From Micromonospora sp. R77 (GTDB lineage Bacteria; Actinomycetota; Actinomycetes; Mycobacteriales; Micromonosporaceae), in the NCBI RefSeq assembly GCF_022747945.1, contig NZ_JALDST010000001.1, positions 3,472,001-3,536,000 of the forward strand: a stretch of 64,000 nt of DNA. Direction: 5' to 3'. Shown here in pieces: positions 1 to 64,000 of this stretch. Both the position numbers and the translations under genes were made by a program. The notes under the pieces were generated by a model, which ran no database searches, was not told the origin of the DNA, and was given only the letters and a program-made list of their open reading frames with translations. The first letter of the stretch is position 1. Every line of letters starts with the position of its first letter.

Positions 1-595
1 AGCCGCGGTTCGGGTGAGGGTTGCGGCCCATCGGGACGAGGACCGGCCCGTCGGGCAGGGTGAGCGTGGGTCTCGGGAGGTAGCCGTGCTTGCGGTACAG
101 GTCCTGGCTGTCGGGCGCGATTTCGGTCCACGAGGGCATGTCGATGCGGTCGACGCGGCTTTCATGGTGGGTGAGCATCGCCTTGCCGATGCCGCGTCGT
201 TGGGCGGCGGGAAGGACGGCGAGGACTGCCAGGTGGTGGTGAGGTTCGGTGGGTCGGACCGGGGTGAGTAGCTGGTCGAGGAGTTCGAACTGCCGCACGT
301 GCGGGCCGGCGGCGTCGGCCAGTCGGCTGTGGTAGTTCGACGGTGGCGGGATGCTGCGGTAGCGGTGAAACCCCATGGCGGCGGCGCTCAGGTCGTCCAT
401 GATCTGGATGTCGCCGAAGAACATGGCGTGTTCCACCCAGATCACCGCCACGTCGGTGAGGATCCGCTGCCGGCAGGTCGGGTCGGGCACCAGCCACTGG
501 GCGAGCGGGCCGGAGTGCAGGGCGTCGGCGATCAGCGCGGCGACCGGTTCCTTGTCCGCCCACCGGGCGGCACGGATACGCGGAATGACGTCCAT
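1..595 (-). CDS. GNAT-family N-acetyltransferase, C-terminus cut by window edge
   Basis: About 198 codons are visible from the ATG at 595 to the left edge, with no stop. The translation begins MDVIPRIRAARWADKEPVAA and reads as a GNAT acyltransferase: an N-terminal strand followed by a helix containing ADALHSGPLAQWL, then the acetyl-CoA-binding segment LAVLPAAQRRGIGKAML with the RRGIG pyrophosphate loop, and a late YRKHGY motif. GNAT enzymes transfer an acyl group from acyl-CoA to an amine; the substrate here is unknown. GGAGG lies 6 bases before the ATG. It follows the GOLPH3-like gene by 37 bases on the same strand, so it is probably the last or next gene of that operon. Confidence 0.82.
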   Translation of the reverse strand, partial: MDVIPRIRAARWADKEPVAALIADALHSGPLAQWLVPDPTCRQRILTDVAVIWVEHAMFFGDIQIMDDLSAAAMGFHRYRSIPPPSNYHSRLADAAGPHVRQFELLDQLLTPVRPTEPHHHLAVLAVLPAAQRRGIGKAMLTHHESRVDRIDMPSWTEIAPDSQDLYRKHGYLPRPTLTLPDGPVLVPMGRNPHPNRG

Positions 596-632
596 GGGAT
601 GCCTCCAAGGGCAGCGGGTGGGTGGGGCGGGC

Positions 633-1316
633 TTACCGGTAGGTGGCGGTGGCGAGGTCACCGACGGCGGCGTCGACCGCGGCGGTGATGTCGCGTACCT
701 GCCGGTGGTGCTGCGCGGCAATGGTGCGTAGCTGCGCGGTGAGGGTGGCGATGTCGTCGGCGAGGTACAGGTGGTTGGTCAGGCCGAGGGTCGCGACGAG
801 GCCGCCGAGGGCGGCGGTGTGGTTGTCGGGCTGGTCACGGCCGGCGGCGATGTAGTGCAACCGGGCGCGGGCGACGACCGGCCACTTGAGGTCCGTGGGC
901 AGGTAGCGGTCGGTGCGGGCGAGCCCTCCCAGGCGGCGACGCACGTCGTGGCGCAGGATCCCGCCGGCGTGCAGGCCGGCGCGGGTGCGGTCGTACAGGT
1001 CGTCGGCGAACCCGCGCAGCCACCTCCGCAGCGGCGGGGTCGGGTGGGCGTAGCGGATGGAGGCCAGGGCGGTGTCGGCGATCAAGTCCCCGACCGGGCG
1101 GTCCAGGTGCAGCCACAGCCGCTGCTCCTCGCCCGATTGGGTGTCGTCCGTGGTGTCGAGACCGATCCGCCCGGCGAGAAAGAGGTCGATGAGCACCGCA
1201 CCCGCCAGGCCGAGTGCGAGGGCCTGGCGGTGGATGTGTGGCTGGCCGGTGTCGTCGTCGTGACCGAGCAGGAACAACTCGTCCCGCAACGGCAGCTGGG
1301 GGATGGAGGAGGCCAT
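633..1316 (-). CDS. GPP34/GOLPH3-family protein
   Basis: A 227-residue protein that opens with SIPQLPLRDELFLLGHDDDTG and contains LALGLAGAVLIDLFLAGRI, the typical start of the GPP34 (GOLPH3/Vps74-like) family, which is abundant in actinomycetes. In eukaryotes the family binds phosphatidylinositol-4-phosphate on Golgi membranes; the bacterial role is not established. The middle is Arg-rich and helical, with no signal peptide or membrane segment. The ATG at 1316 is 14 bases after the stop of the amidase gene, so the two are probably co-transcribed. Family assignment is confident, function is not. Confidence 0.8.
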   Translation of the reverse strand: MASSIPQLPLRDELFLLGHDDDTGQPHIHRQALALGLAGAVLIDLFLAGRIGLDTTDDTQSGEEQRLWLHLDRPVGDLIADTALASIRYAHPTPPLRRWLRGFADDLYDRTRAGLHAGGILRHDVRRRLGGLARTDRYLPTDLKWPVVARARLHYIAAGRDQPDNHTAALGGLVATLGLTNHLYLADDIATLTAQLRTIAAQHHRQVRDITAAVDAAVGDLATATYR

Positions 1317-1330
1317 GTGGATCCCGCCCT

Positions 1331-2335
1331 CTACCTCGGCCCGTCGGTGTGCTGCCGGAAGCGGGCGTGCACCCCGTCGTAGGCGGCTTGCGGCTGCGGA
1401 AGCAGTACCTTGTCGACGGCGGCGAGGAGTGTGTAGTTCGGGTCGCAGACGTTGCCGATCGGCGCCCGTCCCGCCTGTGACACCAGCTGGTAGGCGTCGA
1501 GCTGCTCCAGGCCGGTGAGGTCTACCACCCAGCCGACCAGGTCGCGGTGCGCAATCCGGTACGCGTCTTCAAGGGGACGGGCGCAGCCGACCGACATGAT
1601 CGACGTGTCGGTCTCCAGGCGGGGCCACACCGTCGGGACGCCTTTGATGACCTCGATGATCAGGGTGGTGGTTGTGGCGATCTCCACCCCGACGCCACAG
1701 GCCTCACCCTCGCCCTGGCAGGCGTGGCCGTCGCCGAGGGCGAGCATCGCCCCGTGCACGTTCACCCCCAGGTACAGGGTGGTACCGGCGCGCAGCTCCG
1801 GGGTGTCGAGGTTCCCGCCATGGCTGTCGGGCACGATTGTCGAACGCGACTCGAACCCGCCCGGCGCCACCCCGATGGTGCCGATCATCGGGTCCAGCGG
1901 CAGGTCGACCGTGTGGTCGCTGTCGGTGGCGTGGAAGCGGACCGTGCCGGCCTGCCGGTCGATGTCGTACACCCACACCCGCTCCTCGAGAGGCGGCTGC
2001 AGGGTCGCCGTATGCGAGGTGGAGGTCAGTGCCCCGAAGTGCGGGAACGTCGAGGAGACTCCCCAGTCGCGGGCCGGAACGATCGAGGCGAGGTGGACGG
2101 CGAGGGTGTCGCCTGGCACTGCGTCCTCGACGAAGAACGGCCCGGACACGGGGTTCAGGTACGGCATGCGGCACACCTGCGACGGCAGGTCCGCCGGGCC
2201 GCGGACGAGGCCGCCGAAGCAGTCCTCGGTGTGCACCTGCAGGGTGTCACCGGAGCGGATGTGGGCCACCGGCATCCGCCCGCCGAAGGTGTAGGCCAGC
2301 TCGTCGCGGGCGGGCCGGTAGGTGATCGTGTCCAT
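1331..2335 (-). CDS. Acetamidase/formamidase family amidohydrolase
   Basis: A 334-residue protein beginning MDTITYRPARDELAYTFGGR with the family features RSGDTLQVHTEDCFGG near the N-terminus, GPFFVEDAVPGDTLAV, and the MLALGDGHACQGEGEACGVG segment that carries conserved acidic and His residues. FmdA/AmdA enzymes hydrolyse short amides such as formamide or acetamide to ammonia and the acid; the exact substrate here is unknown. The ATG at 2335 lies just after the permease stop. An in-frame GTG at 2344 would overlap that stop (GTGA) and is a credible alternative. The pairing with an amino acid permease suggests uptake followed by deamidation of an amide. Confidence 0.85.
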   Translation of the reverse strand: MDTITYRPARDELAYTFGGRMPVAHIRSGDTLQVHTEDCFGGLVRGPADLPSQVCRMPYLNPVSGPFFVEDAVPGDTLAVHLASIVPARDWGVSSTFPHFGALTSTSHTATLQPPLEERVWVYDIDRQAGTVRFHATDSDHTVDLPLDPMIGTIGVAPGGFESRSTIVPDSHGGNLDTPELRAGTTLYLGVNVHGAMLALGDGHACQGEGEACGVGVEIATTTTLIIEVIKGVPTVWPRLETDTSIMSVGCARPLEDAYRIAHRDLVGWVVDLTGLEQLDAYQLVSQAGRAPIGNVCDPNYTLLAAVDKVLLPQPQAAYDGVHARFRQHTDGPR

Positions 2336-2340
2336 GGTCG

Positions 2341-3747
2341 TCACACCCGCTCGACGTGGCGGGCCTGCGGCTGCGCGGGCGCCAGACCCGACAGGGCGGG
2401 CCGGCGGCCGGTCAGGTACAGGCCGGCGAGTACGACCATGCCGAGGGCGAGCCAGGCCAGACCGAGACGCTGCGCGGCGATGTTCGCGTTGATCACCACG
2501 TAGGCGAGGATCACGAAGCCGATACCGGGCATCACCAGGTGCGCCCACCAGTTGCCGCTGCGCTGGCGGATGAGGTGGTGCACAACCACGGAGACGTGCA
2601 GGACCAGGAACGCGACCATCGCCCCGAAATTGATCAGCGACGACAGCAGCGTGATCCCGTCCGCCCGGGTGGCCATGTACAGGCCCAGCGCGAGGGACAC
2701 GACGCCGGTGAGCAGGGTCGCGTTGATCGGCACGTTGCGGCGGATCGACACCTTCGCCAGGAAGCCGGGCAGTTGCCGGTCCCGGGCCATCGCGTACAGC
2801 AGCCGGGACGTGGCGACCTGAGCGACCATCGAGTTCGGCAGGCCCCACGCGATCGCGGTCGCGACCGCGCACAACGTCGCCAGCCAGCCTCCGCCAGCCA
2901 CCTGCGCGGCATCGTAGAAGGCGGTGCCGTTCGGATCCCCGTCACTGAGCAGCGAGGCCGGCTCGGGGACGAGCATCGCGGCCAGCCACGTCTGTGCGAT
3001 GAACAGCACACCGGCCAGGACGAGGACGGCGGCCATCGCCCGGCCGATCTGCCGAGAGCCGCCCTTGGTTTCTTCGGCCAGCATGCTGATCCCGTCGAAG
3101 CCGAGGAAGGACAGCACCGCGATCGACACCGCTCCCGCTACCAGGGACCAGGTGAAGGTGTCGGCGTTGTAGAACGCCTCCCAGCTGAACCGGCCCCTGC
3201 CCGAGGCGAGGGCCCAGCCGGCGACGGCGAGGAAGATCGCCAAGACGATCAGCTCGCCGACGAGCATCACCCGGGTCACCATCGCGGTCATCCGGATCCC
3301 CACCGAGTTAACCATCGTGTTGACCGCGACGAACCCGAGCAACCACAGCCACACTGGCACGGCCGGCACGGTCGAGTGCATCGCTACCGACGCCACCAGG
3401 TACAGCAGGCCCGGTACGAGGACGTAGTCGAGCAGGATCACCCAGCCGGCCAGGAAACCGACCGGCGCGCTGATGCCCCGGCCGGCGTAGTTGTAGACGC
3501 TGCCCGACATGGGGAAAGCCTTCACCATCTGCGCGTACGAGAACGCGGTGAACACCAGCGCGACCACACCGACCGTGTACGCCAGAGCCACCATCCCGCC
3601 CGAGCCGGCGTAAACGCTGCCGAAGATCGCCATCGGCGCGATCGGCACCATGTACACCAGGCCGTAGGCCAAGAGGTCCCGGAACCGCAGCCTCCGAGCC
3701 AACTCCTGGCGATAGCCGTAACGAGCCAAGTCGTTCTGTTCAAACAT
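2341..3747 (-). CDS. APC-superfamily amino acid/amine permease
   Basis: A 468-residue membrane protein with about twelve hydrophobic segments. It starts MFEQNDLARYGYRQELARRL, then MAIFGSVYAGSGGMVALAY in TM1-2, an FPMSGSVYNYAGRGISAPVGF segment, and SFLGFDGISMLAEETKGG, all typical of the APC family. It should import an amino acid or amine across the cytoplasmic membrane. The ATG at 3747 is preceded at the right distance by GGAGGAGGG, which decides the start over a longer reading to 3984. It is first in a leftward operon with the amidase and the GPP34 and GNAT genes, and is divergent from the radical SAM operon across a 287-base region holding an inverted repeat. Confidence 0.88.
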   Translation of the reverse strand: MFEQNDLARYGYRQELARRLRFRDLLAYGLVYMVPIAPMAIFGSVYAGSGGMVALAYTVGVVALVFTAFSYAQMVKAFPMSGSVYNYAGRGISAPVGFLAGWVILLDYVLVPGLLYLVASVAMHSTVPAVPVWLWLLGFVAVNTMVNSVGIRMTAMVTRVMLVGELIVLAIFLAVAGWALASGRGRFSWEAFYNADTFTWSLVAGAVSIAVLSFLGFDGISMLAEETKGGSRQIGRAMAAVLVLAGVLFIAQTWLAAMLVPEPASLLSDGDPNGTAFYDAAQVAGGGWLATLCAVATAIAWGLPNSMVAQVATSRLLYAMARDRQLPGFLAKVSIRRNVPINATLLTGVVSLALGLYMATRADGITLLSSLINFGAMVAFLVLHVSVVVHHLIRQRSGNWWAHLVMPGIGFVILAYVVINANIAAQRLGLAWLALGMVVLAGLYLTGRRPALSGLAPAQPQARHVERV

Positions 3748-3910
3748 TCGACGCCCTCCTCCTGCATCGGCACTTGGATGAGGACGTATGCGGAGGATTG
3801 CCTCTCGTAACTCACACGCCCTACGGGTTCCTGCACACCGGTGATCCGTTCTGCACCCCCGGGCAGTGCAGGACGAATGAACGATTTCGTGATCACGGCA
3901 GGCGGGACAG

Positions 3911-3945
3911 CCCACGGTGAGGGGCCACCGTGGGACCCCACCGTG
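3911..3945. promoter_or_regulatory. Candidate operator: perfect inverted repeat plus third half-site
   Basis: CCCACGGTG (3911-3919) and CACCGTGGG (3926-3934) form a perfect 9-bp inverted repeat with a 6-base spacer. A third CACCGTG follows at 3939-3945. The cluster sits in the divergent region between the permease and the radical SAM operon, with no T-run after it, so an operator is more likely than a terminator. A perfect TTGACA lies downstream at 3978-3983, but the -10 element about 17 bases later is poor. The binding protein is unknown; the XRE-TPR regulator at 12055 is one candidate. Confidence 0.5.
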
Positions 3946-4034
3946 AGGTGTCCCGGTCAACACTCTCAACGCCAGAGTTGACATCGGTATCCGTCGAAAT
4001 GATGTCGGCGGCCGAGCGTGGGGAGGTGGGACCG

Positions 4035-4952
4035 GTGCGTGTGTCAGCGATGACGTCGGACCCGGCGCCGTGGGAGTGGGAGTTCGACTGGCACCTGACG
4101 AACCGCTGCAACTTCTTCTGCGAGTACTGCCATCCGCAGATTCGTTACGTCTTGAACAAGAAGCACCTGAACGAGCCTGACGCCGACCTGGTGGTTCAGC
4201 GTTTCGAGGACCTCGGCCGCACGAGTCTCGTGCACATGTCGGGCGGAGAGCCGTTCCTGTTTCCCGGTTTCGTGGAGCTCTGTGCCGGGCTGACCCGCCG
4301 CAACTGGATCAGCATCAACACCAACCTGGCGTCGCCCGAGCTGGTCACCCGTTTCGCCAACGAGGTGGACCCGACGCGGGTGGCGAAGATCGTGGCAGCC
4401 CTGCACGTACCGGAGCGTGACCGCCTCGGTCTGCCGATGACGGAGTACGCCGAGTCATTCCGGATCCTGCGTGGGGCCGGCTTCGACGTGGTGGCGTTGT
4501 ACGTGCTCTTCCCGCCGCTGCTCCCGCGACTACGCGACGACTTGGCGTCGCTGGCGGCTCTCGGAGTGGATCCGCTGCGGGCCAAGGTGTTCAAGGGCGT
4601 CTACGAAGGTCGCCGGTACCCCGAGGCGTACACCGACGCGGAGCGTGCGCTGATCCTGGAGAACTCCGGCGAGTACACCTTCAACCGGCCGTACCTCGAC
4701 GGAATGCTCGCCTTCCGCGGCCAGCCCTGCACGGCGGGGATGACCTCCTTCAAGGTGACCGTGACCGGTGAGGTTCGGCGGTGTGCTTCCGTGCCGACCA
4801 GCTACGGAAACCTCTACGACGGCACCTTCCGGCCCGCCTCCGCACCGGAGCCGTGCCCGGCGAAGCGTGTCCTGGTCCTGTCGCAGTGCATGGCGTACCT
4901 CGTCGATCCGCCGCTGCCCGCATCCGCCGTCCCGGCCCCGCCGCGCCGGTGA
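4035..4952 (+). CDS. Radical SAM enzyme with C-terminal cysteine cluster
   Basis: A 305-residue protein with the radical SAM cluster motif CNFFCEYC (Cys25, Cys29, Cys32), which binds a 4Fe-4S cluster and AdoMet, and GGEP at 70-73. Four further cysteines at 232, 250, 274 and 285, around TGEVRRCASVPTSYGNLYDG, resemble a SPASM/Twitch-type auxiliary cluster region. The enzyme should cleave AdoMet to a 5'-deoxyadenosyl radical; its substrate is unknown. GTG 4035 is chosen because GGGAGG at 4021-4026 is well spaced; ATG 4050 and ATGs at 3999 and 4002 are alternatives. It is first in an operon and lies 17 bases before an AdoMet synthetase gene. Confidence 0.85.
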   Translation: MRVSAMTSDPAPWEWEFDWHLTNRCNFFCEYCHPQIRYVLNKKHLNEPDADLVVQRFEDLGRTSLVHMSGGEPFLFPGFVELCAGLTRRNWISINTNLASPELVTRFANEVDPTRVAKIVAALHVPERDRLGLPMTEYAESFRILRGAGFDVVALYVLFPPLLPRLRDDLASLAALGVDPLRAKVFKGVYEGRRYPEAYTDAERALILENSGEYTFNRPYLDGMLAFRGQPCTAGMTSFKVTVTGEVRRCASVPTSYGNLYDGTFRPASAPEPCPAKRVLVLSQCMAYLVDPPLPASAVPAPPRR

Positions 4953-4969
4953 GGAGAGGAGAAAGCGCC

Positions 4970-6196
4970 ATGCAGGTCATCACCAGCCTCGGGGCGATAC
5001 ACCCCGACCGGGCACCGTTCGATGTCGCGGAGCGCAAGGGCATCGGCCACCCTGACAGCCTCGCGGACCTGGTCGCCGACAGCTTCTCCCGCCGCTACTC
5101 CGCAACCTGCCAGGAGCGCTTCGGTGCTGTACCGAACCATTGGGTCGACAAGGTGACGCTGGTGGGCGCGGCCGCCGACGTCCGCTTCGGTGGGTACGAC
5201 ATCCGCAAGCCGGTCGACTGCTACCTCTTCGGCAAGGTCACGGAGCGGATCGACGGCAACGAGGTGTCCATCGCCAAACTATTCGACGACACGGTCCGCG
5301 CTGTTCTCACCAGCACGTTGGACGACCCGGCAATCCTTGGGCACCTGCGCATACACGTGAACAACACCGCCGGCACCGGGGTCGATCACGACAGGGAGTT
5401 CTACCAGCCTCGGACGGCTGCCGGGATCACGAAGGTGCTCGCCAGTGAATCCGTCGCCAACGACACCGTCGTGTGCGCCGGGACGAGCCTTCGTGGCATC
5501 GCGGCGCGGACGGCGGTCCGACTGGAGACGCTGCTGACCGGCGCCACCTTCCGCACCCGCTACCAGACCGGCACCGACGTCAAGGTCATGGTGGTCCGCG
5601 ACCGTGGCCAACTGGACGTGACCGCGGCAGTGCCCTTCCATCCCGCCAACGTTCACGGCTGGTCGGAGTATCGGACGGCGCTTGACGCCATCCGCGACGA
5701 GATCGAGGGTGAGCTCAAGCGGGTGCTCGACGAGACACCGACGGCAACTGGGGCACGGCTGTCGCTGAACACCAAGGACGTGCCCGGTCGTGGCTACCTC
5801 GCACCCTTCGGCACCTCACTGGGCAAGGGAGACTGTGGCGCCGTCGGACGGGGCAACCGGTACAACGGGGCGATCGAGCCCCTTCGTCCGGCGAGCGGCG
5901 AGGCGCCCGCAGGCAAGAACCCGCTTCACCACGTCGGGAAGATCTACACGGCCGTAGCCGATGAACTGGCACGACGCATCATGGCCGAGCTCGGGACGTA
6001 CGCCGAGGTGCTCATCGCGGCACGCAACGGCGGCCAGTTGGACGATCCGGCGTACGTGCTCATCCGATCCGAGGCGCCCATCGGGGTCGCCGGCGAGGCG
6101 CTGGCCCGGGCAACGATGCGGACGGCGCCGGGATACATCCAGCGGTTCCTGAAGATCGACCCGGTGAGCCGCTTCCGCGAGCAGGAGCCGTGCTGA
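4970..6196 (+). CDS. Archaeal-type S-adenosylmethionine synthetase
   Basis: A 408-residue protein matching the archaeal methionine adenosyltransferase family rather than bacterial MetK: FDVAERKGIGHPDSLAD at the N-terminus (GIGHPD at 24-29), GTDVKVMVVRDRG in the middle, and GAVGRGNRYNGAIEPLRP followed by GKNPLHHVGKIYTAVADELA. It makes AdoMet from methionine and ATP. Actinobacteria normally rely on bacterial-type MetK, so this looks like a second, horizontally acquired and pathway-dedicated enzyme. It sits between a radical SAM gene and two methyltransferase genes that all consume AdoMet. GAGGAGAGGAG precedes the ATG, and the stop overlaps the next ATG (TGATG). Confidence 0.9.
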   Translation: MQVITSLGAIHPDRAPFDVAERKGIGHPDSLADLVADSFSRRYSATCQERFGAVPNHWVDKVTLVGAAADVRFGGYDIRKPVDCYLFGKVTERIDGNEVSIAKLFDDTVRAVLTSTLDDPAILGHLRIHVNNTAGTGVDHDREFYQPRTAAGITKVLASESVANDTVVCAGTSLRGIAARTAVRLETLLTGATFRTRYQTGTDVKVMVVRDRGQLDVTAAVPFHPANVHGWSEYRTALDAIRDEIEGELKRVLDETPTATGARLSLNTKDVPGRGYLAPFGTSLGKGDCGAVGRGNRYNGAIEPLRPASGEAPAGKNPLHHVGKIYTAVADELARRIMAELGTYAEVLIAARNGGQLDDPAYVLIRSEAPIGVAGEALARATMRTAPGYIQRFLKIDPVSRFREQEPC

Positions 6197-6849
6197 TGCC
6201 GGTGACGTTGGACGAGGTTCATCTCCGTCATCTCCGCGAGCTGTGCGCCCGCCCGGCCATGATCGACGACGAGGGCCTCCGCCTCGGAGGCACGTACGTG
6301 ATGTTCTTCGCCGAGTCCGCCCTGATGGCTGAGCACGCCGCCGCGCTACTCGGAGATCAACACGGAGCGCACGTGCTGGAGATCGGTCTTGGCCTGGGCG
6401 TCTTCGCCCAGCAGATCGCACCGCTGCGACCCGCCAGTTACACCGCCGTCGAACCCCATCCGGCGGTCGTGGACCTGGTCGCGCTGAGAATCCGCGAGCA
6501 CCTGCCCTGTCCCGTCATGGTTGTCGTCGAACCATGGCAGGTGCTCGATCTTGAGCCGGAGAGCATCGACGCGATCATGTACGACACCTGGCCGCCAGAC
6601 GGGCACGCCGACGCCGATTTCACCAGCTTCGTGGAACGGATAGCGATCCCTGTCCTGCGGCCCGGAGGTCGCTTCAGCTTCTTCCACAGCGGCACAGAGT
6701 TGCCCGAAGCGCGCGTCGAAGTGCTGGACCACTTCTTCCCGGGCTGGAGCGCAACGAAGGTGACCATCCCTGCGAATCAACTGCCGAGCGGCTGGACGAA
6801 GCCGACGGGTGACTTCCTCGTGCCGTGCGCCCGGAAAGGGGTCCAATGA
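6196..6849 (+). CDS. AdoMet-dependent methyltransferase, guanidinoacetate/RMT2-like
   Basis: A 217-residue class I methyltransferase. HVLEIGLGLGVFAQQ (motif I, about residues 59-73) binds AdoMet. The segment SIDAIMYDTWPPD, with YDTWPPD at about 129-135, followed by LRPGGRFSFFHSG, is strongly reminiscent of guanidinoacetate N-methyltransferase and arginine N-methyltransferase RMT2, whose YDTYP motif lies next to the acceptor guanidino group. I infer a small guanidino or amino acid acceptor; this is not proven. The ATG overlaps the TGA of the AdoMet synthetase gene; a GTG at 6190 is an alternative. The 3' end overlaps the next start (ATGA), so translational coupling is likely. Confidence 0.78.
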   Translation: MPVTLDEVHLRHLRELCARPAMIDDEGLRLGGTYVMFFAESALMAEHAAALLGDQHGAHVLEIGLGLGVFAQQIAPLRPASYTAVEPHPAVVDLVALRIREHLPCPVMVVVEPWQVLDLEPESIDAIMYDTWPPDGHADADFTSFVERIAIPVLRPGGRFSFFHSGTELPEARVEVLDHFFPGWSATKVTIPANQLPSGWTKPTGDFLVPCARKGVQ

Positions 6850-7574
6850 TGCGAGCGACCGGCGAAGACCTCCGGCACCGCTACCGTCAGGACGGCTACC
6901 TCGCCATCGAGGGATTCCTGGAGCGCGAGACGTTGTCCCAGTTGCGCGTCGCCGCCGACCTGGCATTCGAGCAGATCATCGGCCAGACCGTGTCCCTGCG
7001 GACGGCGCATCCTCGCCTCACCTGGTGGCGCCTGCCGGATGGCCGACCGTACGTCTTCAAGATCAAACCTGTCGTCGATCTCGCACCGGCCTTCGCGGGC
7101 ATGGCGGCGAGCGAGGATATCGGATTCCTCGCCTCGTCGATGCTCTCCGCCAAGGCGACACTGATGGAGGACAAGGTCACCTACAAGGCGGCACTCGCCG
7201 ACCCCGCCGATTGGGCCGAACTGCCAGTTCTCGGCGAGGACGTCCGCAAACACTCCGACGCCTCGTACTTCGCGGCGCGCGGCTACGACCGAGTGATCAC
7301 GGTGGCGCTGTGTCTCGACGACTGCCCCGCAGCCGCAGGGGCGCTGCAGGTCTGGCCCGGCAGTCACCGACGCCCTGTGCGACACGAGCCGACACCAAAC
7401 CAGGGGCCGGTCGTCCCGGACGATGACGCGCCCGACGAGCAGGCGGTGACGCTGGAGGCATCAGCGGGATCACTGCTGGCCTGGGATGCCGCGCTCGTGC
7501 ACGCCAGCGGGCCGAACAGCACCGACAGACCGCGGCGACTGCTGGTTCTCGGTTACTCGGCGAGCGGCTCATGA
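6846..7574 (+). CDS. PhyH-family Fe(II)/2-oxoglutarate dioxygenase
   Basis: A 242-residue protein of the phytanoyl-CoA dioxygenase family. The iron ligands are visible as His136-Ser-Asp138 (RKHSDASYF) and a distal His at about 219 (ALVHASGPN), with Arg230/231 placed to bind 2-oxoglutarate. The preceding GALQVWPGSH segment is a family hallmark. Such enzymes hydroxylate or otherwise oxidise amino acids and natural-product intermediates. ATG 6846 overlaps the upstream stop (ATGA); ATG 6849 directly follows. The 3' end again overlaps the next start (ATGA). Confidence 0.87.
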   Translation: MMRATGEDLRHRYRQDGYLAIEGFLERETLSQLRVAADLAFEQIIGQTVSLRTAHPRLTWWRLPDGRPYVFKIKPVVDLAPAFAGMAASEDIGFLASSMLSAKATLMEDKVTYKAALADPADWAELPVLGEDVRKHSDASYFAARGYDRVITVALCLDDCPAAAGALQVWPGSHRRPVRHEPTPNQGPVVPDDDAPDEQAVTLEASAGSLLAWDAALVHASGPNSTDRPRRLLVLGYSASGS

Positions 7575-8275
7575 CCGCCTCACCGAATCCGCCGAACCGA
7601 GCGACCATCAGCGCCTCTCAGCCTCCCAACAGCGGCTTCGACCCGCCGTACACCCAACCGCACCCGTACTTCGGTCAGTGGGGTGAGGACCGCTGGCTCG
7701 TCGAACACCTGGCCGCTCCGGCACAGGGCGTCTTCGTCGATGTCGGGGCAGGCGACGGGGTACGGGGTAGCAACACCCTCTACTTCGAGAGGCGGGGATG
7801 GACGGGGTTGTGCGTCGATCCTGATCCGCGGAACCGCGCGTCCCTGACGAGACGCCACTGCGTGGTACGCCACTGCGCCATCTCTAACACCGCCGGCGAG
7901 CAGACCTTCAGCCAGTACGACGCCAAGCCCTCTTGGTCCGGCCTGGGTGACCGGGGCCAGGGCTACACCGTGGGCACCGCTCCCTGCCTCCGGCTCGGAG
8001 ACCTGCTCCACGACCTCGGAATCGAGCGGATAGACCTCCTGAACATCGATGTCGAAGGCACAGAGCTGGACGTCTGGTCGTCCTTCGACCCGGCCGAGCA
8101 CCGCCCTGGGATCGTTATCATCGAGTACGACTCCCGAGACCCTGACCGCAGTGAGGAGCGGATCATCCGCGCTCTCGGGGCTGATCGCTTCGAGCTCATA
8201 CATCGAACTCCGGCCAACCTCGTCCTGCGAGGGCTGGACCCGGTGAGCCAGCGACGGTGGCGCCATGCGAGATGA
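7571..8275 (+). CDS. FkbM-family methyltransferase
   Basis: A 234-residue protein. FGQWGEDRWLVEHL at the N-terminus, FVDVGAGDGVRGSNT (AdoMet motif, VDVGAGDG at 56-63), the acidic ERRGWTGLCVDPDP loop and IDLLNIDVEGTELDVW mark the FkbM family, which usually O-methylates sugars, polyketides or other small molecules. The first 35 residues are Pro/Asn-rich and may be a linker. The ATG overlaps the stop of the dioxygenase gene and the 3' end overlaps the ATP-grasp-like gene by 11 bases. This is the third AdoMet user in the operon. Confidence 0.87.
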   Translation: MTASPNPPNRATISASQPPNSGFDPPYTQPHPYFGQWGEDRWLVEHLAAPAQGVFVDVGAGDGVRGSNTLYFERRGWTGLCVDPDPRNRASLTRRHCVVRHCAISNTAGEQTFSQYDAKPSWSGLGDRGQGYTVGTAPCLRLGDLLHDLGIERIDLLNIDVEGTELDVWSSFDPAEHRPGIVIIEYDSRDPDRSEERIIRALGADRFELIHRTPANLVLRGLDPVSQRRWRHAR

Positions 8276-9647
8276 TTCTCTCCTCGAAGCGCTCGCCACC
8301 GCGATCCAGCCAAAGGTGACCGGTGAGAGGGCGGTGGTCTTCTGCTCCCACAGCGCGGACGAGCCTCACTGGCGAAATCTGCTGGCGGCTGCGGGCGCGG
8401 CCGACGTCCTGGTCCTGGCCTTCGACGGCAACCTCCTCGCCTCCTTGCCGAGCCCGCCCGGCACCCGCAGCGCAGCCCAACTGCTCGCGGACCGGCACGC
8501 TCTCCTCGCCACCCTCGCGACGGACTCGCCGCTGAGCGCACTCGTGGATCGTTTCGATCCCGACAGGCGAGCAGCGCTTTTCGTCACCGACCCTCTGGAG
8601 CCGCTGGTGACAGGCAGCCGGCCGCTCATCGGCGCCAAGCACCCGAGCTGGAGCCTCTTCGAACACAAGAGCGTGGTGGATGTGCTGTGGGACTCCATCG
8701 GCCTGCCGCGTGCGGAATCAGTGGTGTACGACGAGCCAGCATCGCTGTGGCAGCCTGTCAGCCCGCCGGGGACCGAAATCGTCACCGCAAGGCAGACGTG
8801 CGGGGCCGAGCCCTCGGCCGGCGGTGGGGACATCCAATGGTCGAGCGCGGGCATGCCCAGTCGGCGGGCGGAGTCGACAGAGCGACGGCGGATCCGCGCC
8901 ATGCCGATGCTCCCCGGCGTGCCCTGCCGCCTGCACGGATTGGTGCTCGTCGAGTCGACTGTCGCATTCACCCCACTGGAGCTTCTCGTACCGCGGCGGC
9001 CCGCCGACGGGACCTTCCTCTGCGCGGGCACCGCACCCATGCCCGTGGCCCGACAGCGAGCCCTGATCGAGCTGACCCGGTGGATGGGCGCGGCCCTGCG
9101 CCGCCGGCTGGGCTACCGCGGCGGATTCTCGGTCGACGGAATCCTCACCCAGAGCGGGTTCCGCCCCACCGACCTCAACACCAGGGTGACCTCGGCCTTC
9201 GAGGCCGCACCGCCACCTCTGCGGGTCGCCGTGCACGCGAGCGCGCTCCTCGCGCGGGAGGGCCTGCGCGGCGTCGACGCGGCCAGGCCCGGGCTTACGG
9301 AGAGCGTGCATCGCGCCCTGAACGACACCACCGACCTCCACCTGCTCGCGATGATCGGGCAACCGGTCCCGTTGGCGAGGCGACACGTTCGCTGGCGCGA
9401 TCGCGGGCTTGAAGAGTGCCGGCCCGACAAGGCGCACGGCTCGGTCGAGGTCATCAACGGACCGCGGGGGACAGCTCTTCGGGCTCAACTCGCGCGGAAG
9501 CACCTGCCCGTGGGCGTCTCGCCGCAGGAGAGCGTCGTGGTAGCTCTCCGAATGGCTGACGAACTCCTCGGCACCGGGATCGGCGACCTTCAACCGCCAT
9601 CTATAGGGAGCGGCGCCGCCCCCACTCAGAGAAGCGGCACCACCTAG
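8265..9647 (+). CDS. ATP-grasp-like ligase, last gene of the operon
   Basis: A 460-residue protein that I assign tentatively to the ATP-grasp fold. HKSVVDVLWDSIGLPRAESVV (about 134-154) looks like the start of the ATP-binding subdomain, a Gly-rich loop lies near 180-189, and GYRGGFSVDGIL followed by FRPTDLNTRVTSAF (DLNTR at 303-307) resembles the metal-binding D...E/D-x-N-x-R motif of carboxylate-amine ligases. Such enzymes activate a carboxylate as acyl phosphate and join it to an amine. An N-terminal pre-ATP-grasp-like region and a C-terminal domain of about 150 residues are unassigned. The substrate is unknown; peptide-bond formation on a modified amino acid is an inference. Confidence 0.62.
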   Translation: MRDDSLLEALATAIQPKVTGERAVVFCSHSADEPHWRNLLAAAGAADVLVLAFDGNLLASLPSPPGTRSAAQLLADRHALLATLATDSPLSALVDRFDPDRRAALFVTDPLEPLVTGSRPLIGAKHPSWSLFEHKSVVDVLWDSIGLPRAESVVYDEPASLWQPVSPPGTEIVTARQTCGAEPSAGGGDIQWSSAGMPSRRAESTERRRIRAMPMLPGVPCRLHGLVLVESTVAFTPLELLVPRRPADGTFLCAGTAPMPVARQRALIELTRWMGAALRRRLGYRGGFSVDGILTQSGFRPTDLNTRVTSAFEAAPPPLRVAVHASALLAREGLRGVDAARPGLTESVHRALNDTTDLHLLAMIGQPVPLARRHVRWRDRGLEECRPDKAHGSVEVINGPRGTALRAQLARKHLPVGVSPQESVVVALRMADELLGTGIGDLQPPSIGSGAAPTQRSGTT

Positions 9648-9650
9648 ACC

Positions 9651-11060
9651 CTACGGGAGCCGGTCGATCGCACTCCTGATCCTCGTGGCAGTGCGGCTCC
9701 GACCGAGCACCTCCAACGACTCGAACAGGGGTAGCCCGACGGTACGGCCGGTCACAGCAACCCGGACCGGCGCCTGAGCCTTACCCAGCTTCAGACCGCG
9801 AGCTGCCCCCAACTCCTCGACCGTGCGCTTGAGCGACTCGGCATCCCATTCCACCTTCTCGAACGCGGTAGCCACCTCGGTGAGTAGCGCCAGGGCCTCC
9901 CCGGTCATGGCCTTCGTCCAAGCAGCCTCGTCGATCGACGGGAACGGCAGGAACAGGAAGTCCACCATGGCGACGATCTCGCTGAGCACCGCGACCCGGG
10001 TCTGCGCCAGGGGCGCGACAGCGGCGAAGGCCACGTCGTCGTAGTCCTCAGCCCGCCACGGGGCGTACTCACCGCGCAGCCACGGCTGACACGCCGAGAT
10101 GAACTCCTCCGTGCTCAACGCGCGGAGGTAGTCGCCGTTGAATGCCCGCAGCTTCTTGACGTCGAAGAACGCCGGCGACGGATTGACGTCGGCCATCCGG
10201 AACTCCGTCACGATGTCGTCCCAGGGGACGATCTCCCGGTCACCGGAGGGGGCCCAGCCGAGCAGCATCAGGTAGTTGCGCATCGCATCGGGCAGGTACC
10301 CCTCGGCACGGAAGTCCTCCAGCGCGACCCGATCCCGGCGCTTGGACAGTTTCTGCCGCTTCTCGTTGACCAGGATCGGCGCGTGGGCCCACACCGGCGG
10401 TTCGTGCCCGAGCGCCACCCACAACAGCTGCTGCTTAGGCGTGTTCGGCAGGTGCTCCTCGGCGCGGATGACATGGGTGATGCCCATGACCATGTCGTCG
10501 ACGACATTCGCGAGCAAGAACACCGGGGAGCCGTCACCACGTGCGATGACGAAATCCTCAATCGTGGCGTTGTCGAACGTGGGCTCGCCGCGCACCAGAT
10601 CCCGCACGACGGTCTGACCCTCGTCCGGTGTCCGGAACCGCACCGCGCTTCCGGGCGCCGCGGCCAGGCCGCGGTCGCGGCAGTAACCGTCGTACCCCTT
10701 GTGTTCGCTGCCGGTTCGCTCCACGACCTGCGTACGCACGCAGTCGCAGTAGTAGGCCTGACCTGCCGCGAGCAGCTTCGCGATGGCGTCGCGGTGGTGC
10801 TGGACATAGGCGGACTGGAACAGGGGGCCCTCGTACTCATCGGGGCCGGCGCCGAGCCAGGCCATGGCGTCGATGATGCCCTGCACCCACTCCGGCTTAC
10901 TACGTTCGGCGTCCGTGTCCTCGATCCGCAGCACCATCGTGCCGCCGGACTGCTTGGCTAGCACCCAGTTGTAGAGCAGAGAGCGGGCGTTACCCACGTG
11001 GAACATGCCTGTCGGTGATGGGGCAAATCGAACGCGCACGGGGGAGTTTGGCGATGCCAT
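9651..11060 (-). CDS. gltX: Glutamyl-tRNA synthetase
   Basis: A 469-residue class I aminoacyl-tRNA synthetase. [17 protein letters not shown] carries the HIGH-type motif (HVGN at 21-24), the Cys105-x-Cys107 and Cys127 positions fit a zinc site, and KLSKR at 237-241 is the KMSKS loop. It charges tRNA with glutamate. The [10 protein letters not shown] signature differs from the GNPHVGLVRT type I associate with the housekeeping GltX of streptomycetes, so this may be a second copy. It converges with the ATP-grasp-like gene with 3 bases between stops. A role in self-protection or Glu-tRNA supply for the cluster is possible but unproven. Confidence 0.9.
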
Positions 11061-11159
11061 GCACGCAGCGTACCGATATGAGGCGGTCGCCTAACCGCAT
11101 ATCCCGGGCCGAAGTTCCGCGTCCGAGCGCATCAGGTTGGAGCGCCGTCTGCCTTTCGG

Positions 11160-12047
11160 TCAGAGAATCTGCCAGCGACGCAGCTCGGCACCATTCTCGT
11201 TGCGAAGGCCGTCAAGCCGTCGATGCACCTCGGCGGCTGCCGACGTGCCGGGCCGGGACTTGCGCGCGTTGGTGGCGATCATCTGGAGTTCACGCAATCG
11301 GCAGAGCTCTTCGAAGCCCGACCAGGTGGTGGCGTCCCAGCCGTAGCTGGCGGTGAAGTCCGCGAAGGCCTGCCGGCCGCCGCCGAATCGCCGACAGTGA
11401 ACCGCGACGGTGGCGATGTCCCACTCTCGTGGCCCGATCGCGATACCGTCCCAGTCGGCCAGGACCGGGGTACCGTCGAACCGTCGTAGAGCGTTGCGGG
11501 TCTGGGGGTCGGACTGGATCAGGCTGTCTCCCAGCGGGAACGCCATCGATGACCAGGCCGCTTTGAGAACCTCGAGCCGGCTCAGCAACAGGTCGCGGTC
11601 CAGATCGTCGATGAGGTGGGCGTTGTCCACGGATCTGCGGACGCTCTTGGCTGGTTGAAGCCTTGGCAGCTCCACCGGCGGCATCGGAAAGCCGTGCAGT
11701 TCCCGCAGGAGTTGCCCGAGCTCTGCGGTGGTGACGGGGTTGTCGTCCGCCGGGTCCAAACGCTGCCACACCGTGACGGCGTGCCCGTCGACCACGAGCG
11801 GTTGAGCCGGCACCTGGGAGCACAGACCCACGGTCGGGAAGCCCTTGGCCGACAGCCAGTCAACGACCGCCACCACCGTCCGTGAGCGGTCGAGTCCGAA
11901 CTCCAGCGGAGCGATCTTGACTACTACGTCGCCCACGGCGTACACCGCGTTGGTGTGATGCCGAAGCAACTGCGCCTCGGCAGCAGAGCAGCCCAGCTTC
12001 CGACACACCTCGGCGAGCATCGGACGCGTTCGTGCCTCGACGAACAT
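11160..12047 (-). CDS. Aminoglycoside-phosphotransferase-family kinase
   Basis: A 295-residue APH/choline-kinase-like protein. NAVYAVGDVVVKIAPLEFG carries the nucleotide-binding Lys. LIQSDPQTRNAL is a variant catalytic loop with Asp and Asn (canonical HxDxxxxN; the His position is Gln here), and VLADWDGIAIGPREWDIA is the DFG-like metal-binding segment. Family members phosphorylate antibiotics or small metabolites. ATG 12047 starts 7 bases after the stop of the XRE gene; a start at 12086 would overlap that gene. Cotranscription with a regulator next to a biosynthetic operon makes a modification or resistance role plausible. Confidence 0.75.
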   Translation of the reverse strand: MFVEARTRPMLAEVCRKLGCSAAEAQLLRHHTNAVYAVGDVVVKIAPLEFGLDRSRTVVAVVDWLSAKGFPTVGLCSQVPAQPLVVDGHAVTVWQRLDPADDNPVTTAELGQLLRELHGFPMPPVELPRLQPAKSVRRSVDNAHLIDDLDRDLLLSRLEVLKAAWSSMAFPLGDSLIQSDPQTRNALRRFDGTPVLADWDGIAIGPREWDIATVAVHCRRFGGGRQAFADFTASYGWDATTWSGFEELCRLRELQMIATNARKSRPGTSAAAEVHRRLDGLRNENGAELRRWQIL

Positions 12048-12054
12048 GTGGCCC

Positions 12055-13425
12055 CTAGGGTTCGAGCACAGCAGTTCCGGCTGCAAGGGTACGGCTCCGC
12101 TCGCGGCACGCCCGCACGTACTCCGCCAACTCGATCACCTCCCTGCCCTGTGCGGGTTGCGGAATCGCCGATACGACCTGAACCGCCTTGGACAGGACGA
12201 TCTCCGTGCGTTGCAGCTCGGGCAGCCCGGCGACGGCGGCGCAGGCGGCTACTGCAGCCTCCGCGAACCGAAGGTCGCGTACGAGGCAGAGGGCACGGTC
12301 CAGGGCGATAAGAGCAGGATCAATCGGCACCCTCGGCCTGGGACCGTACAAGCTCAGCGCTTCGTCCTGGATCCGGTACGCCTCTTTCGTGTCGCCAAGC
12401 CATGTCCTTGCCCCGGACAGGTAGAACAGCAGCCGCTTCGCGGGAAAGCGGAACGCTGCATCGCTGTCGTCGTCCCCTGCCTCGTCGAACATGCGGTGCG
12501 CCTGCTCGATCCCCGCTCTCGCCTGGTCAGCCGCCCCGAGGCGGGCCAACGCCCTCGCGCGTCCGGCGGCTGCCAGCGCGCCGGACGGCGACGCCGAAGC
12601 CGTGATGGCGAGCGCCTGATCCGCCATCGCCACCGTCTGGTGCGGGTCACCGAAGTAGTAGGGCAGCATCGCCGCCTGAGCGCGCGCCAACACCTGGAGC
12701 CGCGGGTCCGCGCTGTCGTCCGCGGCGTGGATCGCCGTCCGGTACCACAGCCGCGCCTCACTGGCGTTGCCCAGTCGCATGAGCGCGTCGGCACACATCG
12801 TTGCCAGCAGAGCTGCGGCACCCGACAGGCGGGCCTGAACCGTCGCGGGTTGCCGCCGGCGCGAAAGAACCTGCACCTCGGCACACTCATCCGCAAGTCT
12901 CGACAGCATGACGGTCGGCGCCGCCGAGGGATAGACCCGCATGTGCTCGCTCGTCGACTCTTCAACCAACTCGAGGTGCCGAGGCGACACGCTGGAGGAC
13001 GACAGTGCCTCGTCCAGTTCCGCGCGCAGGCGAGCGAGACCGCCCATGTCGGCGGATGGACGCCCACTCATCATCTGGGGTAAGTGCTGGACGCTCGTGG
13101 GTACCTGCCTGCGTACTGATTGAACCTCTCCGACGGCGGGCACGTCCTGCTCACGGCCGAGACCCATGGCAGCCCGCGGGATGTTCAGGCCGAGGGCGAC
13201 CCGCTCCAGCACCTCGTAGGCCGTAACCTGCCGCGCCCCCTTGGCGATTTCGGCGGCGCGGTTGGCGGAGACATCGACCAGAGCGGCGATCGCCCCGTAG
13301 GACACGCCGCGAGCGTGCAGAAACCTGAAGATCACCGCGACATCGCGCTTTTCCAGGAACTGCCTGATCGGCCGCCCCTCCCAGGTGCCCGACGTCCACC
13401 AAGCCGGGTCGATCCGGGCGACCAT
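12055..13425 (-). CDS. XRE-type regulator with TPR-like C-terminal domain
   Basis: A 456-residue protein. Residues about 25-90 form a helix-turn-helix (RGVSYGAIAALVDVSANRAA), followed by a long Ala-rich helical region (repeats such as AGRARALARLGAADQARAGI) resembling the TPR-type sensory domains of actinomycete XRE regulators, which often bind signal peptides or autoregulators. ATG 13425 is preceded by GGAGG at a good distance; an in-frame ATG at 13458 lacks such a site. It heads a two-gene leftward unit with the kinase and could regulate the operon at 4035. This is inference from position only. Confidence 0.8.
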   Translation of the reverse strand: MVARIDPAWWTSGTWEGRPIRQFLEKRDVAVIFRFLHARGVSYGAIAALVDVSANRAAEIAKGARQVTAYEVLERVALGLNIPRAAMGLGREQDVPAVGEVQSVRRQVPTSVQHLPQMMSGRPSADMGGLARLRAELDEALSSSSVSPRHLELVEESTSEHMRVYPSAAPTVMLSRLADECAEVQVLSRRRQPATVQARLSGAAALLATMCADALMRLGNASEARLWYRTAIHAADDSADPRLQVLARAQAAMLPYYFGDPHQTVAMADQALAITASASPSGALAAAGRARALARLGAADQARAGIEQAHRMFDEAGDDDSDAAFRFPAKRLLFYLSGARTWLGDTKEAYRIQDEALSLYGPRPRVPIDPALIALDRALCLVRDLRFAEAAVAACAAVAGLPELQRTEIVLSKAVQVVSAIPQPAQGREVIELAEYVRACRERSRTLAAGTAVLEP

Positions 13426-13825
13426 AATCACCTCCAGCGTCTGATGCGCTGCCGACAAGCACCCTGCCGTGATGAGACGTCTGCACGGCTTGCGGTGCGA
13501 CCAAGCTACCTGTTGTCTCGCTAAGACTCCATAGCGTTAACCTGCCCCTCTCCCTCTCGTAGCAGCGCCCTTGGAGCGCGCCGGGTGCGATCATCTGCAC
13601 CCGTGACCTTCGATGGTGTGCGCGGTGTGCTCCCCAGCGGATGCCACCCCGGGTGAACCGGTGCCAACGCAGGTCACCGCGGCCGACCGCCGGTCGCAAA
13701 TCGGGGTCCGTGTGCTCGGGGTGTGCTCCTGGGCTGCGAGAACGGCGGTGCGGGGAACGTGGGTGAACGTGGGCGACTCCCTGCCACCCCAGGTGAACCC
13801 CCAGGTCGCTAGACTGGGCCCTCGC
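13426..13825. other. Gene-free region upstream of the XRE gene and tRNA-Arg
   Basis: No convincing gene. It holds the promoter region of the XRE gene, with an inverted repeat CGCTA-N8-TAGCG at 13519-13536 that could be an autoregulatory site, a small hairpin CGGGTGC/GCACCCG at 13582-13603, and TAGACT at 13810-13815, a reasonable -10 element for the tRNA about 10 bases upstream of it. Imperfect repeats of GGTGTGCTCC occur near 13625 and 13720. I see no integrase remnant that I can defend. Confidence 0.45.
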
Positions 13826-13901
13826 GCCCTCGTAGCTCAGGGGATAGAGCATCGGTTTCCTAAACCGTGTGTCGCAGGTTCGAATCCTGCCGGGGGCACC
13901 A
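13826..13901 (+). tRNA. tRNA-Arg (anticodon CCT)
   Basis: A complete 76-base cloverleaf: acceptor GCCCTCG pairing with CGGGGGC, D stem GCTC/GAGC, anticodon loop TTCCTAA with CCT at positions 34-36, T stem GCAGG/CCTGC around TTCGAAT, and an encoded CCA end. The only stem flaw is a T-T pair at 27-43. It reads AGG codons. Such tRNA-Arg genes are common integration sites in actinobacteria, and this one lies at the visible change from accessory-looking to core-looking genes. Confidence 0.96.
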
Positions 13902-13934
13902 GCTCAGCTCTCCCACCACCAGCGGCGACGCCGC

Positions 13935-14246
13935 TCAGTCAGTGGGCAGAAGCGGGCGCATGAACGTCCGCTCGTAGCGCACGACGCACCCCGACTCGTC
14001 CCGGATGCGGTCGGCGGCGACGAACTCCGGATCGGTGCCGAACCGCGCGCGGTAGCGCTCGTACGCCGTCAGGCTCTCGAAGCTGAACAGCGCCTCGGCC
14101 TTGTCGCTGGCGCCCTCGGCGGGCAGGAAGTAGCCGTGGTGCACACCGCCGTGCTTGGCGACCAGCCGCATCCACGCCCGCGCGAACCGTTCGAACGCCT
14201 CGATCTGGGCCGGGTCGATGGTGTAGTGCACGACGCAGGTGATCAC
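13935..14246 (-). CDS. NIPSNAP-like / dimeric alpha-beta barrel protein
   Basis: A 103-residue protein, MITCVVHYTIDPAQIEAFER..., with AWMRLVAKHGGVHHGYFLPA and FSFESLTAYERYRARF. This pattern of a short strand, a helix and a G-x-x-GYF turn fits the NIPSNAP/DUF1330-like dimeric alpha-beta barrel fold. The family often contains small accessory or monooxygenase-like proteins; the role here is unknown. It is a monocistronic leftward gene between the tRNA and a HAD phosphatase. Confidence 0.75.
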   Translation of the reverse strand: MITCVVHYTIDPAQIEAFERFARAWMRLVAKHGGVHHGYFLPAEGASDKAEALFSFESLTAYERYRARFGTDPEFVAADRIRDESGCVVRYERTFMRPLLPTD

Positions 14247-14478
14247 GATGTCACCCTAGGGCGCGCGGCGGGACAAACCCAGGGCGCGGGCGGAGACCCT
14301 GATGTCGCCGAACGGGCCGTGCCGGTCGCCGCGCGGCTGTTAGCCTGCGTCGGAGAGGGCTGCGGCGCGTGACGACCGGCCCTCGGTCGTACGCCGGCCC
14401 TGGGCCTCCCGGGGGTCAGCGGGTCATCGTCGGTACCCTGCTACTCCTGGCCTGCCCGCGACGACATGGTGGTACCTG

Positions 14479-15255
14479 ATGAACGATCTTCGAGTGGTGG
14501 CGTTCGACCTGGACGACACGCTGGCGGTCTCCAAGTCCCAGATCGATCGTCGCATGGCTGACCTGCTGGGTCACCTGCTCACCGAGGTCGAGGTCCTGAT
14601 CATCTCGGGTGGCCGGTTCGAGCAGTTTGAGGCGCAGGTCCTCGCGCACCTGGAGTTGACCGAGGAGCAGCGCCGCCGGCTGCACCTGATGCCCACCTGC
14701 GGCACCCGCTACTACCGCTGGCGGGACGGCGACTGGCGGCTGGTCTACGCGGAGGACCTGAGCGAGGCGGACAAGGCCCGGGTGGTCGCGGCGCTGACCG
14801 AGTCGGCGCAGGCGCTGGGTCTCTGGGAGTCGAAGACCTGGGGCGACATCATCGAGGACCGGGGCAGCCAGATCACCTTCTCCGCGCTGGGCCAGTCCGC
14901 CCCCCCGGCCGAGAAGTACGGCTGGGACCCGGACGGCGGCAAGAAGAAGCGGCTGCGGGACGCAGTGGCGGAGAAGCTGCCGGACCTGGAGGTGCGCGGC
15001 GGCGGCTCGACCTCGATCGACGTCACCCGCAAGGGCGTGGACAAGGCGTACGGCATGCGGAAGCTGCTGGAGTTCCTGGACCTGAGGACCGACAACGTGC
15101 TCTTCGTCGGTGACCGGCTCGACGTGGGCGGCAACGACTATCCGGTGAAGGCGATGGGCATCCACAGCGTGGCCGTCACCCGCTGGGAGGAGACCGCCGA
15201 CTATGTCGAGGCGCTCGTCGACGACCTGGTGAAGCGCGGGGTCGACCGGGTCTGA
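14479..15255 (+). CDS. HAD-IIB hydrolase, phosphomannomutase-like
   Basis: A 258-residue HAD-superfamily protein. The nucleophile motif is VVAFDLDDTLAVS (DxD near residue 10), motif II is LIISGGRFEQF, and the late GDRLDVGGND carries the acidic motif IV. The cap region with TCGTRYYRWRDGDW resembles eukaryotic-type phosphomannomutase and HAD-IIB sugar phosphatases. It probably acts on a sugar phosphate in the cytoplasm; mutase versus phosphatase cannot be decided here. It ends just before a strong hairpin shared with the convergent SDR gene. Confidence 0.8.
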   Translation: MNDLRVVAFDLDDTLAVSKSQIDRRMADLLGHLLTEVEVLIISGGRFEQFEAQVLAHLELTEEQRRRLHLMPTCGTRYYRWRDGDWRLVYAEDLSEADKARVVAALTESAQALGLWESKTWGDIIEDRGSQITFSALGQSAPPAEKYGWDPDGGKKKRLRDAVAEKLPDLEVRGGGSTSIDVTRKGVDKAYGMRKLLEFLDLRTDNVLFVGDRLDVGGNDYPVKAMGIHSVAVTRWEETADYVEALVDDLVKRGVDRV

Positions 15256-15264
15256 CCGCTGGCT

Positions 15265-15289
15265 GCCCCGGACCGCCGGGGTCCGGGGC
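15265..15289. terminator. Bidirectional hairpin between convergent genes
   Basis: GCCCCGGACC (15265-15274) pairs perfectly with GGTCCGGGGC (15280-15289) around a 5-base loop. It lies between the stops of the HAD gene (15255) and the SDR gene (15306). There is no T-run, as is usual in this GC-rich genome. Confidence 0.7.
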
Positions 15290-15305
15290 AACCAGCCGGG
15301 TCGGC

Positions 15306-16154
15306 TCAGAGCGCGGCGCGGATCGCCTCGGCGAGGCCGGTCGGCGGGCGACCGAGCAGGCTGGTCAGGTCGTCGCCGGGAGCCTCCAGCTCGCCCAGGG
15401 CGAGTCCCCGGTCGGCGTCGGCGAGGGCGGCCGCGTACCCCTCGGGGAGACCGGCCGCGACCAGCAGTTCGGTGTACTTCTCCACCGGCAGGTCGGTGTA
15501 GCCGACGTCGGTGCCGCTCTGCCGGGACACCTCGGCGGCCAGGTCGGTCAGCATGAAGGGCGCGCCGCCCAGCTCGTACACCCGGTTGGTGTGTCCCTCG
15601 GTGGTGAGCACCGCGGCGGCGGCCTCGGCGTAGTCCGCGCGGGTGGCGGCGCTGACCCGCCCGTCGCCGGCCGCGCCGGCGACGCCGTGCCGGAGGTACG
15701 TCGGGAGCTGGCCGGTGTAGTTCTCCAGGTACCAGCTGTTGCGCAGCAGGACGTACGGCAGGCCGCTCTCGCGCAGTGCCGCCTCGGTGGCCCGGTGGTC
15801 GGCGGCGAGGAGCAGGCTGGAGGTGTCGGCCCGGACGATGCTGGTGTAGACGACCAGCCCGACGCCGGCGGCCTGCGCGGCGGCGATCACGTTGTGATGC
15901 TGGGCGAGCCGACGGCCGACGTCGCTGCCGGAGACGAACATCAGCTGCTCGGCGCCGGTGAAGGCGGCTCGCAGCGACTCGACGTCTTCGTAGTCGGCCC
16001 GTCGGGTGACCACTCCCTGCGCGGCCAGTTCGGCGAGGCGGTCGGTGTCCCGGCCGAGCGCGACGATCCGGTCGGCCGGTACGCCCCGGCGCAGCAGCGA
16101 GGTGACGATCAGGCGGCCGAGGTGGCCGGTGGCGCCGGTGACGACGATGGACAT
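15306..16154 (-). CDS. NmrA/QorB-like NAD(P)-binding oxidoreductase
   Basis: A 282-residue Rossmann protein starting MSIVVTGATGHLGRLIVTSL (GATGHLG dinucleotide loop), with VVYTSIVRADTSSLLLAADH, YVLLRNSWYLENYTGQLP and YELGGAPFMLTDLAAEVS. This is the pattern of QorB-type quinone oxidoreductases of the atypical SDR (NmrA) group, which use NADPH to reduce quinones or sense redox state. GGGAG precedes the ATG. It is divergent from an HxlR regulator, the usual arrangement of qorB and its repressor. Confidence 0.85.
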   Translation of the reverse strand: MSIVVTGATGHLGRLIVTSLLRRGVPADRIVALGRDTDRLAELAAQGVVTRRADYEDVESLRAAFTGAEQLMFVSGSDVGRRLAQHHNVIAAAQAAGVGLVVYTSIVRADTSSLLLAADHRATEAALRESGLPYVLLRNSWYLENYTGQLPTYLRHGVAGAAGDGRVSAATRADYAEAAAAVLTTEGHTNRVYELGGAPFMLTDLAAEVSRQSGTDVGYTDLPVEKYTELLVAAGLPEGYAAALADADRGLALGELEAPGDDLTSLLGRPPTGLAEAIRAAL

Positions 16155-16234
16155 GGGAACTCCCGGGGTGCTCGCGGTGGGGCCTGTCACCGGTGAGCAA
16201 CGGGAACACCGTCGGGCCACTTCCCGTTGGAGAG

Positions 16235-16261
16235 TAGGCACCTTGAAGTTCGGTACGCACC
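16235..16261. promoter_or_regulatory. Candidate HxlR operator
   Basis: TAGGCACC (16235-16242) is echoed 19 bases later by TACGCACC (16254-16261), and the second copy overlaps the inverted repeat CGGT-ACGC-ACCG. It lies in the short divergent region between the oxidoreductase and the HxlR gene, where such repressors bind. Confidence 0.5.
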
Positions 16262-16277
16262 GAAAGAGAGTGAACTC

Positions 16278-16631
16278 GTGAAGCCAGATCCGTTCAACCG
16301 GAACTGCGGCAGCCGGAAGGTCCTCGACCGGATCGGCGACCGCTGGAGCGTCCTGGTGGTGCTGACCCTCGCCGACGGGGAGCGGCGCTACGGCGAGCTG
16401 GCCGAGCGGATCGACGGGATCAGCCAGAAGATGCTCACCCAGACGCTGCGCGGCCTGGAGCGCGACGGGCTCGTGACGCGCGCCGTGCACGCCAGCGTCC
16501 CGCCCCGGGTCGACTACGCGCTGACCGCGCTGGGCCGCAGCCTGCTCGACCTGGTCGCCGGCCTGGAGGCGTGGGCCACCGGTCATCTCGCCGAGGTCGA
16601 GGCGGCCCGCGCCCGGTACGACGCCCGCTGA
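16278..16631 (+). CDS. HxlR-family transcriptional regulator
   Basis: A 117-residue winged-helix protein starting MKPDPFNRNCGSRKVLDRIG, with DRWSVLVVLTLADGERRYGEL, the ISQKMLTQTLRGLERDGLV recognition helix and RVDYALTALGRSLLDLV, all hallmarks of HxlR. A conserved Cys lies near position 10 (NRNCGS), the place where redox- or electrophile-sensing members carry a reactive Cys. GTG 16278 follows AAAGAGAG. It probably represses the divergent quinone oxidoreductase and itself in response to quinones or diamide-type stress. Confidence 0.9.
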   Translation: MKPDPFNRNCGSRKVLDRIGDRWSVLVVLTLADGERRYGELAERIDGISQKMLTQTLRGLERDGLVTRAVHASVPPRVDYALTALGRSLLDLVAGLEAWATGHLAEVEAARARYDAR

Positions 16632-16697
16632 AGTTCCGGAACCGGCGGACCCTGGCGCGACCGGCGAACAGGGGGTAGAAACAGGAGGTCCCGGCCG

Positions 16698-16711
16698 TGA
16701 GAGCGCTCTCA
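16698..16711. promoter_or_regulatory. CebR/LacI-type operator
   Basis: TGAGAGCGCTCTCA is a perfect 14-bp palindrome 45 bases before the ATG of the secreted beta-helix protein. It differs by only two symmetric bases from TGGGAGCGCTCCCA, the site bound by CebR/CelR in Streptomyces and Thermobifida, so a LacI-family sugar-responsive repressor probably controls the gene. Confidence 0.75.
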
Positions 16712-16755
16712 GCTGCACGGTCGACCCCTACCCCCACCCCCGAACAGGCAGGCCG

Positions 16756-18543
16756 ATGAGACCACTCGACCCCTCCCGCCGCCGCTTCCTCACCCTCACC
16801 GCCGCGTCGGCGGCTTCGCTGACCGCCCTCGGGCTCCCCGCGCTGCCGGCCTCGGCCGCGCCCGCCGGTACCGGGGAGAGCAGCGACCCCGACTTCGGGC
16901 CGAACGTCTTCGTCTACGACCCGACCACCCCGGTCGAGGAGATCCAGTCCACCCTGGACCGGCTCTTCACCGCGCAGGAACACAACGAGATGGGCACCGA
17001 CCGCTACGCCGTGCTCTTCAAGCCCGGCCGCTACGAGGTCAATGCGAAGCTCGGCTACTACACGACCGTGGCCGGCCTCGGCAGCCACCCCGACGACGTC
17101 GAGATCCACGGCGCGGTACGCGTCGTCGGCCAGGCCGACCCCAACTCGCCGGCCGGCATCTCCGCCCTGACCAACTTCTGGCGCTCCGCCGAGAACCTCG
17201 CGGTCACCCCCACCGACTGGTCGAACCAGTGGGCCGTCTCCCAGGCCTCCCCGATGCGCCGGGTGCACATCAAGGGCATCCTCTGGCTGGAACCGGGCAA
17301 CGGCGGCTACTCCAGCGGTGGCTACCTCGCCGACTGCAAGGTGGACGGCATCACCATCAACGGCTCGCAGCAGCAGTGGCTCACCCGGGACAGCGAGCTG
17401 GGCGGCGACTGGACCAACGGGGTCTGGAACCAGGTCTTCTCCGGCGTGCTCGGCGCGCCCGCCCAGGGCTTCCCGAACCCGCCGTACACCACGCTGGCGA
17501 CCAGCCCGGTGATCCGGGAGAAGCCGTACCTCTTCGTCGACCAGGCGGGGGCCTGGCGGGTGGCCGTGCCGGCGCTCCGCCACGACACGACCGGCACCAC
17601 CTGGGCCACCGGTGACCGGCCGGTGCCGTCGCTGTCGCTGGCCGACTTCTTCATCGCCGAGCCGACCGACTCCGCCCAGAAGATCAACCAGGAGCTGTCC
17701 AAGGGTCGGCACCTGCTGCTCACCCCGGGCGTCTACCACCTGGACCGGGCGCTGCGGGTCAAGCGCCCGGACACCGTCGTGCTCGGCCTCGGCATGCCGA
17801 GCCTCAGCCCGACCGGCGGTGACGCCGCCCTGCGGATCGAGGACGTCGACGGCGTCCGGATCGCCGGGGTGCTGGTCGACGCCGGGCCGGTCGAGTCCGA
17901 GGTGCTGGTCGAGGTCGGCAGGCGCAACAGCCACCGCAACCACGCGGCCGACCCGATCTCGCTCCAGGACGTCTTCTTCCGGATCGGCGGCCCCGGCGTC
18001 GGCAGGGCCGGCACCAGCCTGGTGGTCAACGCCCGGCACACCATCCTGGACAACATCTGGGCCTGGCGCGGCGACCACGGCAACGGCATCGGCTGGACCG
18101 AGAACACCGGCGGCACCGGCGTGCTGGTCAACGGCGACGACGTGACCGCGTACGGGCTCTTCGTCGAGCACTACCAGCGGTGGCAGACCGTCTGGACCGG
18201 TGAGCGCGGGCGCACCGTCTTCTACCAGAGCGAACTGCCCTACGACCCGCCGAGCCAGGCCGCGTGGCGCAGCCCGACCGGGAACGGCTGGGCCTCCTAC
18301 AAGGTGGCCGACGGCGTGCGCGAGCACGAGGCGTGGGGGCTCGGCGTCTACTCGTACTTCAACCAGGGCGTCGACATCCGCTGCGACCGGGCGATCGAGG
18401 TGCCCCGCCGGGCGGGGGTGCGGATCCACGACGCGGTCACCGTCTTCCTGGACGGCAGCGGTGGCATCGAACGGACCGTGAACGAGGCCGGCACCCCCGT
18501 CGTCGGCTCGTACGGGACCAGCCCGGTGGTCAGCTACCCCTGA
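16756..18543 (+). CDS. Tat-exported parallel beta-helix protein, probable glycan-active enzyme
   Basis: A 595-residue secreted protein with a twin-arginine signal (SRRRFLTL at 7-14, cleavage near ASAAPAG). The body matches a family often named coagulation factor 5/8 type or adenylyl cyclase protein in Streptomyces: FGPNVFVYDPTTPVEEIQS, DRYAVLFKPGRYEVNAKLGY, GSQQQWLTRDSEL, HLLLTPGVYHLDRALRVKRP and RTVFYQSELPYDPP. The repeated short strands indicate a right-handed beta-helix, as in polysaccharide lyases and hydrolases; catalytic residues are not identified. A CebR-type operator upstream suggests expression on an oligosaccharide. It appears monocistronic. Confidence 0.75.
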   Translation: MRPLDPSRRRFLTLTAASAASLTALGLPALPASAAPAGTGESSDPDFGPNVFVYDPTTPVEEIQSTLDRLFTAQEHNEMGTDRYAVLFKPGRYEVNAKLGYYTTVAGLGSHPDDVEIHGAVRVVGQADPNSPAGISALTNFWRSAENLAVTPTDWSNQWAVSQASPMRRVHIKGILWLEPGNGGYSSGGYLADCKVDGITINGSQQQWLTRDSELGGDWTNGVWNQVFSGVLGAPAQGFPNPPYTTLATSPVIREKPYLFVDQAGAWRVAVPALRHDTTGTTWATGDRPVPSLSLADFFIAEPTDSAQKINQELSKGRHLLLTPGVYHLDRALRVKRPDTVVLGLGMPSLSPTGGDAALRIEDVDGVRIAGVLVDAGPVESEVLVEVGRRNSHRNHAADPISLQDVFFRIGGPGVGRAGTSLVVNARHTILDNIWAWRGDHGNGIGWTENTGGTGVLVNGDDVTAYGLFVEHYQRWQTVWTGERGRTVFYQSELPYDPPSQAAWRSPTGNGWASYKVADGVREHEAWGLGVYSYFNQGVDIRCDRAIEVPRRAGVRIHDAVTVFLDGSGGIERTVNEAGTPVVGSYGTSPVVSYP

Positions 18544-18763
18544 TCCACGGCACCCGATCGGCCGCTCCCTGTAACGAAAAGTCGTCCGAAAGCGCTGCGC
18601 CCGTCGACCCGTGCCGGATCGGGTAGCCGGTCATAGGCTCCGTCCTGTCTCGATGACCGGTTCCTCACGGCCGCCGGGCACCGGACACGAACGAGGGGGC
18701 GGGTCCGGCACCGGCCGTCGTCGATGTCCGGACAGCGCTGCGGGATCGATCCGACACCATATC

Positions 18764-18792
18764 GGCGGCCGGCGGGGAACCCGCCGGCCGCC
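18764..18792. terminator. Hairpin between convergent genes
   Basis: A perfect 13-bp stem (18764-18776 with 18780-18792) and a GAA loop. It lies in the 276-base gap between the beta-helix gene and the convergent clpP gene; nothing else in the gap looks functional. Confidence 0.6.
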
Positions 18793-18819
18793 CCCGTGCC
18801 GGCCGGCAGGCCCCGGGCG

Positions 18820-19419
18820 TCAGACCGGCAACTGCTCCGCGCGGCTGAGCACCCGGTCGATCAGGCCGTAGTCGCGGGCCTGCTCGGCGGTGAACCAGCG
18901 GTCCCGGTCCCAGTCACGCTGGATCTCGTCCAGCGTGCGCCCGCTGTGCTCGGCGATCAACTCCTGCATGGTGCGCTTCACGTGCAGCATGTTCTCCGCC
19001 TGGATGGTGATGTCCGCGGCGGTGCCACCCATCCCGCCGGACGGCTGGTGCATCATGATCCGCGAGTGGGGGAGCGCGAAGCGCTTGCCGGCCGCGCCCC
19101 CGGAGAGCAGGAACTGCCCCATCGAGCCGGCGAACCCCAGCGCCAGGGTGCCCACGTCGTTCTTCACGTAGCGCATGGTGTCGTAGACGGCCATGCCGGC
19201 GCTGACCGAGCCGCCCGGTGAGTTGATGTAGAGGTAGATGTCCCGGTCCGGGTCCTCGGCGGCCAGCAGCAGGATCTGCGCACAGATCTGGTTCGCCGAG
19301 GCGTCGGTGACCTCGGTGCCGAGGAAGATGATCCGCTCCCGGAGCAGCCGTTCGAAGACCTGGTCGCCGAAGGACGGCTGCCCGCCGTCCAGCATCCGGA
19401 TGTCGTACCCGATCATCAT
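18820..19419 (-). CDS. ClpP-family protease subunit
   Basis: A 199-residue ClpP-like protein. GQPSFGDQVFERLLRERI and DIYLYINSPGGSVSAGMAVYD are family segments. The catalytic Ser is in GFAGSMGQFLL (Ser99), the His in RIMMHQP (His124) and the Asp in DWDRDRWFTAEQA (about 171). It forms the proteolytic chamber of Clp ATPase complexes. It is encoded alone rather than as the usual actinobacterial clpP1P2 pair, so it is probably an additional paralog. The ATG pair at 19419/19416 is used; a longer start at 19452 is possible. It lies 130 bases downstream of a ClgR-like regulator on the same strand. Confidence 0.88.
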   Translation of the reverse strand: MMIGYDIRMLDGGQPSFGDQVFERLLRERIIFLGTEVTDASANQICAQILLLAAEDPDRDIYLYINSPGGSVSAGMAVYDTMRYVKNDVGTLALGFAGSMGQFLLSGGAAGKRFALPHSRIMMHQPSGGMGGTAADITIQAENMLHVKRTMQELIAEHSGRTLDEIQRDWDRDRWFTAEQARDYGLIDRVLSRAEQLPV

Positions 19420-19549
19420 GACCGCCTTCCACGCGGCCGGCGGGCGATCCACCGCCCGGGGAACCGGCGGTTTCCAGCCTGCGCCGGCCCGGCGGCCCGG
19501 CCCAGCGATTCTGCCCGCCGCAGATCGGCCGTGGGCAGAACCGCGCGGC

Positions 19550-20218
19550 CTACGCGGCGGTCGCGCGCCGTCGGCCCGCCCGGGCCCGTCGCCTTGCCAG
19601 CGCTCCCGAGGTACGCGGACGGCGGCGGACGGTCGGCACGGAGGCGATCAGCCGCACCCGCAGGCCCGCCCCGCCCACGGTCGTGCCGAGGAAGCCACCT
19701 GGGCCGCCCGCGAGCACGACGTGCCCGTCCAGCGGGGCCGTGCCGATGTGGTGCCCCGCCGTGCCGCTGCGGTGTCGCGCCGCGTCGCCCGGGCCCGCCA
19801 GGTGCCGCACCTCGCGGGCGAGGTCCAGCAGGTGTCCGGTGCCCCGGGCCGGTGCCACGTCGACGGGCGGCAGCGCGCCGTCGGGGTGGAAGCCGATCCG
19901 CAGGCGGGGGCCGGCGGTGTCGCCCCGGGCGACCGGCACCCGGTCCGCGCGGACGGTCGACACGGAGCCGGCGGGAACCCGCCGTTCGACCCGGCGCAGC
20001 TCGTCGCGGGCCTCCTCGAGCAGGTCGGAGAGATGGATGCCGAGCGCCCGGCAGATCGCCGCCAGGATTTCGGAGGAGGCCTCCTTGCGCCCGCGTTCGA
20101 CCTCGGACAGGTAGGGCAGCGAGACCCCGGCCGCCGCGGCGACCTCGCGGAGCGTGCGGCCCTGCCGCAGTCGGACCCGGCGCAGCACTCCGCCGATCAC
20201 CCGTCGCAGCAACGACAT
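19550..20218 (-). CDS. ClgR/PopR-like XRE regulator
   Basis: A 222-residue regulator with a helix-turn-helix in residues about 12-70 ([20 protein letters not shown], then [20 protein letters not shown]), nearly the ClgR/PopR signature of actinobacteria, which activates clp protease genes and is itself degraded by ClpP. The C-terminal 130 residues are Arg/Gly-rich and not recognised; ClgR proteins are usually shorter. GAGGAGG precedes ATG 20218, preferred over 20260. The adjacent clpP gene is the likely target. Confidence 0.78.
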
Positions 20219-20373
20219 GCGGGCCTCCTCGCGGTCGGCGTCCCGGGACACCCCCATCATGCCCGCTGACCGTCCCGCCCACCGACCCGCTGCGCCACCC
20301 GGGCGTGCGGAATCTCCACCAACGGCTATGTTGTGCTCGTGCAGGCGACGGCGAGGTCGGGACAGGTCCCGCG

Positions 20374-21390
20374 GTGATCCACTTTCCGGCCCAGCGGCGT
20401 GGCCCGCTCAGCGCGTTGAGTCTGCGCCTGGCCGCCGCCCTCGGACTGGTCCTGCTCACCGTCCTGGTGGTCTACCTCGACCGGGACGGCTACCGGGACG
20501 TCGACGAGAACGGGCTGACCCTGCTCGACTGCGCCTACTACGCGGTGGTCACCCTCTCGACCACCGGATACGGCGACATCACCCCGTTCGCCCAGTCGGC
20601 CCGCCTGGTCAACGTCCTGTTCATCACCCCGGCCCGGGTGCTCTTCCTGATCATCCTGGTCGGCACCACCCTGGAAGTCCTGACCGAGCAGTACCGGACC
20701 GGCCGTCGCCTGTCGCGGTGGAGGAGAACCGTGAAGGACCACGTCATCATCTGCGGCTACGGCACGAAGGGCCGCAGCGCGGTCTCCGCCCTGCTGGAGA
20801 ACGGCCTGGACAAGTCGCGGATCGTGGTGGTGGAGCGCAGCGGCACCGCCCTGCGCCAGGCCACCTCGGCCGGGCTGGTCGCCATCGAGGGCTCGGCGAC
20901 CCGGTCGGCGGTGCTGGAGCAGGCCCACGTGCGGACCGCCAAGTCGGTGATCATCGCGACCGACAGCGACGACGCCTCGGTGCTGGTGGCGCTCACCGTC
21001 CGGCAGCTCACCGCCGGCCAGGTCCGGATCATCGCGGCGGTACGCGAGGCGGAGAACGCCCCCCTGCTCAAGCAGAGCGGCGCGCACCACGTCATCGTCT
21101 CCTCGGCCACCGCCGGCCGGCTGCTCGGCCTCTCCACCTCCGCCCCGCCGCTGATCGACGTGGTGGAGGATCTGCTCACCCCCGGGCAGGGCATGGCGCT
21201 GGCGATGCGTTCCGCCGAACGCGACGAGGTCGGTCGCTCCCCGCGCGAGCTGGAGTCGCTGGTCATCGCCCTGGTCCGCCGGGGCAAGGTGGTCGCCCTC
21301 AACGACCGCGCCGGCGCGGTCATCGAGACCGGCGACATGCTCGTCCACGTCCGCGACGACCGCCCCCAGTCAACGACGACCGCCCCCTGA
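20374..21390 (+). CDS. Potassium channel protein with RCK (TrkA-N) domain
   Basis: A 338-residue protein with a first TM near 14-34, the selectivity filter TTGYGD at 63-68 (followed by ITPF), a second TM near 78-96, and a cytoplasmic RCK domain starting [19 protein letters not shown] with a Rossmann GYGTKG loop. It forms a ligand-gated K+ channel. A C-terminal TrkA-C-like part ends the protein. GTG 20374 is chosen because it directly precedes the first hydrophobic segment; the upstream reading frame is Arg/Pro-rich noise. Confidence 0.88.
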
Positions 21391-21420
21391 CCCGCCCGCC
21401 ACCCCCGCGCCGCCCGCCGC

Positions 21421-21480
21421 CCGCACGGGTCCCGCGCCGCGCGCCGCCCGCACGGGTCCCGCGCCGCGCGCCGCCCGCAC
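21421..21480. repeat. 27-bp GC-only tandem repeat, about 2.5 copies
   Basis: The element CACGGGTCCCGCGCCGCG recurs with a 27-base period (starts at 21424, 21451 and a partial third at 21478). It is non-coding, directly after the potassium channel gene, and abuts the 58-bp palindrome. Confidence 0.85.
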
Positions 21481-21486
21481 GGGGTC

Positions 21487-21544
21487 CACTTTCACGGAAA
21501 GAGTGGTCATTCCCCGGGGAATGACCACTCTTTCCGTGAAAGTG
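21487..21544. repeat. 58-bp perfect palindrome, copy A of an intergenic family
   Basis: A perfect palindrome of two 29-base arms with no loop, centred between 21515 and 21516, between the convergent potassium channel and korB genes. The outer part contains CACTTTCACGGAAAGAGTG, which recurs in copies B (31602), C (38100) and a degenerate D (44687). It probably works as a bidirectional terminator and belongs to a dispersed family with a GTGCG-GGATCT-G boundary. Confidence 0.9.
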
Positions 21545-21621
21545 CGTGGATCTCGGCGCGTGCGGTCTGGTGTCAACGTGCGTTGATCTTGGCGGGTGGG
21601 TCGTCGGCGGTCAGGGGCGGG

Positions 21622-22656
21622 TCAGCTGATCCGCCAGGTGTCGCCGCTGGACAGGAGGGCGGCGAGCTGCTGCTCGGGGGTCTCGGTGACGCTGGCCCGG
21701 GCCGTGGCGACCTGCTCCTGCACCACGCTGTCGTACGACGGGCGGTCGACCGAGCGGAACACGCCGATCGGGGTGTTCCGCAGGTCGAGGCCGGGCAGCC
21801 GGGACAGTGCGAACGCGTACGCCGGGTCGGCGACCGTCGCGTCGTGCACGACGATCTCCTCGGGGCGTACCGAGGCGGTCTCCCGGACCTCCAGGCCGAA
21901 GCCGCCCGGCGGGTGGACGACGCAGAACTGCCCGTCCTTGCCGAACGTGATCGGCTGCCCGTGCTCCAGCCGGATCAGGAAGTCGTCCCGGGTGCCCGGC
22001 TCCTTGAGCTGCTCGAACGCGCCGTCGTTGAAGATGTTGCAGTTCTGGTAGATCTCCACGAACGCCGAACCCTGGTGCTCGGCGGCGGCCCGCAGCACCG
22101 ACTGGAGGTGCTTGCGGTCCGAGTCGATGGTCCGGCCGACGAAGGTGGCCTCCGCGCCGAGCGCCAGCGACAGCGGGTTGAACGGGGCGTCCGCCGAACC
22201 GACCGGGGTCGACTTGGTGATCTTGCCGACCTCGGAGGTCGGGGAGTACTGACCCTTGGTCAGGCCGTAGATCCGGTTGTTGAAGAGCAGGATCTTCAGG
22301 TTGACGTTGCGGCGCAGCGCGTGGATCAGGTGGTTGCCGCCGATGGAGAGCGCGTCACCGTCACCGGTGACCACCCAGACCGACAGGTCCGGCCGGGACA
22401 CCGACAGGCCGGTGGCGATCGCCGGGGCGCGACCGTGGATCGAGTGCATCCCGTACGTGTTCATGTAGTACGGGAAGCGCGACGAGCAGCCGATCCCGGA
22501 GACGAAGACGATGTTCTCGCGCGGGATGTTCAGCTCCGGCATGAACTGCTGCACGGCGGCGAGGATCGCGTAGTCGCCGCAGCCGGGGCACCAGCGCACC
22601 TCCTGGTCGGACTTGAAGTCCTTGGCGGTGAGCTTGAGGGTGACGGGCTCAGACAT
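21622..22656 (-). CDS. korB: 2-oxoacid:ferredoxin oxidoreductase, beta subunit
   Basis: A 344-residue thiamine-diphosphate-binding subunit. RWCPGCGDYAILAAVQQF carries the conserved CPGCG, FVSGIGCSSRFPYYMNTYG the second Cys region, and VVTGDGDALSIGGNHL the TPP-binding GDG motif. With the alpha subunit it oxidatively decarboxylates 2-oxoglutarate (KorAB type) using ferredoxin as electron acceptor. The start overlaps the korA stop by 8 bases. In actinobacteria KorAB serves as an alternative TCA-cycle step. Confidence 0.93.
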   Translation of the reverse strand: MSEPVTLKLTAKDFKSDQEVRWCPGCGDYAILAAVQQFMPELNIPRENIVFVSGIGCSSRFPYYMNTYGMHSIHGRAPAIATGLSVSRPDLSVWVVTGDGDALSIGGNHLIHALRRNVNLKILLFNNRIYGLTKGQYSPTSEVGKITKSTPVGSADAPFNPLSLALGAEATFVGRTIDSDRKHLQSVLRAAAEHQGSAFVEIYQNCNIFNDGAFEQLKEPGTRDDFLIRLEHGQPITFGKDGQFCVVHPPGGFGLEVRETASVRPEEIVVHDATVADPAYAFALSRLPGLDLRNTPIGVFRSVDRPSYDSVVQEQVATARASVTETPEQQLAALLSSGDTWRIS

Positions 22657-24493
22657 TCTTCAGGACCTCTTCCAGCATCGTCTCCAGCTCGACGGCCGTG
22701 AACGGCAGACCGCGGACCTGGTTGTAGCCGATCGCGTCCACCAGGTACTTCGCCCGGATCACCTGGGCGAGCTGGCCGAGGTTCATCTCCGGGACGACCA
22801 CCCGGTCGTACGCCCGCAGCACCTCGCCGAGGTTGGCCGGCATCGGCGAGAGGTGGCGCAGGTGCGCCTGGGCGACGGCGAGCCCGCGCTGGCGCAGCCC
22901 CCGGCAGGCCGCACCGATCGGCCCGTACGTGGAGCCCCAGCCGAGCACCAGCACCCGGGCGGTGCCGTCCGGGTCCTCCACCTCGACGTCCGGCACCGGG
23001 ATCGTCTCGATCCGGGCCGCCCGGGTCCGCACCATGAAGTCGTGGTTCGCCGGGTCGTACGAGATGTCACCGGTCTTGTCGGCCTTCTCCAGGCCACCGA
23101 TGCGGTGCTCCAGCCCGGGGGTGCCCGGGACGGCCCACGGTCGGGCCAGGGTCTGCGGGTCCCGCAGGTAGGGCAGGAAGGTGCCGTCCTCGCCGTTGGG
23201 CTCGGTGGCGAACTCCACCCGCAGGTCGGGCAGGCTCTCCACGTCGGGCAGCAGCCACGGCTCGGAACCGTTGGCGACGTAGTTGTCCGACAGCAGGATG
23301 ACCGGGGTGCGGTAGGTCAGCGCGATCCGCGCCGCCTCCAGGGCCGCGTGGAAGCAGTCCGACGGCGACTTCGGCGCGATCACCGCGACCGGGGCCTCGC
23401 CGTGCCGGCCGTGCAGCGCCATGTTCAGGTCGGCCTGCTCGGTCTTGGTCGGCATGCCCGTCGAGGGCCCGGCCCGCTGCACGTCCACCACGACCAGCGG
23501 CAGCTCCAGGGCCACCGCCAGCGAGATGGTCTCGCTCTTGAGCGCCACGCCGGGACCGCTGGTGGTGGTGACGCCGAGTGCGCCGCCGTAGGAGGCGCCC
23601 AGCGCCGCGCCGACCGCAGCGATCTCGTCCTCGGCCTGCATGGTGACGACACCGAACCGCTTGTGCTTGCTCAGCTCGTGCAGGATGTCCGACGCCGGGG
23701 TGATCGGATAGGCCCCGAGGAACACCGGCAGGCCGGAGCGGACCCCGGCGGCCACCAGACCCAGCGACAGCGCCGCGTTGCCGGTGATGTTCCGGTAGGT
23801 GCCCGGCAGCATCTTGGCCGGTTTCACCTCGTACCGGACGGAGAAGTTCTCGGTGGTCTCGCCGAAGTTCCAGCCGGCCCGGAAGGCGGCCACGTTCGCC
23901 GCGACCAGCTCCGGCCGGGCGGCGAACTTGCGCTCCAGGAACCGCAGCGTGGACTCGTACGGCCGGGAGTACATCCAGGACAGCAGGCCGAGGGCGAACA
24001 TGTTCTTGGCCCGTTCGGCGTCCTTCTTGGACACGTCCTGCTCGGCCAGCGCGCCGACCGTCATCGAGGTCAGCGCCACCGGGTGCACCACGTAACCGGC
24101 GAGCGAGTCGTCGTCCAGCGGACTGGTCGCGTAACCCACCTTGGCCAGGTTGCGCCGGGTGAACTCGTCGGTGTTGACGATGATGTCGGCCCCGCGCGGC
24201 AGGTCGGCCAGGTTGGCCTTCAGCGCCGCCGGGTTCATCGCCACCAGCACGTTCGGCGCGTCGCCGGGGGTCAGGATGTCGTAGTCGGCGAAGTGCACCT
24301 GGAAGCTCGACACACCCGGCAGGGTGCCGGCGGGTGCCCGGATCTCCGCCGGGAAGTTCGGCAACGTGGAGATGTCGTTGCCCAGCTGCGCCGTCTCCGA
24401 CGTGAACCGGTCCCCGGTCAGCTGCATGCCGTCCCCGGAGTCGCCGGCGAACCGGATGACCACCCGGTCCAGTTGGCGGATCTGCTTGGTCAC
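22649..24493 (-). CDS. korA: 2-oxoacid:ferredoxin oxidoreductase, alpha/gamma fusion subunit
   Basis: A 614-residue protein. The N-terminal gamma domain begins RVVIRFAGDSGDGMQLTGDR, and the alpha (pyrimidine-binding) domain includes YPITPASDILHELSK and GVTTTSGPGVALKSETISLA with LPLVVVDVQRAGPSTGMPTK. This fused architecture is the usual actinobacterial KorA. It pairs with KorB to form the 2-oxoglutarate:ferredoxin oxidoreductase. GTG 24493 is the start. Upstream lies a pair of 47-base direct repeats spaced at 60 bases. Confidence 0.93.
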   Translation of the reverse strand: MTKQIRQLDRVVIRFAGDSGDGMQLTGDRFTSETAQLGNDISTLPNFPAEIRAPAGTLPGVSSFQVHFADYDILTPGDAPNVLVAMNPAALKANLADLPRGADIIVNTDEFTRRNLAKVGYATSPLDDDSLAGYVVHPVALTSMTVGALAEQDVSKKDAERAKNMFALGLLSWMYSRPYESTLRFLERKFAARPELVAANVAAFRAGWNFGETTENFSVRYEVKPAKMLPGTYRNITGNAALSLGLVAAGVRSGLPVFLGAYPITPASDILHELSKHKRFGVVTMQAEDEIAAVGAALGASYGGALGVTTTSGPGVALKSETISLAVALELPLVVVDVQRAGPSTGMPTKTEQADLNMALHGRHGEAPVAVIAPKSPSDCFHAALEAARIALTYRTPVILLSDNYVANGSEPWLLPDVESLPDLRVEFATEPNGEDGTFLPYLRDPQTLARPWAVPGTPGLEHRIGGLEKADKTGDISYDPANHDFMVRTRAARIETIPVPDVEVEDPDGTARVLVLGWGSTYGPIGAACRGLRQRGLAVAQAHLRHLSPMPANLGEVLRAYDRVVVPEMNLGQLAQVIRAKYLVDAIGYNQVRGLPFTAVELETMLEEVLKNV

Positions 24494-24895
24494 TGTGCCA
24501 CCTTCGTTCGCGCCTGCGGGGCTCGCAGAACCGGCTCACTCCTCGCGCTCACCGAACTGACTGGAGTTCGCGACTGCGGGGCTCGCAGAACCGGCTCACT
24601 CCTCGCGCTCACGCCTGCACCTCGCTTCGTTCCGCGCCGACGCAGGGGCGGCTGAACATGATGGCGACCCAGCCTTGCCCGGCCACGTGACCTCCTTGAC
24701 GCGACGCCGTGCCGGTCCGCCCACAGGTGGCCCGGCTTGCTCCGTTCCTCACGTCAGAGCCTACGTCGCGCCGTTAGGGCCGCCTTAGTGGAGGTCCGAC
24801 GTGTGGGACCCGATCGGGCGGGTGTATGCCCGGCTTTCGGGCGTTTAGTACCACCAGCCGTAACCCAGATCACCGCACGTTGGGAGATCGACGCG
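24494..24895. other. Gene-free region before korA with a repeat pair
   Basis: No gene. The region carries the 60-base-period direct repeat described separately and otherwise GC-rich sequence that includes the korA promoter region and the 3' flank of the surface-protein gene. CGCGACGCCG-type runs are present but no clear promoter or riboswitch is visible to me. Confidence 0.5.
24506..24612. repeat. Two 47-base direct repeats with 60-base period
   Basis: Positions 24506-24552 and 24566-24612 are identical except for one base (cgcctg versus cgactg). Each contains GGGGCTCGCAGAACCGGCTC. On the other strand the unit reads GCGAGGAGTGAGCCGGTTCT, a type of intergenic repeat I recall from Micromonosporaceae. 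It sits right before the korA start. Confidence 0.88.
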
Positions 24896-26354
24896 TCACT
24901 CGGTGCCGGTGGGTGTCGGGGTCGGGTCGGGGGTCGACCCGCTCATCCGGCGGCGCAGCGAGGTGGTGGCCAGCGCCAGGGCGAGCACGACCAGCAACCC
25001 GGAGACCGCGATCAGGGTGATCGCCGTCCGCTGCACCGAGGTGAGTCCGTCGGAGTCATCCCCACCCTGCCCGGCGGCGACCAGCACACCCTGCGACCCG
25101 GTCGGGACCGGCGTGGCCACCGGGGTCGCCCCGGCCGCCGCCGCAGTGATCTTGAAGCTCATCTGCATCTGGCGGGCCCGGCCGCTGCGCGGGTCCAACC
25201 GACCGACCACCGCGCCGGAGAGCGGAGCCATCCGCTGTGCCTCGGGGGTCGCGGAGACGGGCAGTCGCAGGTCGGCGGTCCGGCCGGCCGGCACCTGGCC
25301 GACGTCGCACCGGGTCCGGGTCGCCGTCACGCCGACGCAGCCGGCCGGCAGGCCCGGGACGGTCACCCCGTTCGGCAGGACCACTTCGACCCGGCCGGCG
25401 GCGTCCACCGCGCCGGTGTTGGTCAGGCGTACGGCCAGGGTGCTCGGGCCGCCGCCGATGTCGAAGGCCACCTCGTCGGCGCGGAGCGAGATGCCCGGCA
25501 CCGGGGGGCCGGGCGGGAAGAGCACCGCGAAGCCCTCGTTGTCGGCGGTCGAGCCGCTGACCCCGGGGGCGGTGGCGGTCACCTCGACCGAGCCGCTGAG
25601 CGGCATGGCCCGCCACGCGGTGCCGCTCACGCGTACCTGGACGGTGCTGCTGAACCGGGCACCCGGCGCGGTCGCCCACTCGCCGCACCGGTAGGCGCCG
25701 CCGCCCGCCGCGGCGCAGCCCGGCGTGCCGGCGTCGGTCAGCCCGGCCGGCAGCGTGTAGCCGAGCCGGACCAGCTCCGGCGCGGTGCCGGTGTTCGTGA
25801 CGGTCACCCGCAGGGTGGTGACCGTGCTGTCGGCGTTCCAGTAGGCCGGGGTGAGCGCGACGTCCTCGGTGGTCACCTGCACGCCGAGGTGGCCGACGGG
25901 CTGGCCGGGCGCGGCCGGCGGGACCGTCGGCGGGGCCGGGGCGGGCGGCGGCGGCACCGGCGCGGGCGGAGGTGCCGGTGCGGTGGTGGTCGGCGCCGGG
26001 TTGGCGGGCGCGGTGGTGGTCGGGACCGGCGCCGGTCCCGTCGTCGGCGGGGGCGGCGGGGGCGGGGGCGCCGTGGTCTCCGGGGGGTGCGCTCTCGGTG
26101 GGCGGCGCGGAGGTCGGCGCCGGGGCCGTCGTGGTCGGGTCCCCGGTGGGGGTGGGGTCGGCCGGATCGGCGTCGGGATCGACGGGCGGGTCGTTCACCG
26201 CGGCCACCGCCCCGGTCACCGTGGGTGACGCGGTCGCCCACCCCGGTGCCACCGCGACCGCCGCCGCCAGTCCGACCGACAGCGCTGCGGCGAGCAGTAC
26301 GGAGGTGCGAGGGGCGGAAACCCGCCGGGCCGGGCGTACGCGGGGGCGGGCCAT
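24896..26354 (-). pseudogene. Surface-anchored repeat protein, one extra base in a G6 run
   Basis: Two frames make one gene. The start at 26354 (ATG after GGAGG) gives a signal peptide (TSVLLAAALSVGLAAAVAVA) and a Pro/Thr linker. After a run of six G at 26082-26087 the sense continues in the next frame as TTTAPANPAPTTTAPAPPPA, two or three beta-sandwich DUF11-like domains, and a C-terminal membrane anchor (TAITLIAVSGLLVVLALALA) with a basic tail. Removing one base gives 485 codons with no other stop. It is probably a cell-wall-exposed anchored protein. A sequencing indel or slippage in the G-run are equally compatible. Confidence 0.75.
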
Positions 26355-26484
26355 CTATCCTCCGTGACACTGAGTGAGACTTCATTATTCGGTAACAGTT
26401 GCCCGAAGGCACTAGTCCGGGGAGGAAACAAATCCGTAACGTGTTCGACCCGGCGCGACGAGCGGCCCGGTAGGCTGACCCACC

Positions 26485-26862
26485 GTGACCGGTTACCTCG
26501 GCTCGTACGCCACGCTCGGTCTCCTTCTGGTTGCCAGCGTGCTCTTCTTCGTTACGGCGTTCTCGGCCAACCGGATGTTACGTCCCGGCCGTCCGGCTGA
26601 TCCCTGGGGCAAGCGGGCCAGCTATGAGTGCGGTCTCGACCCCGTCGGCGGCGACTGGGCGCAGATGCAGATCCGCTACTACGTCTACGCCTACCTGTAC
26701 GTGCTCTTCGCGGTCGAGGCGGTCTTCCTCTTCCCCTGGGCGCTGGTCTTCGACCGGCCCGGGTTCGGGGTGACGACCGTGGTGGAGATGGGCGTCTTCG
26801 TCGCCGTGGTGGCGCTCGGCATCCTCTACGCCTGGCGGAAGAACATCCTCCGCTGGACCTGA
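26485..26862 (+). CDS. nuoA: NADH-quinone oxidoreductase subunit A, orphan copy
   Basis: A 125-residue protein with three predicted membrane segments (GLLLVASVLFFVTAF; YVYAYLYVLFAVEAVFLFPW; VVEMGVFVAVVALGILYAW) and the NuoA signature YECGLDPVGGDWAQMQIRYY. It belongs to the membrane arm of complex I. No nuoB follows; the next gene is convergent folP, so this copy is separated from any nuo operon. GTG 26485 is the start. A link to the neighbouring ferredoxin-dependent korAB is only a suggestion. Confidence 0.88.
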   Translation: MTGYLGSYATLGLLLVASVLFFVTAFSANRMLRPGRPADPWGKRASYECGLDPVGGDWAQMQIRYYVYAYLYVLFAVEAVFLFPWALVFDRPGFGVTTVVEMGVFVAVVALGILYAWRKNILRWT

Positions 26863-26928
26863 GCGGCCCGGCTCAGCGGGCCGGACCCGGGAGCCCCGGC
26901 TCCGGCGGTCCGACTCGCCAGGCCCGGC

Positions 26929-27798
26929 TCAGGCCAGGCCCCGGCGGGTGGCGGCGGGTGGCCGGTCGCCGCGGATCGAGGCGACCATGTCCAGCACCCG
27001 TCGGGTCGGCAGCACCTGGTGGGCGCGGAACACCCGGGCACCCAGCCACGCCGACACCGCGGTCGCCGCGAGGGTGCCCTCCAGCCGTTCCGGCACCGGC
27101 AGGTCGAGCGTCTCACCGATGAAGTCCTTGTTCGACAGGGCCACCAGCAGCGGCCACCCGGTGCCGGCGAGCTCCGCCAACCGGCGGGTGATCTCCAGCG
27201 AGTGGCGGGTGTTCTTGCCGAAGTCGTGCGCCGGGTCGATCAGGATGCCGTCGGCCCGTACGCCGAGGGAGACCGCGCGTTCGGCGAGCCCGGTCACCGT
27301 CGTCACCACGTCGGCCACCACGTCGTCGAAGGCGGCCCGGTGCGGCCGGGTACGCGGGCTGAGCCCACCGGCGTGCGAGCAGACCAACCCCGCCCCGGTC
27401 CGCGCGGCCACCCGGGCCAGCGCGGGATCCGCCCCGGACCAGGTGTCGTTGAGCAGGTCCGCGCCCGCCGCGACCGCCTCCACCGCCACCTCGGCCCGCC
27501 AGGTGTCGATCGAGATGACCACCTCCGGGAAGGCCGCCCGGACCGCCGCGATGGTGTCCACCGTCCGGCGGATCTCCTCGGCCACGTCGACCTCGTCGCC
27601 CGGGCCGGCCTTCACCCCACCGATGTCGATGATCTCCGCGCCCTCGGTCACCGCGCGCTCCACCGCCCGCAGCGCGCTGTCCGCCGCGTAGGTGGCGCCC
27701 CGGTCGAAGAACGAGTCCGGCGTCCGGTTGACGATCGCCATCACCACCAGGTCACCGGGGGCGAAGGTCCGCCCGCCGAGCCGCAGCGCCCCGGTCAT
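26929..27798 (-). CDS. Dihydropteroate synthase-like protein (FolP2 type)
   Basis: A 289-residue TIM-barrel protein. VVMAIVNRTPDSFFDRGATY is the pterin-site NxTPDSF motif, AEIIDIGGVKAGPG the second, and LVALSNKDFIGETLDLP corresponds to the NKDF loop. Dihydropteroate synthase joins p-aminobenzoate and hydroxymethyldihydropterin. The neighbourhood (DivIVA-like protein and tag) matches M. tuberculosis folP2 (Rv1207), a paralog reported not to replace FolP1. I therefore assign the paralog, and enzymatic activity is uncertain. Confidence 0.85.
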   Translation of the reverse strand: MTGALRLGGRTFAPGDLVVMAIVNRTPDSFFDRGATYAADSALRAVERAVTEGAEIIDIGGVKAGPGDEVDVAEEIRRTVDTIAAVRAAFPEVVISIDTWRAEVAVEAVAAGADLLNDTWSGADPALARVAARTGAGLVCSHAGGLSPRTRPHRAAFDDVVADVVTTVTGLAERAVSLGVRADGILIDPAHDFGKNTRHSLEITRRLAELAGTGWPLLVALSNKDFIGETLDLPVPERLEGTLAATAVSAWLGARVFRAHQVLPTRRVLDMVASIRGDRPPAATRRGLA

Positions 27799-27959
27799 GT
27801 CCGCCTCCTGGTCTCCGCCGGCCGCCGCCCGTACCGTCGGCCGCCCCCGACGCTAGCCGGTCCGCCGCCGGCCGGCCGGGTCGGTCCGCCGGGTTGCGAT
27901 TGATGATCGGAGGGCGCGGAGGGGTCGCCCGGGGCCCGCCCGCGTGCCACGATCTCCCC

Positions 27960-28715
27960 ATGGGTGAGGTTCTTCTCCTCTTGGCCGTCGCGCTCACCGT
28001 CGCAGCGGTGGTGTTCGGCGTGACCGTGCTGGTCTCCGGGCGGGATCCCGGCCTGGCGCCGGCCGAGCGGGACGGCCGGGCCGTCCCGCTGCCCGGCAGC
28101 CGGCCGTTGCGCGAGGCCGACGTCGCCGAGGTCCGCTTCGACACCGCCGTGCGCGGCTACCGAATGGCGCAGGTCGACCAGGCGATGCGCCGGACGGCCT
28201 ACGACATCGGCTACAAGTCCGAACTGATCGGCGTGCTGGAGGCGGAGGTCGCCGCGCTCCGCGAGGGCCGTACGGCGGAGGCCGACGCGTTGCGCCGGGC
28301 CCGGGAGGAGTCCGCCGGCACCGGGACCGGCATGGCCGTCCCGCCCGTCGCGGACGAACCCCCTACGGCGGACGAATCCCCTGCGGTTGACGACTCCGCA
28401 GCGGTGCAGCACTCCGCCGCCGAGGACACTTCTGCCGTCGACGGTTCGGCTGCCCCGGAGTCCGTCCCGGCCACCGCGCCGGCAACCGGGCTGAGCCGCG
28501 ACGGGGAGGTCGTGGCGCTGCGCCCGCCGACCGACCCCACCGCCCCCACCGAGCCCGACGACGCTCTGACCCCGCCCACCGCCGCCGCGCCCGGCCCGGA
28601 CGTGACCGGTCCGGAGCGGGTGGACGCCGGTGCGGACGCCCCCGGTGCGGACGCCCCCGGTGCGGACGACGGCGAGCGGGACCGCGGCCCGGTGGTGCGA
28701 TCGGAGTCGGCGTGA
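27960..28715 (+). CDS. DivIVA-domain membrane protein (Rv1209-like)
   Basis: A 251-residue protein with one N-terminal membrane segment (MGEVLLLLAVALTVAAVVFG), then VRFDTAVRGYRMAQVDQAMR, the short DivIVA-like motif, and a coiled-coil start (LIGVLEAEVAALREGR). The last 130 residues are an acidic Ala/Asp/Pro-rich tail with repeated GADAPGA. Homologs in other actinobacteria lie beside tag and folP2, as here. It may connect to polar growth or cell envelope. The 3' end overlaps the next start (GTGA). Confidence 0.8.
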   Translation: MGEVLLLLAVALTVAAVVFGVTVLVSGRDPGLAPAERDGRAVPLPGSRPLREADVAEVRFDTAVRGYRMAQVDQAMRRTAYDIGYKSELIGVLEAEVAALREGRTAEADALRRAREESAGTGTGMAVPPVADEPPTADESPAVDDSAAVQHSAAEDTSAVDGSAAPESVPATAPATGLSRDGEVVALRPPTDPTAPTEPDDALTPPTAAAPGPDVTGPERVDAGADAPGADAPGADDGERDRGPVVRSESA

Positions 28716-29209
28716 CCCGGCCGCGGGACACCGACGGCTTCGCCGAGGCGGCCCAGCCCGGGGCCGGCGAGATCACCGCGACCGTGATCGTGAACGCGCC
28801 CGCCGAGCGGGTCTTCGCCGCGCTGACCGCCTGGGAGCGCCAGTCCGACTGGATCCCGTTCACCACGGTCCGGGTGGTCGAGGGCGACGGCGGCGAGGGC
28901 AGCCTGGTCGAGGCGGTCACCGCGCTCGGCCCGGCGGTGCTCCGCGACGAGATGCGGGTGGTCCGGGTCGACGCCCCGTACGAGGTCGGTGTGGTGCACT
29001 GCGGCAAGCTGCTGCGCGGCCCGGGGGTACTGCGCTGCACCCCGATGGAACGGGACCGGACCCAGGTGGTCTGGCACGAGTGGTTCCACCTGCCCGGCGG
29101 GTCCGCCGGTCGGGTCGCCTGGCCGGTGCTCTGGCCCGGCTCCAAGTTCAGCCTGACCCAGGCGCTGAAGAAGTTCGCCCGCCTGGTGGAGCAGGGCCGG
29201 CTGCCCTGA
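28712..29209 (+). CDS. SRPBCC (polyketide cyclase/START-like) protein
   Basis: A 165-residue protein. TATVIVNAPAERVFAALTAWERQSDWI is the standard beginning of SRPBCC fold proteins, with EVGVVHCGKLLRGPG and TQVVWHEWFHLPGG in the later sheet. The fold forms a hydrophobic pocket for small ligands, but the ligand is unknown. GTG 28712 overlaps the DivIVA-like stop, so the two are probably translationally coupled. Confidence 0.82.
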   Translation: MTRPRDTDGFAEAAQPGAGEITATVIVNAPAERVFAALTAWERQSDWIPFTTVRVVEGDGGEGSLVEAVTALGPAVLRDEMRVVRVDAPYEVGVVHCGKLLRGPGVLRCTPMERDRTQVVWHEWFHLPGGSAGRVAWPVLWPGSKFSLTQALKKFARLVEQGRLP

Positions 29210-29306
29210 CGGGCGGACCGCCGGTCCGGCGGGTCGGCGGCCCCGGACCGCCCGGGCCGCGGGCCGCCGCAGGTCGCTGTCGGTGGGCCCGCCTACCGTG
29301 TACGCC

Positions 29307-29891
29307 GTGAGTGACCTGGTTACCGGCCCGGACGGGCTGCCCCGCTGCGCCTGGGGATCGAGCACCCCGGACTACGCCGTCTATCACGACCGGGAGTGGG
29401 GCCGGCCGCTGCACGGCGACGACGCGCTCTACGAGCGACTCACCCTGGAGGCGTTCCAGTCCGGGCTGTCGTGGCTGACCATCCTGCGCAAACGGCCCGC
29501 GTTCCGGCTCGCCTTCGACGAGTTCCGCATCGAGCAGGTCGCCGGCTACGGCGAGGCGGAGGTGGCCCGGCTGCTGGCCGACGCGGGGATCGTCCGCAAC
29601 CGCGCCAAGATCGAGGCGGCCGTGGCCAACGCCCGCGCCGCACTGGAACTGCCCGATGGCCTCTCCGCGCTGCTGTGGTCGTACGCGCCGGCGCCCCGGG
29701 CCGCCCGACCGGAGTCGTTCGCGCAGGTGCCGGCGCTGACGCCCGAGTCCACCGCGATGGCCAAGGCGCTCAAGAAGCGCGGCTTCCGCTTCGTCGGCCC
29801 CACCACCGCGTACGCCCTGATGCAGGCAACCGGGATGGTCGACGACCACCTCGCCGGCTGCCACGTGGCCCGGGAGGCACCCGGCGCGTGA
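29307..29891 (+). CDS. tag: DNA-3-methyladenine glycosylase I
   Basis: A 194-residue protein with the Tag features: PRCAWGSSTPDYAVYHDREWGRP (Cys, His and Trp of the base pocket), LYERLTLEAFQSGLSWLTIL helix, RNRAKIEAAVANARA, and the C-terminal GFRFVGPTTAYALMQATG with DDHLAGCH zinc-binding Cys/His. It excises 3-methyladenine from alkylated DNA. GTG 29307 is preferred over upstream in-frame GTGs. The gene order matches Rv1210. Confidence 0.93.
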   Translation: MSDLVTGPDGLPRCAWGSSTPDYAVYHDREWGRPLHGDDALYERLTLEAFQSGLSWLTILRKRPAFRLAFDEFRIEQVAGYGEAEVARLLADAGIVRNRAKIEAAVANARAALELPDGLSALLWSYAPAPRAARPESFAQVPALTPESTAMAKALKKRGFRFVGPTTAYALMQATGMVDDHLAGCHVAREAPGA

Positions 29892-29954
29892 CACGGGCCG
29901 ACCGACGGCCGACGTGGCCGGACCGGCACCCGGGCGGCGTGATGGGATTGGGAC

Positions 29955-30578
29955 ATGACCGACACCGAGCAGCGGGCCACCGGGACGACCGACGGCGGCA
30001 GCGGGACCGGCGCGTGGGCGGTGCTGCTGCCCGCCGAGCGGTACGACGCCGAGCGGCTGGTGCACCACGACACCCTGGAGCTGACCGGCCTCGACGGTGC
30101 CGCCCGTCCCCGTACCGGGGAGCCGGTCGCGGTGCTGGTCGACGCCCCGCCCCGGCTGGTGGCGCTGGGCCGGGTCGCGGCAGCCACCGGGGAGACCCGG
30201 GAGGACCCCGACGACCCGCAGTCCGAGGCGGGGCCGGGGACGCTGGTGGTGACGTACACCCGGCGGGCCTTCGACCGGCCGGTGCCGGTCGACTCGCCGG
30301 CCCTACGCGGGCCGGTGACCGCGCTCGACGTGGCCGCCTGGCGGGAGCTGGCCGACCGGCTCGGCCCGCCGCCGGCCCGCCGCACCTGGCTGGTCAGCCT
30401 GGACCTGCCGATCGAGGCGGCCTCGCCGGCCGAGGCGGTCGGGATCTTCTGGTCGTACGTGCAGGAGCTGGGCCCGCGCGAACTCCCGGCGTTCGTCTCG
30501 CCGTCCGGCGACGAACTGGCCATGCAGGCGTTCGTGCTGGGCGCGGAGGCCAACCAGGATCCCGAAGAGGACGACTGA
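29955..30578 (+). CDS. Conserved actinobacterial protein of unknown function
   Basis: A 207-residue soluble protein, Asp/Pro/Ala-rich, with no signal peptide. GAWAVLLPAERYDAERLVH and TWLVSLDLPIEAASPAEAVG followed by FWSYVQELGPRELPAFVSPSG look structured. I do not recognise the family. It follows tag with a 63-base gap in the same direction, so it may share its transcript. Confidence 0.75.
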   Translation: MTDTEQRATGTTDGGSGTGAWAVLLPAERYDAERLVHHDTLELTGLDGAARPRTGEPVAVLVDAPPRLVALGRVAAATGETREDPDDPQSEAGPGTLVVTYTRRAFDRPVPVDSPALRGPVTALDVAAWRELADRLGPPPARRTWLVSLDLPIEAASPAEAVGIFWSYVQELGPRELPAFVSPSGDELAMQAFVLGAEANQDPEEDD

Positions 30579-30643
30579 CGCCCCACCGGCCGGGTTACGG
30601 TGCCGGGGAGGGCCGGCGCGGGCCGGCCGCGCGAGGGGGTCCG

Positions 30644-31396
30644 ATGCGGTTCCAGGACAAGGTCGCGTTCGTCACCGGCGGGGCGTCCGGGCTCGGCGCG
30701 GCGGCCGCCCGGCGGTTCGCCTCCGAGGGCGCGAGGGTGGTGATCGCGGACATCAACACCGAGGGCGCGGAGCAGGTGGCCGCCGGGCTGCCCGACGCGT
30801 ACGCGGTGACCGTGGACACCGGCGAGGCCGTCTCCGTCGAGCAGGGCATCGCCGACGCCATGCAGCGGTACGGCCGGCTCGACGTGATCTTCAACAACGC
30901 CGGCATCGACGGGCAGCAGCAGCCGCTGCACGAGATGGACGTGGAGAACTGGGAGCGGGTCCGCCGGATCAACGGCGACGGCGTCTTCTTCGTCCTCAAG
31001 TACGGCATCGAGGCGCTGCTGCACGGCGGCGGCGGGTCGGTCGTCAACACCTCGTCCACCACCGCGCTGGCCGCCCAGGAGAACATCTCCCCGTACACCT
31101 TCACCAAGGCCGGCATCGTCGGCCTGACCCGGTCGGCGGCGATCGAGTACGCGGCCCGCAACGTCCGGGTCAACGCGGTCGCCCCCACGGTGGTGATGAC
31201 CCCGCTGGTCGAGCACTTCATCGACACCGCGCCCGACCCCGCGCAGATGCGGCGGCAGATGGAGTCGTTCAACCCCAAGCCCGGCATCCCCACCCCGGAC
31301 GACGTGGCCGGCGTGGTCGCCTTCCTCGCCTCGGACGACGCCGCCTGGATCACCGGCCACACCATCCCCATCGACGGCGGCTACGTCGCCCGCTGA
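30644..31396 (+). CDS. Short-chain dehydrogenase/reductase
   Basis: A 250-residue classical SDR: AFVTGGASGLGAAAARRFA (TGxxxGxG cofactor loop), FNNAGIDG (NNAG), Ser in VVNTSSTTALAA and YxxxK as YTFTKAG. The catalytic tetrad is complete. VVIADINTEGAE after strand beta2 with an Asp suggests NAD+ preference. The substrate is unknown. A long A-poor intergenic stretch and a palindromic repeat follow. Confidence 0.88.
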   Translation: MRFQDKVAFVTGGASGLGAAAARRFASEGARVVIADINTEGAEQVAAGLPDAYAVTVDTGEAVSVEQGIADAMQRYGRLDVIFNNAGIDGQQQPLHEMDVENWERVRRINGDGVFFVLKYGIEALLHGGGGSVVNTSSTTALAAQENISPYTFTKAGIVGLTRSAAIEYAARNVRVNAVAPTVVMTPLVEHFIDTAPDPAQMRRQMESFNPKPGIPTPDDVAGVVAFLASDDAAWITGHTIPIDGGYVAR

Positions 31397-31601
31397 CGCC
31401 TCACCCACGCGCCCGCGCCGCGCCCGCCCCACGCCACGCCGTGCCGCCTCGCCCGCGCTGTGCGCCCCGTCCTGTGCTGTGGGGCCCCGCCTCGTGCCGT
31501 GCCGCGTAACGCCGTGCCGCCTCGCCGCGTGCCGTGCCGCCCCGCGCCGCCCCGCCTCGCCGTGCTGCGCCGCCCGCGCCCGCCGCCCGCACCGCGGCGG
31601 C
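31397..31601. repeat. A-poor low-complexity intergenic stretch
   Basis: About 200 bases almost without A on the + strand, built from short imperfect repeats of GCCGTGCCGCCTCGCC and CGTGCCGTGCCGC. Non-coding in context, lying between the SDR gene and palindrome copy B. I see no gene here. Confidence 0.7.
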
Positions 31602-31663
31602 CACTCTTTCCGAGAAAGTGTGGCCATCCGGCGTGGAACAACCACACTTTCCCGGAAAGAGTG
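31602..31663. repeat. Palindromic repeat, copy B
   Basis: A 22-bp stem with a single mismatch (31602-31623 with 31642-31663) and an 18-base loop, between the convergent SDR and enoyl-CoA hydratase genes. Each arm contains CTTTCC-GAAAG and the 3' boundary reads GTGCGGATCTTG, as in copies A and C. Confidence 0.85.
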
Positions 31664-31700
31664 CGGATCTTGGCAGGCGCCAGGCGCCGGGCGGTGGGGG

Positions 31701-32492
31701 TCAGCGGCCTTCGAAGGTGGGCTTCTGCTTGTTGACGAAGGCCGCCGTGGCGGCGCGGTGGTCGGCGGTCGCGCCGCAGATCGCCTGGGCCTGCGCCTCG
31801 GCGGCCAGGGCGTCGGCGAGCGTGCCGGCGTCGGCGATGGAGAGCTGCCGCTTGATCGCCCCGTACGCGACGGTCGGGCCGGCAGCCAGCCGGGCGGCCA
31901 GCTCCTGCGCGGTCGGCAGCACCTGCTCGTCGTCGTCCACCAGCCTGGTCAGCAGGCCCAGCCGGCACGCCTCGTCGGCGGCCACCGGCTCGGCGAGCAT
32001 CAGCAGCTCGACGGCCTTGGCGTGGCCGACCAGCCGGGGCAGCGTCCAGGAGGCGCCGGTGTCGGCGGCGAGCCCTACCCCGGCGAAGGCCATCAGGAAG
32101 CGGGTCTTCGGCCCACCGATTCGGAAGTCGGCCAGGAAGGCCAGCGAGGCGCCCGCCCCAGCGGCCATGCCCTGGACCGCGGCGACGACCGGCTTGGGCA
32201 GGTTGGCCAGCCGGGCGGCGATCGGGTTGTAGTGGGCCCGGACCGTGTCCAGCGGGGGCCCGCCGGCGGACTCCAGGGTCCGTACGTGCTCGCGCAGGTC
32301 CTGCCCGGCGCTGAACGAGCCGCCCGCGCCGGCCAGCACCACGGCCCGGCAGGACCGGTCGGTCTCCAGCTCGGCCAGGACGTCGCGGAGCGCCTCCTTG
32401 AGCGCCACGTCGAACGAGTTCATCGCCGTCGGGCGGTTCAGCGTCAGGGTGACGACGGCGTCGGTGCGGTCGACGAGCAGCGGCTCGGTCAC
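31701..32492 (-). CDS. Enoyl-CoA hydratase/isomerase (PaaG-like)
   Basis: A 263-residue crotonase-fold protein: LTLNRPTAMNSFDVALKEAL, the oxyanion-hole segments AGAGGSFSAGQDLRE and KPVVAAVQGMAAGAGASLAF, and GLAADTGASWTLPRLVG. The Asp of SFSAGQDL and of GLAADTGASW are typical of PaaG isomerases. GTG 32492 is the start, 4 bases after the PaaX-like stop, so they form an operon. The PaaX neighbour supports a phenylacetate-type or related CoA pathway, although no other paa genes are here. Confidence 0.85.
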   Translation of the reverse strand: MTEPLLVDRTDAVVTLTLNRPTAMNSFDVALKEALRDVLAELETDRSCRAVVLAGAGGSFSAGQDLREHVRTLESAGGPPLDTVRAHYNPIAARLANLPKPVVAAVQGMAAGAGASLAFLADFRIGGPKTRFLMAFAGVGLAADTGASWTLPRLVGHAKAVELLMLAEPVAADEACRLGLLTRLVDDDEQVLPTAQELAARLAAGPTVAYGAIKRQLSIADAGTLADALAAEAQAQAICGATADHRAATAAFVNKQKPTFEGR

Positions 32493-32496
32493 GTGT

Positions 32497-33315
32497 CTAA
32501 CGACCCTTCTGTCGGGCGAGGCGGTGGCTGGCGTCGAGGCACTGCTCGACGTACCGGTCGGCGGCCGGCCGGAGCCGGGCGGCGTGCCGGTCGAAGAAAC
32601 TGGCCGCGCTGGTGCCCGGCCAGCGCTCCGGGAGCAGCGCCGGCGGCAACTGCGGGTCCCGGAACAGGAAGGTACGCCACGCGTGCACCAGCCGGAACCG
32701 GGCCGCGTACGCCTCCTCGTCGTCGCTGCGCACGGTCACCCCGGCCAGCAGCGGCTTCTGCTCGGCGACGAAGCGCTCGTACGCCCGGCCGATCTCGGCG
32801 AGGTCCCAGGCCCGGCGGACCACCCCCATCGCGCCCGGCGTGCCGGCGGCGTGCGCGGCGGTGAAGCGTTCATAGCGCACCCCGGCCTCGGCGAGCAGGA
32901 CGTCGACGTCCTCACCGGGCCGGGTGGCGACCCAGGTGCAGTCGTCGAGGGTGCCGTAGCCGAGGAAGGTCAGGTTGGCGGCGAGCCGCTGGCGGTCCCG
33001 GCGGGACGTGGGCGCCTCCAGCACCAGGAGGTCGAAGCGGCCGTCCCAGCTGATCCGGCCCGTGCGATAGATCCGGGCGGCCGCCTCGTCGAGTCGCCGC
33101 GCCGCTTTCGGTGTGATCGAATATCCCGGTCCGGAGGCCAACCGGAGCGGGTCCAGCCAGCCCTGGCGGACCATCCGGGAGACCGCGGTGCGTACGGCCG
33201 GTGGTGCGATCCCGAGCGGTGCCAGCAGCTTGACCAGGGCGGCGACCGGTGCGCGGCCACCTCTCGCCCGGAGGTGGTCGCCGTACAGGTCGAAGAGTGC
33301 CGACCGTGCCTGCAT
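32497..33315 (-). CDS. PaaX-family transcriptional repressor
   Basis: A 272-residue regulator. SALFDLYGDHLRARGGRAPVA is the PaaX N-terminus, GIAPPAVRTAVSRMVRQGWL the winged-helix recognition helix, and WDGRFDLLVLEAPTSRRDRQRL the central PaaX domain. PaaX proteins repress aromatic-acid catabolic genes and respond to aryl-CoA. It lies immediately upstream of an enoyl-CoA hydratase and probably controls it. Confidence 0.88.
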   Translation of the reverse strand: MQARSALFDLYGDHLRARGGRAPVAALVKLLAPLGIAPPAVRTAVSRMVRQGWLDPLRLASGPGYSITPKAARRLDEAAARIYRTGRISWDGRFDLLVLEAPTSRRDRQRLAANLTFLGYGTLDDCTWVATRPGEDVDVLLAEAGVRYERFTAAHAAGTPGAMGVVRRAWDLAEIGRAYERFVAEQKPLLAGVTVRSDDEEAYAARFRLVHAWRTFLFRDPQLPPALLPERWPGTSAASFFDRHAARLRPAADRYVEQCLDASHRLARQKGR

Positions 33316-33505
33316 GACCGCACATTGTGACAGGCCTATCCAAGATAAGCTAGGTGCTGTTACATCAATGCTGCTTCGGTTTGGGTCCGGCGGTGTTCAT
33401 CAGGGAAAATCGTTGGTCGACACTCCCGCGATGGCTGCGGGTGGTCATGGCGAAGTGGCTGTGGGGCAACCCACCGACCCTGGTGTAGGTCTGAGGGGAG
33501 ACAAC

Positions 33506-33673
33506 ATGGCGGCGATGAAGCCGCGGACGGGCGACGGTCCGCTGGAAGTCACCAAGGAGGGCCGGGGCATCGTGATGCGGGTCCCGCTGGAGGGTGGTGG
33601 CCGGCTCGTCGTCGAGATGACTCCCGACGAGGCCAATGCCCTGGGTGACGCGTTGAAGGCAGCCGCCGGCTGA
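33506..33673 (+). CDS. DUF3117 small protein (Rv1211-like)
   Basis: A 55-residue protein beginning MAAMKPRTGDGPLEVTKEGR and ending EANALGDALKAAAG, a near-invariant actinobacterial family of unknown function. GAGGGGAG precedes ATG 33506. In M. tuberculosis the homolog Rv1211 lies beside tag, and here tag is 3.6 kb away, so synteny is partly kept. A hairpin terminator follows. Confidence 0.9.
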   Translation: MAAMKPRTGDGPLEVTKEGRGIVMRVPLEGGGRLVVEMTPDEANALGDALKAAAG

Positions 33674-33719
33674 TCGAGGAGCGGTCCGCGCGGCGCGCCG
33701 CGCGGCAGTTCGTCCTGCC

Positions 33720-33748
33720 CTGAGCCACCGGCCCCGCCGGTGGCTCAG
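33720..33748 (+). terminator. Hairpin terminator after the DUF3117 gene
   Basis: CTGAGCCACCGG (33720-33731) pairs perfectly with CCGGTGGCTCAG (33737-33748) around CCCCG, followed by GGTCTTC. It lies 46 bases after the stop and before pepA. Confidence 0.8.
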
Positions 33749-33815
33749 GGTCTTCACCGGCGTCGGGAGCACAGACCTGCGCCGCTTCGAGACCTTTCTG
33801 GAGGTACGGTCCCGC

Positions 33816-35276
33816 GTGCTGGCCATCCGTCTGCTGAGCGAGCCCGACCGGCTCGACACCCTCGTCCTGCCCATCCGTCCCGCCGAGGACGGGGACGTCC
33901 CGGCCGAACTGCTGCCGACCGTGCCGGCCGCCGCGGACGAGGTGCGGGCCGAGGCGACCGCCCTGCTCCCGGCGACCCGGCTCACCGGCCGGGCCGGTGA
34001 CGTACGCGAGCACCTGCGACCCGGTGGCAGTCCGCTGCGGTTGCTGCTGCTCGGTGCCGGGGCGGCCGACGAGCCGAACTGGCGGGCGGCGGGTGCCGCG
34101 CTGGCGCGAGCCGCCAAGGATGAGACACATGTCACCCTGATGCTGCCGGCCGCGCCGGCGGCGGCGCTGCGCGGTCTGGTCGAGGGGCTGCTGCTGGCCT
34201 CCTACCGGTTCCGGCTGACCGACGCGGGCGACCCGCCGGCGCTGGCCGAGGTGGACGTCGTGGTGGACGACCCGGACGCGCTCGCTCCCGTCCTGGCCGC
34301 GGCCCGGACCACCGCCGAGATGACCCGGCTGGCCCGCGACCTCACCAACATGCCCTCCTCGGTGAAGAACCCGCAGTGGTTCGCCGAGCAGGTGGCGACC
34401 GCCGTCGCCGACCGGCCCGACCTGCACCTGCGGGTACGCGAGCCCGACGAGCTCGTGGCCGAGGGTTTCGGCGGCATCGTGGCGGTCGGCCGTGGCTCGG
34501 CCAGCGGCCCCCGCCTCGTGGAGCTGGACTGGCGTCCCGCCGACGCGCGTACCCACGTGGTGCTCGTCGGCAAGGGGATCACCTTCGACACCGGCGGCAT
34601 CTCGATCAAGCCGTTGGCGGCGATGAAGCTGATGCGCAAGGACATGGCCGGCGCCGCCGCCGTGGTCGCCGCGACCCTGGGCGCCGCCGCGCTGCGGCTG
34701 CCGGTGCGGATCACCACGCTGGCCCCGCTGGCGGAGAACATGCTCAGCGGGTCGGCGTTCCGCCCCGGCGACGTCATCCGCCACTACGGCGGTCTGACCA
34801 GCGAGACCACCAACTCCGACGCGGAGGGACGGCTGGTGCTCGCCGACGCCATGGCGTACGCGGTGCAGCAGCTCCGGCCCGACGTACTGATCGACCTGGC
34901 CACCCTGACCGGCGCGAACGCGGTCGCGCTGGGCAAGCGGCACGGCGCGCTCTACAGCGAGAACGACCAGCTCGCCACCGACCTGCTCGACGCCGTCGAG
35001 GCGGCCGGCGAGCACGCCTGGCGGATGCCGCTGCCGGCGGACTACGTCGAACACCTCGGCAGCGAGCTGGCCGACCTGCACAGCAGCCCCGCTGCGGGTG
35101 CGGGCTCGGTGACCGCCGCGCTCTATCTGCGGGAGTTCACCGGCGACCTGCGGGACCGCTGGGTGCACGTCGACATGTCCGCCCCGTCGTGGGCCGACGG
35201 TGACGACGCCGAGCTGACCCGGGGTGCCACCGGCTGGGGCGTACGCGGACTGCTGCGCTGGCTGACCACGCTGTGA
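33816..35276 (+). CDS. pepA: Leucyl aminopeptidase (M17)
   Basis: A 486-residue two-domain M17 peptidase. The C-terminal catalytic domain carries HVVLVGKGITFDTGGISIKP (the first metal-binding Lys/Asp) and TTNSDAEGRLVLADAMAYAV (the NTDAEGRL signature, with Glu and Arg), plus DLATLTGANAVALG. It removes N-terminal residues from peptides using two metal ions. GTG 33816 is the start. The convergent methyltransferase gene ends 43 bases after it with a hairpin filling the gap. Confidence 0.93.
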   Translation: MLAIRLLSEPDRLDTLVLPIRPAEDGDVPAELLPTVPAAADEVRAEATALLPATRLTGRAGDVREHLRPGGSPLRLLLLGAGAADEPNWRAAGAALARAAKDETHVTLMLPAAPAAALRGLVEGLLLASYRFRLTDAGDPPALAEVDVVVDDPDALAPVLAAARTTAEMTRLARDLTNMPSSVKNPQWFAEQVATAVADRPDLHLRVREPDELVAEGFGGIVAVGRGSASGPRLVELDWRPADARTHVVLVGKGITFDTGGISIKPLAAMKLMRKDMAGAAAVVAATLGAAALRLPVRITTLAPLAENMLSGSAFRPGDVIRHYGGLTSETTNSDAEGRLVLADAMAYAVQQLRPDVLIDLATLTGANAVALGKRHGALYSENDQLATDLLDAVEAAGEHAWRMPLPADYVEHLGSELADLHSSPAAGAGSVTAALYLREFTGDLRDRWVHVDMSAPSWADGDDAELTRGATGWGVRGLLRWLTTL

Positions 35277-35280
35277 CGGT

Positions 35281-35319
35281 CCGGTCCGACCGCGCGCCCG
35301 GCGGCGCGGGTCGGACCGG
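35281..35319. terminator. Bidirectional hairpin between pepA and methyltransferase genes
   Basis: CCGGTCCGACC (35281-35291) pairs with GGTCGGACCGG (35309-35319), with an inner GC-rich loop. It fills exactly the space between the two convergent stop codons. Confidence 0.75.
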
Positions 35320-35940
35320 TCAGCACTTCACTGCGGCGAGCAGGCCGTGCCCCACCGGGAGGAGCGCGGGGATCCAGTGCTCCGACTCGCGGATCGCCTT
35401 GATCGCCTCCCGGACGGTGACCGTCTCGACGTCCCGGGCGGCCGGGTCGCCGATCCGCCCGGCCGCCAGCGCGCCGTTGAGCGCCAGCACCCCGCCCGGC
35501 CGCAGCAGCCGCAGCGCGGCGTCCACGCAGGCGGTGAAACCGGTCGCCTCGGCGTCGACGAAGACCAGGTCGTAGGCGCCGTCCGCGAGCCGCGGCAGCA
35601 CGTCGAGGGCCCGGCCGGTGATGATCCGGGTACGCCCCGACGCGAAGCCCGCCTCGACGAAGATCCGCCGGGCGATCCGCTGGTGCTCCACCTCCACGTC
35701 GATCGTGGTGAGCACCCCGTCGGCGCGCATCCCGCGCAGCAGCCAGACGCCGCTGACGCCGGTGCCGGTGCCGATCTCCACCACCGCACGGGCGTTCCCG
35801 GCGGCGGCGAGCAGGCGCAGGGCCGCGCCGGCCCCCGGCGTCACCGCGTCGACACCCACCTCCCGGGCCAGGCTGCGGGCGGTCCTCAGCACGAGGTCCT
35901 CGGTGACGTACGACTCGGCGAACTGCAGGGCCTGGGCCAT
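35320..35940 (-). CDS. O-methyltransferase (Rv1220c-like)
   Basis: A 206-residue class I methyltransferase: MAQALQFAESYVTEDLVLRTAR, AVVEIGTGTGVSGVWLLRGM (AdoMet motif), VLTTIDVEVEHQRIAR and YDLVFVDAEATGF, the catechol-O-methyltransferase-like family found beside sigE in mycobacteria. The start is uncertain: ATG 35940 has no good ribosome site, while GGAGG is ideally placed for a codon ATC at 35970, ten codons upstream and in frame. Confidence 0.85.
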   Translation of the reverse strand: MAQALQFAESYVTEDLVLRTARSLAREVGVDAVTPGAGAALRLLAAAGNARAVVEIGTGTGVSGVWLLRGMRADGVLTTIDVEVEHQRIARRIFVEAGFASGRTRIITGRALDVLPRLADGAYDLVFVDAEATGFTACVDAALRLLRPGGVLALNGALAAGRIGDPAARDVETVTVREAIKAIRESEHWIPALLPVGHGLLAAVKC

Positions 35941-36064
35941 CGGGTTGCCGGAACTGGCGACCGTGGCGATGGGACACCTCCGGGCGGCGTCAGTGCCGAC
36001 CGCTCGCGGCGCGGCGTCGGACGCGCCGGGCTGGAGTGGTCGAAGCGAGGGGCGGGTTGGCGCT

Positions 36065-36139
36065 ATGAGCGTAGAGCCGAGCCCCGACGCGCGCAGCCGC
36101 GAGGCCGACCCGTCGTGGATCACGGCCCGCAACCGCTGA
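36065..36139 (+). CDS. Possible 24-residue ORF, uncertain
   Basis: ATG at 36065 opens a short frame, MSVEPSPDARSREADPSWIT... ending in TGA at 36137-36139. Nearly all third codon positions are G or C, like real genes here, and AGGGG lies upstream. It could be a small protein, a leader peptide of the htrA transcript or a chance frame. No function is claimed. Confidence 0.25.
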   Translation: MSVEPSPDARSREADPSWITARNR

Positions 36140-36235
36140 CCCCCTCCCGGGTATCCGTGCAATCCTGGACGGTATCCCGGTGACGCGGTGGCCGATCGCG
36201 GCGCGGGATGCGGGATGCGACTGGGAGGCACCGAC

Positions 36236-37544
36236 GTGACCGACGGCTGGGACTGGCGCCGGCCCGGCGGGACCCCGGGACCGGCGGGCGGGCCGGCGCC
36301 CGGAACGCCGCCGACGGGCTCGCCGCAGGGCGCCAACCAGGACGACCGCCTCGCCCTGGTGGTCCGACGCGCTCGCCGACCCGTGGCGGGACCCCGACGC
36401 GCCCGCCGCCGTGGTGGTGCCGGTGGCCCCCGGTGGCGGTGCCGAACCCGAGCCGGTCAGCGACCCGGACGCGGCCGGCCGCCCCTCACTGCGGCAGGTG
36501 GTGCTGGTCTCGCTGATCACCGCGCTGCTCGCCGGATCGCTCGGCAGCGCCCTGACGTACGCCTTCCTGCGCGGCGGTGGCGGCACCACCGTGCTCGGCG
36601 CCCGTCCCGCCGAGGCCCCCGCGCTCGCCCAGCGAAAGCCGGAGTCCCTGGCCGGGGTCGCCGAGCGGGTCCTGCCCAGCGTGGTCACCGTCCGGGTGGC
36701 GAGCCTCGGCGGCACCAGCGAGGGTTCCGGCTTCATCGTCAGCGGCGACGGGCACGTCATCACCAACGACCACGTGGTGGCCGGCGGCACCGGCAAGGCC
36801 ACCGTGGTCTTCAACGACGGCAGCACCGCCCCGGCCAACGTGGTCGGGCAGGACCCGGAGTCCGACATCGCGGTGATCAAGGTGTCCCGCGCCGGGCTCA
36901 AGCCGGTGGAGTTCGGCGACTCGGACGCGCTCGCCGTGGGCGACCCGGTGCTCGCCATGGGCTCGCCGCTCTCGCTGGCCAACACGGTCACCGCCGGCAT
37001 CGTCAGCGCCCTGGACCGGACCATGCAGGCCGGCGAGCCGGGCGGCCCGACCCGCTACTACGCGGCCATCCAGACCGACGCCGCGGTCAACCACGGCAAC
37101 TCCGGCGGCCCGCTGGTCGACGCGGCCGGTCGGGTCGTCGGGGTGAACTCGACGATCAAGTCGCTGGTCGCCGACGGGCAGGAGGCCGGCAACATCGGGC
37201 TCGCCTTCGCCATCCCGATCAACCAGGCCAAGCGGGTGACCCAGGACATCATCGGCACCGGCAAGGCCCGCCGTACGGTGTTCGGCGCCCAGGTGGGCGG
37301 CCTCGGCACCACGGCCGGCACCGGCGTACGACTCAACGCCGTGGAGCCGTCCGGCCCGGCGGCGGCGGCCGGGTTGAAGACCGGCGACGTGGTGCTGCGT
37401 CTCGACGGGCACCCGCTGACCGAGCCCACCGACCTGGTCGCCCTGGTCCGCAAGTACGCGCCCGGCTCGGTGGTGACCGTGGAGTACCGGCGGGGATCGA
37501 GCCGGCAGAACGCCTCGGTGACCCTCGCCGCGGACGCGAAGTGA
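36236..37544 (+). pseudogene. HtrA/DegP-like S1C protease with PDZ domain, one extra base near 36350
   Basis: The protease is clear: one TM (VVLVSLITALLAGSLGSALTY), then the catalytic triad His in ITNDHVV, Asp in ESDIAV and Ser in GNSGGPLVDA, then a C-terminal PDZ domain (LKTGDVVLRLDGHPL). A good start is GTG 36236 with GGGAGG 7 bases before it, giving MTDGWDWRRPGG, but that frame must shift by one base near 36350 (DDRL to SPWWSDALADPWRDP) to join the rest; the length is 1309 bases, one too many. Without the shift, a GTG at 36411 gives a shorter cytoplasmic tail. It degrades misfolded envelope proteins. tatB follows. Confidence 0.8.
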
Positions 37545-37616
37545 GCACCGGTCACCCCCTCCCGGTGCCCCCTCCCACGTGCGTAGTCTTGCTCTGACAG
37601 CCACGAGGAGGCCGGA

Positions 37617-38042
37617 GTGCTGGACAACCTGAACTGGTGGGAGATCGGGGCGCTGCTGCTCCTGGCGCTGCTGATCTTCGGGGACCGGCTGCCCACCGTG
37701 ATCAACGACGGTCTCCGGATGGTCCGCAACCTTCGCAACATGGCCCGCAACGCGACCGGCGACCTGAGCCGTGAACTGGGTACGGACATCCAACTGGAGG
37801 ACCTGCACCCGAAGGCGTTCATCCGGAAGCACCTGCTCAGCGAGGAGGACGAGCAGGCCATCCGGAAGCCGCTGCAGGGCATGTACGACAACCTCCGGGC
37901 GGACGTCACCGGCGTGCACAACGAGCTGAAGGACGTCGCCAACGCGGCCGACCTGCGTACCAACGGGTCCCGCCCCGCGACGGCCACCGGCGGCACCGCC
38001 CCGGCCCCCGCCCCCCGCCCCAGCTACGACGACGCCACCTGA
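37617..38042 (+). CDS. tatB: Twin-arginine translocase subunit TatB
   Basis: A 141-residue protein with the TatB N-terminus: LNWWEIGALLLLALLIFGDRLP, a short membrane helix with a Gly hinge, then an amphipathic helix (VRNLRNMARNATGDLSRELG) and an acidic disordered tail. It works with TatA and TatC to export folded proteins, such as the Tat substrate at 16756. GTG 37617 follows AGGAGG. The htrA-tatB-mrp order matches mycobacteria (Rv1223, Rv1224, Rv1229c). Confidence 0.9.
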   Translation: MLDNLNWWEIGALLLLALLIFGDRLPTVINDGLRMVRNLRNMARNATGDLSRELGTDIQLEDLHPKAFIRKHLLSEEDEQAIRKPLQGMYDNLRADVTGVHNELKDVANAADLRTNGSRPATATGGTAPAPAPRPSYDDAT

Positions 38043-38099
38043 CCCACCCCCACCCGCGCGGCGTGGGCCCCGCCCCGCGCGGCGTGGAAAGCACTGAAA

Positions 38100-38145
38100 C
38101 ACGGAAAGAGTGGCCTCCCGGCGCGGGGAGGCCACTCTTTCCGTG
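38100..38145. repeat. Palindromic repeat, copy C
   Basis: A perfect 20-bp stem (38100-38119 with 38126-38145) with a 6-base loop, between the convergent tatB and mrp genes. It shares GGAAAGAGTGG and the 3' flank GTGCGGATCTTG with copies A and B. Confidence 0.9.
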
Positions 38146-38208
38146 AAACTGTGCGGATCTTGACCGCGGAGCGCGGGGCGCGGGGTGCGGGCCCGGCCGG
38201 GGGAGGGG

Positions 38209-39357
38209 TCAGCGGCCGGCGGGCTTGAGGCCGAGGGGCTTGCCCAGGAGGGACTCGCGGCGTACGGCGAGGCGGTCGGCGACCTGGTAGAGGGCCTTCG
38301 CGGCGGGGGCGTCCGGGTCGGAGAGCACGACCGGGGTGCCGGCGTCGCCGCCCTCGCGCACCCGGGTGTCGAGCGGGATCTGCCCCAGCACCGGCACCTG
38401 CGCGCCGATCGTCCGGCTCAGCGACTCGGAGACGGCCGCGCCGCCACCCGCGCCGAAGACCTCCATCCGGGAGCCGTCCGGCAGCTCCAGCCAGGACATG
38501 TTCTCGATGACGCCGACCACCCGCTGGTGGGTCTGCAGGGCGATCGCGCCAGCTCGCTCGGCCACCTCGGCGGCGGCGGCCTGCGGGGTGGTGACCACCA
38601 GGATCTCCGCGTTGGGCAGCAGCTGGGCCACCGAGATGGCGATGTCGCCGGTGCCCGGCGGCAGGTCGAGCAGGAGCACGTCCAGGTCGCCCCAGTAGAC
38701 GTCGGCGAGGAACTGCTGCAACGCCCGGTGCAGCATCGGGCCGCGCCACACCACGGCGGCGTTGCCCGGGGTGAACATGCCGATCGAGATCACCTTCACG
38801 CCGTGCGCCTGCGGCGGCATGATCATGTCCTCGACCCGGGTGGGGGCGCCGTCCGCGCCGAGCATCCGGGGCACCGAGTGACCGTAGATGTCCGCGTCGA
38901 CCACACCGACGGAGAGGCCGCGGGCGGCCAGCGCGGCGGCCAGGTTGACCGTGACGCTGGACTTGCCGACGCCGCCCTTGCCGCTGGCGACCGCGTAGAC
39001 CCGGGTGCGGGAGCCGGGCTGGGCGAACGGGATCACCGGCTCCTGGGAGGCGCCGCCGCCGCGCAGCTTCGACTGGAGTTCCTGGCGCTGCTCGGGGCTC
39101 ATCACGCCGAACTCGATCTCGACGCCGGTCACCCCGGGCACCGCGGCCACCGCGGCGGTGATGTCGCTGCGCAGCTTGTCCTTCAGCGGGCAGCCGGCCA
39201 CGGTGAGCAGCAGCTCCACCCGGACCACGCCGTCGTCGCCGAACTCGGCGGAGCGGACCATGCCCAGCTCGGTGATGGGCCGACGGATCTCCGGGTCGTT
39301 GACGGTGGCCAGCGCGGCCTGGATCGCGTCGGAGACGGTGCTGACAGGTGCGGACAT
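38209..39357 (-). CDS. mrp: Mrp/NBP35-family P-loop ATPase (Fe-S carrier)
   Basis: A 382-residue protein. An N-terminal MIP18-like domain (ALATVNDPEIRRPITELGMV) precedes the deviant Walker A VASGKGGVGKSSVTVNLAAAL, and LLDLPPGTGDIAI is the Walker B region. It binds and transfers iron-sulfur clusters in the cytoplasm. It is convergent with tatB. Confidence 0.92.
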   Translation of the reverse strand: MSAPVSTVSDAIQAALATVNDPEIRRPITELGMVRSAEFGDDGVVRVELLLTVAGCPLKDKLRSDITAAVAAVPGVTGVEIEFGVMSPEQRQELQSKLRGGGASQEPVIPFAQPGSRTRVYAVASGKGGVGKSSVTVNLAAALAARGLSVGVVDADIYGHSVPRMLGADGAPTRVEDMIMPPQAHGVKVISIGMFTPGNAAVVWRGPMLHRALQQFLADVYWGDLDVLLLDLPPGTGDIAISVAQLLPNAEILVVTTPQAAAAEVAERAGAIALQTHQRVVGVIENMSWLELPDGSRMEVFGAGGGAAVSESLSRTIGAQVPVLGQIPLDTRVREGGDAGTPVVLSDPDAPAAKALYQVADRLAVRRESLLGKPLGLKPAGR

Positions 39358-39461
39358 GCGGGCAATGCTACGTCGGCGGTGATCGGCGAACGCCGCTGAC
39401 CGGCCCGGTGTGAGCGAATCGATGGGCCGGGCGAGGGGTGCGGACGCCGCCGCCGCTCCGG

Positions 39462-40064
39462 TCAGCTCTCGACGCGGTCGTCGCGGACGAAGTCGCCGTC
39501 CAGCTCGTCGCGGGGCTCGTCGAGCGGCTCCGCGCCGCCACGGGCGGCCCGCTCCTGCTGCCGGCGCTCCAACCGCTGCCGGCGCTGCGCCGCCTCGTCC
39601 AGCTCCTCCGCGAGCCGGGCCAGCTCCGAGCGGAGGAAGTCCCGGGTGGCCACCTCGCCCATCGCGATCCGCAGCGCGGCGATCTCCCGGGCGAGGTATT
39701 CCGTGTCGGCCTTCTGCATGGTCGCCCGCCGCCGGTCCTCCTCCAGCGACACCCGGTCCCGGTCCGCCTGCCGGTTCTGCGCGAGCAGGATCAGCGGGGC
39801 CGCGTAGGACGCCTGCAGGGAGAGGACCAGGGTCAGGAACGTGAAGGTGTACGGGTCGAAGCGCAGGTCCGGCGGGGCCAGGGTGTTCCAGAGGAACCAG
39901 GCGCTGATCACCACCGTCATGTAGACGATGAAGTTCGCCGTACCCATGCCCCGGGCGATCCCCTCGGACCAGCGCCCGAACGCCTCCGGATCGAACCGGG
40001 GCAGCTTGACGCCCCGGGGCTCGCGCGGCTGGTCCAGCCGCTCGGCCCGTCGCTGGTCAGCCAT
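39462..40064 (-). CDS. DUF1003 membrane protein
   Basis: A 200-residue protein with two membrane segments (ANFIVYMTVVISAWFLWNTL; PYTFTFLTLVLSLQASYAAP) around WFLWNTLAPPDLRFDPYTF, the DUF1003 signature, followed by a charged coiled-coil tail. Function is unknown. Its start overlaps the stop of the MgtE-like gene by 8 bases, so translation is probably coupled. Confidence 0.88.
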   Translation of the reverse strand: MADQRRAERLDQPREPRGVKLPRFDPEAFGRWSEGIARGMGTANFIVYMTVVISAWFLWNTLAPPDLRFDPYTFTFLTLVLSLQASYAAPLILLAQNRQADRDRVSLEEDRRRATMQKADTEYLAREIAALRIAMGEVATRDFLRSELARLAEELDEAAQRRQRLERRQQERAARGGAEPLDEPRDELDGDFVRDDRVES

Positions 40065-41343
40065 CCGCGCCGTCCATGGTCTCGTCGGCGGCGGACGGGC
40101 CGGCCAGGGCGTCCCGGTCCCGCCAGTCGCGCGGCAGCGAATGGTCCAGCACGTCGTCCACGGTCACCGCGCCGACCAGCCGGTTGCTGCGGTCCACCAC
40201 CGGCATGGCGACCAGGTCGTACGTGGCCATCCGGCGGGTGATCTCCGGCAGCGGGGTGGCCGGTCGGAGCGGGTCGATGTCGTTGACCACGACCCCGCCG
40301 AGCAGGTCGGCCGGCGGCTCGCGGAGCAGTCGCTGGAAGTGCACCATGCCCAGGTAGCGGCCGGTCGGGGTGGTCATCGGGGCGCGGGTGACGAAGACCT
40401 GGGCGGCCACCGCGGGGGAGAGCTGCTCCTCGCGGATCCGGGCCAGCGCCTCCGCCACCGTGGCGTCCGGGGGCATGATGACCGGCTCGGAGGTCATCAC
40501 GCTGCCCGCGGTGCCGGAGGCGTAGCGCAGCAGCTGCCGGACCGGGTCGGCCTCGTTCGGCTCCATGAGGTCGAGCAGCACGTCCTGCTCCGGCGGGGGC
40601 AGCTCGTTGAGCAGGTCGGCGGCGTCGTCCGGGTCCATCTCCTCCAGGATGTCGGCGGCGCGTTCCCGGTCCAGCGCGGCCAGGATCTCCACCTGGTCGT
40701 GCTCGGGCAGCTCGCTCAGCACGTCGGCGAGGCGCTCGTCGTCCAGGGCCGCGGCGACCTCGTTGCGCCGGGCGTCGGGCAGGTCCTGGAGGGCGTTCGC
40801 CAGGTCGGCGGGGCGCATGTCCTCCAGTACGGCCAGCAGGTTCGCCGTACCCCGGTTGTCGGCGATGCCGCTGAGCCCGCGCACCCGGTCCCACTCGACC
40901 TGGTGCAGGTGGCCGCGGCGGGTCAGCCGGCCGGTCTGCTCGCGGACCGCGACCCGGCTCAGCGACCACTCGCCGCCCCGGCTGCACTCCATCGCCACGT
41001 CGACCACCGCGCCGGGCTGCCCACCCGGGTCGAGCTGCACCCGCCGGTCCAGCAGTTCCTGGAGCACCAGCAGCTCGTTGGGGCGCTTCTCGAACCGGCG
41101 CAGATTGAGGGTTCCGCTGCCGAGCACGACCGCGTCCGGTTCGATGGAGGTGATCCGGTTGATGGAGAGGAAGATCCGCCGTCGCATCGGCATCTCGGCG
41201 ACCAACCCCACCACCTCCGGTGGGCGTTGGGTGGGCCGCAGCCGCGCCACCGCGTCACGGACCCGACCCACCTGGTCACCGTTCGGGTCGAAGACGGCGA
41301 CTCCGGCGAGCCTGGCTATGTAGACCCGGTTCGGCGTACTCAC
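40057..41343 (-). CDS. PRC-barrel/MgtE-N/CBS protein (Rv1232c-like)
   Basis: A 428-residue soluble protein with no membrane segments. Residues about 1-90 look like a PRC barrel (VYIARLAGVAVFDPNGDQVG), followed by MgtE intracellular N-domain repeats (DMRPADLANALQDLPDARRN, then LADVLSELPEHDQVEILAAL) and a tandem CBS pair (TSEPVIMPPDATVAEALARI, then MPVVDRSNRLVGAVTVDDVL). MgtE N and CBS domains sense Mg2+, but the transport domain is absent, so this is a regulatory or partner protein. Confidence 0.87.
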   Translation of the reverse strand: MSTPNRVYIARLAGVAVFDPNGDQVGRVRDAVARLRPTQRPPEVVGLVAEMPMRRRIFLSINRITSIEPDAVVLGSGTLNLRRFEKRPNELLVLQELLDRRVQLDPGGQPGAVVDVAMECSRGGEWSLSRVAVREQTGRLTRRGHLHQVEWDRVRGLSGIADNRGTANLLAVLEDMRPADLANALQDLPDARRNEVAAALDDERLADVLSELPEHDQVEILAALDRERAADILEEMDPDDAADLLNELPPPEQDVLLDLMEPNEADPVRQLLRYASGTAGSVMTSEPVIMPPDATVAEALARIREEQLSPAVAAQVFVTRAPMTTPTGRYLGMVHFQRLLREPPADLLGGVVVNDIDPLRPATPLPEITRRMATYDLVAMPVVDRSNRLVGAVTVDDVLDHSLPRDWRDRDALAGPSAADETMDGADG

Positions 41344-41376
41344 GCCGACCAGCCTAAGCGCCTACTGTTTATCAAC

Positions 41377-42246
41377 ATGTCGACCTTGGCCTACGAGATC
41401 GTGGACGTCTTCACCGACCGCCCGTTCGCCGGCAACCCGCTGGCCGTGGTGTTCGGCGCGGAAGGGCTCGCCACCGAGCAGATGCAGGCGCTCGCGCGGG
41501 AGTTCAACCTCTCCGAGACGGTGTTCGTGCTGCCACCCACCCAGGTCGGCGCGACATACCGGGCACGGATCTTCACGCCGGCCGAGGAGGTGCCGTTCGC
41601 CGGGCACCCGAGCGTGGGGGCGGCGGTCACCGCCGGCCGGCGCGGGCTGTTCGATGTGGGGAACGTCACTCAGGAGTGCGGTGCCGGGGTGCTGCCGATC
41701 GAGGTCACCGCCACCGGGGCCACCCTGACCGGCGGCCCGCCCACCCTCGGCCCCGAACTCGACCCGGAGCCGCTGCTGGAGCTGGCCGGTCTCACCGCCG
41801 CCGACCACGCCGGCCCGGCACCCCGGGTGGCCGGCTGCGGACTGGAGTTCCCCTACCTGCCCGTGCACCCGGACGCGGTGGCCCGCGCCAAGGTGAACCC
41901 GGCGGCCGGGGAGCGGTACGGCGTGCAGCACGTCAGCGTCTTCTCCTGGGAACCCGCCACGCAAACCGCGTACGCCCGGGTCTTCGTGCCGGGGCTCGGG
42001 GTGCCCGAGGACCCGGCCACCGGTTCCGCCGCCCTCGGGCTCGGTGTGTGGCTGGTCGCCAGCGGGCTGCTGCCCGGCGAGGGGCACTCCGCGTACACGG
42101 TCCACCAGGGCGTCGAGATCCACCGCCCGTCGTTGCTGGCCTGCACGGTGACCGCCGCCGACGGCGCGGTCGTCGGCGCGACCGTGTCCGGCCACGTCAT
42201 GCCGGTGGCCCGCGGCGAGATCACCGTCCCGCCCTTCATCGGCTGA
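41377..42246 (+). CDS. PhzF-family isomerase
   Basis: A 289-residue PhzF-like protein. YEIVDVFTDRPFAGNPLAVV, FNLSETVFVLPP (catalytic Glu), EEVPFAGHPSVGAAV and GVPEDPATGSAALGLGVWL are the family motifs. Members isomerise or epimerise small amino-acid-derived substrates; only some take part in phenazine synthesis and none of those genes are nearby. The ATG at 41377 is the first sensible start. An inverted-repeat element follows the stop. Confidence 0.9.
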   Translation: MSTLAYEIVDVFTDRPFAGNPLAVVFGAEGLATEQMQALAREFNLSETVFVLPPTQVGATYRARIFTPAEEVPFAGHPSVGAAVTAGRRGLFDVGNVTQECGAGVLPIEVTATGATLTGGPPTLGPELDPEPLLELAGLTAADHAGPAPRVAGCGLEFPYLPVHPDAVARAKVNPAAGERYGVQHVSVFSWEPATQTAYARVFVPGLGVPEDPATGSAALGLGVWLVASGLLPGEGHSAYTVHQGVEIHRPSLLACTVTAADGAVVGATVSGHVMPVARGEITVPPFIG

Positions 42247-42251
42247 GGTGT

Positions 42252-42305
42252 AAGGAGGGGCCCCCTGTTAACGCCTCCAGTAGAGCAGGGGCCCCCTTTT
42301 AACAG
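42252..42305. repeat. GGGGCCCCCT-rich repeat, copy 1 of an inverted pair
   Basis: The reverse complement of 42880-42931 with one substitution and a slightly changed end. It carries two AGGGGCCCCCT cores separated by GTTAACGCCTCC and flanks the next gene. It directly follows the phzF-like stop. Confidence 0.88.
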
Positions 42306-42350
42306 CCCGTCGGCTCGCCCGCGCGGTCGGGAATGCGGGAGGATGCCGGG

Positions 42351-42866
42351 GTGACCGACGAGGTGGACGAGCGGGTCAGCGCACCGCTGGTGGACGAGGC
42401 GGTGAAGAAGGCCGCCGTCGCGTGGGTGGCGGTGGCCGGCGGGCCGGCGTACGCGCTGTGGTGCCTGCCGTCGGACGGCACGCTGCTGGTGGTGACCGGG
42501 CCGGGCGAACAGGCCGCCCCCGGCCTCGCCGATGCCACCGAGGCGCAGGTGACCCTCCGCGGTGACCACGGTGGGCGGATCGTCAGCTGGCCCGCCCGGG
42601 TGACCCGGCTGAGCCCCGGCACCGAGGAGTGGGACGCTGCCGCCCCGCTGGTCGCGGCGAAGCGGCTCAACGCCCCCGGGCCCAGCGCCGAGCTGGTGCA
42701 GCGGTGGGCGGCCGACGGCTGCGCGCTGAACCGGCTGGCGCCGGCGGGCACCCCGGTCTCCGGTGCCGACCTGCCGGCCGACTCGCAGGCCGAGGAGCCC
42801 CGGGACGCTTCCGTCGTCCGCACCACCCGCAAGCCGTTCCGGCTGCACAAGGTTCGCCGCCGCTGA
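42351..42866 (+). CDS. Conserved hypothetical protein
   Basis: A 171-residue protein starting MTDEVDERVSAPLVDEAVKK (GTG 42351 after GGGAGG). It contains ALWCLPSDGTLLVVTGPGEQAA and ends in a basic tail (RKPFRLHKVRRR). Family unknown to me. It is framed on both sides by the inverted repeat pair. Confidence 0.75.
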   Translation: MTDEVDERVSAPLVDEAVKKAAVAWVAVAGGPAYALWCLPSDGTLLVVTGPGEQAAPGLADATEAQVTLRGDHGGRIVSWPARVTRLSPGTEEWDAAAPLVAAKRLNAPGPSAELVQRWAADGCALNRLAPAGTPVSGADLPADSQAEEPRDASVVRTTRKPFRLHKVRRR

Positions 42867-42879
42867 CCCGTCCCGAGGT

Positions 42880-42931
42880 GTTAACAGGGGGCCCCTGCTC
42901 TACCGGAGGCGTTAACAGGGGGCCCCTCCTT
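42880..42931. repeat. GGGGCCCCCT-rich repeat, copy 2 (inverted)
   Basis: The inverse of copy 1 at 42252. The stop codon of the HAD gene (TAA at 42883-42881) and its last codons lie inside this element, so the repeat has supplied the end of the protein. Confidence 0.88.
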
Positions 42932-43615
42932 CTCGCCGGAGGCGAGGGCGAGGAGGTCGGTGAGGGAGTGCAGGGTCGGGCCGGTCCACGAGCGGTCCGC
43001 GTTGAAGACCATGTGTTCGGTCAGGTCGGGGGCGACCAGGCGGACGGCCGTCAGGCCGGCCCGCTCCGCGCCGGTCAGTTCCTGGCTGCCGCCGTCACCG
43101 ACGTAGAGGCAGTCCGCCGGGTCCAGCCCCAACAGCCGGCACGCCGTCAGATAGAGCGCGCGGTCGGGTTTGCAGCGGCCCACCTGGACCGAGAAGACCC
43201 GTACGTCGAGCAGCGGGGCGACCGCCAGCTGCGGCAGGAACGCCGGCAGCTCGTGGGTGCAGTCGCTGATCAGTCCGGTGCGTACGCCCCGCTGGCGCAG
43301 CGCGGCCAGCACCGGCACCGCCTCGGCCCGCAGCCGGGTGTCCGCGCGGACGGCCCGGTGCCGGGAGGCGACGGCGGCACGTACCGCCCCGTCGGTCGGG
43401 TGCACGCCGGCCTGGGCGCAGACCCAGCGCAGGGTCGCCTCGGCGTTGCCGAGCGCACCGGTGGCCCGCTGGTAGTAGGTGCGGTCGAGCACCTCGGTGA
43501 AGGTGTCGGCGGGGCAGCCGAGCAGTTCGGCGGTGGACCGGTGGGCCGGGCCGCGCTGGACGGAACGCGTCAACGTGCCGAAGAAGTCGAAGAGCACGGC
43601 CTGGAACCTGGGCAT
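42881..43615 (-). CDS. HAD-family hydrolase with repeat-encoded C-terminus
   Basis: A 244-residue HAD protein starting MPRFQAVLFDFFGTLTRS (nucleophile DFF region), with LISDCTHELPAFLP and VGRCKPDRALYLTACRLLG (Lys motif III) and CLYVGDGGSQEL (motif IV). It is a phosphatase or dehalogenase-like enzyme of unknown substrate. The final residues (GEKEGPPVNASGRAGAPC) are translated from the repeat at 42880, not from a conserved part. Confidence 0.82.
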   Translation of the reverse strand: MPRFQAVLFDFFGTLTRSVQRGPAHRSTAELLGCPADTFTEVLDRTYYQRATGALGNAEATLRWVCAQAGVHPTDGAVRAAVASRHRAVRADTRLRAEAVPVLAALRQRGVRTGLISDCTHELPAFLPQLAVAPLLDVRVFSVQVGRCKPDRALYLTACRLLGLDPADCLYVGDGGSQELTGAERAGLTAVRLVAPDLTEHMVFNADRSWTGPTLHSLTDLLALASGEKEGPPVNASGRAGAPC

Positions 43616-43715
43616 GGGGGAGCGCCTCCGGACGTCGAGGGGAGGGATCGCCGGCGCGGACGGCGATGATCGTAACGGAACGCTGACGTACCGTGGCGTG
43701 TGAGGATTGCTCTCC

Positions 43716-44654
43716 GTGTCCTCCGCCCCGCACCGTCCGCCCCTGGACCCGCTGACCGCCGGCGTCGTGGTGCTCGCCGTCGTGGCCGTCTCGTCGTCCG
43801 CCCCGCTGATCGCCTTCGCCGCCGCGCCCGCCCTCGCCATCGCCTGCTGGCGGAACCTGCTCTCGGTCGCCGTGCTCGGCCCCTTCTCGCTGGCCCGGCG
43901 GCGGGCCGAGTTCCGCGCGCTGACCGTGGGCGCCGGCCGCCGGGAGGGCCTCTACTGCGTACTCTCCGGGGTCGCGCTGGCCGCGCACTTCGCCACCTGG
44001 ATGCCGAGCGCGCAGCTCACCTCGGTCGCGGCGGCCACCGCGCTGGGCGCCACCCAGCCGGTGTGGCAGGGGTTGATCGCCGGCTGGCAGGGTCGGCGGC
44101 TGCCGGTGGCGGTCTGGGCCGGCATCGCCGTGGCGGTCCTCGGCGCGGTGCTGGCCACCGGTGCGGACTTCGGCGCCTCCGGCCGGGCCTTCGCCGGTGA
44201 CCTGCTGGCCGTGACCGGCGGGATGTTCGCGGCGGTCTACACCGCCTTCGGGGAGCGCGCCCGCGCCACCATCAGCACCACCACCTACACCACCATCTGC
44301 TACGGGGTCTGCGCGGCGATCCTGCTGGTGGTCTGCCTGGCCGGCGGCGTACGCCTGCACGGCTACGACCGGAACACCTGGCTGGCGATCCTCGGGCTGG
44401 TGGTCGGCGCCCAGCTGCTCGGTCACTCGATGTTCAACTACGCGCTGCGTCGGATCTCCGCCACCACGGTCAGCGTGCTCATCCTGCTGGAGGCCCCCGG
44501 CGCCGCCCTGATCGCCTGGGCCTGGCTCGGTCAACTGCCCCGCACCCTGGCCGTGCCCGGCCTGGCGCTCCTGCTGGCCGGCGTCGCCGTCGTCGTCCTG
44601 GCCGGCGCCCGCACCACCCGCCGCCCCACCCCCGTCCCCATCCCCGCCGACTGA
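43716..44654 (+). CDS. EamA/DMT-superfamily exporter
   Basis: A 312-residue membrane protein with about ten hydrophobic segments in two EamA halves (AVAVSSSAPLIAFAAAPALA; ATALGATQPVWQGLIAGW; TVSVLILLEAPGAALIAWAW). The family exports metabolites. GTG 43716 follows TGAGGA; a TTG at 43707 is possible. The next gene is an APC permease, separated by repeat copy D. Confidence 0.85.
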   Translation: MSSAPHRPPLDPLTAGVVVLAVVAVSSSAPLIAFAAAPALAIACWRNLLSVAVLGPFSLARRRAEFRALTVGAGRREGLYCVLSGVALAAHFATWMPSAQLTSVAAATALGATQPVWQGLIAGWQGRRLPVAVWAGIAVAVLGAVLATGADFGASGRAFAGDLLAVTGGMFAAVYTAFGERARATISTTTYTTICYGVCAAILLVVCLAGGVRLHGYDRNTWLAILGLVVGAQLLGHSMFNYALRRISATTVSVLILLEAPGAALIAWAWLGQLPRTLAVPGLALLLAGVAVVVLAGARTTRRPTPVPIPAD

Positions 44655-44686
44655 CCGTTGCCGCCCCCGCGACCGCAGGAACGCGC

Positions 44687-44745
44687 CCTCTTTCCCGGAA
44701 AGAGTCGCCATTCCGCCGCCGGAGCCGCCGCTTTCCGTGAAAGTG
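44687..44745. repeat. Degenerate palindromic repeat, copy D
   Basis: CTCTTTCCCGGAAAGAG is itself an 8-bp hairpin, followed by CTTTCCGTGAAAGTGCGAG. The long stem of copies A-C is lost. It lies just before the APC permease gene. Confidence 0.6.
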
Positions 44746-44763
44746 CGAGGGGAGGGGGTGGGC

Positions 44764-46929
44764 ATGGCGCGGGAGGAGGGGGGTGGCGGGGAGGCGCAGG
44801 GCGGGACGGTCGTGACGCCGTCGGCGGAGTTCCCGCCGCTGGCCGAGGCGGAGTTGGCCACGCTGCGCGGGATCGGTGCGCGGTGGCGGCCGGGGGGCCG
44901 GCCGGGCGAGCTGCCGGTCGATCCGACCCTGGGGCGGTACCGGCGACGGCCGCCGAGCCGCTTCGGCCGCCTCGCCCCGATCGAGCTGTTCAAGGTCGAG
45001 GAGCCCGACGAACTGGTCGCCACCGAGCCGGCCAACCTGCCCGGCTCCCGGTGGGGTCGCGCGGTGACCCGGCTGAGGCGGGCGCTGTTCGGCCCGCCGC
45101 TGTCCAGCGCCGCGGTGCTCTACGAGCGGATGCGCAAGCTGGTGGCCCTGCCGATCCTCTCCTCCGACCTGCTCAGCTCGGTCGCGTACGGGCCGGAGGC
45201 GATGCTCAGCGTGCTGGTGCTGGCCGGCAGCGGTTCGCTGGGGCTGTCGCTGCCGCTGGCCGCCGCACTGGTGGTGCTGATGATCGCGGTGGGGTTGTCG
45301 TACCGGCAGACCATCCCGGCGTACCCGCACGGGGCGGGGTCGTACATCGTGGCGGGGGACAACCTGGGTGTCACCCCGGGACTGGCGGCGGCGGCCGGGC
45401 TGATGCTCGACTATGTGCTGACCGTGTCGGTGTCGGTGGCCGCCGGGGTGCACGCGGTCACCTCGGCACTTCCGGGGTTGACGTGGGCCACCGTGCCGCT
45501 CGGGGTGCTGGTGATCGCCGTGCTGCTCGCCGGGAACCTGCGCGGGGTCCGTACCGCCGGCAACATCTTCGTGCTCCCCACGTACGCCTTCGTCGTCGCG
45601 GTCCTCGCGGTGCTCGCGGTCGGATACCTGCGGGCGGCGGGTCGGGGTTTCGCGCCGGTGCCGCCGCCGACGGTGCCGGCCGCCGAGGGCGTCGGGCTGC
45701 TGCTGGTGCTGCGGGCGTTCGCGTCGGGTGCGGTGTCGATGACCGGTATCGAGGCGGTGTCCAACGCGGTGCCGGCGTTCCGGCCGACCGAGTGGCGCAA
45801 CGCCCGCACCACGCTCGGCTGGATGGTCACCATGCTGGTGGTGCTCTTCGCCGGGCTGACCGTGCTGATCCACCTGGCCGGACTGGTGCCCCGACCGGAC
45901 GAGACCGTCCTGTCCCAACTCGGTCGGCTCACCTTCCCGACCGGCCCCTGGTACGCCCTGCTCCAGGTCACCACCGCGCTGATCCTGCTGCTGGCCGCGA
46001 ACACGGCGTTCAACGACTTTCCCCGGCTGCTCTTCTTCATGGCCCGCGACGGGCATGCGCCCCGCCGGTTCCTGCACATGGGGGACCGGCTGGCGTTCAG
46101 CAACGGGCTGGTGGCCCTCGCGGTCGCGGCGACGGTCGTCTTCGTCGCCTTCGGCGGGCACACCGAGGCACTGATCCCGCTCTACGCGGTCGGGGTGTTC
46201 CTCGCGTTCACCCTCTCGCAGGCCGGCATGGTGGTGCACTGGCGGCGCCGCCGCGGGCGGGGCTGGCGGCACCGGCTGGTCCTCAACGCGCTCGGCGCCA
46301 CCCTCTCCGGCCTGGTGCTGCTGACGGCCGCGGTCGCCAAGTTCACCGAGGGAGCCTGGGTGGTGGTGGTCGCGGTGCCGCTGCTGGTGCTGCTCTTCCA
46401 CCGGATCCACCGGCACTACGCCACCCTGCACCGGGCGCTGGCGCTGCACCGCCCGCCGGCCGCCGGGGCCGGGCCGGCGCCGACGGGTGCCGGGCCCGCC
46501 GAGGGTGAGGAGCTGCCCCAACAGGTACGCCACCTGGTGGTGGTGCCGGTCGCCCGGCTGAACCGGGCGTCGCTGCGCGCCCTGGCGTACGCGGCGTCGC
46601 TGGGGCAGCCGACGTTGGCCGTGCACATCGCTCCGGAGGAGGCCGAGGCGGACCGGTTCCGGGAGCAGTGGCGGGCCTGGGGTGACCAGGTGCGGTTGGA
46701 GACGATCGTGTCGCCGTACCGGGCGGTGATCGGGCCGCTGGCGCACTATCTGGAGGCGCTGCACGCCTCCCGGCCGGAGCTGACGCTGACCGTGATCGTG
46801 CCGGAGGTGGTGCTGCGCCGCCGCCGGCACCGGCCGCTGCACAGCCGGGCCGAGCAGCGGCTGCGGACGGCGCTGCGACCCCTGCCCGGGGTGGTGGTCA
46901 CCAGCGTGCCGGTGCACATCGCCGAGTGA
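44764..46929 (+). CDS. APC-family transporter with C-terminal cytoplasmic domain
   Basis: A 721-residue protein. Twelve predicted membrane segments from about residue 130 (SSDLLSSVAYGPEAMLSVLV; AYPHGAGSYIVAGDNLGVTP) mark an APC-superfamily permease of the KUP/BasA-like type. A soluble C-terminal domain of about 150 residues (HLVVVPVARLNRASLRALAY) resembles a USP-like Rossmann domain. The N-terminal 90 residues are charged. ATG 44764 is chosen for its GAGGGGAGGGGG upstream. The substrate is unknown, and the domain order suggests ligand-regulated transport. Confidence 0.83.
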   Translation: MAREEGGGGEAQGGTVVTPSAEFPPLAEAELATLRGIGARWRPGGRPGELPVDPTLGRYRRRPPSRFGRLAPIELFKVEEPDELVATEPANLPGSRWGRAVTRLRRALFGPPLSSAAVLYERMRKLVALPILSSDLLSSVAYGPEAMLSVLVLAGSGSLGLSLPLAAALVVLMIAVGLSYRQTIPAYPHGAGSYIVAGDNLGVTPGLAAAAGLMLDYVLTVSVSVAAGVHAVTSALPGLTWATVPLGVLVIAVLLAGNLRGVRTAGNIFVLPTYAFVVAVLAVLAVGYLRAAGRGFAPVPPPTVPAAEGVGLLLVLRAFASGAVSMTGIEAVSNAVPAFRPTEWRNARTTLGWMVTMLVVLFAGLTVLIHLAGLVPRPDETVLSQLGRLTFPTGPWYALLQVTTALILLLAANTAFNDFPRLLFFMARDGHAPRRFLHMGDRLAFSNGLVALAVAATVVFVAFGGHTEALIPLYAVGVFLAFTLSQAGMVVHWRRRRGRGWRHRLVLNALGATLSGLVLLTAAVAKFTEGAWVVVVAVPLLVLLFHRIHRHYATLHRALALHRPPAAGAGPAPTGAGPAEGEELPQQVRHLVVVPVARLNRASLRALAYAASLGQPTLAVHIAPEEAEADRFREQWRAWGDQVRLETIVSPYRAVIGPLAHYLEALHASRPELTLTVIVPEVVLRRRRHRPLHSRAEQRLRTALRPLPGVVVTSVPVHIAE

Positions 46930-46932
46930 GGG

Positions 46933-47576
46933 TCACAGGTACGCCGCGAAGTGCTCCGTCACCAGCTCCGCGACCGTCTCGGCGTCCTGCTCCCCGTCCA
47001 CCTCGATGACCCGGATGCCGAGGTCGTGGGCGCGGGCCACGGCGTCGGCGGCGACCAGTTCGTCGCGGGCGAGGCGGTTGCGCAGCGCCCGGTCGGGGTC
47101 GGTCACCCCCGGGTGCCGGGCGGTCGCGCGGGGCAGCCGCCCCAGCTGGTACGCCCGGAACTCCGGCGTCGGCACCAGCACCACCATCTGCTTGGTCGAC
47201 TCCACCACCGGGGCGACCAGTTCGGGTCGCAGCCCCCAGCCTTCGGCGACCACCCGCCGGCCGGCGACCAGCGCGCTCAGGTCGTCCAGCACCCAGGCGA
47301 AGCGGCGCGGGAAGCCGGCGAGGGTCTCGGCGGCCATCCGGCGCGGGTCGGTGTGCACCCAGACCGTGTCCGGTCGGGACCGGCGGGCGGGTCCCCGAGC
47401 CGGACCCGGTCGGCGACCCGCCGGTCCTCGTGGCCCCGGGCGTCGTGCCGGTCGTAGAGGTAGGCGGTCAGCCCGTGCCGCAGGGCCAGGGTGACGGCGA
47501 GGGTGGTCTTGCCGGCCCACTGCGCGCCGCCGATCCACAGGGCGCGGCGGGCGGTGGCCAGGGGATCGAAGTCCAT
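46933..47576 (-). pseudogene. P-loop kinase-like protein, one base missing near 47390
   Basis: ATG 47576 opens LATARRALWIGGAQWAGKTTLAVTLALRHG, a Walker A (GGAQWAGKTT), then TAYLYDRHDARGHEDRRVADRVRLG. The sense continues in another frame as RPDTVWVHTDPRRMAAETLA and on to the stop at 46933. The length is one base short of a whole number of codons (644), so a single deletion near 47390 explains it. Intact, it would be a 214-residue nucleotide-binding kinase of unknown substrate. It converges with the APC gene with 3 bases between stops. Confidence 0.75.
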
Positions 47577-47656
47577 GCGTCGAGCCTGGGGCCTCCCGCT
47601 CACAAGATCAAGTCTTGTTTCCCCTGCCCAGCCGTGATGAAGTAACGGTGAGAGGG

Positions 47657-48379
47657 TCAGCCGTCGGTGACCTCCAGGACCCGGGTGACCGGGGCGTCGT
47701 CGCCGAGCGCGGCGCGCAGCGCGGCCCGCTCCGGGTCGACCAGGAACGACTCGTAGCCGGCCCGGCTGGCGAACCGGATCACGTGCACCTCGCCGCTTCC
47801 GTCGCCGGTACGCAGCCGCCGCTCCAGCCGTCCGCCGTGCCGCCCGAGCAGGGCCAGCACCGCGTCCTCGTACCGCCGGCCGGCCTCGACCGCGCGGAAC
47901 TCGACCAGCGCGACCAGTCGGACCACGGCGGCCGGGTCGTCGACCAGCGACTTCCAGAAGTGGTGGTCGACGTGGCCGCCGGGGATGCCGTCCCGGATGC
48001 CGGTGTCGCCGTAGCCGTGCCGCCGGTAGAAGTCCGGCGCCTGGAAGGAGAACGACGACACGGAGATCTCGGTGCAGCCGCGCGCCCGGGCCTCCTCCTC
48101 GGCGGCCCGCAGCAGCCGGCCGCCCCAGCCCTCGTGGCGCCGGTCGGCGCGCACCCAGATCATGTTGATCCCGGCCCGGGCGCCCCAGGTCCAGCCGGTC
48201 AGCCCGCCGACCAGCTCCCCGTCGGCGTCGGCCACCCGCACCGACAGGTCGGCCTCGTCGTCCGCGCCGGTCGCCGCGTTGTTGAACGCGGTCAGTTCGC
48301 GCTCCAGGCGGGCGGAGAGTTCCGCGTCCTCGCCGCCGACCCGCAGGGCGGGTGCCGTGTCGTCGTTCCCCGTCGTCAT
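47657..48379 (-). CDS. GNAT acetyltransferase with C-terminal extra domain
   Basis: A 240-residue protein. INMIWVRADRRHEGWGGRLLRAAEEEARARG is the GNAT core with the RRHEGWGGRLL CoA loop, and SFSFQAPDFYRRHGYGDTG the C-terminal strand. The last 85 residues (VALVEFRAVEAGRRYEDAVL, then VIRFASRAGYESFLVDPERA) resemble a NIPSNAP/DUF1330 dimeric alpha-beta barrel, an unusual fusion. The substrate is unknown. Confidence 0.8.
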   Translation of the reverse strand: MTTGNDDTAPALRVGGEDAELSARLERELTAFNNAATGADDEADLSVRVADADGELVGGLTGWTWGARAGINMIWVRADRRHEGWGGRLLRAAEEEARARGCTEISVSSFSFQAPDFYRRHGYGDTGIRDGIPGGHVDHHFWKSLVDDPAAVVRLVALVEFRAVEAGRRYEDAVLALLGRHGGRLERRLRTGDGSGEVHVIRFASRAGYESFLVDPERAALRAALGDDAPVTRVLEVTDG

Positions 48380-48428
48380 GCGGGGGAGTATCGCAGCGCC
48401 CCGGACGCCCGGGGCACCGCAATACCGG

Positions 48429-49274
48429 TCAGCCGTCGATGCCGACGGCCTTGGCGCTGGCCGTCCAGAGCCGGGCGGCGAGCCGGGGGTCGCTCGCCTT
48501 CGGCCGCGGCCGGGTCAGCCGCCGATCGGCGTAGTAGCCGCCGTCCACCAGCCGGGCCGGGTCCTGGCGGGCGAGCCAGACCAGCGTCTCCGCGCCCTTC
48601 TCCGGGCTGCGGAACGGCAGCAGCCGCATGCCGAGGGCGACCAGCCGGCTGTCGTTGCCGAACCGGGTCCGCACCACGCCGGGATGGAAGGAGTACGCCG
48701 GTACGTCCGGCCAGCGCCGGGCCGCCTCGGCGGTGAAGAGGATGTTCGCCTGCTTGCTGGTCCCGTACGCGCGCATCGGGCGGTAGCGGCGCAGCGACGC
48801 GTTGAGGTCGTCCGGGTCGAGCACGCCGCTGCGGTGCGCGCCGGAGGCGGTGACCACCAGCCGCCCGATCCGGTCGGCGAGCAGGTTGCTCAGCAGGAAC
48901 GGGGCCAGGTGGTTGGCCTGCATGCTGAGTTCGAACCCGTCGACCGTGGTGACCGGTTGGAGCACGATCGCGCCGGCGTTGTTGGCCAGCACGTCGATCC
49001 GGTCGTACGTCGAACGCAGCTGCTCGGCGAGCCGCCGGACGTCGTCGAGGACCGCGAAGTCGGACCGGAACAGCTCCGGCCGCTCGCCGCAGGACTCGCG
49101 GACCCGGTCCCCGGCCGACTGCAGGCGCGCCGGGTCCCGGCCGACCAGCACCACCCGGTCACCCCGGCGGGCGAGGTCGACGGCGGCGGCCAGGCCGATG
49201 CCGGAGCTGGCCCCGGTCACCACCACGGTCCGACGCCCAGTGAGATCTTCCACAGGTCCATTCACCCCGGTCAC
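48429..49274 (-). CDS. Short-chain dehydrogenase/reductase
   Basis: A 281-residue SDR: VVVTGASSGIGLAAAVDLA, LVGRDPARL (Arg, NADP-type), LANNAGA, Ser in VVTASGAHRSG and YGTSKQAN (YxxxK). The longer C-terminus with SFHPGVVRTRFGND is typical of retinol-dehydrogenase/WWOX-like members. The substrate is unknown. Confidence 0.87.
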   Translation of the reverse strand: MTGVNGPVEDLTGRRTVVVTGASSGIGLAAAVDLARRGDRVVLVGRDPARLQSAGDRVRESCGERPELFRSDFAVLDDVRRLAEQLRSTYDRIDVLANNAGAIVLQPVTTVDGFELSMQANHLAPFLLSNLLADRIGRLVVTASGAHRSGVLDPDDLNASLRRYRPMRAYGTSKQANILFTAEAARRWPDVPAYSFHPGVVRTRFGNDSRLVALGMRLLPFRSPEKGAETLVWLARQDPARLVDGGYYADRRLTRPRPKASDPRLAARLWTASAKAVGIDG

Positions 49275-49380
49275 GGCACGAGGTTACCGTGTGGTCACTA
49301 CGACCTTTGGGATCGTTAAGTCCCGTCTTTCATTCCAGGCGGCGTCGGCGTGCCCGCCGGACGCTGGAAGGAGCGCATCC

Positions 49381-50337
49381 ATGGCCGCTGTCGGTCGCCC
49401 CCGCCGGTCCTGCCTCGCGGTACCCGGTTCCAGCGTCAAGATGCTCGGCAAGGCCCAGGGCCTCCCCGCCGACCAGGTCTTCCTCGACCTGGAGGACGCG
49501 GTGGCCCCGCTGGCGAAGCCGGACGCCCGCAAGAACATCGTCGCCACGCTGAACGAGGGCGACTGGGCCGGCAAGACCCGGGTGGTCCGGGTCAACGACC
49601 TGACCACGCCGTGGACCTACCGGGACGTGATCGAGGTGGTCGAGGGCGCCGGCGCCAACCTGGACTGCATCATGCTGCCCAAGGTGCAGAACGCCGAGCA
49701 GGTGCACTGGCTGGACCTGCTGCTCACCCAGATCGAGAAGACCCTCGGCCTGGAGGTCGGCCGGATCGGCATCGAGGCGCAGATCGAGAACGCCGCCGGC
49801 CTGGTCAACGTCGACGCGATCGCCGGCGCCTCGCCGCGGGTGGAGACCATCATCTTCGGCCCGGCCGACTTCATGGCCTCGATCAACATGAAGTCGCTGG
49901 TGGTCGGCGCGTTGATCCCCGACTACCCGGGCGACCCCTACCACTACATCCTGATGCGGATCCTGATGGCCGCCCGGATGCACGACAAGCAGGCCATCGA
50001 CGGCCCGTTCCTGCAGATCCGGGACGTCGACGCGTTCCGCGAGGTGGCGAAGCGTTCCGCGGCGCTGGGCTTCGACGGCAAGTGGGTGCTGCACCCGGGC
50101 CAGATCGACGCGGCGAACGAGGTCTACTCGCCGGCCCAGGCCGACTACGACCACGCCGAGCTGATCCTCGACGCGTACGACTTCTACACCTCGGAGGCGG
50201 GCGGCAGGCTCGGCGCGGTGATGCTCGGCGACGAGATGATCGACGAGGCGTCCCGAAAGATGGCCCTGGTCATCGCCGCGAAGGGTCGGGCGGCGGGGAT
50301 GACCCGTACGTCCACCTTCACGCCGCCGGCCGAGTAG
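49381..50337 (+). CDS. CoA-ester lyase (CitE/malyl-CoA lyase-like)
   Basis: A 318-residue TIM-barrel lyase: RRSCLAVPGSSVKMLGKAQG, QVFLDLEDAVAPLAKPDARK (metal-binding acidic cluster), VRVNDLTTPW and GIEAQIENAAGLVNVDAIAG, with KWVLHPGQIDAANEVYSPA at the end. The family cleaves malyl-CoA, citramalyl-CoA or related hydroxyacyl-CoA esters. The mycobacterial homolog Rv2498c acts on branched beta-hydroxyacyl-CoA. GGAAGGAG precedes the ATG. Confidence 0.88.
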   Translation: MAAVGRPRRSCLAVPGSSVKMLGKAQGLPADQVFLDLEDAVAPLAKPDARKNIVATLNEGDWAGKTRVVRVNDLTTPWTYRDVIEVVEGAGANLDCIMLPKVQNAEQVHWLDLLLTQIEKTLGLEVGRIGIEAQIENAAGLVNVDAIAGASPRVETIIFGPADFMASINMKSLVVGALIPDYPGDPYHYILMRILMAARMHDKQAIDGPFLQIRDVDAFREVAKRSAALGFDGKWVLHPGQIDAANEVYSPAQADYDHAELILDAYDFYTSEAGGRLGAVMLGDEMIDEASRKMALVIAAKGRAAGMTRTSTFTPPAE

Positions 50338-50361
50338 CCGGCACCACCCCGGTGCGCCGCC

Positions 50362-50388
50362 GGGCCGTCCCGTCCATCGGGACGGCCC
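50362..50388. terminator. Bidirectional hairpin after the CoA-ester lyase gene
   Basis: GGGCCGTCCCG (50362-50372) pairs perfectly with CGGGACGGCCC (50378-50388) around TCCAT, followed by GTTCG. It lies between convergent genes. Confidence 0.78.
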
Positions 50389-50395
50389 GTTCGCG

Positions 50396-50911
50396 TCAGT
50401 AACCGGTGCTGTCGTAGCTGGACGTGTCCTGGTTGGCGATCCAGACGAAGAAGATCACGATCGCGATGGTCGCCAGCACCGCGATCACGGTGGTGATCCA
50501 GCCGACGATGATGCCCGCCGTGGCGAAGCCCTCGCCGCTCTCGCCGCGCTCCCGGATCTGCTTGCGCGACACGTGACCGAGGATCGCGCCGACGAGACCG
50601 ATGTAGCCGCCGAGGCCGTAGCCGCAGAGCCCGAGCGCGCCGACGATCGAGACGATCATCGCGGCGATGGCGAGGCCGTTCTGCGGCGGGGCCACCTGAT
50701 AGCCCGGCGGGTACGCCGCGGGCGGGTAACCGCCGGCACCGTACGGGTCGACGGTGGGCTGCGGTGACTCGAACTTGTAGCCGGCGTACGGGTCGGCCGA
50801 GGTCGGCTGGCTCGGGATCGGGGCGGCCAGGGTCGGGTCGGCCGGCGGGCCCGACTGCGGGCCGGGTGCGTACGGGTCCTGCCAACCACCGGACGGCGGG
50901 GGATAACTCAT
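50396..50911 (-). CDS. DUF4190 membrane protein
   Basis: A 171-residue protein. The first 75 residues are Pro/Tyr/Gln-rich and disordered (DPYGAGGYPPAAYPPGYQ). The rest is a two-helix DUF4190 unit: NGLAIAAMIVSIVGALGLCG, YIGLVGAILGHVSRKQIRER and ITTVIAVLATIAIVIFFVWI. The role is unknown. GGAG precedes ATG 50911. Confidence 0.83.
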   Translation of the reverse strand: MSYPPPSGGWQDPYAPGPQSGPPADPTLAAPIPSQPTSADPYAGYKFESPQPTVDPYGAGGYPPAAYPPGYQVAPPQNGLAIAAMIVSIVGALGLCGYGLGGYIGLVGAILGHVSRKQIRERGESGEGFATAGIIVGWITTVIAVLATIAIVIFFVWIANQDTSSYDSTGY

Positions 50912-51165
50912 CGGGTTCATCTCCGTTGGGTGCGGGTGCGCCGTCAGGGTAGCCAGGCAGGGGCAAATCCGAGCACCCCCTTTCCGGGTGCCGCGTTGCC
51001 CGGCGGGTCCCCAACGGGCAGGATCTCGGCATGGCACTTGACGCGCGCGGCGGCCGATCGAGACGGGACGTGAGCCGTCCGGGGCTGGTCCGGCGCAGCC
51101 GGGGCACCGCCTCCCCGGGCCCCGCCGACACCGACCAGCCGGCACCGCTGGCCGAGCCGGTCACC

Positions 51166-51921
51166 ATGCGGCTCGACGGCCGGGTGGCGTTGGTCACCGG
51201 AGCCGGCAGCGCGGACGGCATCGGATACGCGACCGCCCGCCGGCTGGCCGACCTGGGTGCCCGGGTGGCCATCGTCTCCACCACCCGCCGGATCCACGAG
51301 CGGGCCGGTGAGCTGGGGGTGACCGGTTTCGTCGCCGACCTGACGGACGAGTCCGAGGTGGGCGCGCTGGCCGACGCGGTGACCGATCAGCTCGGCGACG
51401 TCGAGGTGCTGGTCAACAACGCCGGCCTGGCCAGCCGGGCCAGCCCGGAGGTGCTGCGGCCGGTGGCCCAGCTCAGCTACGACGAGTGGCGCGGTGAGAT
51501 CGACCGGAACCTGACCACCGCGTTCCTGTGCAGCCGGGCGTTCATCAGCGGGATGGCGGAGCGGGGCTGGGGTCGGATCGTCAACCTGTCGGCCACCGCC
51601 GGCCCGGTCAACGCGCTGCCGACCGAGGCCGCGTACGCGGCGGCGAAGGCGGGCGTGGTCGGGCTGACCCGGGCGCTGGCGATGGAGATGATCGCGGACG
51701 GGGTGACCGTCAACGCGGTCGCGCCCGGCACCATCTACACGGCGGCCTCGACGATGGCCGAGCTCAAGCAGGGCCTCGGTACGCCGGTGGGTCGGCCGGG
51801 CACCCCCGACGAGGTGGCCGCCGCCATCGCCTTCCTCTGCTCGCCGGCCGCCTCCTACATCACCGGCCAGATGCTCGTGGTGGACGGCGGCAACAGCGTG
51901 CGGGAGGCCGAGTTCCGCTGA
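51166..51921 (+). CDS. Short-chain dehydrogenase/reductase (FabG-like)
   Basis: A 251-residue [26 protein letters not shown] (with an inserted SAD in the cofactor loop), VNNAGLAS, Ser in [10 protein letters not shown] and [10 protein letters not shown] (YxxxK), [15 protein letters not shown] at the end. An upstream in-frame ATG at 51031 has a good ribosome site and would add an Arg-rich tail of 45 residues, so the start is uncertain. The role could be acyl or alcohol reduction. Confidence 0.83.
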
Positions 51922-51924
51922 GGC

Positions 51925-52371
51925 TCAGTTGTAGGAGCCGCCCCCGTCGGAGTTCGCCCAGAACGCGAAGGCGATCCAGCCGCAGCAGGCGAGCAGGCCG
52001 AGCGCGGTGAAGACGTAGCTGAGGATCAGGCCCCAGGTGGCGAGCTGGGCGCCCTCCTCGCCGGTCTGTCGGATCTGCCGTTTCGCCAGGTGGCCGCAGA
52101 CGATGCCGGCCGGGGCGAACACGAACGCGAGCACCAGCGACAGGATGGCGAGCACGTTCGGTCCGCCGCGCGGTCGGGGCCCCTCGCCGGGCGGCCCGTA
52201 CTGCCCGTACGGCGGCTGCGGGGCGTACGACGGCTGCTGTCCCCACTGCGGCTGCTGCTGGCCGTACTGCTGCTGTTCGCCGTACGACGGCGGCTCGTAG
52301 GACGGCCCGTAGGGCGGCGGCTCGTACGGCGACGGTGGCTGCTCCGGCTCGCCGCCAGGTGGTTGGCTCAC
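51925..52371 (-). CDS. DUF4190 membrane protein
   Basis: A 148-residue protein with a Pro/Gln/Tyr-rich tail (SYGEQQQYGQQQPQWGQQ) followed by two hydrophobic stretches (VLAILSLVLAFVFAPAGIVC; WGLILSYVFTALGLLACCGW) with the HLAKRQIRQTGEEG loop of the DUF4190 family. It resembles the gene at 50396, so the two may derive from one duplication, with the SDR between them. Its role is unknown. Confidence 0.82.
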   Translation of the reverse strand: MSQPPGGEPEQPPSPYEPPPYGPSYEPPSYGEQQQYGQQQPQWGQQPSYAPQPPYGQYGPPGEGPRPRGGPNVLAILSLVLAFVFAPAGIVCGHLAKRQIRQTGEEGAQLATWGLILSYVFTALGLLACCGWIAFAFWANSDGGGSYN

Positions 52372-52496
52372 CTCTGTCCGCCCCCTTCCGCCCAGCTCAA
52401 CGGCCCTCTCTCTTGCGGACGCTACCCGCAGCGGTGAACCTTTTCACAGCGGTTGTGTGGACTGGTCACCTTGGCGCGGCAGGCCCGGGGACAGAT

Positions 52497-52514
52497 ACTG
52501 ACCGAGCGTTCAGT
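52497..52514. promoter_or_regulatory. TetR-type operator before the acyl-CoA dehydrogenase gene
   Basis: ACTGACCGAGCGTTCAGT reads nearly the same on both strands (15 of 18 positions). It lies 38 bases before the start and resembles operators of TetR-family regulators of acyl-CoA genes in actinobacteria. No such regulator lies beside it. Confidence 0.5.
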
Positions 52515-52551
52515 TACCCACGAGTAATGCGCCGATCCCCCGGAGGCTGAG

Positions 52552-53748
52552 ATGGCCCGACTCGCCCAGACGCCCGGCCTGACCGACGTGCAGCGGTCGA
52601 TCCTGGAAACCGTCCGGGAGTTCGCGGACAAGGAGATCATCCCGCACGCCCAGCGGCTGGAGCACGCCGACGAGTACCCGACCGACATCCTCGACGGGAT
52701 GCGCGAGATGGGGCTCTTCGGTCTGACCATCGACGAGGAGTACGGCGGCCTCGGCGAGTCCCTGCTGACGTACGCCCTGGTGGTCGAGGAGCTCTCCCGG
52801 GGCTGGATGTCGATCTCCGGCATCGTCAACACCCACTTCATCGTGGCGTACCTGATCTCCCAGCACGGCTCGGCGGAGCAGAAGTCCCGGCTGCTGCCGA
52901 GGATGGCCACCGGCGAGGTGCGCGGCGCCTTCTCCATGTCGGAGCCGGAGTGCGGCTCGGACGTCTCGGCGATCAAGTCGAAGGCGGTCCGCGACGGCGA
53001 CAACTACGTGCTCAACGGGCAGAAGATGTGGCTGACCAACGGGGCGTACTCGTCGGTGGTGGCGACCCTGGTCAAGACCGAGACCGGCGCCGACTCGGTC
53101 TACGGCAACATGAGCACGTTCCTGCTGGAGAAGGAGCCCGGCTTCGGCGAGACCGCCCCCGGCCTGACCATCCCCGGCAAGATCGACAAGATGGGCTACA
53201 AGGGCGTCGAGACCACCGAGATGGTCCTCGACGGGGTCACCGTCCCCGACTCGGCCGTCCTCGGCGGCGCGGACAAGGTGGGGCGCGGCTTCTACCAGAT
53301 GATGGACGGGATCGAGGTCGGCCGGGTCAACGTGGCCGCCCGCGCCTGCGGCATCTCCATCCGCGCCTTCGAGCTGGCCGTCGCGTACGCCCAGCAGCGC
53401 CGCACCTTCGGCCAGCCCCTCGCCAAGCACCAGGCCATCGCCTTCAAGCTGGCCGAGATGGGCACCAAGATCGAGGCCGCGCACTCGCTCATGGTCAACG
53501 CCGCCCGGCTCAAGGACGCCGGCCAGCGCAACGACGTCGAGGCCGGCATGGCCAAGCTGCTCGCCTCGGAGTACTGCGCCGAGGTGGTCCAGGAGGCGTT
53601 CCGCATCCACGGCGGCTACGGCTACTCCAAGGAGTACGAGATCGAGCGGCTGATGCGGGAGGCCCCGTTCCTGCTGATCGGCGAGGGCACCTCGGAGATC
53701 CAGAAGACCATCATCTCCCGCGGCCTCCTCAAGCAGTACAAGCTCTGA
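52552..53748 (+). CDS. Acyl-CoA dehydrogenase
   Basis: A 398-residue flavoenzyme: FADKEIIPHAQRLEHADEYP, FGLTIDEEYGGLGES, SMSEPECGSDVSAIKSKAV (FAD/substrate loop), QKMWLTNGAYSSVV, YAQQRRTFGQPLAKHQAIAF, FRIHGGYGYSKEYEIERL and TSEIQKTIISRGLLKQY, all ACAD signatures. It oxidises an acyl-CoA to its enoyl-CoA, passing electrons to ETF. With the CoA-ester lyase and MaoC genes nearby it may belong to branched-chain amino acid breakdown, as FadE19 does. ATG 52552 follows GGAGG. Confidence 0.92.
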   Translation: MARLAQTPGLTDVQRSILETVREFADKEIIPHAQRLEHADEYPTDILDGMREMGLFGLTIDEEYGGLGESLLTYALVVEELSRGWMSISGIVNTHFIVAYLISQHGSAEQKSRLLPRMATGEVRGAFSMSEPECGSDVSAIKSKAVRDGDNYVLNGQKMWLTNGAYSSVVATLVKTETGADSVYGNMSTFLLEKEPGFGETAPGLTIPGKIDKMGYKGVETTEMVLDGVTVPDSAVLGGADKVGRGFYQMMDGIEVGRVNVAARACGISIRAFELAVAYAQQRRTFGQPLAKHQAIAFKLAEMGTKIEAAHSLMVNAARLKDAGQRNDVEAGMAKLLASEYCAEVVQEAFRIHGGYGYSKEYEIERLMREAPFLLIGEGTSEIQKTIISRGLLKQYKL

Positions 53749-53765
53749 CCCCCCGCGCTTCCGGG

Positions 53766-53825
53766 GTTGATCAAGAAGTTTGCGTCGGATCCGAGCGCCC
53801 GGCTGACGCAAACTTCTTGATCAAC
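53766..53825. repeat. Palindrome with 21-bp perfect arms between convergent genes
   Basis: Arms 53766-53786 and 53805-53825 are perfect inverted copies containing TTGATCAAGAAGTTTGCG, with an 18-base loop. It lies after the acyl-CoA dehydrogenase gene. The stop codon of the convergent CoA-binding gene (53823-53821) falls inside the right arm. It is probably a bidirectional terminator and a second dispersed palindrome type. Confidence 0.9.
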
Positions 53826-54240
53826 GGGCCGTGTGGGGGCCGGTGAGGCCGGCGGCGGCGCGTTCCACCACGAGGCAGCGGTCCTCGACGTAGTCGATGC
53901 CGGCGTCCTCGGCGATCCGGCGGGCCTCCGCCGAGAAGATGCCGAGCTGCAACCACACCGCCGGCGCACCGATCGCCACCGCCTGCCGGACCACCTCCAC
54001 CGCGTCCCGCGCGGGGCGGAACACGTCGACCAGGTCCACCGGGTGCGGGATGTCGGCCAGCGACGGGTACGCCCGCTCGCCGAACAACTCGTCCACCGTC
54101 GGGTTGACCGGGATGATCCGCCAGCCGTGGCGCTGCATCTCCAGGGGCACCTGGTGTGCGGCCTTGCCCGGGTCGCGGGACGCACCCACGACGGCGATCA
54201 CGGTGGAGTCGGCGAGGATCTGCTGGGCGGAACGCATCAA
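53821..54240 (-). CDS. CoA-binding domain protein
   Basis: A 139-residue Rossmann protein of the YccU/CoA-binding family: STVIAVVGASRDPGKAAHQV, WRIIPVNPTVDELFGERAYP, VDLVDVFRPARDAVEVVRQA and AVWLQLGIFSAEARRIAEDA. It binds CoA, and its physiological role is not known. The stop lies in the palindrome at 53766. Confidence 0.88.
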   Translation of the reverse strand: MMRSAQQILADSTVIAVVGASRDPGKAAHQVPLEMQRHGWRIIPVNPTVDELFGERAYPSLADIPHPVDLVDVFRPARDAVEVVRQAVAIGAPAVWLQLGIFSAEARRIAEDAGIDYVEDRCLVVERAAAGLTGPHTAR

Positions 54241-54259
54241 CCGAGCCTAACCCCGCAGC

Positions 54260-54376
54260 TCAGCCGGCACCCGGCAGCGCGGCGCACAGCCGCTCGTGCC
54301 CGTCGCGGGTGCCGATGGTGGTCCGCTCACCCGGCCGCGCCAGGTAGCACCGGATCGTGTCGGCCCGCCGGGATCG
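54260..54376 (-). pseudogene. Short coding-like remnant
   Basis: A reading frame of about 36 codons ending TGA at 54262-54260 (...IRCYLARPGERTTIGTRDGH...) has G or C at nearly every third position, as real genes here do, but has no start outside the neighbouring radical SAM gene. It could be the tail of a lost gene. The origin is not recognised. Confidence 0.3.
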
Positions 54377-54377
54377 G

Positions 54378-55424
54378 CTAGAGCAGCGACAGTTGCTCGG
54401 CGGCGGGCGGCGGCGCCTCGTCCGGCAGTCGCCGGTTGTCGCCGACCTCGCCCCGGTGCAGCCCGTGCCGGCGGGCCGCCATCCGCACCCGCGCGGTCAC
54501 CTCCCGCTGGTACGCCTGCGGCGCGTACGCGCCCGCCTGGTAGAGCCGGCGGTAGCGGGGGACCAGCTGCGGGAACTCCCGGGCCAGCCAGTGCGCGTAC
54601 CACTCGCGGGCGCCGGGGCGCAGGTGCAGCGCCAGCGGGGTCACGCTGGTCGCCCCGGCGGCGGCGATCGCCGACACGGTGGCGTCGATCGACGCGTCGT
54701 CGTCGCTGAGCCCGGGCAGGATCGGTGCCATCAGCACCCCCACCTCGAAGCCGGCGTCGGTGAGCTGCCGCACCGCGTCGAGCCGGCGGCGCGGGCTGGG
54801 CGTGCCCGGCTCGACCGCCCGCCACAGCTCCTCGTCGACGAAGCCGACGGAGTAGGAGATGCCGACCCGGGTGACCTCGGCGGCCTGTCGCAGCAGGGGC
54901 AGGTCGCGCAGGATCAGGGTGCCCTTGGTGAGGATCGAGAACGGGTTGGCGAAGTCGCGCAGCGCCTCGATGATCGGCGGCATCAGCCGGTAGCGCCCCT
55001 CGGCCCGCTGGTAGCAGTCCACGTTGGTGCCCATCGCGACGTGGGCGCCGCGCCAGCGGGGGGCGGCCAGCTCGCGCCGCACCAGCTCACCGGCGTTGAC
55101 CTTGACGATCACCTTCCGGTCGAAGTCCTCGCCGGCGTCCAGGTCGAGGAAGGTGTGAGTCTTCCTCGCGAAGCAATATTTACATGCGTGACTGCATCCC
55201 CGGTACGGGTTGATCGTCCACGCGAACGGGACGCGGGACTCGCCGGGCACCCGATTGATGATCGACTTTGCCTGCACCTCGTAGAAGGTCATGCCGGCGA
55301 AGCCGGGGGTGTCGAAGGTGCGGGCGACGGCGCCGGGGAGCGCCAGCGGCAGGGGTGGAGTCGCTGGCGCTGCCCCGTCGGGACGCTCCTCGTCCGGGGG
55401 AGCGGAGAGGTTGTCCCAGCGCAT
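54378..55424 (-). CDS. Rv2578c-family radical SAM protein (SPL-like)
   Basis: A 348-residue radical SAM protein. GCSHACKYCFAR carries the cluster Cys residues (77, 81, 84), followed by THTFLDLDAGEDFDRKVIVK and AMGTNVDCYQRAEGRYRLMP. It matches the mycobacterial Rv2578c type, which resembles spore photoproduct lyase. ATG 55424 (MRWDNLSAPP) aligns with the MRW start of Rv2578c. A LexA box directly precedes it. The reaction is unknown, but a DNA-repair connection is likely. Confidence 0.88.
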   Translation of the reverse strand: MRWDNLSAPPDEERPDGAAPATPPLPLALPGAVARTFDTPGFAGMTFYEVQAKSIINRVPGESRVPFAWTINPYRGCSHACKYCFARKTHTFLDLDAGEDFDRKVIVKVNAGELVRRELAAPRWRGAHVAMGTNVDCYQRAEGRYRLMPPIIEALRDFANPFSILTKGTLILRDLPLLRQAAEVTRVGISYSVGFVDEELWRAVEPGTPSPRRRLDAVRQLTDAGFEVGVLMAPILPGLSDDDASIDATVSAIAAAGATSVTPLALHLRPGAREWYAHWLAREFPQLVPRYRRLYQAGAYAPQAYQREVTARVRMAARRHGLHRGEVGDNRRLPDEAPPPAAEQLSLL

Positions 55425-55433
55425 GACCATCAT

Positions 55434-55449
55434 TCGAACACGTGTACGA
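55434..55449. promoter_or_regulatory. LexA (SOS) box
   Basis: TCGAACACGTGTACGA matches the actinobacterial SOS box TCGAAC-N4-GTTCGA with one mismatch. It abuts the start region of the SPL-like gene (possible ATG at 55433) and lies 39 bases before the divergent DCC gene, so it could control both. Confidence 0.72.
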
Positions 55450-55487
55450 CAGAAGCGCAAGCGACCCGCGGGTGGACGATGGAGGGT

Positions 55488-55946
55488 ATGGACACCGCCA
55501 CCTTCGTCTACGACGGCGACTGCGCCTTCTGCAGCCGCTGTGCCGAGTTCATCGAGCGTCGGATCCCGACCGGGGCCCGCGTGGTGCCGTGGCAGCACGC
55601 CGACCTGACCGAACTCGGCCTGACGGAGGCGGAGTGCGAGGAGGCGGTGCAGTGGGTCGGCGTCGACGGCGCGCGTGCCTCGGGCCCGGACGCCGTCGCG
55701 AAGCTGCTCGGGGGCAGCGCGCCGCTGTGGCGGGTCGCCGGCACCGGGCTGGGCCTGCCGCCGGTGCGCGCACTGGCCTGGCCGGCGTACCGCTGGGTGG
55801 CCCGAAACCGGCATCGGCTCCCGGGTGGAACGGCCGCCTGCGCCCTTCCGCAGGAGGCCCGGGGACACAGCCATGGGCCGCTCGACGCCCCTGAACGGGG
55901 TGCTGCCGGTCGGGAGTCGTCACCGCCGGCAGTGGATGGGCGGTAG
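55488..55946 (+). CDS. DCC-family thiol-disulfide oxidoreductase-like protein
   Basis: A 152-residue protein: MDTATFVYDGDCAFCSRCAE, with the DGDCxFC motif (DxxCxxC) of DUF393/DCC proteins, and ELGLTEAECEEAVQWVGVDG. The family is thioredoxin-like, with unknown substrates. GGAGG precedes ATG 55488. It is divergent from the SPL-like gene across a LexA box. Confidence 0.85.
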   Translation: MDTATFVYDGDCAFCSRCAEFIERRIPTGARVVPWQHADLTELGLTEAECEEAVQWVGVDGARASGPDAVAKLLGGSAPLWRVAGTGLGLPPVRALAWPAYRWVARNRHRLPGGTAACALPQEARGHSHGPLDAPERGAAGRESSPPAVDGR

Positions 55947-55965
55947 GGGGAGTCGGCCCGGAGAC

Positions 55966-56003
55966 GACGCCGGCCGGTCCCCGTGCGGGGACCGGCCGGC
56001 GTC
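55966..56003. terminator. Bidirectional terminator hairpin
   Basis: A perfect 17-bp stem (55966-55982 with 55987-56003) with a GTGC loop, between the convergent DCC and thioredoxin genes. Confidence 0.82.
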
Positions 56004-56018
56004 GAAGCGGTGCCGGGG

Positions 56019-56387
56019 TCAGTGCTTGTGCTCGTGGTCGGCCAGCTGCTGCCGGACCTGCTCCATGTCGAGCTTCTCGACCTGCTCGATCAGGTTCTCC
56101 AGCGCGGACTCGGGCAGGGCGCCCGGCTGGGCGTAGACGATCACGCCGTCCTTGATCGCCATCACGGTCGGGATCGAGCGGATGTTGAACTTGGCGCCCA
56201 GTTCCTGCTGCGCCTCGGTGTCGACCTTGCCGAAGACGATCTCCGGGTGCTTCTCCGAGGAGCGCTCGTAGACAGGGGCGAACCGCTTGCACGGGCCGCA
56301 CCACTCTGCCCAGAAGTCGAGCAGCACGATGCCGTCGCGCTCGGTCACCTCGTCGAAGTTGGCCGTGGTCAGCTCAACCGTTGCCAT
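56019..56387 (-). CDS. trxA: Thioredoxin
   Basis: A 122-residue thioredoxin: LLDFWAEWCGPCKRFAPVYE (active-site WCGPC at 29-33), KVDTEAQQELGAKFNIRSIP (cis-Pro) and a C-terminal helix with a His-rich end (ADHEHKH). It reduces protein disulfides in the cytoplasm. In the annotated actinobacterial sets such trxA genes are often separate from trxB, as here. Confidence 0.93.
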   Translation of the reverse strand: MATVELTTANFDEVTERDGIVLLDFWAEWCGPCKRFAPVYERSSEKHPEIVFGKVDTEAQQELGAKFNIRSIPTVMAIKDGVIVYAQPGALPESALENLIEQVEKLDMEQVRQQLADHEHKH

Positions 56388-56932
56388 TGCACTCTCCGAT
56401 CAGCGCGGATTTCCTACGTCCACTGGAACCAGGGCGGGTGTCGTTGAATTCCCGCCCGGTGCCGACCGAAACGCCGCGCGACGCTGCGGTGACGCTCGGA
56501 GCCATCGAGAAGAATCTGTCTCTTCCGACGTGCGGAACGCAAGTGCAGGCCGCATTTGCGTGACCGGACGTGATGGGAGCGTTTCCATGGCGGTCACCCT
56601 CCGGGCCTGCGGCAACTTAGCAATTTGCCTATTGACAAGCACGTATCGGGCCTGCGGAGATCGCTCGGAAGGTGGATCTCCGTCACGCTCCGCATTGTTA
56701 CAAAAAGATAAATGTGACGCTGGTCTCTGTCCGCCCGATGGCCCCGTGCGGCAGAATCTGTCGCATCAGAGCGTGGGCGGCGGGTGCCGGGGAGGGCCCC
56801 GCCGCTCATTGCGTCTCCCCCCGGTTGTGGCCGGTGTGACATTTCCTCACCACCAGCGCCCCCGTCGTCGCCTTAACCAGCGGTAAGGCATGCTGTGCCG
56901 AACTCCATCGCCGCCCGTCGAAGGGGACAAGG
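56388..56932. other. 545-base gene-free region, lower GC than its surroundings
   Basis: No convincing ORF. It is less GC-rich than the rest of the window, with A/T-rich stretches such as TTGTTACAAAAAGATAAATG and GCAATTTGCCTATTGACAAGC near 56628-56720. These contain a TTGACA-like element, so a promoter, a small RNA or the untranslated leader of the trxA or MaoC gene may be here. I cannot define it further. Confidence 0.5.
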
Positions 56933-57448
56933 ATGCAGTTCGGCCGCTACTACGAGGAGTTCGAGGTCGGCGCGGTCTACCGGCACTGGCCCGGCAAGAC
57001 GGTCACCGAGTACGACGACCACCTCTTCTGCCTGCTCACCATGAACCACCACCCGCTGCACATGGACGCCCACTACGCCGAGACGGCGAGCCAGTTCAAG
57101 CGCAACGTGGTGGTCGGCAACTACATCTACTCACTGCTGCTCGGCATGTCGGTGCCGGACGTCAGCGGCAAGGCGATCGCCAACCTGGAGATCGAGTCGC
57201 TGCGGCACGTGGCGCCGACCTTCCACGGCGACACCATCTACGGCGAGACCACCGTGCTGGACAAGCGGGAGTCGGCCTCCAAGCCCGACCGGGGCGTGGT
57301 CGCCGTCGAGACGCGCGGCTACAACCAGGACGGCACGCTGGTCTGCGTGTTCCGCCGCAAGGTCATGGTCCCCAAGAAGGAGTACGCGGCCGCCGCCGTG
57401 CCCGACGGCGTCGACCCGGAGCGCCCGAGCTTCCCCGAACCCCGCTGA
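56933..57448 (+). CDS. MaoC-family dehydratase
   Basis: A 171-residue hotdog-fold protein: FGRYYEEFEVGAVYRHWPGK, TMNHHPLHMDAHYAET (the catalytic Asp/His hydratase motif, MNxxPLHxD), RNVVVGNYIYSLLLGMSVPD and VAVETRGYNQDGTLV. It probably hydrates an enoyl-CoA. Such genes accompany CitE-like lyases and FadE19 in mycobacteria, and both are present within 7 kb here. AAGGGGACAAGG lies before ATG 56933. Confidence 0.9.
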   Translation: MQFGRYYEEFEVGAVYRHWPGKTVTEYDDHLFCLLTMNHHPLHMDAHYAETASQFKRNVVVGNYIYSLLLGMSVPDVSGKAIANLEIESLRHVAPTFHGDTIYGETTVLDKRESASKPDRGVVAVETRGYNQDGTLVCVFRRKVMVPKKEYAAAAVPDGVDPERPSFPEPR

Positions 57449-57466
57449 CCTCCCGTACGAACCAGG

Positions 57467-57502
57467 GGCCCCTTGCCCACCGGATCCGGTGGGGAAGGGG
57501 CC
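57467..57502 (+). terminator. Rho-independent terminator after the MaoC gene
   Basis: An 18-bp stem with one mismatch and almost no loop, containing GGCCCCTTG and AAGGGGCC, followed by TCTTTGTG. It lies 18 bases after the stop. Confidence 0.85.
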
Positions 57503-57547
57503 TCTTTGTGCTGCCCGGGGCTTATGCTGACGCCGGAGGTAGGTCCC

Positions 57548-58039
57548 ATGAGCCACCCCGTCGCCGGCGAGCCGTCCCCTGTCGGGCGTCGTGCCGCACC
57601 GCTGACCACCGCCGTCTACTCCGCGGTCGAGTGGGACCTGCTGACCGACCTGCCGGGCCGGGTCCTCGTCGCCGCCGCCTCGCCCGGTCCCGGGCGACCG
57701 CCCCGGGGAGTCGCCGCCGGGCTCGCCGGCCTGGACGCGGTGGCCGCCGGCCGGGGCTTCGACAGCGACCTGGTCCGCGCCGTGGTCGCCGCGATCTATG
57801 CCCGGCACGACGGGACCACCCCCCGCGACGAGCACCTCACCGACCTGGTCGACCTGCTGGCCGCCTGTCGGGCGGCGGTACGCGTGCTGCACCGCCGGGC
57901 CGACCCGGCCGACTCGGCGGCGTACCGGCAGTGGGTGGAGTCGGTCGCCGCCCGGGTCTGCCGGCCCGCCTCCGGCGAGCCCGCCCCCGCCGACCGGCGC
58001 TTCCTGGACCGGCTCGGTGGCGCGCTGGGGCTGCGGTGA
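57548..58039 (+). CDS. Hypothetical protein
   Basis: A 163-residue, mostly helical, Ala/Arg-rich protein starting MSHPVAGEPSPVGRRAAPLT (GGAGG before ATG 57548). EWDLLTDLPGRVLVAAASPG and FDSDLVRAVVAAIYARHDGT are the most structured parts. The family is not recognised. It is followed at 52 bases by a TrmH-like gene, so it may share its transcript. Confidence 0.7.
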   Translation: MSHPVAGEPSPVGRRAAPLTTAVYSAVEWDLLTDLPGRVLVAAASPGPGRPPRGVAAGLAGLDAVAAGRGFDSDLVRAVVAAIYARHDGTTPRDEHLTDLVDLLAACRAAVRVLHRRADPADSAAYRQWVESVAARVCRPASGEPAPADRRFLDRLGGALGLR

Positions 58040-58091
58040 CGGTCGGGGTCCCGGCGACGGGGGTGGCACCGGGCCGTACCCTCTGGAAACC

Positions 58092-58715
58092 GTGACCGGT
58101 GACCAGCTCGACGTGGGTGTGGGGCCGTGGCCCGGCGACCCGCCGGACGACCCGCACTACGACCCGGAGCTGCTCGCCGAGGGGGACCGGCGCAACGTCG
58201 TCGACCGCTACCGGTACTGGCGGCAGGAGGCGGTGGTGGCCGACCTGGACCGGCGTCGGCACGACTTCCACGTCGCGATCGAGAACTGGCAGCACGACTT
58301 CAACATCGGCACGGTGGTGCGGAACGCGAACGCCTTCCTCGCCGCCGAGGTGCACATCGTCGGCCGACGGCGGTGGAACCGGCGGGGTGCCATGGTGACC
58401 GACCGCTACCAGCACGTCCGGCACCACCCGACGATCGAGGAGTTCGTCGACTGGGCGGCGGCGCAGCGGCTGCCGGTGGTCGGCATCGACAACCTGCCCG
58501 GCTCGAAGCCGCTGGAGACCACCACCCTGCCGCAGCGTTGCGTGCTGCTCTTCGGTCAGGAGGGTCCGGGGCTGTCCGACCCCGCCCGCGCCGCCTGCGA
58601 CCAACTCTTCTCCATCGCCCAGTACGGCTCCACCCGGTCGATCAACGCCGGCGTGGCCAGCGGCATCGCCATGCACGCCTGGATCCGGTCCCACGCCGGC
58701 CCGCCACCGGACTGA
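58092..58715 (+). CDS. TrmH/SpoU-family RNA methyltransferase
   Basis: A 207-residue SPOUT protein. FNIGTVVRNANAFLAAEVHI is motif 1 (NIGTVVRNA), LLFGQEGPGLSDPARAACDQ motif 2, and SIAQYGSTRSINAGVASGIA motif 3 with the knotted AdoMet-binding loop. It 2'-O-methylates tRNA or rRNA. GTG 58092 is the start. The N-terminal 70 residues, with the HDFHVAIENWQHD segment, are variable. Confidence 0.9.
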   Translation: MTGDQLDVGVGPWPGDPPDDPHYDPELLAEGDRRNVVDRYRYWRQEAVVADLDRRRHDFHVAIENWQHDFNIGTVVRNANAFLAAEVHIVGRRRWNRRGAMVTDRYQHVRHHPTIEEFVDWAAAQRLPVVGIDNLPGSKPLETTTLPQRCVLLFGQEGPGLSDPARAACDQLFSIAQYGSTRSINAGVASGIAMHAWIRSHAGPPPD

Positions 58716-58917
58716 CCGGCGCGCCCGCACTCCGTGGCAGGCCGGGCCGGTCGGCGGTGCCGGGTGCGCCGACCCGCCCGGCCGGGGCTTCCCCGGCGTC
58801 GCCCGCCGACGCAAGACCCGGATGTCAGTTCCGCCGGCCGGCGGAAATCCCACGGCCGGTCGGCCCGCTCCGCTTGACGGGCCGGCGGTCCGGGGTGACG
58901 GTGGGAAGGTGAGTGTC

Positions 58918-59607
58918 GTGGTGAGTTGTCCCAGATGCGCGGGGCCGGTACGGGAGCCGGACCTCATGCACAAGGAGTCCCGTTGCCTGCGGTGCGGTCC
59001 GGTGTCGCCGCTGCACGTGCCGGAGCACATCGGTGGCGACATCGTGGCGAGTGTGGTCGACCGGGTCGCCGCCGCCGCCGCGCCCCCGGACCGGCCCGGC
59101 ATCCCCCTCTGGTGCCCCTGGCCGCTGCCGGCCGGGTGGACCCTGACCGGAGTGGCCTGGGCCGGCGACGACCGGACCGGCGTACGGGCCACCGCCGTCG
59201 CCTGTGCCGGTCCCGCCCCGCTCGACGGCGGCCCGGCCGATCTGCTCTTCGTGGCCGAGGAGCCGGGCGTCGGCCTCGGTTCCCGCTTCGCGGGACTGCC
59301 CGGTCCCGACCCCGGGCCCGAGGTCGAGGAGGCGTTGAGCGACCCCGGCCCTGGTCACGCCGAGCGTGTCCCGCACGCCAAGATCCGCGTGGCGGGTCAT
59401 CCGACTCCACTGTGGCTGGTGAATTCTCCGACGGATCGAAGCGCGTACGCCGGCGAGGCTCGGGGAATGTGGCTCCATGCGATAGCCTGGCCGGCGAGTG
59501 CGGGTCACCTCCTCGCGGAAGACGTCGTCTTGCACGACCTCACCGAGTGGACTCCGCCCGAGCTCGTGTACGGCGCACCGTCCCCGTATCTGCACGGCCA
59601 GGCCTGA
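58918..59607 (+). CDS. Conserved actinobacterial zinc-ribbon protein (DUF6758-like)
   Basis: A 229-residue protein. The start is GTG 58918 with GGAAGG upstream (GTG 58921 is an alternative). It begins with a zinc ribbon, SCPRCAG and CLRCGP, followed by LWCPWPLPAGWTLTGVAWAG and repeated beta-rich segments, ending AWPASAGHLLAEDVVLHDLT. No catalytic motif is seen. I recall the family only as a conserved actinobacterial unknown. Confidence 0.75.
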   Translation: MVSCPRCAGPVREPDLMHKESRCLRCGPVSPLHVPEHIGGDIVASVVDRVAAAAAPPDRPGIPLWCPWPLPAGWTLTGVAWAGDDRTGVRATAVACAGPAPLDGGPADLLFVAEEPGVGLGSRFAGLPGPDPGPEVEEALSDPGPGHAERVPHAKIRVAGHPTPLWLVNSPTDRSAYAGEARGMWLHAIAWPASAGHLLAEDVVLHDLTEWTPPELVYGAPSPYLHGQA

Positions 59608-59725
59608 CCGGTCTGACCTGCGGTGTCGGGGAACGGACGCAGATATTCACTGTACGACACCATGCTGATACTCTGGGTGCCGCTGCGGTAAACGGACCCG
59701 GCGCCGCGCGAGAGGATGGCCCGCT

Positions 59726-59884
59726 ATGGTCAAGAAGGTCCTCACCTGGGCCGGCATCGCGTTCTTGGTCTTTTTCGTTGCCTACCGGCCCAACTCCGCC
59801 GCGGACGTCTTCAAGTCCCTCGGCGGCGGCATCATGGACATCGCTCAGGGCTTCGGCGACTTCTTCACGAACCTCGTCGCCTAA
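59726..59884 (+). CDS. Small membrane protein, 52 residues
   Basis: ATG 59726 to TAA 59884. It contains VLTWAGIAFLVFFVAYRP, one membrane helix, then a Gly-rich amphipathic stretch (LGGGIMDIAQGFGDFFTNLV). GAGAGGATGG lies upstream. It lies 6 bases before the PH-domain gene, so it probably shares its transcript and may partner it. Confidence 0.72.
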   Translation: MVKKVLTWAGIAFLVFFVAYRPNSAADVFKSLGGGIMDIAQGFGDFFTNLVA

Positions 59885-59890
59885 CCGCCC

Positions 59891-60760
59891 ATGGGAAGCC
59901 CCTCCGGTCCACCGTTCGATCCCGACGACCCCGACTGGGACCGCCGGGACACCGAGCCCATCCCCCGGGTCGGGCCCGACGACGGCCCCGGTTACGGTGC
60001 CGGCCCGGGCCTGGGGGACGGGCCCTCCCTTTCGGACGACGCCGGCTACGGCGACGGGCCCGGCTACGCCGGCGAGGGCCGGTCGGGCCGGGCCTGGATC
60101 CGCGACCCGGAGGGCGGCTACCAGCAACCCCCGATCTCCGAGGACGAGCTGGTCGGGCTGCGGGTCGACGCCCAGGGCATGGCACCCCGCCGGGTGCTGC
60201 CGCTGGAGGACGAGCCGAGTTCCCTGGTGGCCCGCTATCTCTTCCCCACCGAGCGCTACCGGGGCGAGTGGAAGCGGCACTGGATCCATCTCACCACCCC
60301 GATCATCGCCGGCATCGCGGCGACCTTCGTGCTCGGCTACCTCTCCGGCTTCCTCGCCGGACGGGACGTCGGCGCGCTGACCACCGTCGCGGTCCTGCTC
60401 TGGTTCGCGGTGATGGGCTGGGTGGCCTGGCGGGTCGCCGACTGGTGGTACGACCGCTTCATCCTCACCAACAAGCGGGTGATGGTGGTCAACGGCATCA
60501 TCACCCGGCGGGTGGCGATGATGCCGCTGGTCCGGGTCACCGACATGAAATACGAGCAGACGCCGACCGGCCGGGCGCTCAACTACGGCACCTTCGTGCT
60601 GGAGTCGGCCGGCCAGGAGCAGGCGCTCCGCGAGATCAAGAACCTGCCCAACCCGAACGAGCTCTACCTGCGCGTCGTCGAGGAGATGTACGAGCCGCAG
60701 GCCGTCGAGGCGCGGTTGGGCAAGGAGGCGGACGAGGCCAAGGCCGACGACGGGGCGTGA
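59891..60760 (+). CDS. PH-domain (YdbS-like) membrane protein
   Basis: A 289-residue protein. The first 110 residues are Gly/Asp/Pro-rich and disordered. Two membrane segments follow (IIAGIAATFVLGYLSGFLAG; LTTVAVLLWFAVMGWVAWRV), then a bacterial PH domain: DRFILTNKRVMVVNGIITRR, MPLVRVTDMKYEQTPTGRAL and YGTFVLESAGQEQAL. Bacterial PH proteins sit at the inner face of the membrane and are thought to act in envelope stress. The small membrane protein lies just upstream. Confidence 0.87.
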   Translation: MGSPSGPPFDPDDPDWDRRDTEPIPRVGPDDGPGYGAGPGLGDGPSLSDDAGYGDGPGYAGEGRSGRAWIRDPEGGYQQPPISEDELVGLRVDAQGMAPRRVLPLEDEPSSLVARYLFPTERYRGEWKRHWIHLTTPIIAGIAATFVLGYLSGFLAGRDVGALTTVAVLLWFAVMGWVAWRVADWWYDRFILTNKRVMVVNGIITRRVAMMPLVRVTDMKYEQTPTGRALNYGTFVLESAGQEQALREIKNLPNPNELYLRVVEEMYEPQAVEARLGKEADEAKADDGA

Positions 60761-60863
60761 AAGTTTTCGTCCGAACATCGGATGAACAGCGCACCATTTG
60801 CCGTCGACCCGAACCGCCCCACCGTGGCAGCCTGCCATGCAGGACGGGGTGCGGAGGTGAGCG

Positions 60864-61961
60864 GTGGCGGCCAGGGACCCGCTGGAAGAGGAGTTCCGCG
60901 AATTCGTCGCGGCCCGCTCCGGTGCCCTGCTGCGCACCGCCTACCTGCTCGCCGGCGACTGGGCGACCGCCGAGGACCTGCTCCAGACCGCGTTGACCAA
61001 GACGTACCTGGCCTGGAAGCGGCTCGGCGGGATCGAGGCCATCGAGCCGTACGCCCGCCGGGTCCTGGTGAACACCTCGACGAGTTGGTGGCGCCGCCGT
61101 TGGCACGGTGAACGTCCCACCGAGGTGCTGCCCGAGCGGGCCGGGGTGGACGAGATCGAGCAGCAGCTCGACCGGGACCTGCTCTGGCGGCACCTGAGCG
61201 CGCTGCCCGCCCGACAGCGGGCCGTGCTGGTGCTCCGCTTCTATGAGGACCTGTCCGAGGCGCAGACCGCCGCCCTGCTGGAGATCTCCCCGGGCACCGT
61301 GAAGAGTCAGACCTTCCGTGCCCTCGGCACGTTGCGCCGTCGACTGGGCTCCGCGGCGGCCCTCGGGTTGCCGGCCGAGCCCGAACCGACCCCGGCGTCC
61401 GGTACGCCGACCCGGCGCCGGCCGGCCCGGACGACGACCGCGCCCGCCGCCCCTGCCACCGGCACGCCCGCCGCCGGGGCGACCAGAGCCGGCGCCTCGG
61501 CCGGCGGCACTCCGGCCACCGGGGCGATCAGGCCCGGCACCCCGGCCGGCGGCACGCCGGTCACCGGGGCGACCACGGCCGGCACACCGGCGACCGGCAT
61601 GCCGGCCGTACCGGTGGCGACGGGGGCTCCCACCACCGCGGCGATCGCCGCGTCCGGAACCGCTCCGGCGGCGCGACCGGCGGCGTTCGCCGGGGTCCGG
61701 CCGCTGCCGATCGTCCGGCCTCGGGTGCGCGGGCGGAGACCCGATGAGCCACCACGACAACCGACCAGCAGGTCGCAGCGTCCATTCACAGTGACCGAGG
61801 ACGAACCGGTGCGTGCCGACGGGCCGGTGGGCGAGGACGAGCTGGCGCGGCCCTGCGCGCCACCTTCGCCGACCGGGTCGCCGCGCCCCGCCCGCTCGCC
61901 GTCGACCCGGCCGGAGTGGCGATCCGGCGGGCCCGGCGCATCGGTCGCCGACGCACCCTGA
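60864..61961 (+). CDS. ECF sigma factor (SigE family) with long low-complexity tail
   Basis: The first about 170 residues are a complete ECF sigma factor: EEFREFVAARSGALLRTAYL, DWATAEDLLQTALTKTYLAW (region 2), ALPARQRAVLVLRFYEDLSE and ISPGTVKSQTFRALGTLRRR (region 4 helix-turn-helix). The rest is an Ala/Gly/Thr/Pro-rich tail with repeats of ATGTPAAGATRAG type. GTG 60864 follows GGAGG. As read, the frame runs to 61961, but from about 61850 the neighbouring frame makes better sense, so the natural stop is uncertain and may lie near 61746, overlapping an ATG (ATGA). Confidence 0.8.
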   Translation: MAARDPLEEEFREFVAARSGALLRTAYLLAGDWATAEDLLQTALTKTYLAWKRLGGIEAIEPYARRVLVNTSTSWWRRRWHGERPTEVLPERAGVDEIEQQLDRDLLWRHLSALPARQRAVLVLRFYEDLSEAQTAALLEISPGTVKSQTFRALGTLRRRLGSAAALGLPAEPEPTPASGTPTRRRPARTTTAPAAPATGTPAAGATRAGASAGGTPATGAIRPGTPAGGTPVTGATTAGTPATGMPAVPVATGAPTTAAIAASGTAPAARPAAFAGVRPLPIVRPRVRGRRPDEPPRQPTSRSQRPFTVTEDEPVRADGPVGEDELARPCAPPSPTGSPRPARSPSTRPEWRSGGPGASVADAP

Positions 61962-63035
61962 CCGGGCTGGCCCTGGCCGGCGTCGCCACCGTCGTGGTGA
62001 CCACCGGCATGGCGCAGCTCGGCGAGCGCCCCGGTCAGCAGGTCATCCCCACGGTCGTGCTCGGTGACCCGCCCGACCGGTCGGCGGCCCCGTCGCCCAC
62101 CGCCACCGCGTCGGGCCGCCCGGCCGACGGACCGGTCCGCGCCGGGGTCGACCTGGTCCTCGGCTCCACCCTCGAGACCACCGGTGGCGAGCAGCGGCCG
62201 CTGCCCGGAGTGGACCTGGTGGACCGGGCCCAGCGGATCAGCGGTGACGGCGGCTGGCTCCTCACGTCGGCCGCGACCGCAGCCGGTCGTACCCTCTGGT
62301 GGGTGCCGCCCGTCGGCGGCGACCCGCAGGTCGTGCTCGCCGCGGCGGACGCCGTCGCGCTGTCGCCGGACGGGCGACAGGTCGCCTGGCGCGACGGCCG
62401 CGACATCGCCGCCGCCGGCGTGATCGGCGGGCAGTTGATCGCCGTGGTCCGGACGCCGGCGGCGGCGGACGCGGTGCCGGTCGGCTTCGCCGGCGACACC
62501 GTCCTGGTCCGGCAGCCCGGCACGTCCGGCTTCAGCGCCTGGCGCCCGTCCGCCGGTCCGCTCGCCGCCCACGCCGAGCGGGACGTCCTGGGCGTCTACG
62601 GCACGCTGCCCGACGGGCGGGTCGTCGGGCAGGTCTCCGCCGGCACCCCCGCCGGCCCTGCCGGCGCTGCTCGACCCGGCCGACCGGCTCGCCCCGGTGC
62701 GTACCGGCTGCGGCCCCGACCTGGCCACCGACGGACGCGGCGGGATCTCCACCGACGGGCGGTGGCTGCTGGCCAACGGCGGCGGGAAGCAGGGCGCCGT
62801 GCTGGTGGACCTGACCCGGCTCACCGCCGACCCCGCGGTCCACGCCGCCGGTCCGGCGGTCACCGGCGCCGTCACCTGGACCAGGGACGGTACGGCGCTC
62901 CATGTCGACGACCAGGGGCGCCTGGTCCGGCTGCGGGTCGACCAGCTCCTCGCCGGGCATCCGGCCACCGCGACGCCACTGGCCGGGGTCACGCCCGACC
63001 GGCACCCGGTGCTGGTGACGGATGTGACCTCCTGA
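61791..63035 (+). pseudogene. Anti-sigma-like membrane sensor with WD40/TolB-like domain, two indels
   Basis: Two frameshifts divide one gene. From VTEDEPVRADGPVGEDELA (frame of the sigma gene) a base appears missing near 61850, then ALRATFADRVAAPRPLAVDP and RTLTGLALAGVATVVVTTGM (a membrane helix) continue with an extracellular beta-propeller-like domain (AVALSPDGRQVAWRDGRDIA). A base is extra near 62650, after which ALLDPADRLAPVRTGCGPDL leads to the stop at 63035. It may be a regulator of the sigma factor. The start (GTG 61791 or an ATG near 61745) is not resolved. Confidence 0.65.
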
Positions 63036-63100
63036 CCCGCCCACCGGACGACGCCCGGGACCGCCCGGCGGCGCTCGGGTCCGGCCGGTAGCGTCGGCGG

Positions 63101-63964
63101 ATGACCGCTGCCCGGATCGACCTGCACGCCCACTCCACCGCCAGCGACGGCACGCTGGGCCCGGCCGAGCTGGTGCGGGCCGCCGCCGAGGCGGGGCTGG
63201 ACGTCGTCGCGATCACCGACCACGACACCACCGCCGGCTGGGCGGCCGCCGTGGACGCGCTGCCGGCCGGGCTCGACCTGGTCCGCGGTGCCGAACTCTC
63301 CTGCCGCTGGTACGGGGTGGGACCGGCGATCCCGCTGCACCTGCTCGCCTATCTGTTCGACCCGGCCGAGCCGGAGCTGGCCGCCGAACTGGCCCGGGTC
63401 CGGCTCGCCCGGGAGGTGCGCGGCGAGCGGACCGTCCGACTGCTCCAGGCCGACGGGATCGACGTGAGCTGGTCGGAGATCCTGGCCGGCGCGGCCGGCG
63501 GCACGGTCGGACGGCCGCACATCGCCCAGGCGCTGATCCGGGCCGGGCTGGTGGCCACCACCACCGAGGCGTTCGGGCCGCAGTGGCTGGGGGAGCGTTA
63601 CCGGCTGCCCAAGGACGACATCGAGGTCTTCCGGGCGGTGGCGCTGGTCCGGGCGGCCGGCGGGGTGCCGGTCTTCGCCCATCCCCGGGCCAGCCGGCGC
63701 GGGCGGATCGTGCCGGACGAGCTGATCGTCGAGCTGGCCGGGGCCGGGCTGGCCGGTCTGGAGGCCGACCACGAGGACCACTCGCCGGCCGAACGCGCCC
63801 ACGTCCGCGCCCTCGCCGCCGACCTCGGCCTGCTGGTCACCGGGTCGTCGGACTTCCACGGCACGCACAAGACGGTCCGGCTCGGCGCGCACACCACCGA
63901 CCCCGAGGCGTACGAGCGGATCGTCGCGGCGGCCGGCGGGGTGACCCCGGTCGCTTCCGGCTGA
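63101..63964 (+). CDS. PHP-domain phosphoesterase (nucleoside bisphosphate phosphatase-like)
   Basis: A 287-residue PHP protein: RIDLHAHSTASDGTLGPAEL (HAHS metal-binding start), VVAITDHDTTAGW (HD), VGRPHIAQALIRAG and LLVTGSSDFHGTHK (DFHG). It should hydrolyse a phosphate ester using divalent metals. E. coli RNase AM (YciV) is the best-characterised relative, which removes 3'-phosphate from nucleoside 3',5'-bisphosphates. It is complete within the window and ends 36 bases from the right edge. Confidence 0.88.
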   Translation: MTAARIDLHAHSTASDGTLGPAELVRAAAEAGLDVVAITDHDTTAGWAAAVDALPAGLDLVRGAELSCRWYGVGPAIPLHLLAYLFDPAEPELAAELARVRLAREVRGERTVRLLQADGIDVSWSEILAGAAGGTVGRPHIAQALIRAGLVATTTEAFGPQWLGERYRLPKDDIEVFRAVALVRAAGGVPVFAHPRASRRGRIVPDELIVELAGAGLAGLEADHEDHSPAERAHVRALAADLGLLVTGSSDFHGTHKTVRLGAHTTDPEAYERIVAAAGGVTPVASG

Positions 63965-64000
63965 TCCGCCTGGACGGCACGACTACGGTGGCCGCGTGGA

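Follow-up and report, generated by a model that had tools for sequence, protein, structure and literature searches.

What does a six-gene operon of Micromonospora sp. R77 make, given that it carries its own archaeal-type methionine adenosyltransferase (MAT), and what would its product act on? We analysed the window, a stretch of 64,000 nucleotides of this genome that contains the operon. Six reading frames, all confirmed, make up the operon on the + strand (4035..9647), and a second, complete glutamyl-tRNA synthetase (GluRS) gene, gltX2, is convergent with it, the stop codons of the two being 3 bases apart:

4035..4952, + strand: radical SAM enzyme (Radical_SAM PF04055, E 9.6e-12, over the cut-off)
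4970..6196, + strand: archaeal-type MAT-like enzyme with altered SAM-contact residues (PF01941, E 1.3e-65)
6196..6849, + strand: class I methyltransferase, distantly like guanidinoacetate methyltransferase (GAMT; best PDB match GAMT 3orh, E 2.4e-5)
6846..7574, + strand: PhyH-type Fe(II)/2-oxoglutarate dioxygenase (PF05721, E 5.6e-25)
7571..8275, + strand: FkbM-family methyltransferase (PF05050, E 4.5e-15; TIGR01444 above cut-off)
8265..9647, + strand: probable ATP-grasp ligase outside the described families (Foldseek match of a predicted model to 1gso, E 4.2e-5)
9651..11060, - strand: gltX2, proposed self-resistant target copy
10989..10991, - strand: codon AAC for Asn24 of GltX2, the fourth HIGH residue (HVGN; Gly in GltX1)

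The locus and its relatives

The radical SAM and MAT genes are separated by 17 bases. The remaining junctions are overlaps of 1 base (TGATG) between MAT and methyltransferase, of 4 bases (ATGA) on each side of the PhyH gene and of 11 bases between the FkbM and ligase genes, just as an earlier note had described six coupled genes. Its boundary, 4035..9647, was right for the six genes but too narrow for the complete locus, to which gltX2 belongs; the note had overlooked this neighbour and named no target-related gene.

A search for conserved neighbourhoods of the archaeal-type synthetase in actinobacteria, which the note had proposed, found the same gene order in Micromonospora, Actinoplanes, Rhizocola, Phytohabitans, Catellatospora, a groundwater MAG and two genomes of another family. 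This recurrence indicates that the six-gene set is not a chance assembly. Identities at the orthologous loci were 45-98% from the radical SAM to the FkbM gene and 35-97% for the ligase. An NAD-epimerase-like gene is inserted between the PhyH and FkbM genes at 7 loci, and the MAT match of one genome (G722) is a piece at 41% identity. Contamination was rejected as a source of the operon: its contig is 7.07 Mb long, and relatives of the operon occur in congeneric genomes. We identified no dedicated exporter for the system. The description as a coherent, unrecognised biosynthetic operon is supported. Among the matches listed from the open-licence literature, none concerned archaeal-type MATs in actinobacterial clusters, which does not prove absence.

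The operon enzymes

By profile search, the operon MAT is the sole place in the genome that matches AdoMet_Synthase PF01941 (222.3 bits; gathering score 27). The bacterial MetK model TIGR01034 found one place, an ordinary MetK at C1:5092747 (552 bits), and did not match the operon enzyme, which bears out the archaeal-type assignment. Against the NCBI equivalog NF003362 the operon MAT scored 236.7 bits, far under the cut-off of 481, and we therefore do not file it as a proven methionine adenosyltransferase. Like the archaeal MATs (PDB 6s81/6s83, 4l4q), it belongs to the same sequence family and keeps the core motifs and several SAM contacts (H30, D198, Y268 and D280 of PfMAT). It differs from them, besides the sub-equivalog score, in two SAM contacts changed across its clade, H59 to Asn and N61 to Trp (PNHWVDK for LHHNTDQ in PfMAT), and in a recast loop 136-142, the D141/L142 region giving no confident alignment.

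The operon MAT and Nocardiopsis-type enzymes form one clade (support 100/99). In Nocardiopsis and its kin, a sister operon encodes a MAT of this clade, a sulfatase-like protein and a degenerate GluRS-like protein; no recognised SAM-using enzyme was found in it. The GluRS-like protein has neither the HIGH His nor the KMSKS loop at 16/16 loci, which represent 12 distinct genomes (duplicate handles G302/G692, G305/G489, G307/G782 and G308/G705), and it resembles AcmF of ascamycin as that protein is described in part of a review (PMC12945691). The sister operon adjoins a second gltX in 12/12 distinct genomes, and all 10 sister-operon genomes of one sample have two gltX genes. The sub-equivalog score, the two changed SAM contacts and the sister operon without a recognised SAM user suggest that the operon MAT is probably more than a SAM supplier. 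The changed contacts and the sister operon also suggest that its adenosyl product may be a building block. Of the earlier picture of an archaeal-type AdoMet supplier, the type is retained, whereas mere SAM supply is probably not the whole role.

The other assignments of the earlier note fared variously. The Pfam matches listed above agree with its radical SAM, PhyH and FkbM families, and with three AdoMet-using enzymes in the operon. The CxxxCxxC motif of the radical SAM enzyme (C25, C29, C32) is invariant in 11/11 orthologues compared, as are four more C-terminal cysteines (C232, C250, C274, C285) that perhaps bind one auxiliary Fe-S cluster. The dioxygenase, when its residues are counted from the ATG at 6849, has H135, D137 and H218 as likely iron ligands; all three are invariant in 10/10 orthologues. 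The GAMT likeness is weak over the whole sequence (the E value of 2.4e-5 given above for 3orh; Methyltransf_25 at 1.1e-5, slightly below cut-off), but the hint of a guanidino substrate gains some support: E40 and D130, invariant in 10/10 orthologues, align with Glu45 and Asp134 of rat GAMT, which we take to be its guanidino-binding residues.

The last gene matched nothing in Pfam or NCBIfam. The sole Foldseek match under 1e-3 to its model (mean pLDDT 70) was GAR synthetase 1gso; past this weak ATP-grasp signal the structure comparison had no clear winner. Among 46 homologues found, none has a precomputed Pfam domain and one is named ATP-grasp by UniRef. An ATP-grasp-like ligase, as previously suggested, thus has moderate support from the fold but none from domain profiles, and it is probably an ATP-grasp ligase of no described family. 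None of the six genes gave an aaRS-like family match in Pfam; an aaRS-like protein without activation residues, of the kind known from ascamycin, occurs only in the sister operon.

The second GluRS

A MAT match was found in 25/300 Micromonosporaceae genomes, 16 of them operon-type. All 16 have a second gltX, as against an intact second copy in 0/20 same-genus genomes without a MAT and 0/8 genomes with distant MATs only; the sampled genomes are related, and these counts, like those that follow, are not independent. The 0/20 led us to reject a lineage trait. One of the 20 congeners (G003) has a gltX relic of about 450 bases, beside which no operon remnants were found. In another family, two full-length gltX genes occur in 8/9 MAT-clade genomes (one copy with a stop inside) versus 2/27 without; the ninth (G735) has one gltX and only a clade-type MAT fragment, on a contig piece (L049) where no other operon genes were found. 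G786 and G523 have two gltX genes and no operon, the extra copy carrying Asn at HIGH position 4 in G786 (a further sister-type orphan) and Gly in G523. The 44% and partial 34% gltX matches of G708 were not scored as two copies. The groundwater MAG with the operon has two gltX genes. Elsewhere, 35 genomes of another family gave only 3 distant MATs (33-37%), and among 394 genomes of the class clade-type MATs were confined to the genome that the window comes from and to 3 genomes of one other family.

GltX2 is 73% identical to GltX1, the other copy of this genome (C1:1190911). It is full length and keeps the class I motifs, including KLSKRR as the KMSKS equivalent. HIGH position 4 is Asn in 28/28 GltX2 rows and Ser in a further 3/3 (2 distinct genomes, owing to duplicate genome handles), and it is Gly in 31/31 housekeeping rows and in the 2/2 rows set aside from these (L180, L189). 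Once the tree had been seen, the unclassified copies L178 and L181 were assigned to the housekeeping rows, an orphan (L179) to B1 and one MAG copy (L188) to A1. The tree and the 28 Asn rows omit a split gltX2 (G289, L079), which carries Asn, and that of G757 (L185). In the youngest gltX duplicate (G782), HIGH position 4 is the sole difference in 166 N-terminal columns compared.

The gltX2 genes fall in four places of the GltX tree, and that of G722 clusters with the Micromonosporaceae gltX2 and not with its own family. N-terminal columns 22, 36, 48, 60 and 65 are also changed in most A1, A2 and B1 copies, whose N-terminal segments cluster weakly; the Asn may thus have arisen in one event in A1, A2 and B1 and not in three. 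In one lineage an ArgRS gene adjoins gltX2. GltX2 with Asn is kept in 4 operon-less genomes, with ligase remnants alongside in 2 of them.

A cluster with a self-resistant aaRS copy would be expected to have an intact second copy of a housekeeping aaRS beside it, an active-site change in that copy relative to the housekeeping one, and a product that inhibits the housekeeping enzyme but not the copy. GltX2 shows the first two features, except that in G757 the gene has an in-frame TGA next to a seemingly intact operon, which counts against resistance. The HIGH change also need not mean resistance, since the solved GluRS 4g6z has a natural Asn at this position (Thr, Gly, Gly and Leu in the other four alignments listed). 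The association, the HIGH change and the retention of Asn in orphan copies count for a resistant target; the operon, the second GluRS, their association and the HIGH and MAT pocket changes are all read directly from the sequences.

Proposed function, alternatives and known systems

Most bacteria cannot do without GluRS. The second GluRS gene beside the operon makes this enzyme a likely target of the product. On balance we favour a natural-product cluster whose product would inhibit GluRS at or near the adenylate site, with gltX2 as the self-resistant target copy. The inhibitor, its target, the resistance and every chemical step are what we infer from these features. The MAT would form an adenosyl building block by attaching an amino acid or methionine analogue to C5' of ATP. 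This unit would be modified, possibly at an amidino or guanidino group, by the radical SAM enzyme, the GAMT-like methyltransferase, the dioxygenase and the FkbM methyltransferase, and the ATP-grasp-like enzyme would attach a further unit to yield a glutamyl-AMP mimic. The mimic would bind GluRS in or close to the adenylate site; in GltX2 the change from Gly to Asn (Ser in one lineage) at HIGH position 4 would confer resistance to it.

GltX2 could, instead of or besides conferring resistance, be biosynthetic and supply or transfer a glutamyl group in glutamyl-tRNA-dependent tailoring, like SbzA or AcmD/AcmF. We consider this unlikely, though it has precedents: as far as the review covers them, SbzA combines the roles of self-resistance IleRS copy and Ile transferase, and AcmF resembles AlaRS and transfers Ala (PMC12945691). 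The degenerate GluRS-like protein of the sister operon fits the same pattern. GltX2 itself, however, retains its class I motifs and full length, is convergent and not co-operonic and persists in the 4 operon-less genomes, and the ATP-grasp-like enzyme could do the ligation.

The earlier note's view, in which the MAT only raises SAM for methylation and oxidation of a guanidino-type amino acid and gltX2 is a hitchhiker, seems to us improbable. Three SAM users, the retained MAT motifs and contacts and the invariant GAMT-like residues agree with it, but the genome already has an ordinary MetK, the H59 and N61 changes run across the MAT clade, the sister operon encodes no recognised SAM user and the gltX2 association recurs in two families. 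It is more improbable still that the second GluRS has a part in translation or tRNA quality in certain conditions, its adjacency to the operon being regulatory or positional. GltX2 does appear fully functional by sequence, survives without the operon in some genomes and adjoins the ArgRS gene in one lineage; against this, no intact second copy was seen in the 20 congeners without a MAT, gltX2 came to lie next to the same MAT clade on more than one occasion, and change is concentrated on the HIGH motif.

Beyond the favoured reading of an inhibitor cluster with a resistant GluRS lies a broader idea, which is possible but which we would sooner bet against. Actinobacterial archaeal-type MATs might start a class of clusters that place amino acids or analogues on adenosine C5' to make aminoacyl-adenylate mimics, each with an extra aaRS (GluRS in the window and Nocardiopsis types, SerRS in a third), and the window operon might make the first natural GluRS inhibitor, from a MAT substrate other than methionine. 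On the favoured reading already, target, mechanism and resistance could be tested directly from an operon with a presumed target, a presumed resistant copy and one candidate residue; bacterial archaeal-type MATs would gain a role other than cofactor making, and the operon would be a source of enzymes for SAM-like adenosyl compounds. The matches listed from the open-licence literature include a laboratory adenylate analogue and a computational design study but no natural GluRS inhibitor, and none concerns GluRS self-resistance, which does not prove absence.

Known systems offer partial parallels. The sbz cluster (altemicidin, SB-203207/208), in the available part of the review, is likewise a natural-product locus that includes an additional aaRS copy, and its product inhibits the cognate aaRS; in a predicted complex the fourth HIGH residue of SbzA contacts the altemicidin sulfonamide (PMC12945691). 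It differs in that the copy is an IleRS, not a GluRS, and also transfers the amino acid. The acm cluster (ascamycin) parallels the Nocardiopsis-type sister operon: it encodes the AlaRS AcmD and the degenerate AcmF, which has no ATP-activation residues, and its product is of the adenosine type. Its chemistry is alanyl and sulfamate, whereas the window operon has an ATP-grasp-like ligase and no aaRS-like transferase. The term "methionine adenosyltransferase" is absent from the available part of this review of both clusters. IleRS2, according to the available part of its report (PMC10485003), is a class I aaRS whose hyper-resistance to mupirocin stems from an altered HIGH motif. There resistance was measured and the first and third HIGH residues are swapped; in GltX2 the fourth is changed and resistance would follow by analogy. 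Glutamyl-sulfamoyl-adenosine, a stable laboratory analogue described as a GluRS inhibitor in the available part of PMC4393105, mimics glutamyl-AMP and is the kind of molecule that the proposed product would resemble.

Conservation of the operon

The six genes that the earlier note placed at 4035..9647 lie there, and their overlaps were borne out in the reading frames and junctions. The assignments to the radical SAM (rSAM), archaeal-type AdoMet synthetase (MAT), PhyH and FkbM families stand. The methyltransferase (MT), described as guanidinoacetate-MT-like, resembles GAMT weakly; the last gene, called ATP-grasp-like, had no family match but appears ATP-grasp-like by fold, with moderate confidence. 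Upstream and divergent (633-3984, minus strand), in this 7.14 Mb genome, lie genes for an amino-acid permease, an acetamidase/formamidase-family protein and a GPP34 protein. Some Micromonospora loci retain this block next to the operon, and Actinoplanes retains it in part; in the other genera seen it is absent from that position.

The conserved-neighbourhood search proposed for the synthetase was run on 300 Micromonosporaceae genomes. A MAT match (E up to 1e-3) was found in 25, and in 16 of these the same operon recurs as rSAM-MAT-MT-PhyH-(SDR)-FkbM-ligase, once interrupted by a contig end (G144). Eight genomes have distant MATs alone, in other settings (31-37% identity), and the match in G276 is a weak fragment. 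Outside Micromonosporaceae, the operon was seen in a groundwater metagenome-assembled genome (MAG), in G757 and in G722, where MAT is in two pieces and FkbM is shortened; the G722 operon looks to be decaying. The most conserved operon protein is the rSAM enzyme (69-97% identity), the least conserved the ligase (35-97%).

A second glutamyl-tRNA synthetase gene

The operon adjoins a second copy of the glutamyl-tRNA synthetase (GluRS) gene.

9651-11060, convergent with the operon: gltX2 (glutamyl-tRNA synthetase), ending 3 bases past the ligase stop

The other copy of the window genome (gltX1, at C1:1190911) is 73% identical. The 15 remaining operon genomes drawn each have two gltX copies as well, the second being split by contig ends in G289 and on a separate contig in G144. 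An intact second gltX was found in 0/20 same-genus genomes without MAT and in 0/8 genomes having distant MATs. A gltX relic of ~450 bases lies in a congener without the operon (L107:9194-9642). In a reverse search, the main gltX2 type was detected in 18/300 genomes, of which 14 carry the operon and 4 do not; the diverged gltX2 of two operon genomes, G042 and G087, fell below the threshold of this count. All four orphan genes keep Asn at residue four of the HIGH signature and two of them adjoin ligase remnants; they look like cases of biosynthesis lost and immunity retained. In four operon genomes an ArgRS gene lies between ligase and gltX2. ArgRS adjoins gltX2 in seven genomes of one lineage (L050-L053, L197, L198, L200), of which four have the operon and three are orphans. 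At the broken G722 locus (L145) gltX2 is nevertheless open along its whole length.

A GluRS tree of 64 rows placed gltX2 in four positions:

place 1: main window type, including the G722 copy from another family
place 2: the pair G087 and G042, adjacent to their own gltX1
place 3: main Nocardiopsis type
place 4: young duplicate in G558/G782

When the alignment was split, the first 107 columns grouped the three older gltX2 types together (weak support, SH-aLRT 83), along with a long-branched MAG copy carrying Gly, whereas the remaining 360 columns followed the host lineages. Thus, the active-site segment of gltX2 may have been preserved through recombination. The sole column separating gltX2 from gltX1 in every row is HIGH residue four: Gly in 31/31 housekeeping and 2/2 set-aside rows, Asn (28/28) or Ser (3/3) in gltX2 rows. 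This residue is the lone change between the G782 duplicate and its parent in 166 compared columns; the G558 duplicate has three other changes within the same stretch. Further changes common to both young copies lie around columns 178 and 189-194, in a stretch running up to and through the conserved VIR/VVR. In the five solved GluRSs among the alignments listed, the site is occupied by Thr, Asn, Gly, Gly and Leu; an Asn there is thus consistent with a working enzyme.

The sister operon and its MAT

A sister operon occurs in Nocardiopsis, Streptomonospora, Actinorugispora and Murinocardiopsis. It begins with a MAT 43-49% identical to the window type, continues with a sulfatase-superfamily protein and a GluRS-like protein, and is convergent with gltX. 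Two full-length gltX were present in all 10 sister-operon genomes of the first check (12 distinct genomes overall). Among 120 genomes drawn from the family of these genera, 16 had a MAT match, and gltX was then checked in these 16 and in 20 without MAT. Two full-length copies were found in 8/9 genomes with the MAT clade versus 2/27 others; one of the eight (G757) has a copy with one internal stop, and the ninth (G735) has a MAT fragment only. The latter is a broken clade-type MAT of ~150 residues (L135 / L049; PNHRVDK); no other operon gene was found on its short MAG contig, and the genome has one gltX. In all 16 sister-operon loci the GluRS-like protein is present, with the HIGH histidine replaced by Arg and the KMSKS loop missing, and it should therefore, judged by sequence, not activate glutamate. 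At L038:12111-13508 its gene shares ~130 bases with the 3' end of gltX2, which runs towards it; the final residues of the GluRS-like protein are thus encoded antisense to GltX2.

The window-type and sister-type MATs form one clade (support 100/99) that excludes both archaeal enzymes and the other actinobacterial MATs in the tree. SAM contacts of the archaeal PfMAT are H30, H59, N61, D141, L142, D198, Y268 and D280, according to excerpts of PMC8727953. The clade keeps H30, D198, Y268 and D280 and has N59 and W61 instead; among 120 matches listed of 1291, the motif was NHW in 109, NHS in 7, NHA in 1 and unmatched in 3. HHN is kept in the two archaeal and the other actinobacterial MATs, except for one type with HHW. 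Because MetK is also encoded in the window genome and no SAM user was recognised in the sister operon, the simplest reading is an altered amino-acid substrate and a structural role of the adenosyl product. An archaeal MAT accepting several NTPs is cited in the same excerpts; hence the base used may differ as well.

Other MAT settings were seen. A third cluster type (L150, L153-L156, L056, L057, L059) combines a distant archaeal-type MAT with an APH-like kinase, histidine phosphatase, SerRS, glycosyltransferase and a very weakly AlaRS-matching protein. Seven of its eight genomes encode two SerRSs that share ~40% identity; one of 10 other genomes (G704) also has two, adjoining the same neighbours (L196). 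A fourth type (L146-L149, L152, L157) encodes, at L152, xylose-isomerase-like, Gfo/Idh oxidoreductase, P-loop, carbamoyltransferase and NUDIX proteins. The MATs of L054 and L151 have W at the N61 position and H at 59; that of L151 adjoins inositol-1-phosphate synthase, SDR and PHP-domain proteins. At L058, L060 and L061, MAT lies near HPr-kinase-like and glycosyltransferase-like proteins and a CofE-like F420 gamma-glutamyl ligase homologue.

A possible GluRS inhibitor and its proposed resistance gene

In class I synthetases, the fourth HIGH residue borders the phosphate of ATP or the adenylate. In a predicted SbzA complex this residue contacts the sulfonamide of altemicidin (PMC12945691, in part), and altered HIGH confers mupirocin hyper-resistance on IleRS2 (extracts of PMC10485003). 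PMC4393105 names Glu-AMS as the best inhibitor known for E. coli GluRS. MAT would yield an adenosyl compound that would be elaborated into a glutamyl-AMP mimic; such a mimic would be consistent at once with the target site, the enzymes of the operon and the resistance. We consider a functional link between gltX2 and the operon highly probable. That the product inhibits GluRS and gltX2 gives self-resistance is, with less assurance, the reading we favour; use of the MAT product as a building block is a tentative suggestion.

Against these readings, the counts are inflated by relatedness of the genomes, and shared ancestry of the N-terminal segment implies fewer independent Asn events. The G757 operon looks intact, yet its gltX2 carries a stop; G735 has its MAT fragment without a second gltX; and G786 and G523 have two gltX each without the operon, the extra copy carrying Asn and Gly, respectively. 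Nor could an exporter for the putative product be recognised. The main rival to self-resistance is that GltX2 is a biosynthetic enzyme, rather than or besides a resistance copy. As SbzA demonstrates, one extra synthetase can serve resistance and biosynthesis together.

Among the papers listed by the literature searches there was no known-cluster match for the operon, no such cluster with a GluRS target, and neither the MAT-centred enzyme set nor either of its two architectures. Clusters with a self-resistant aminoacyl-tRNA synthetase are already known.
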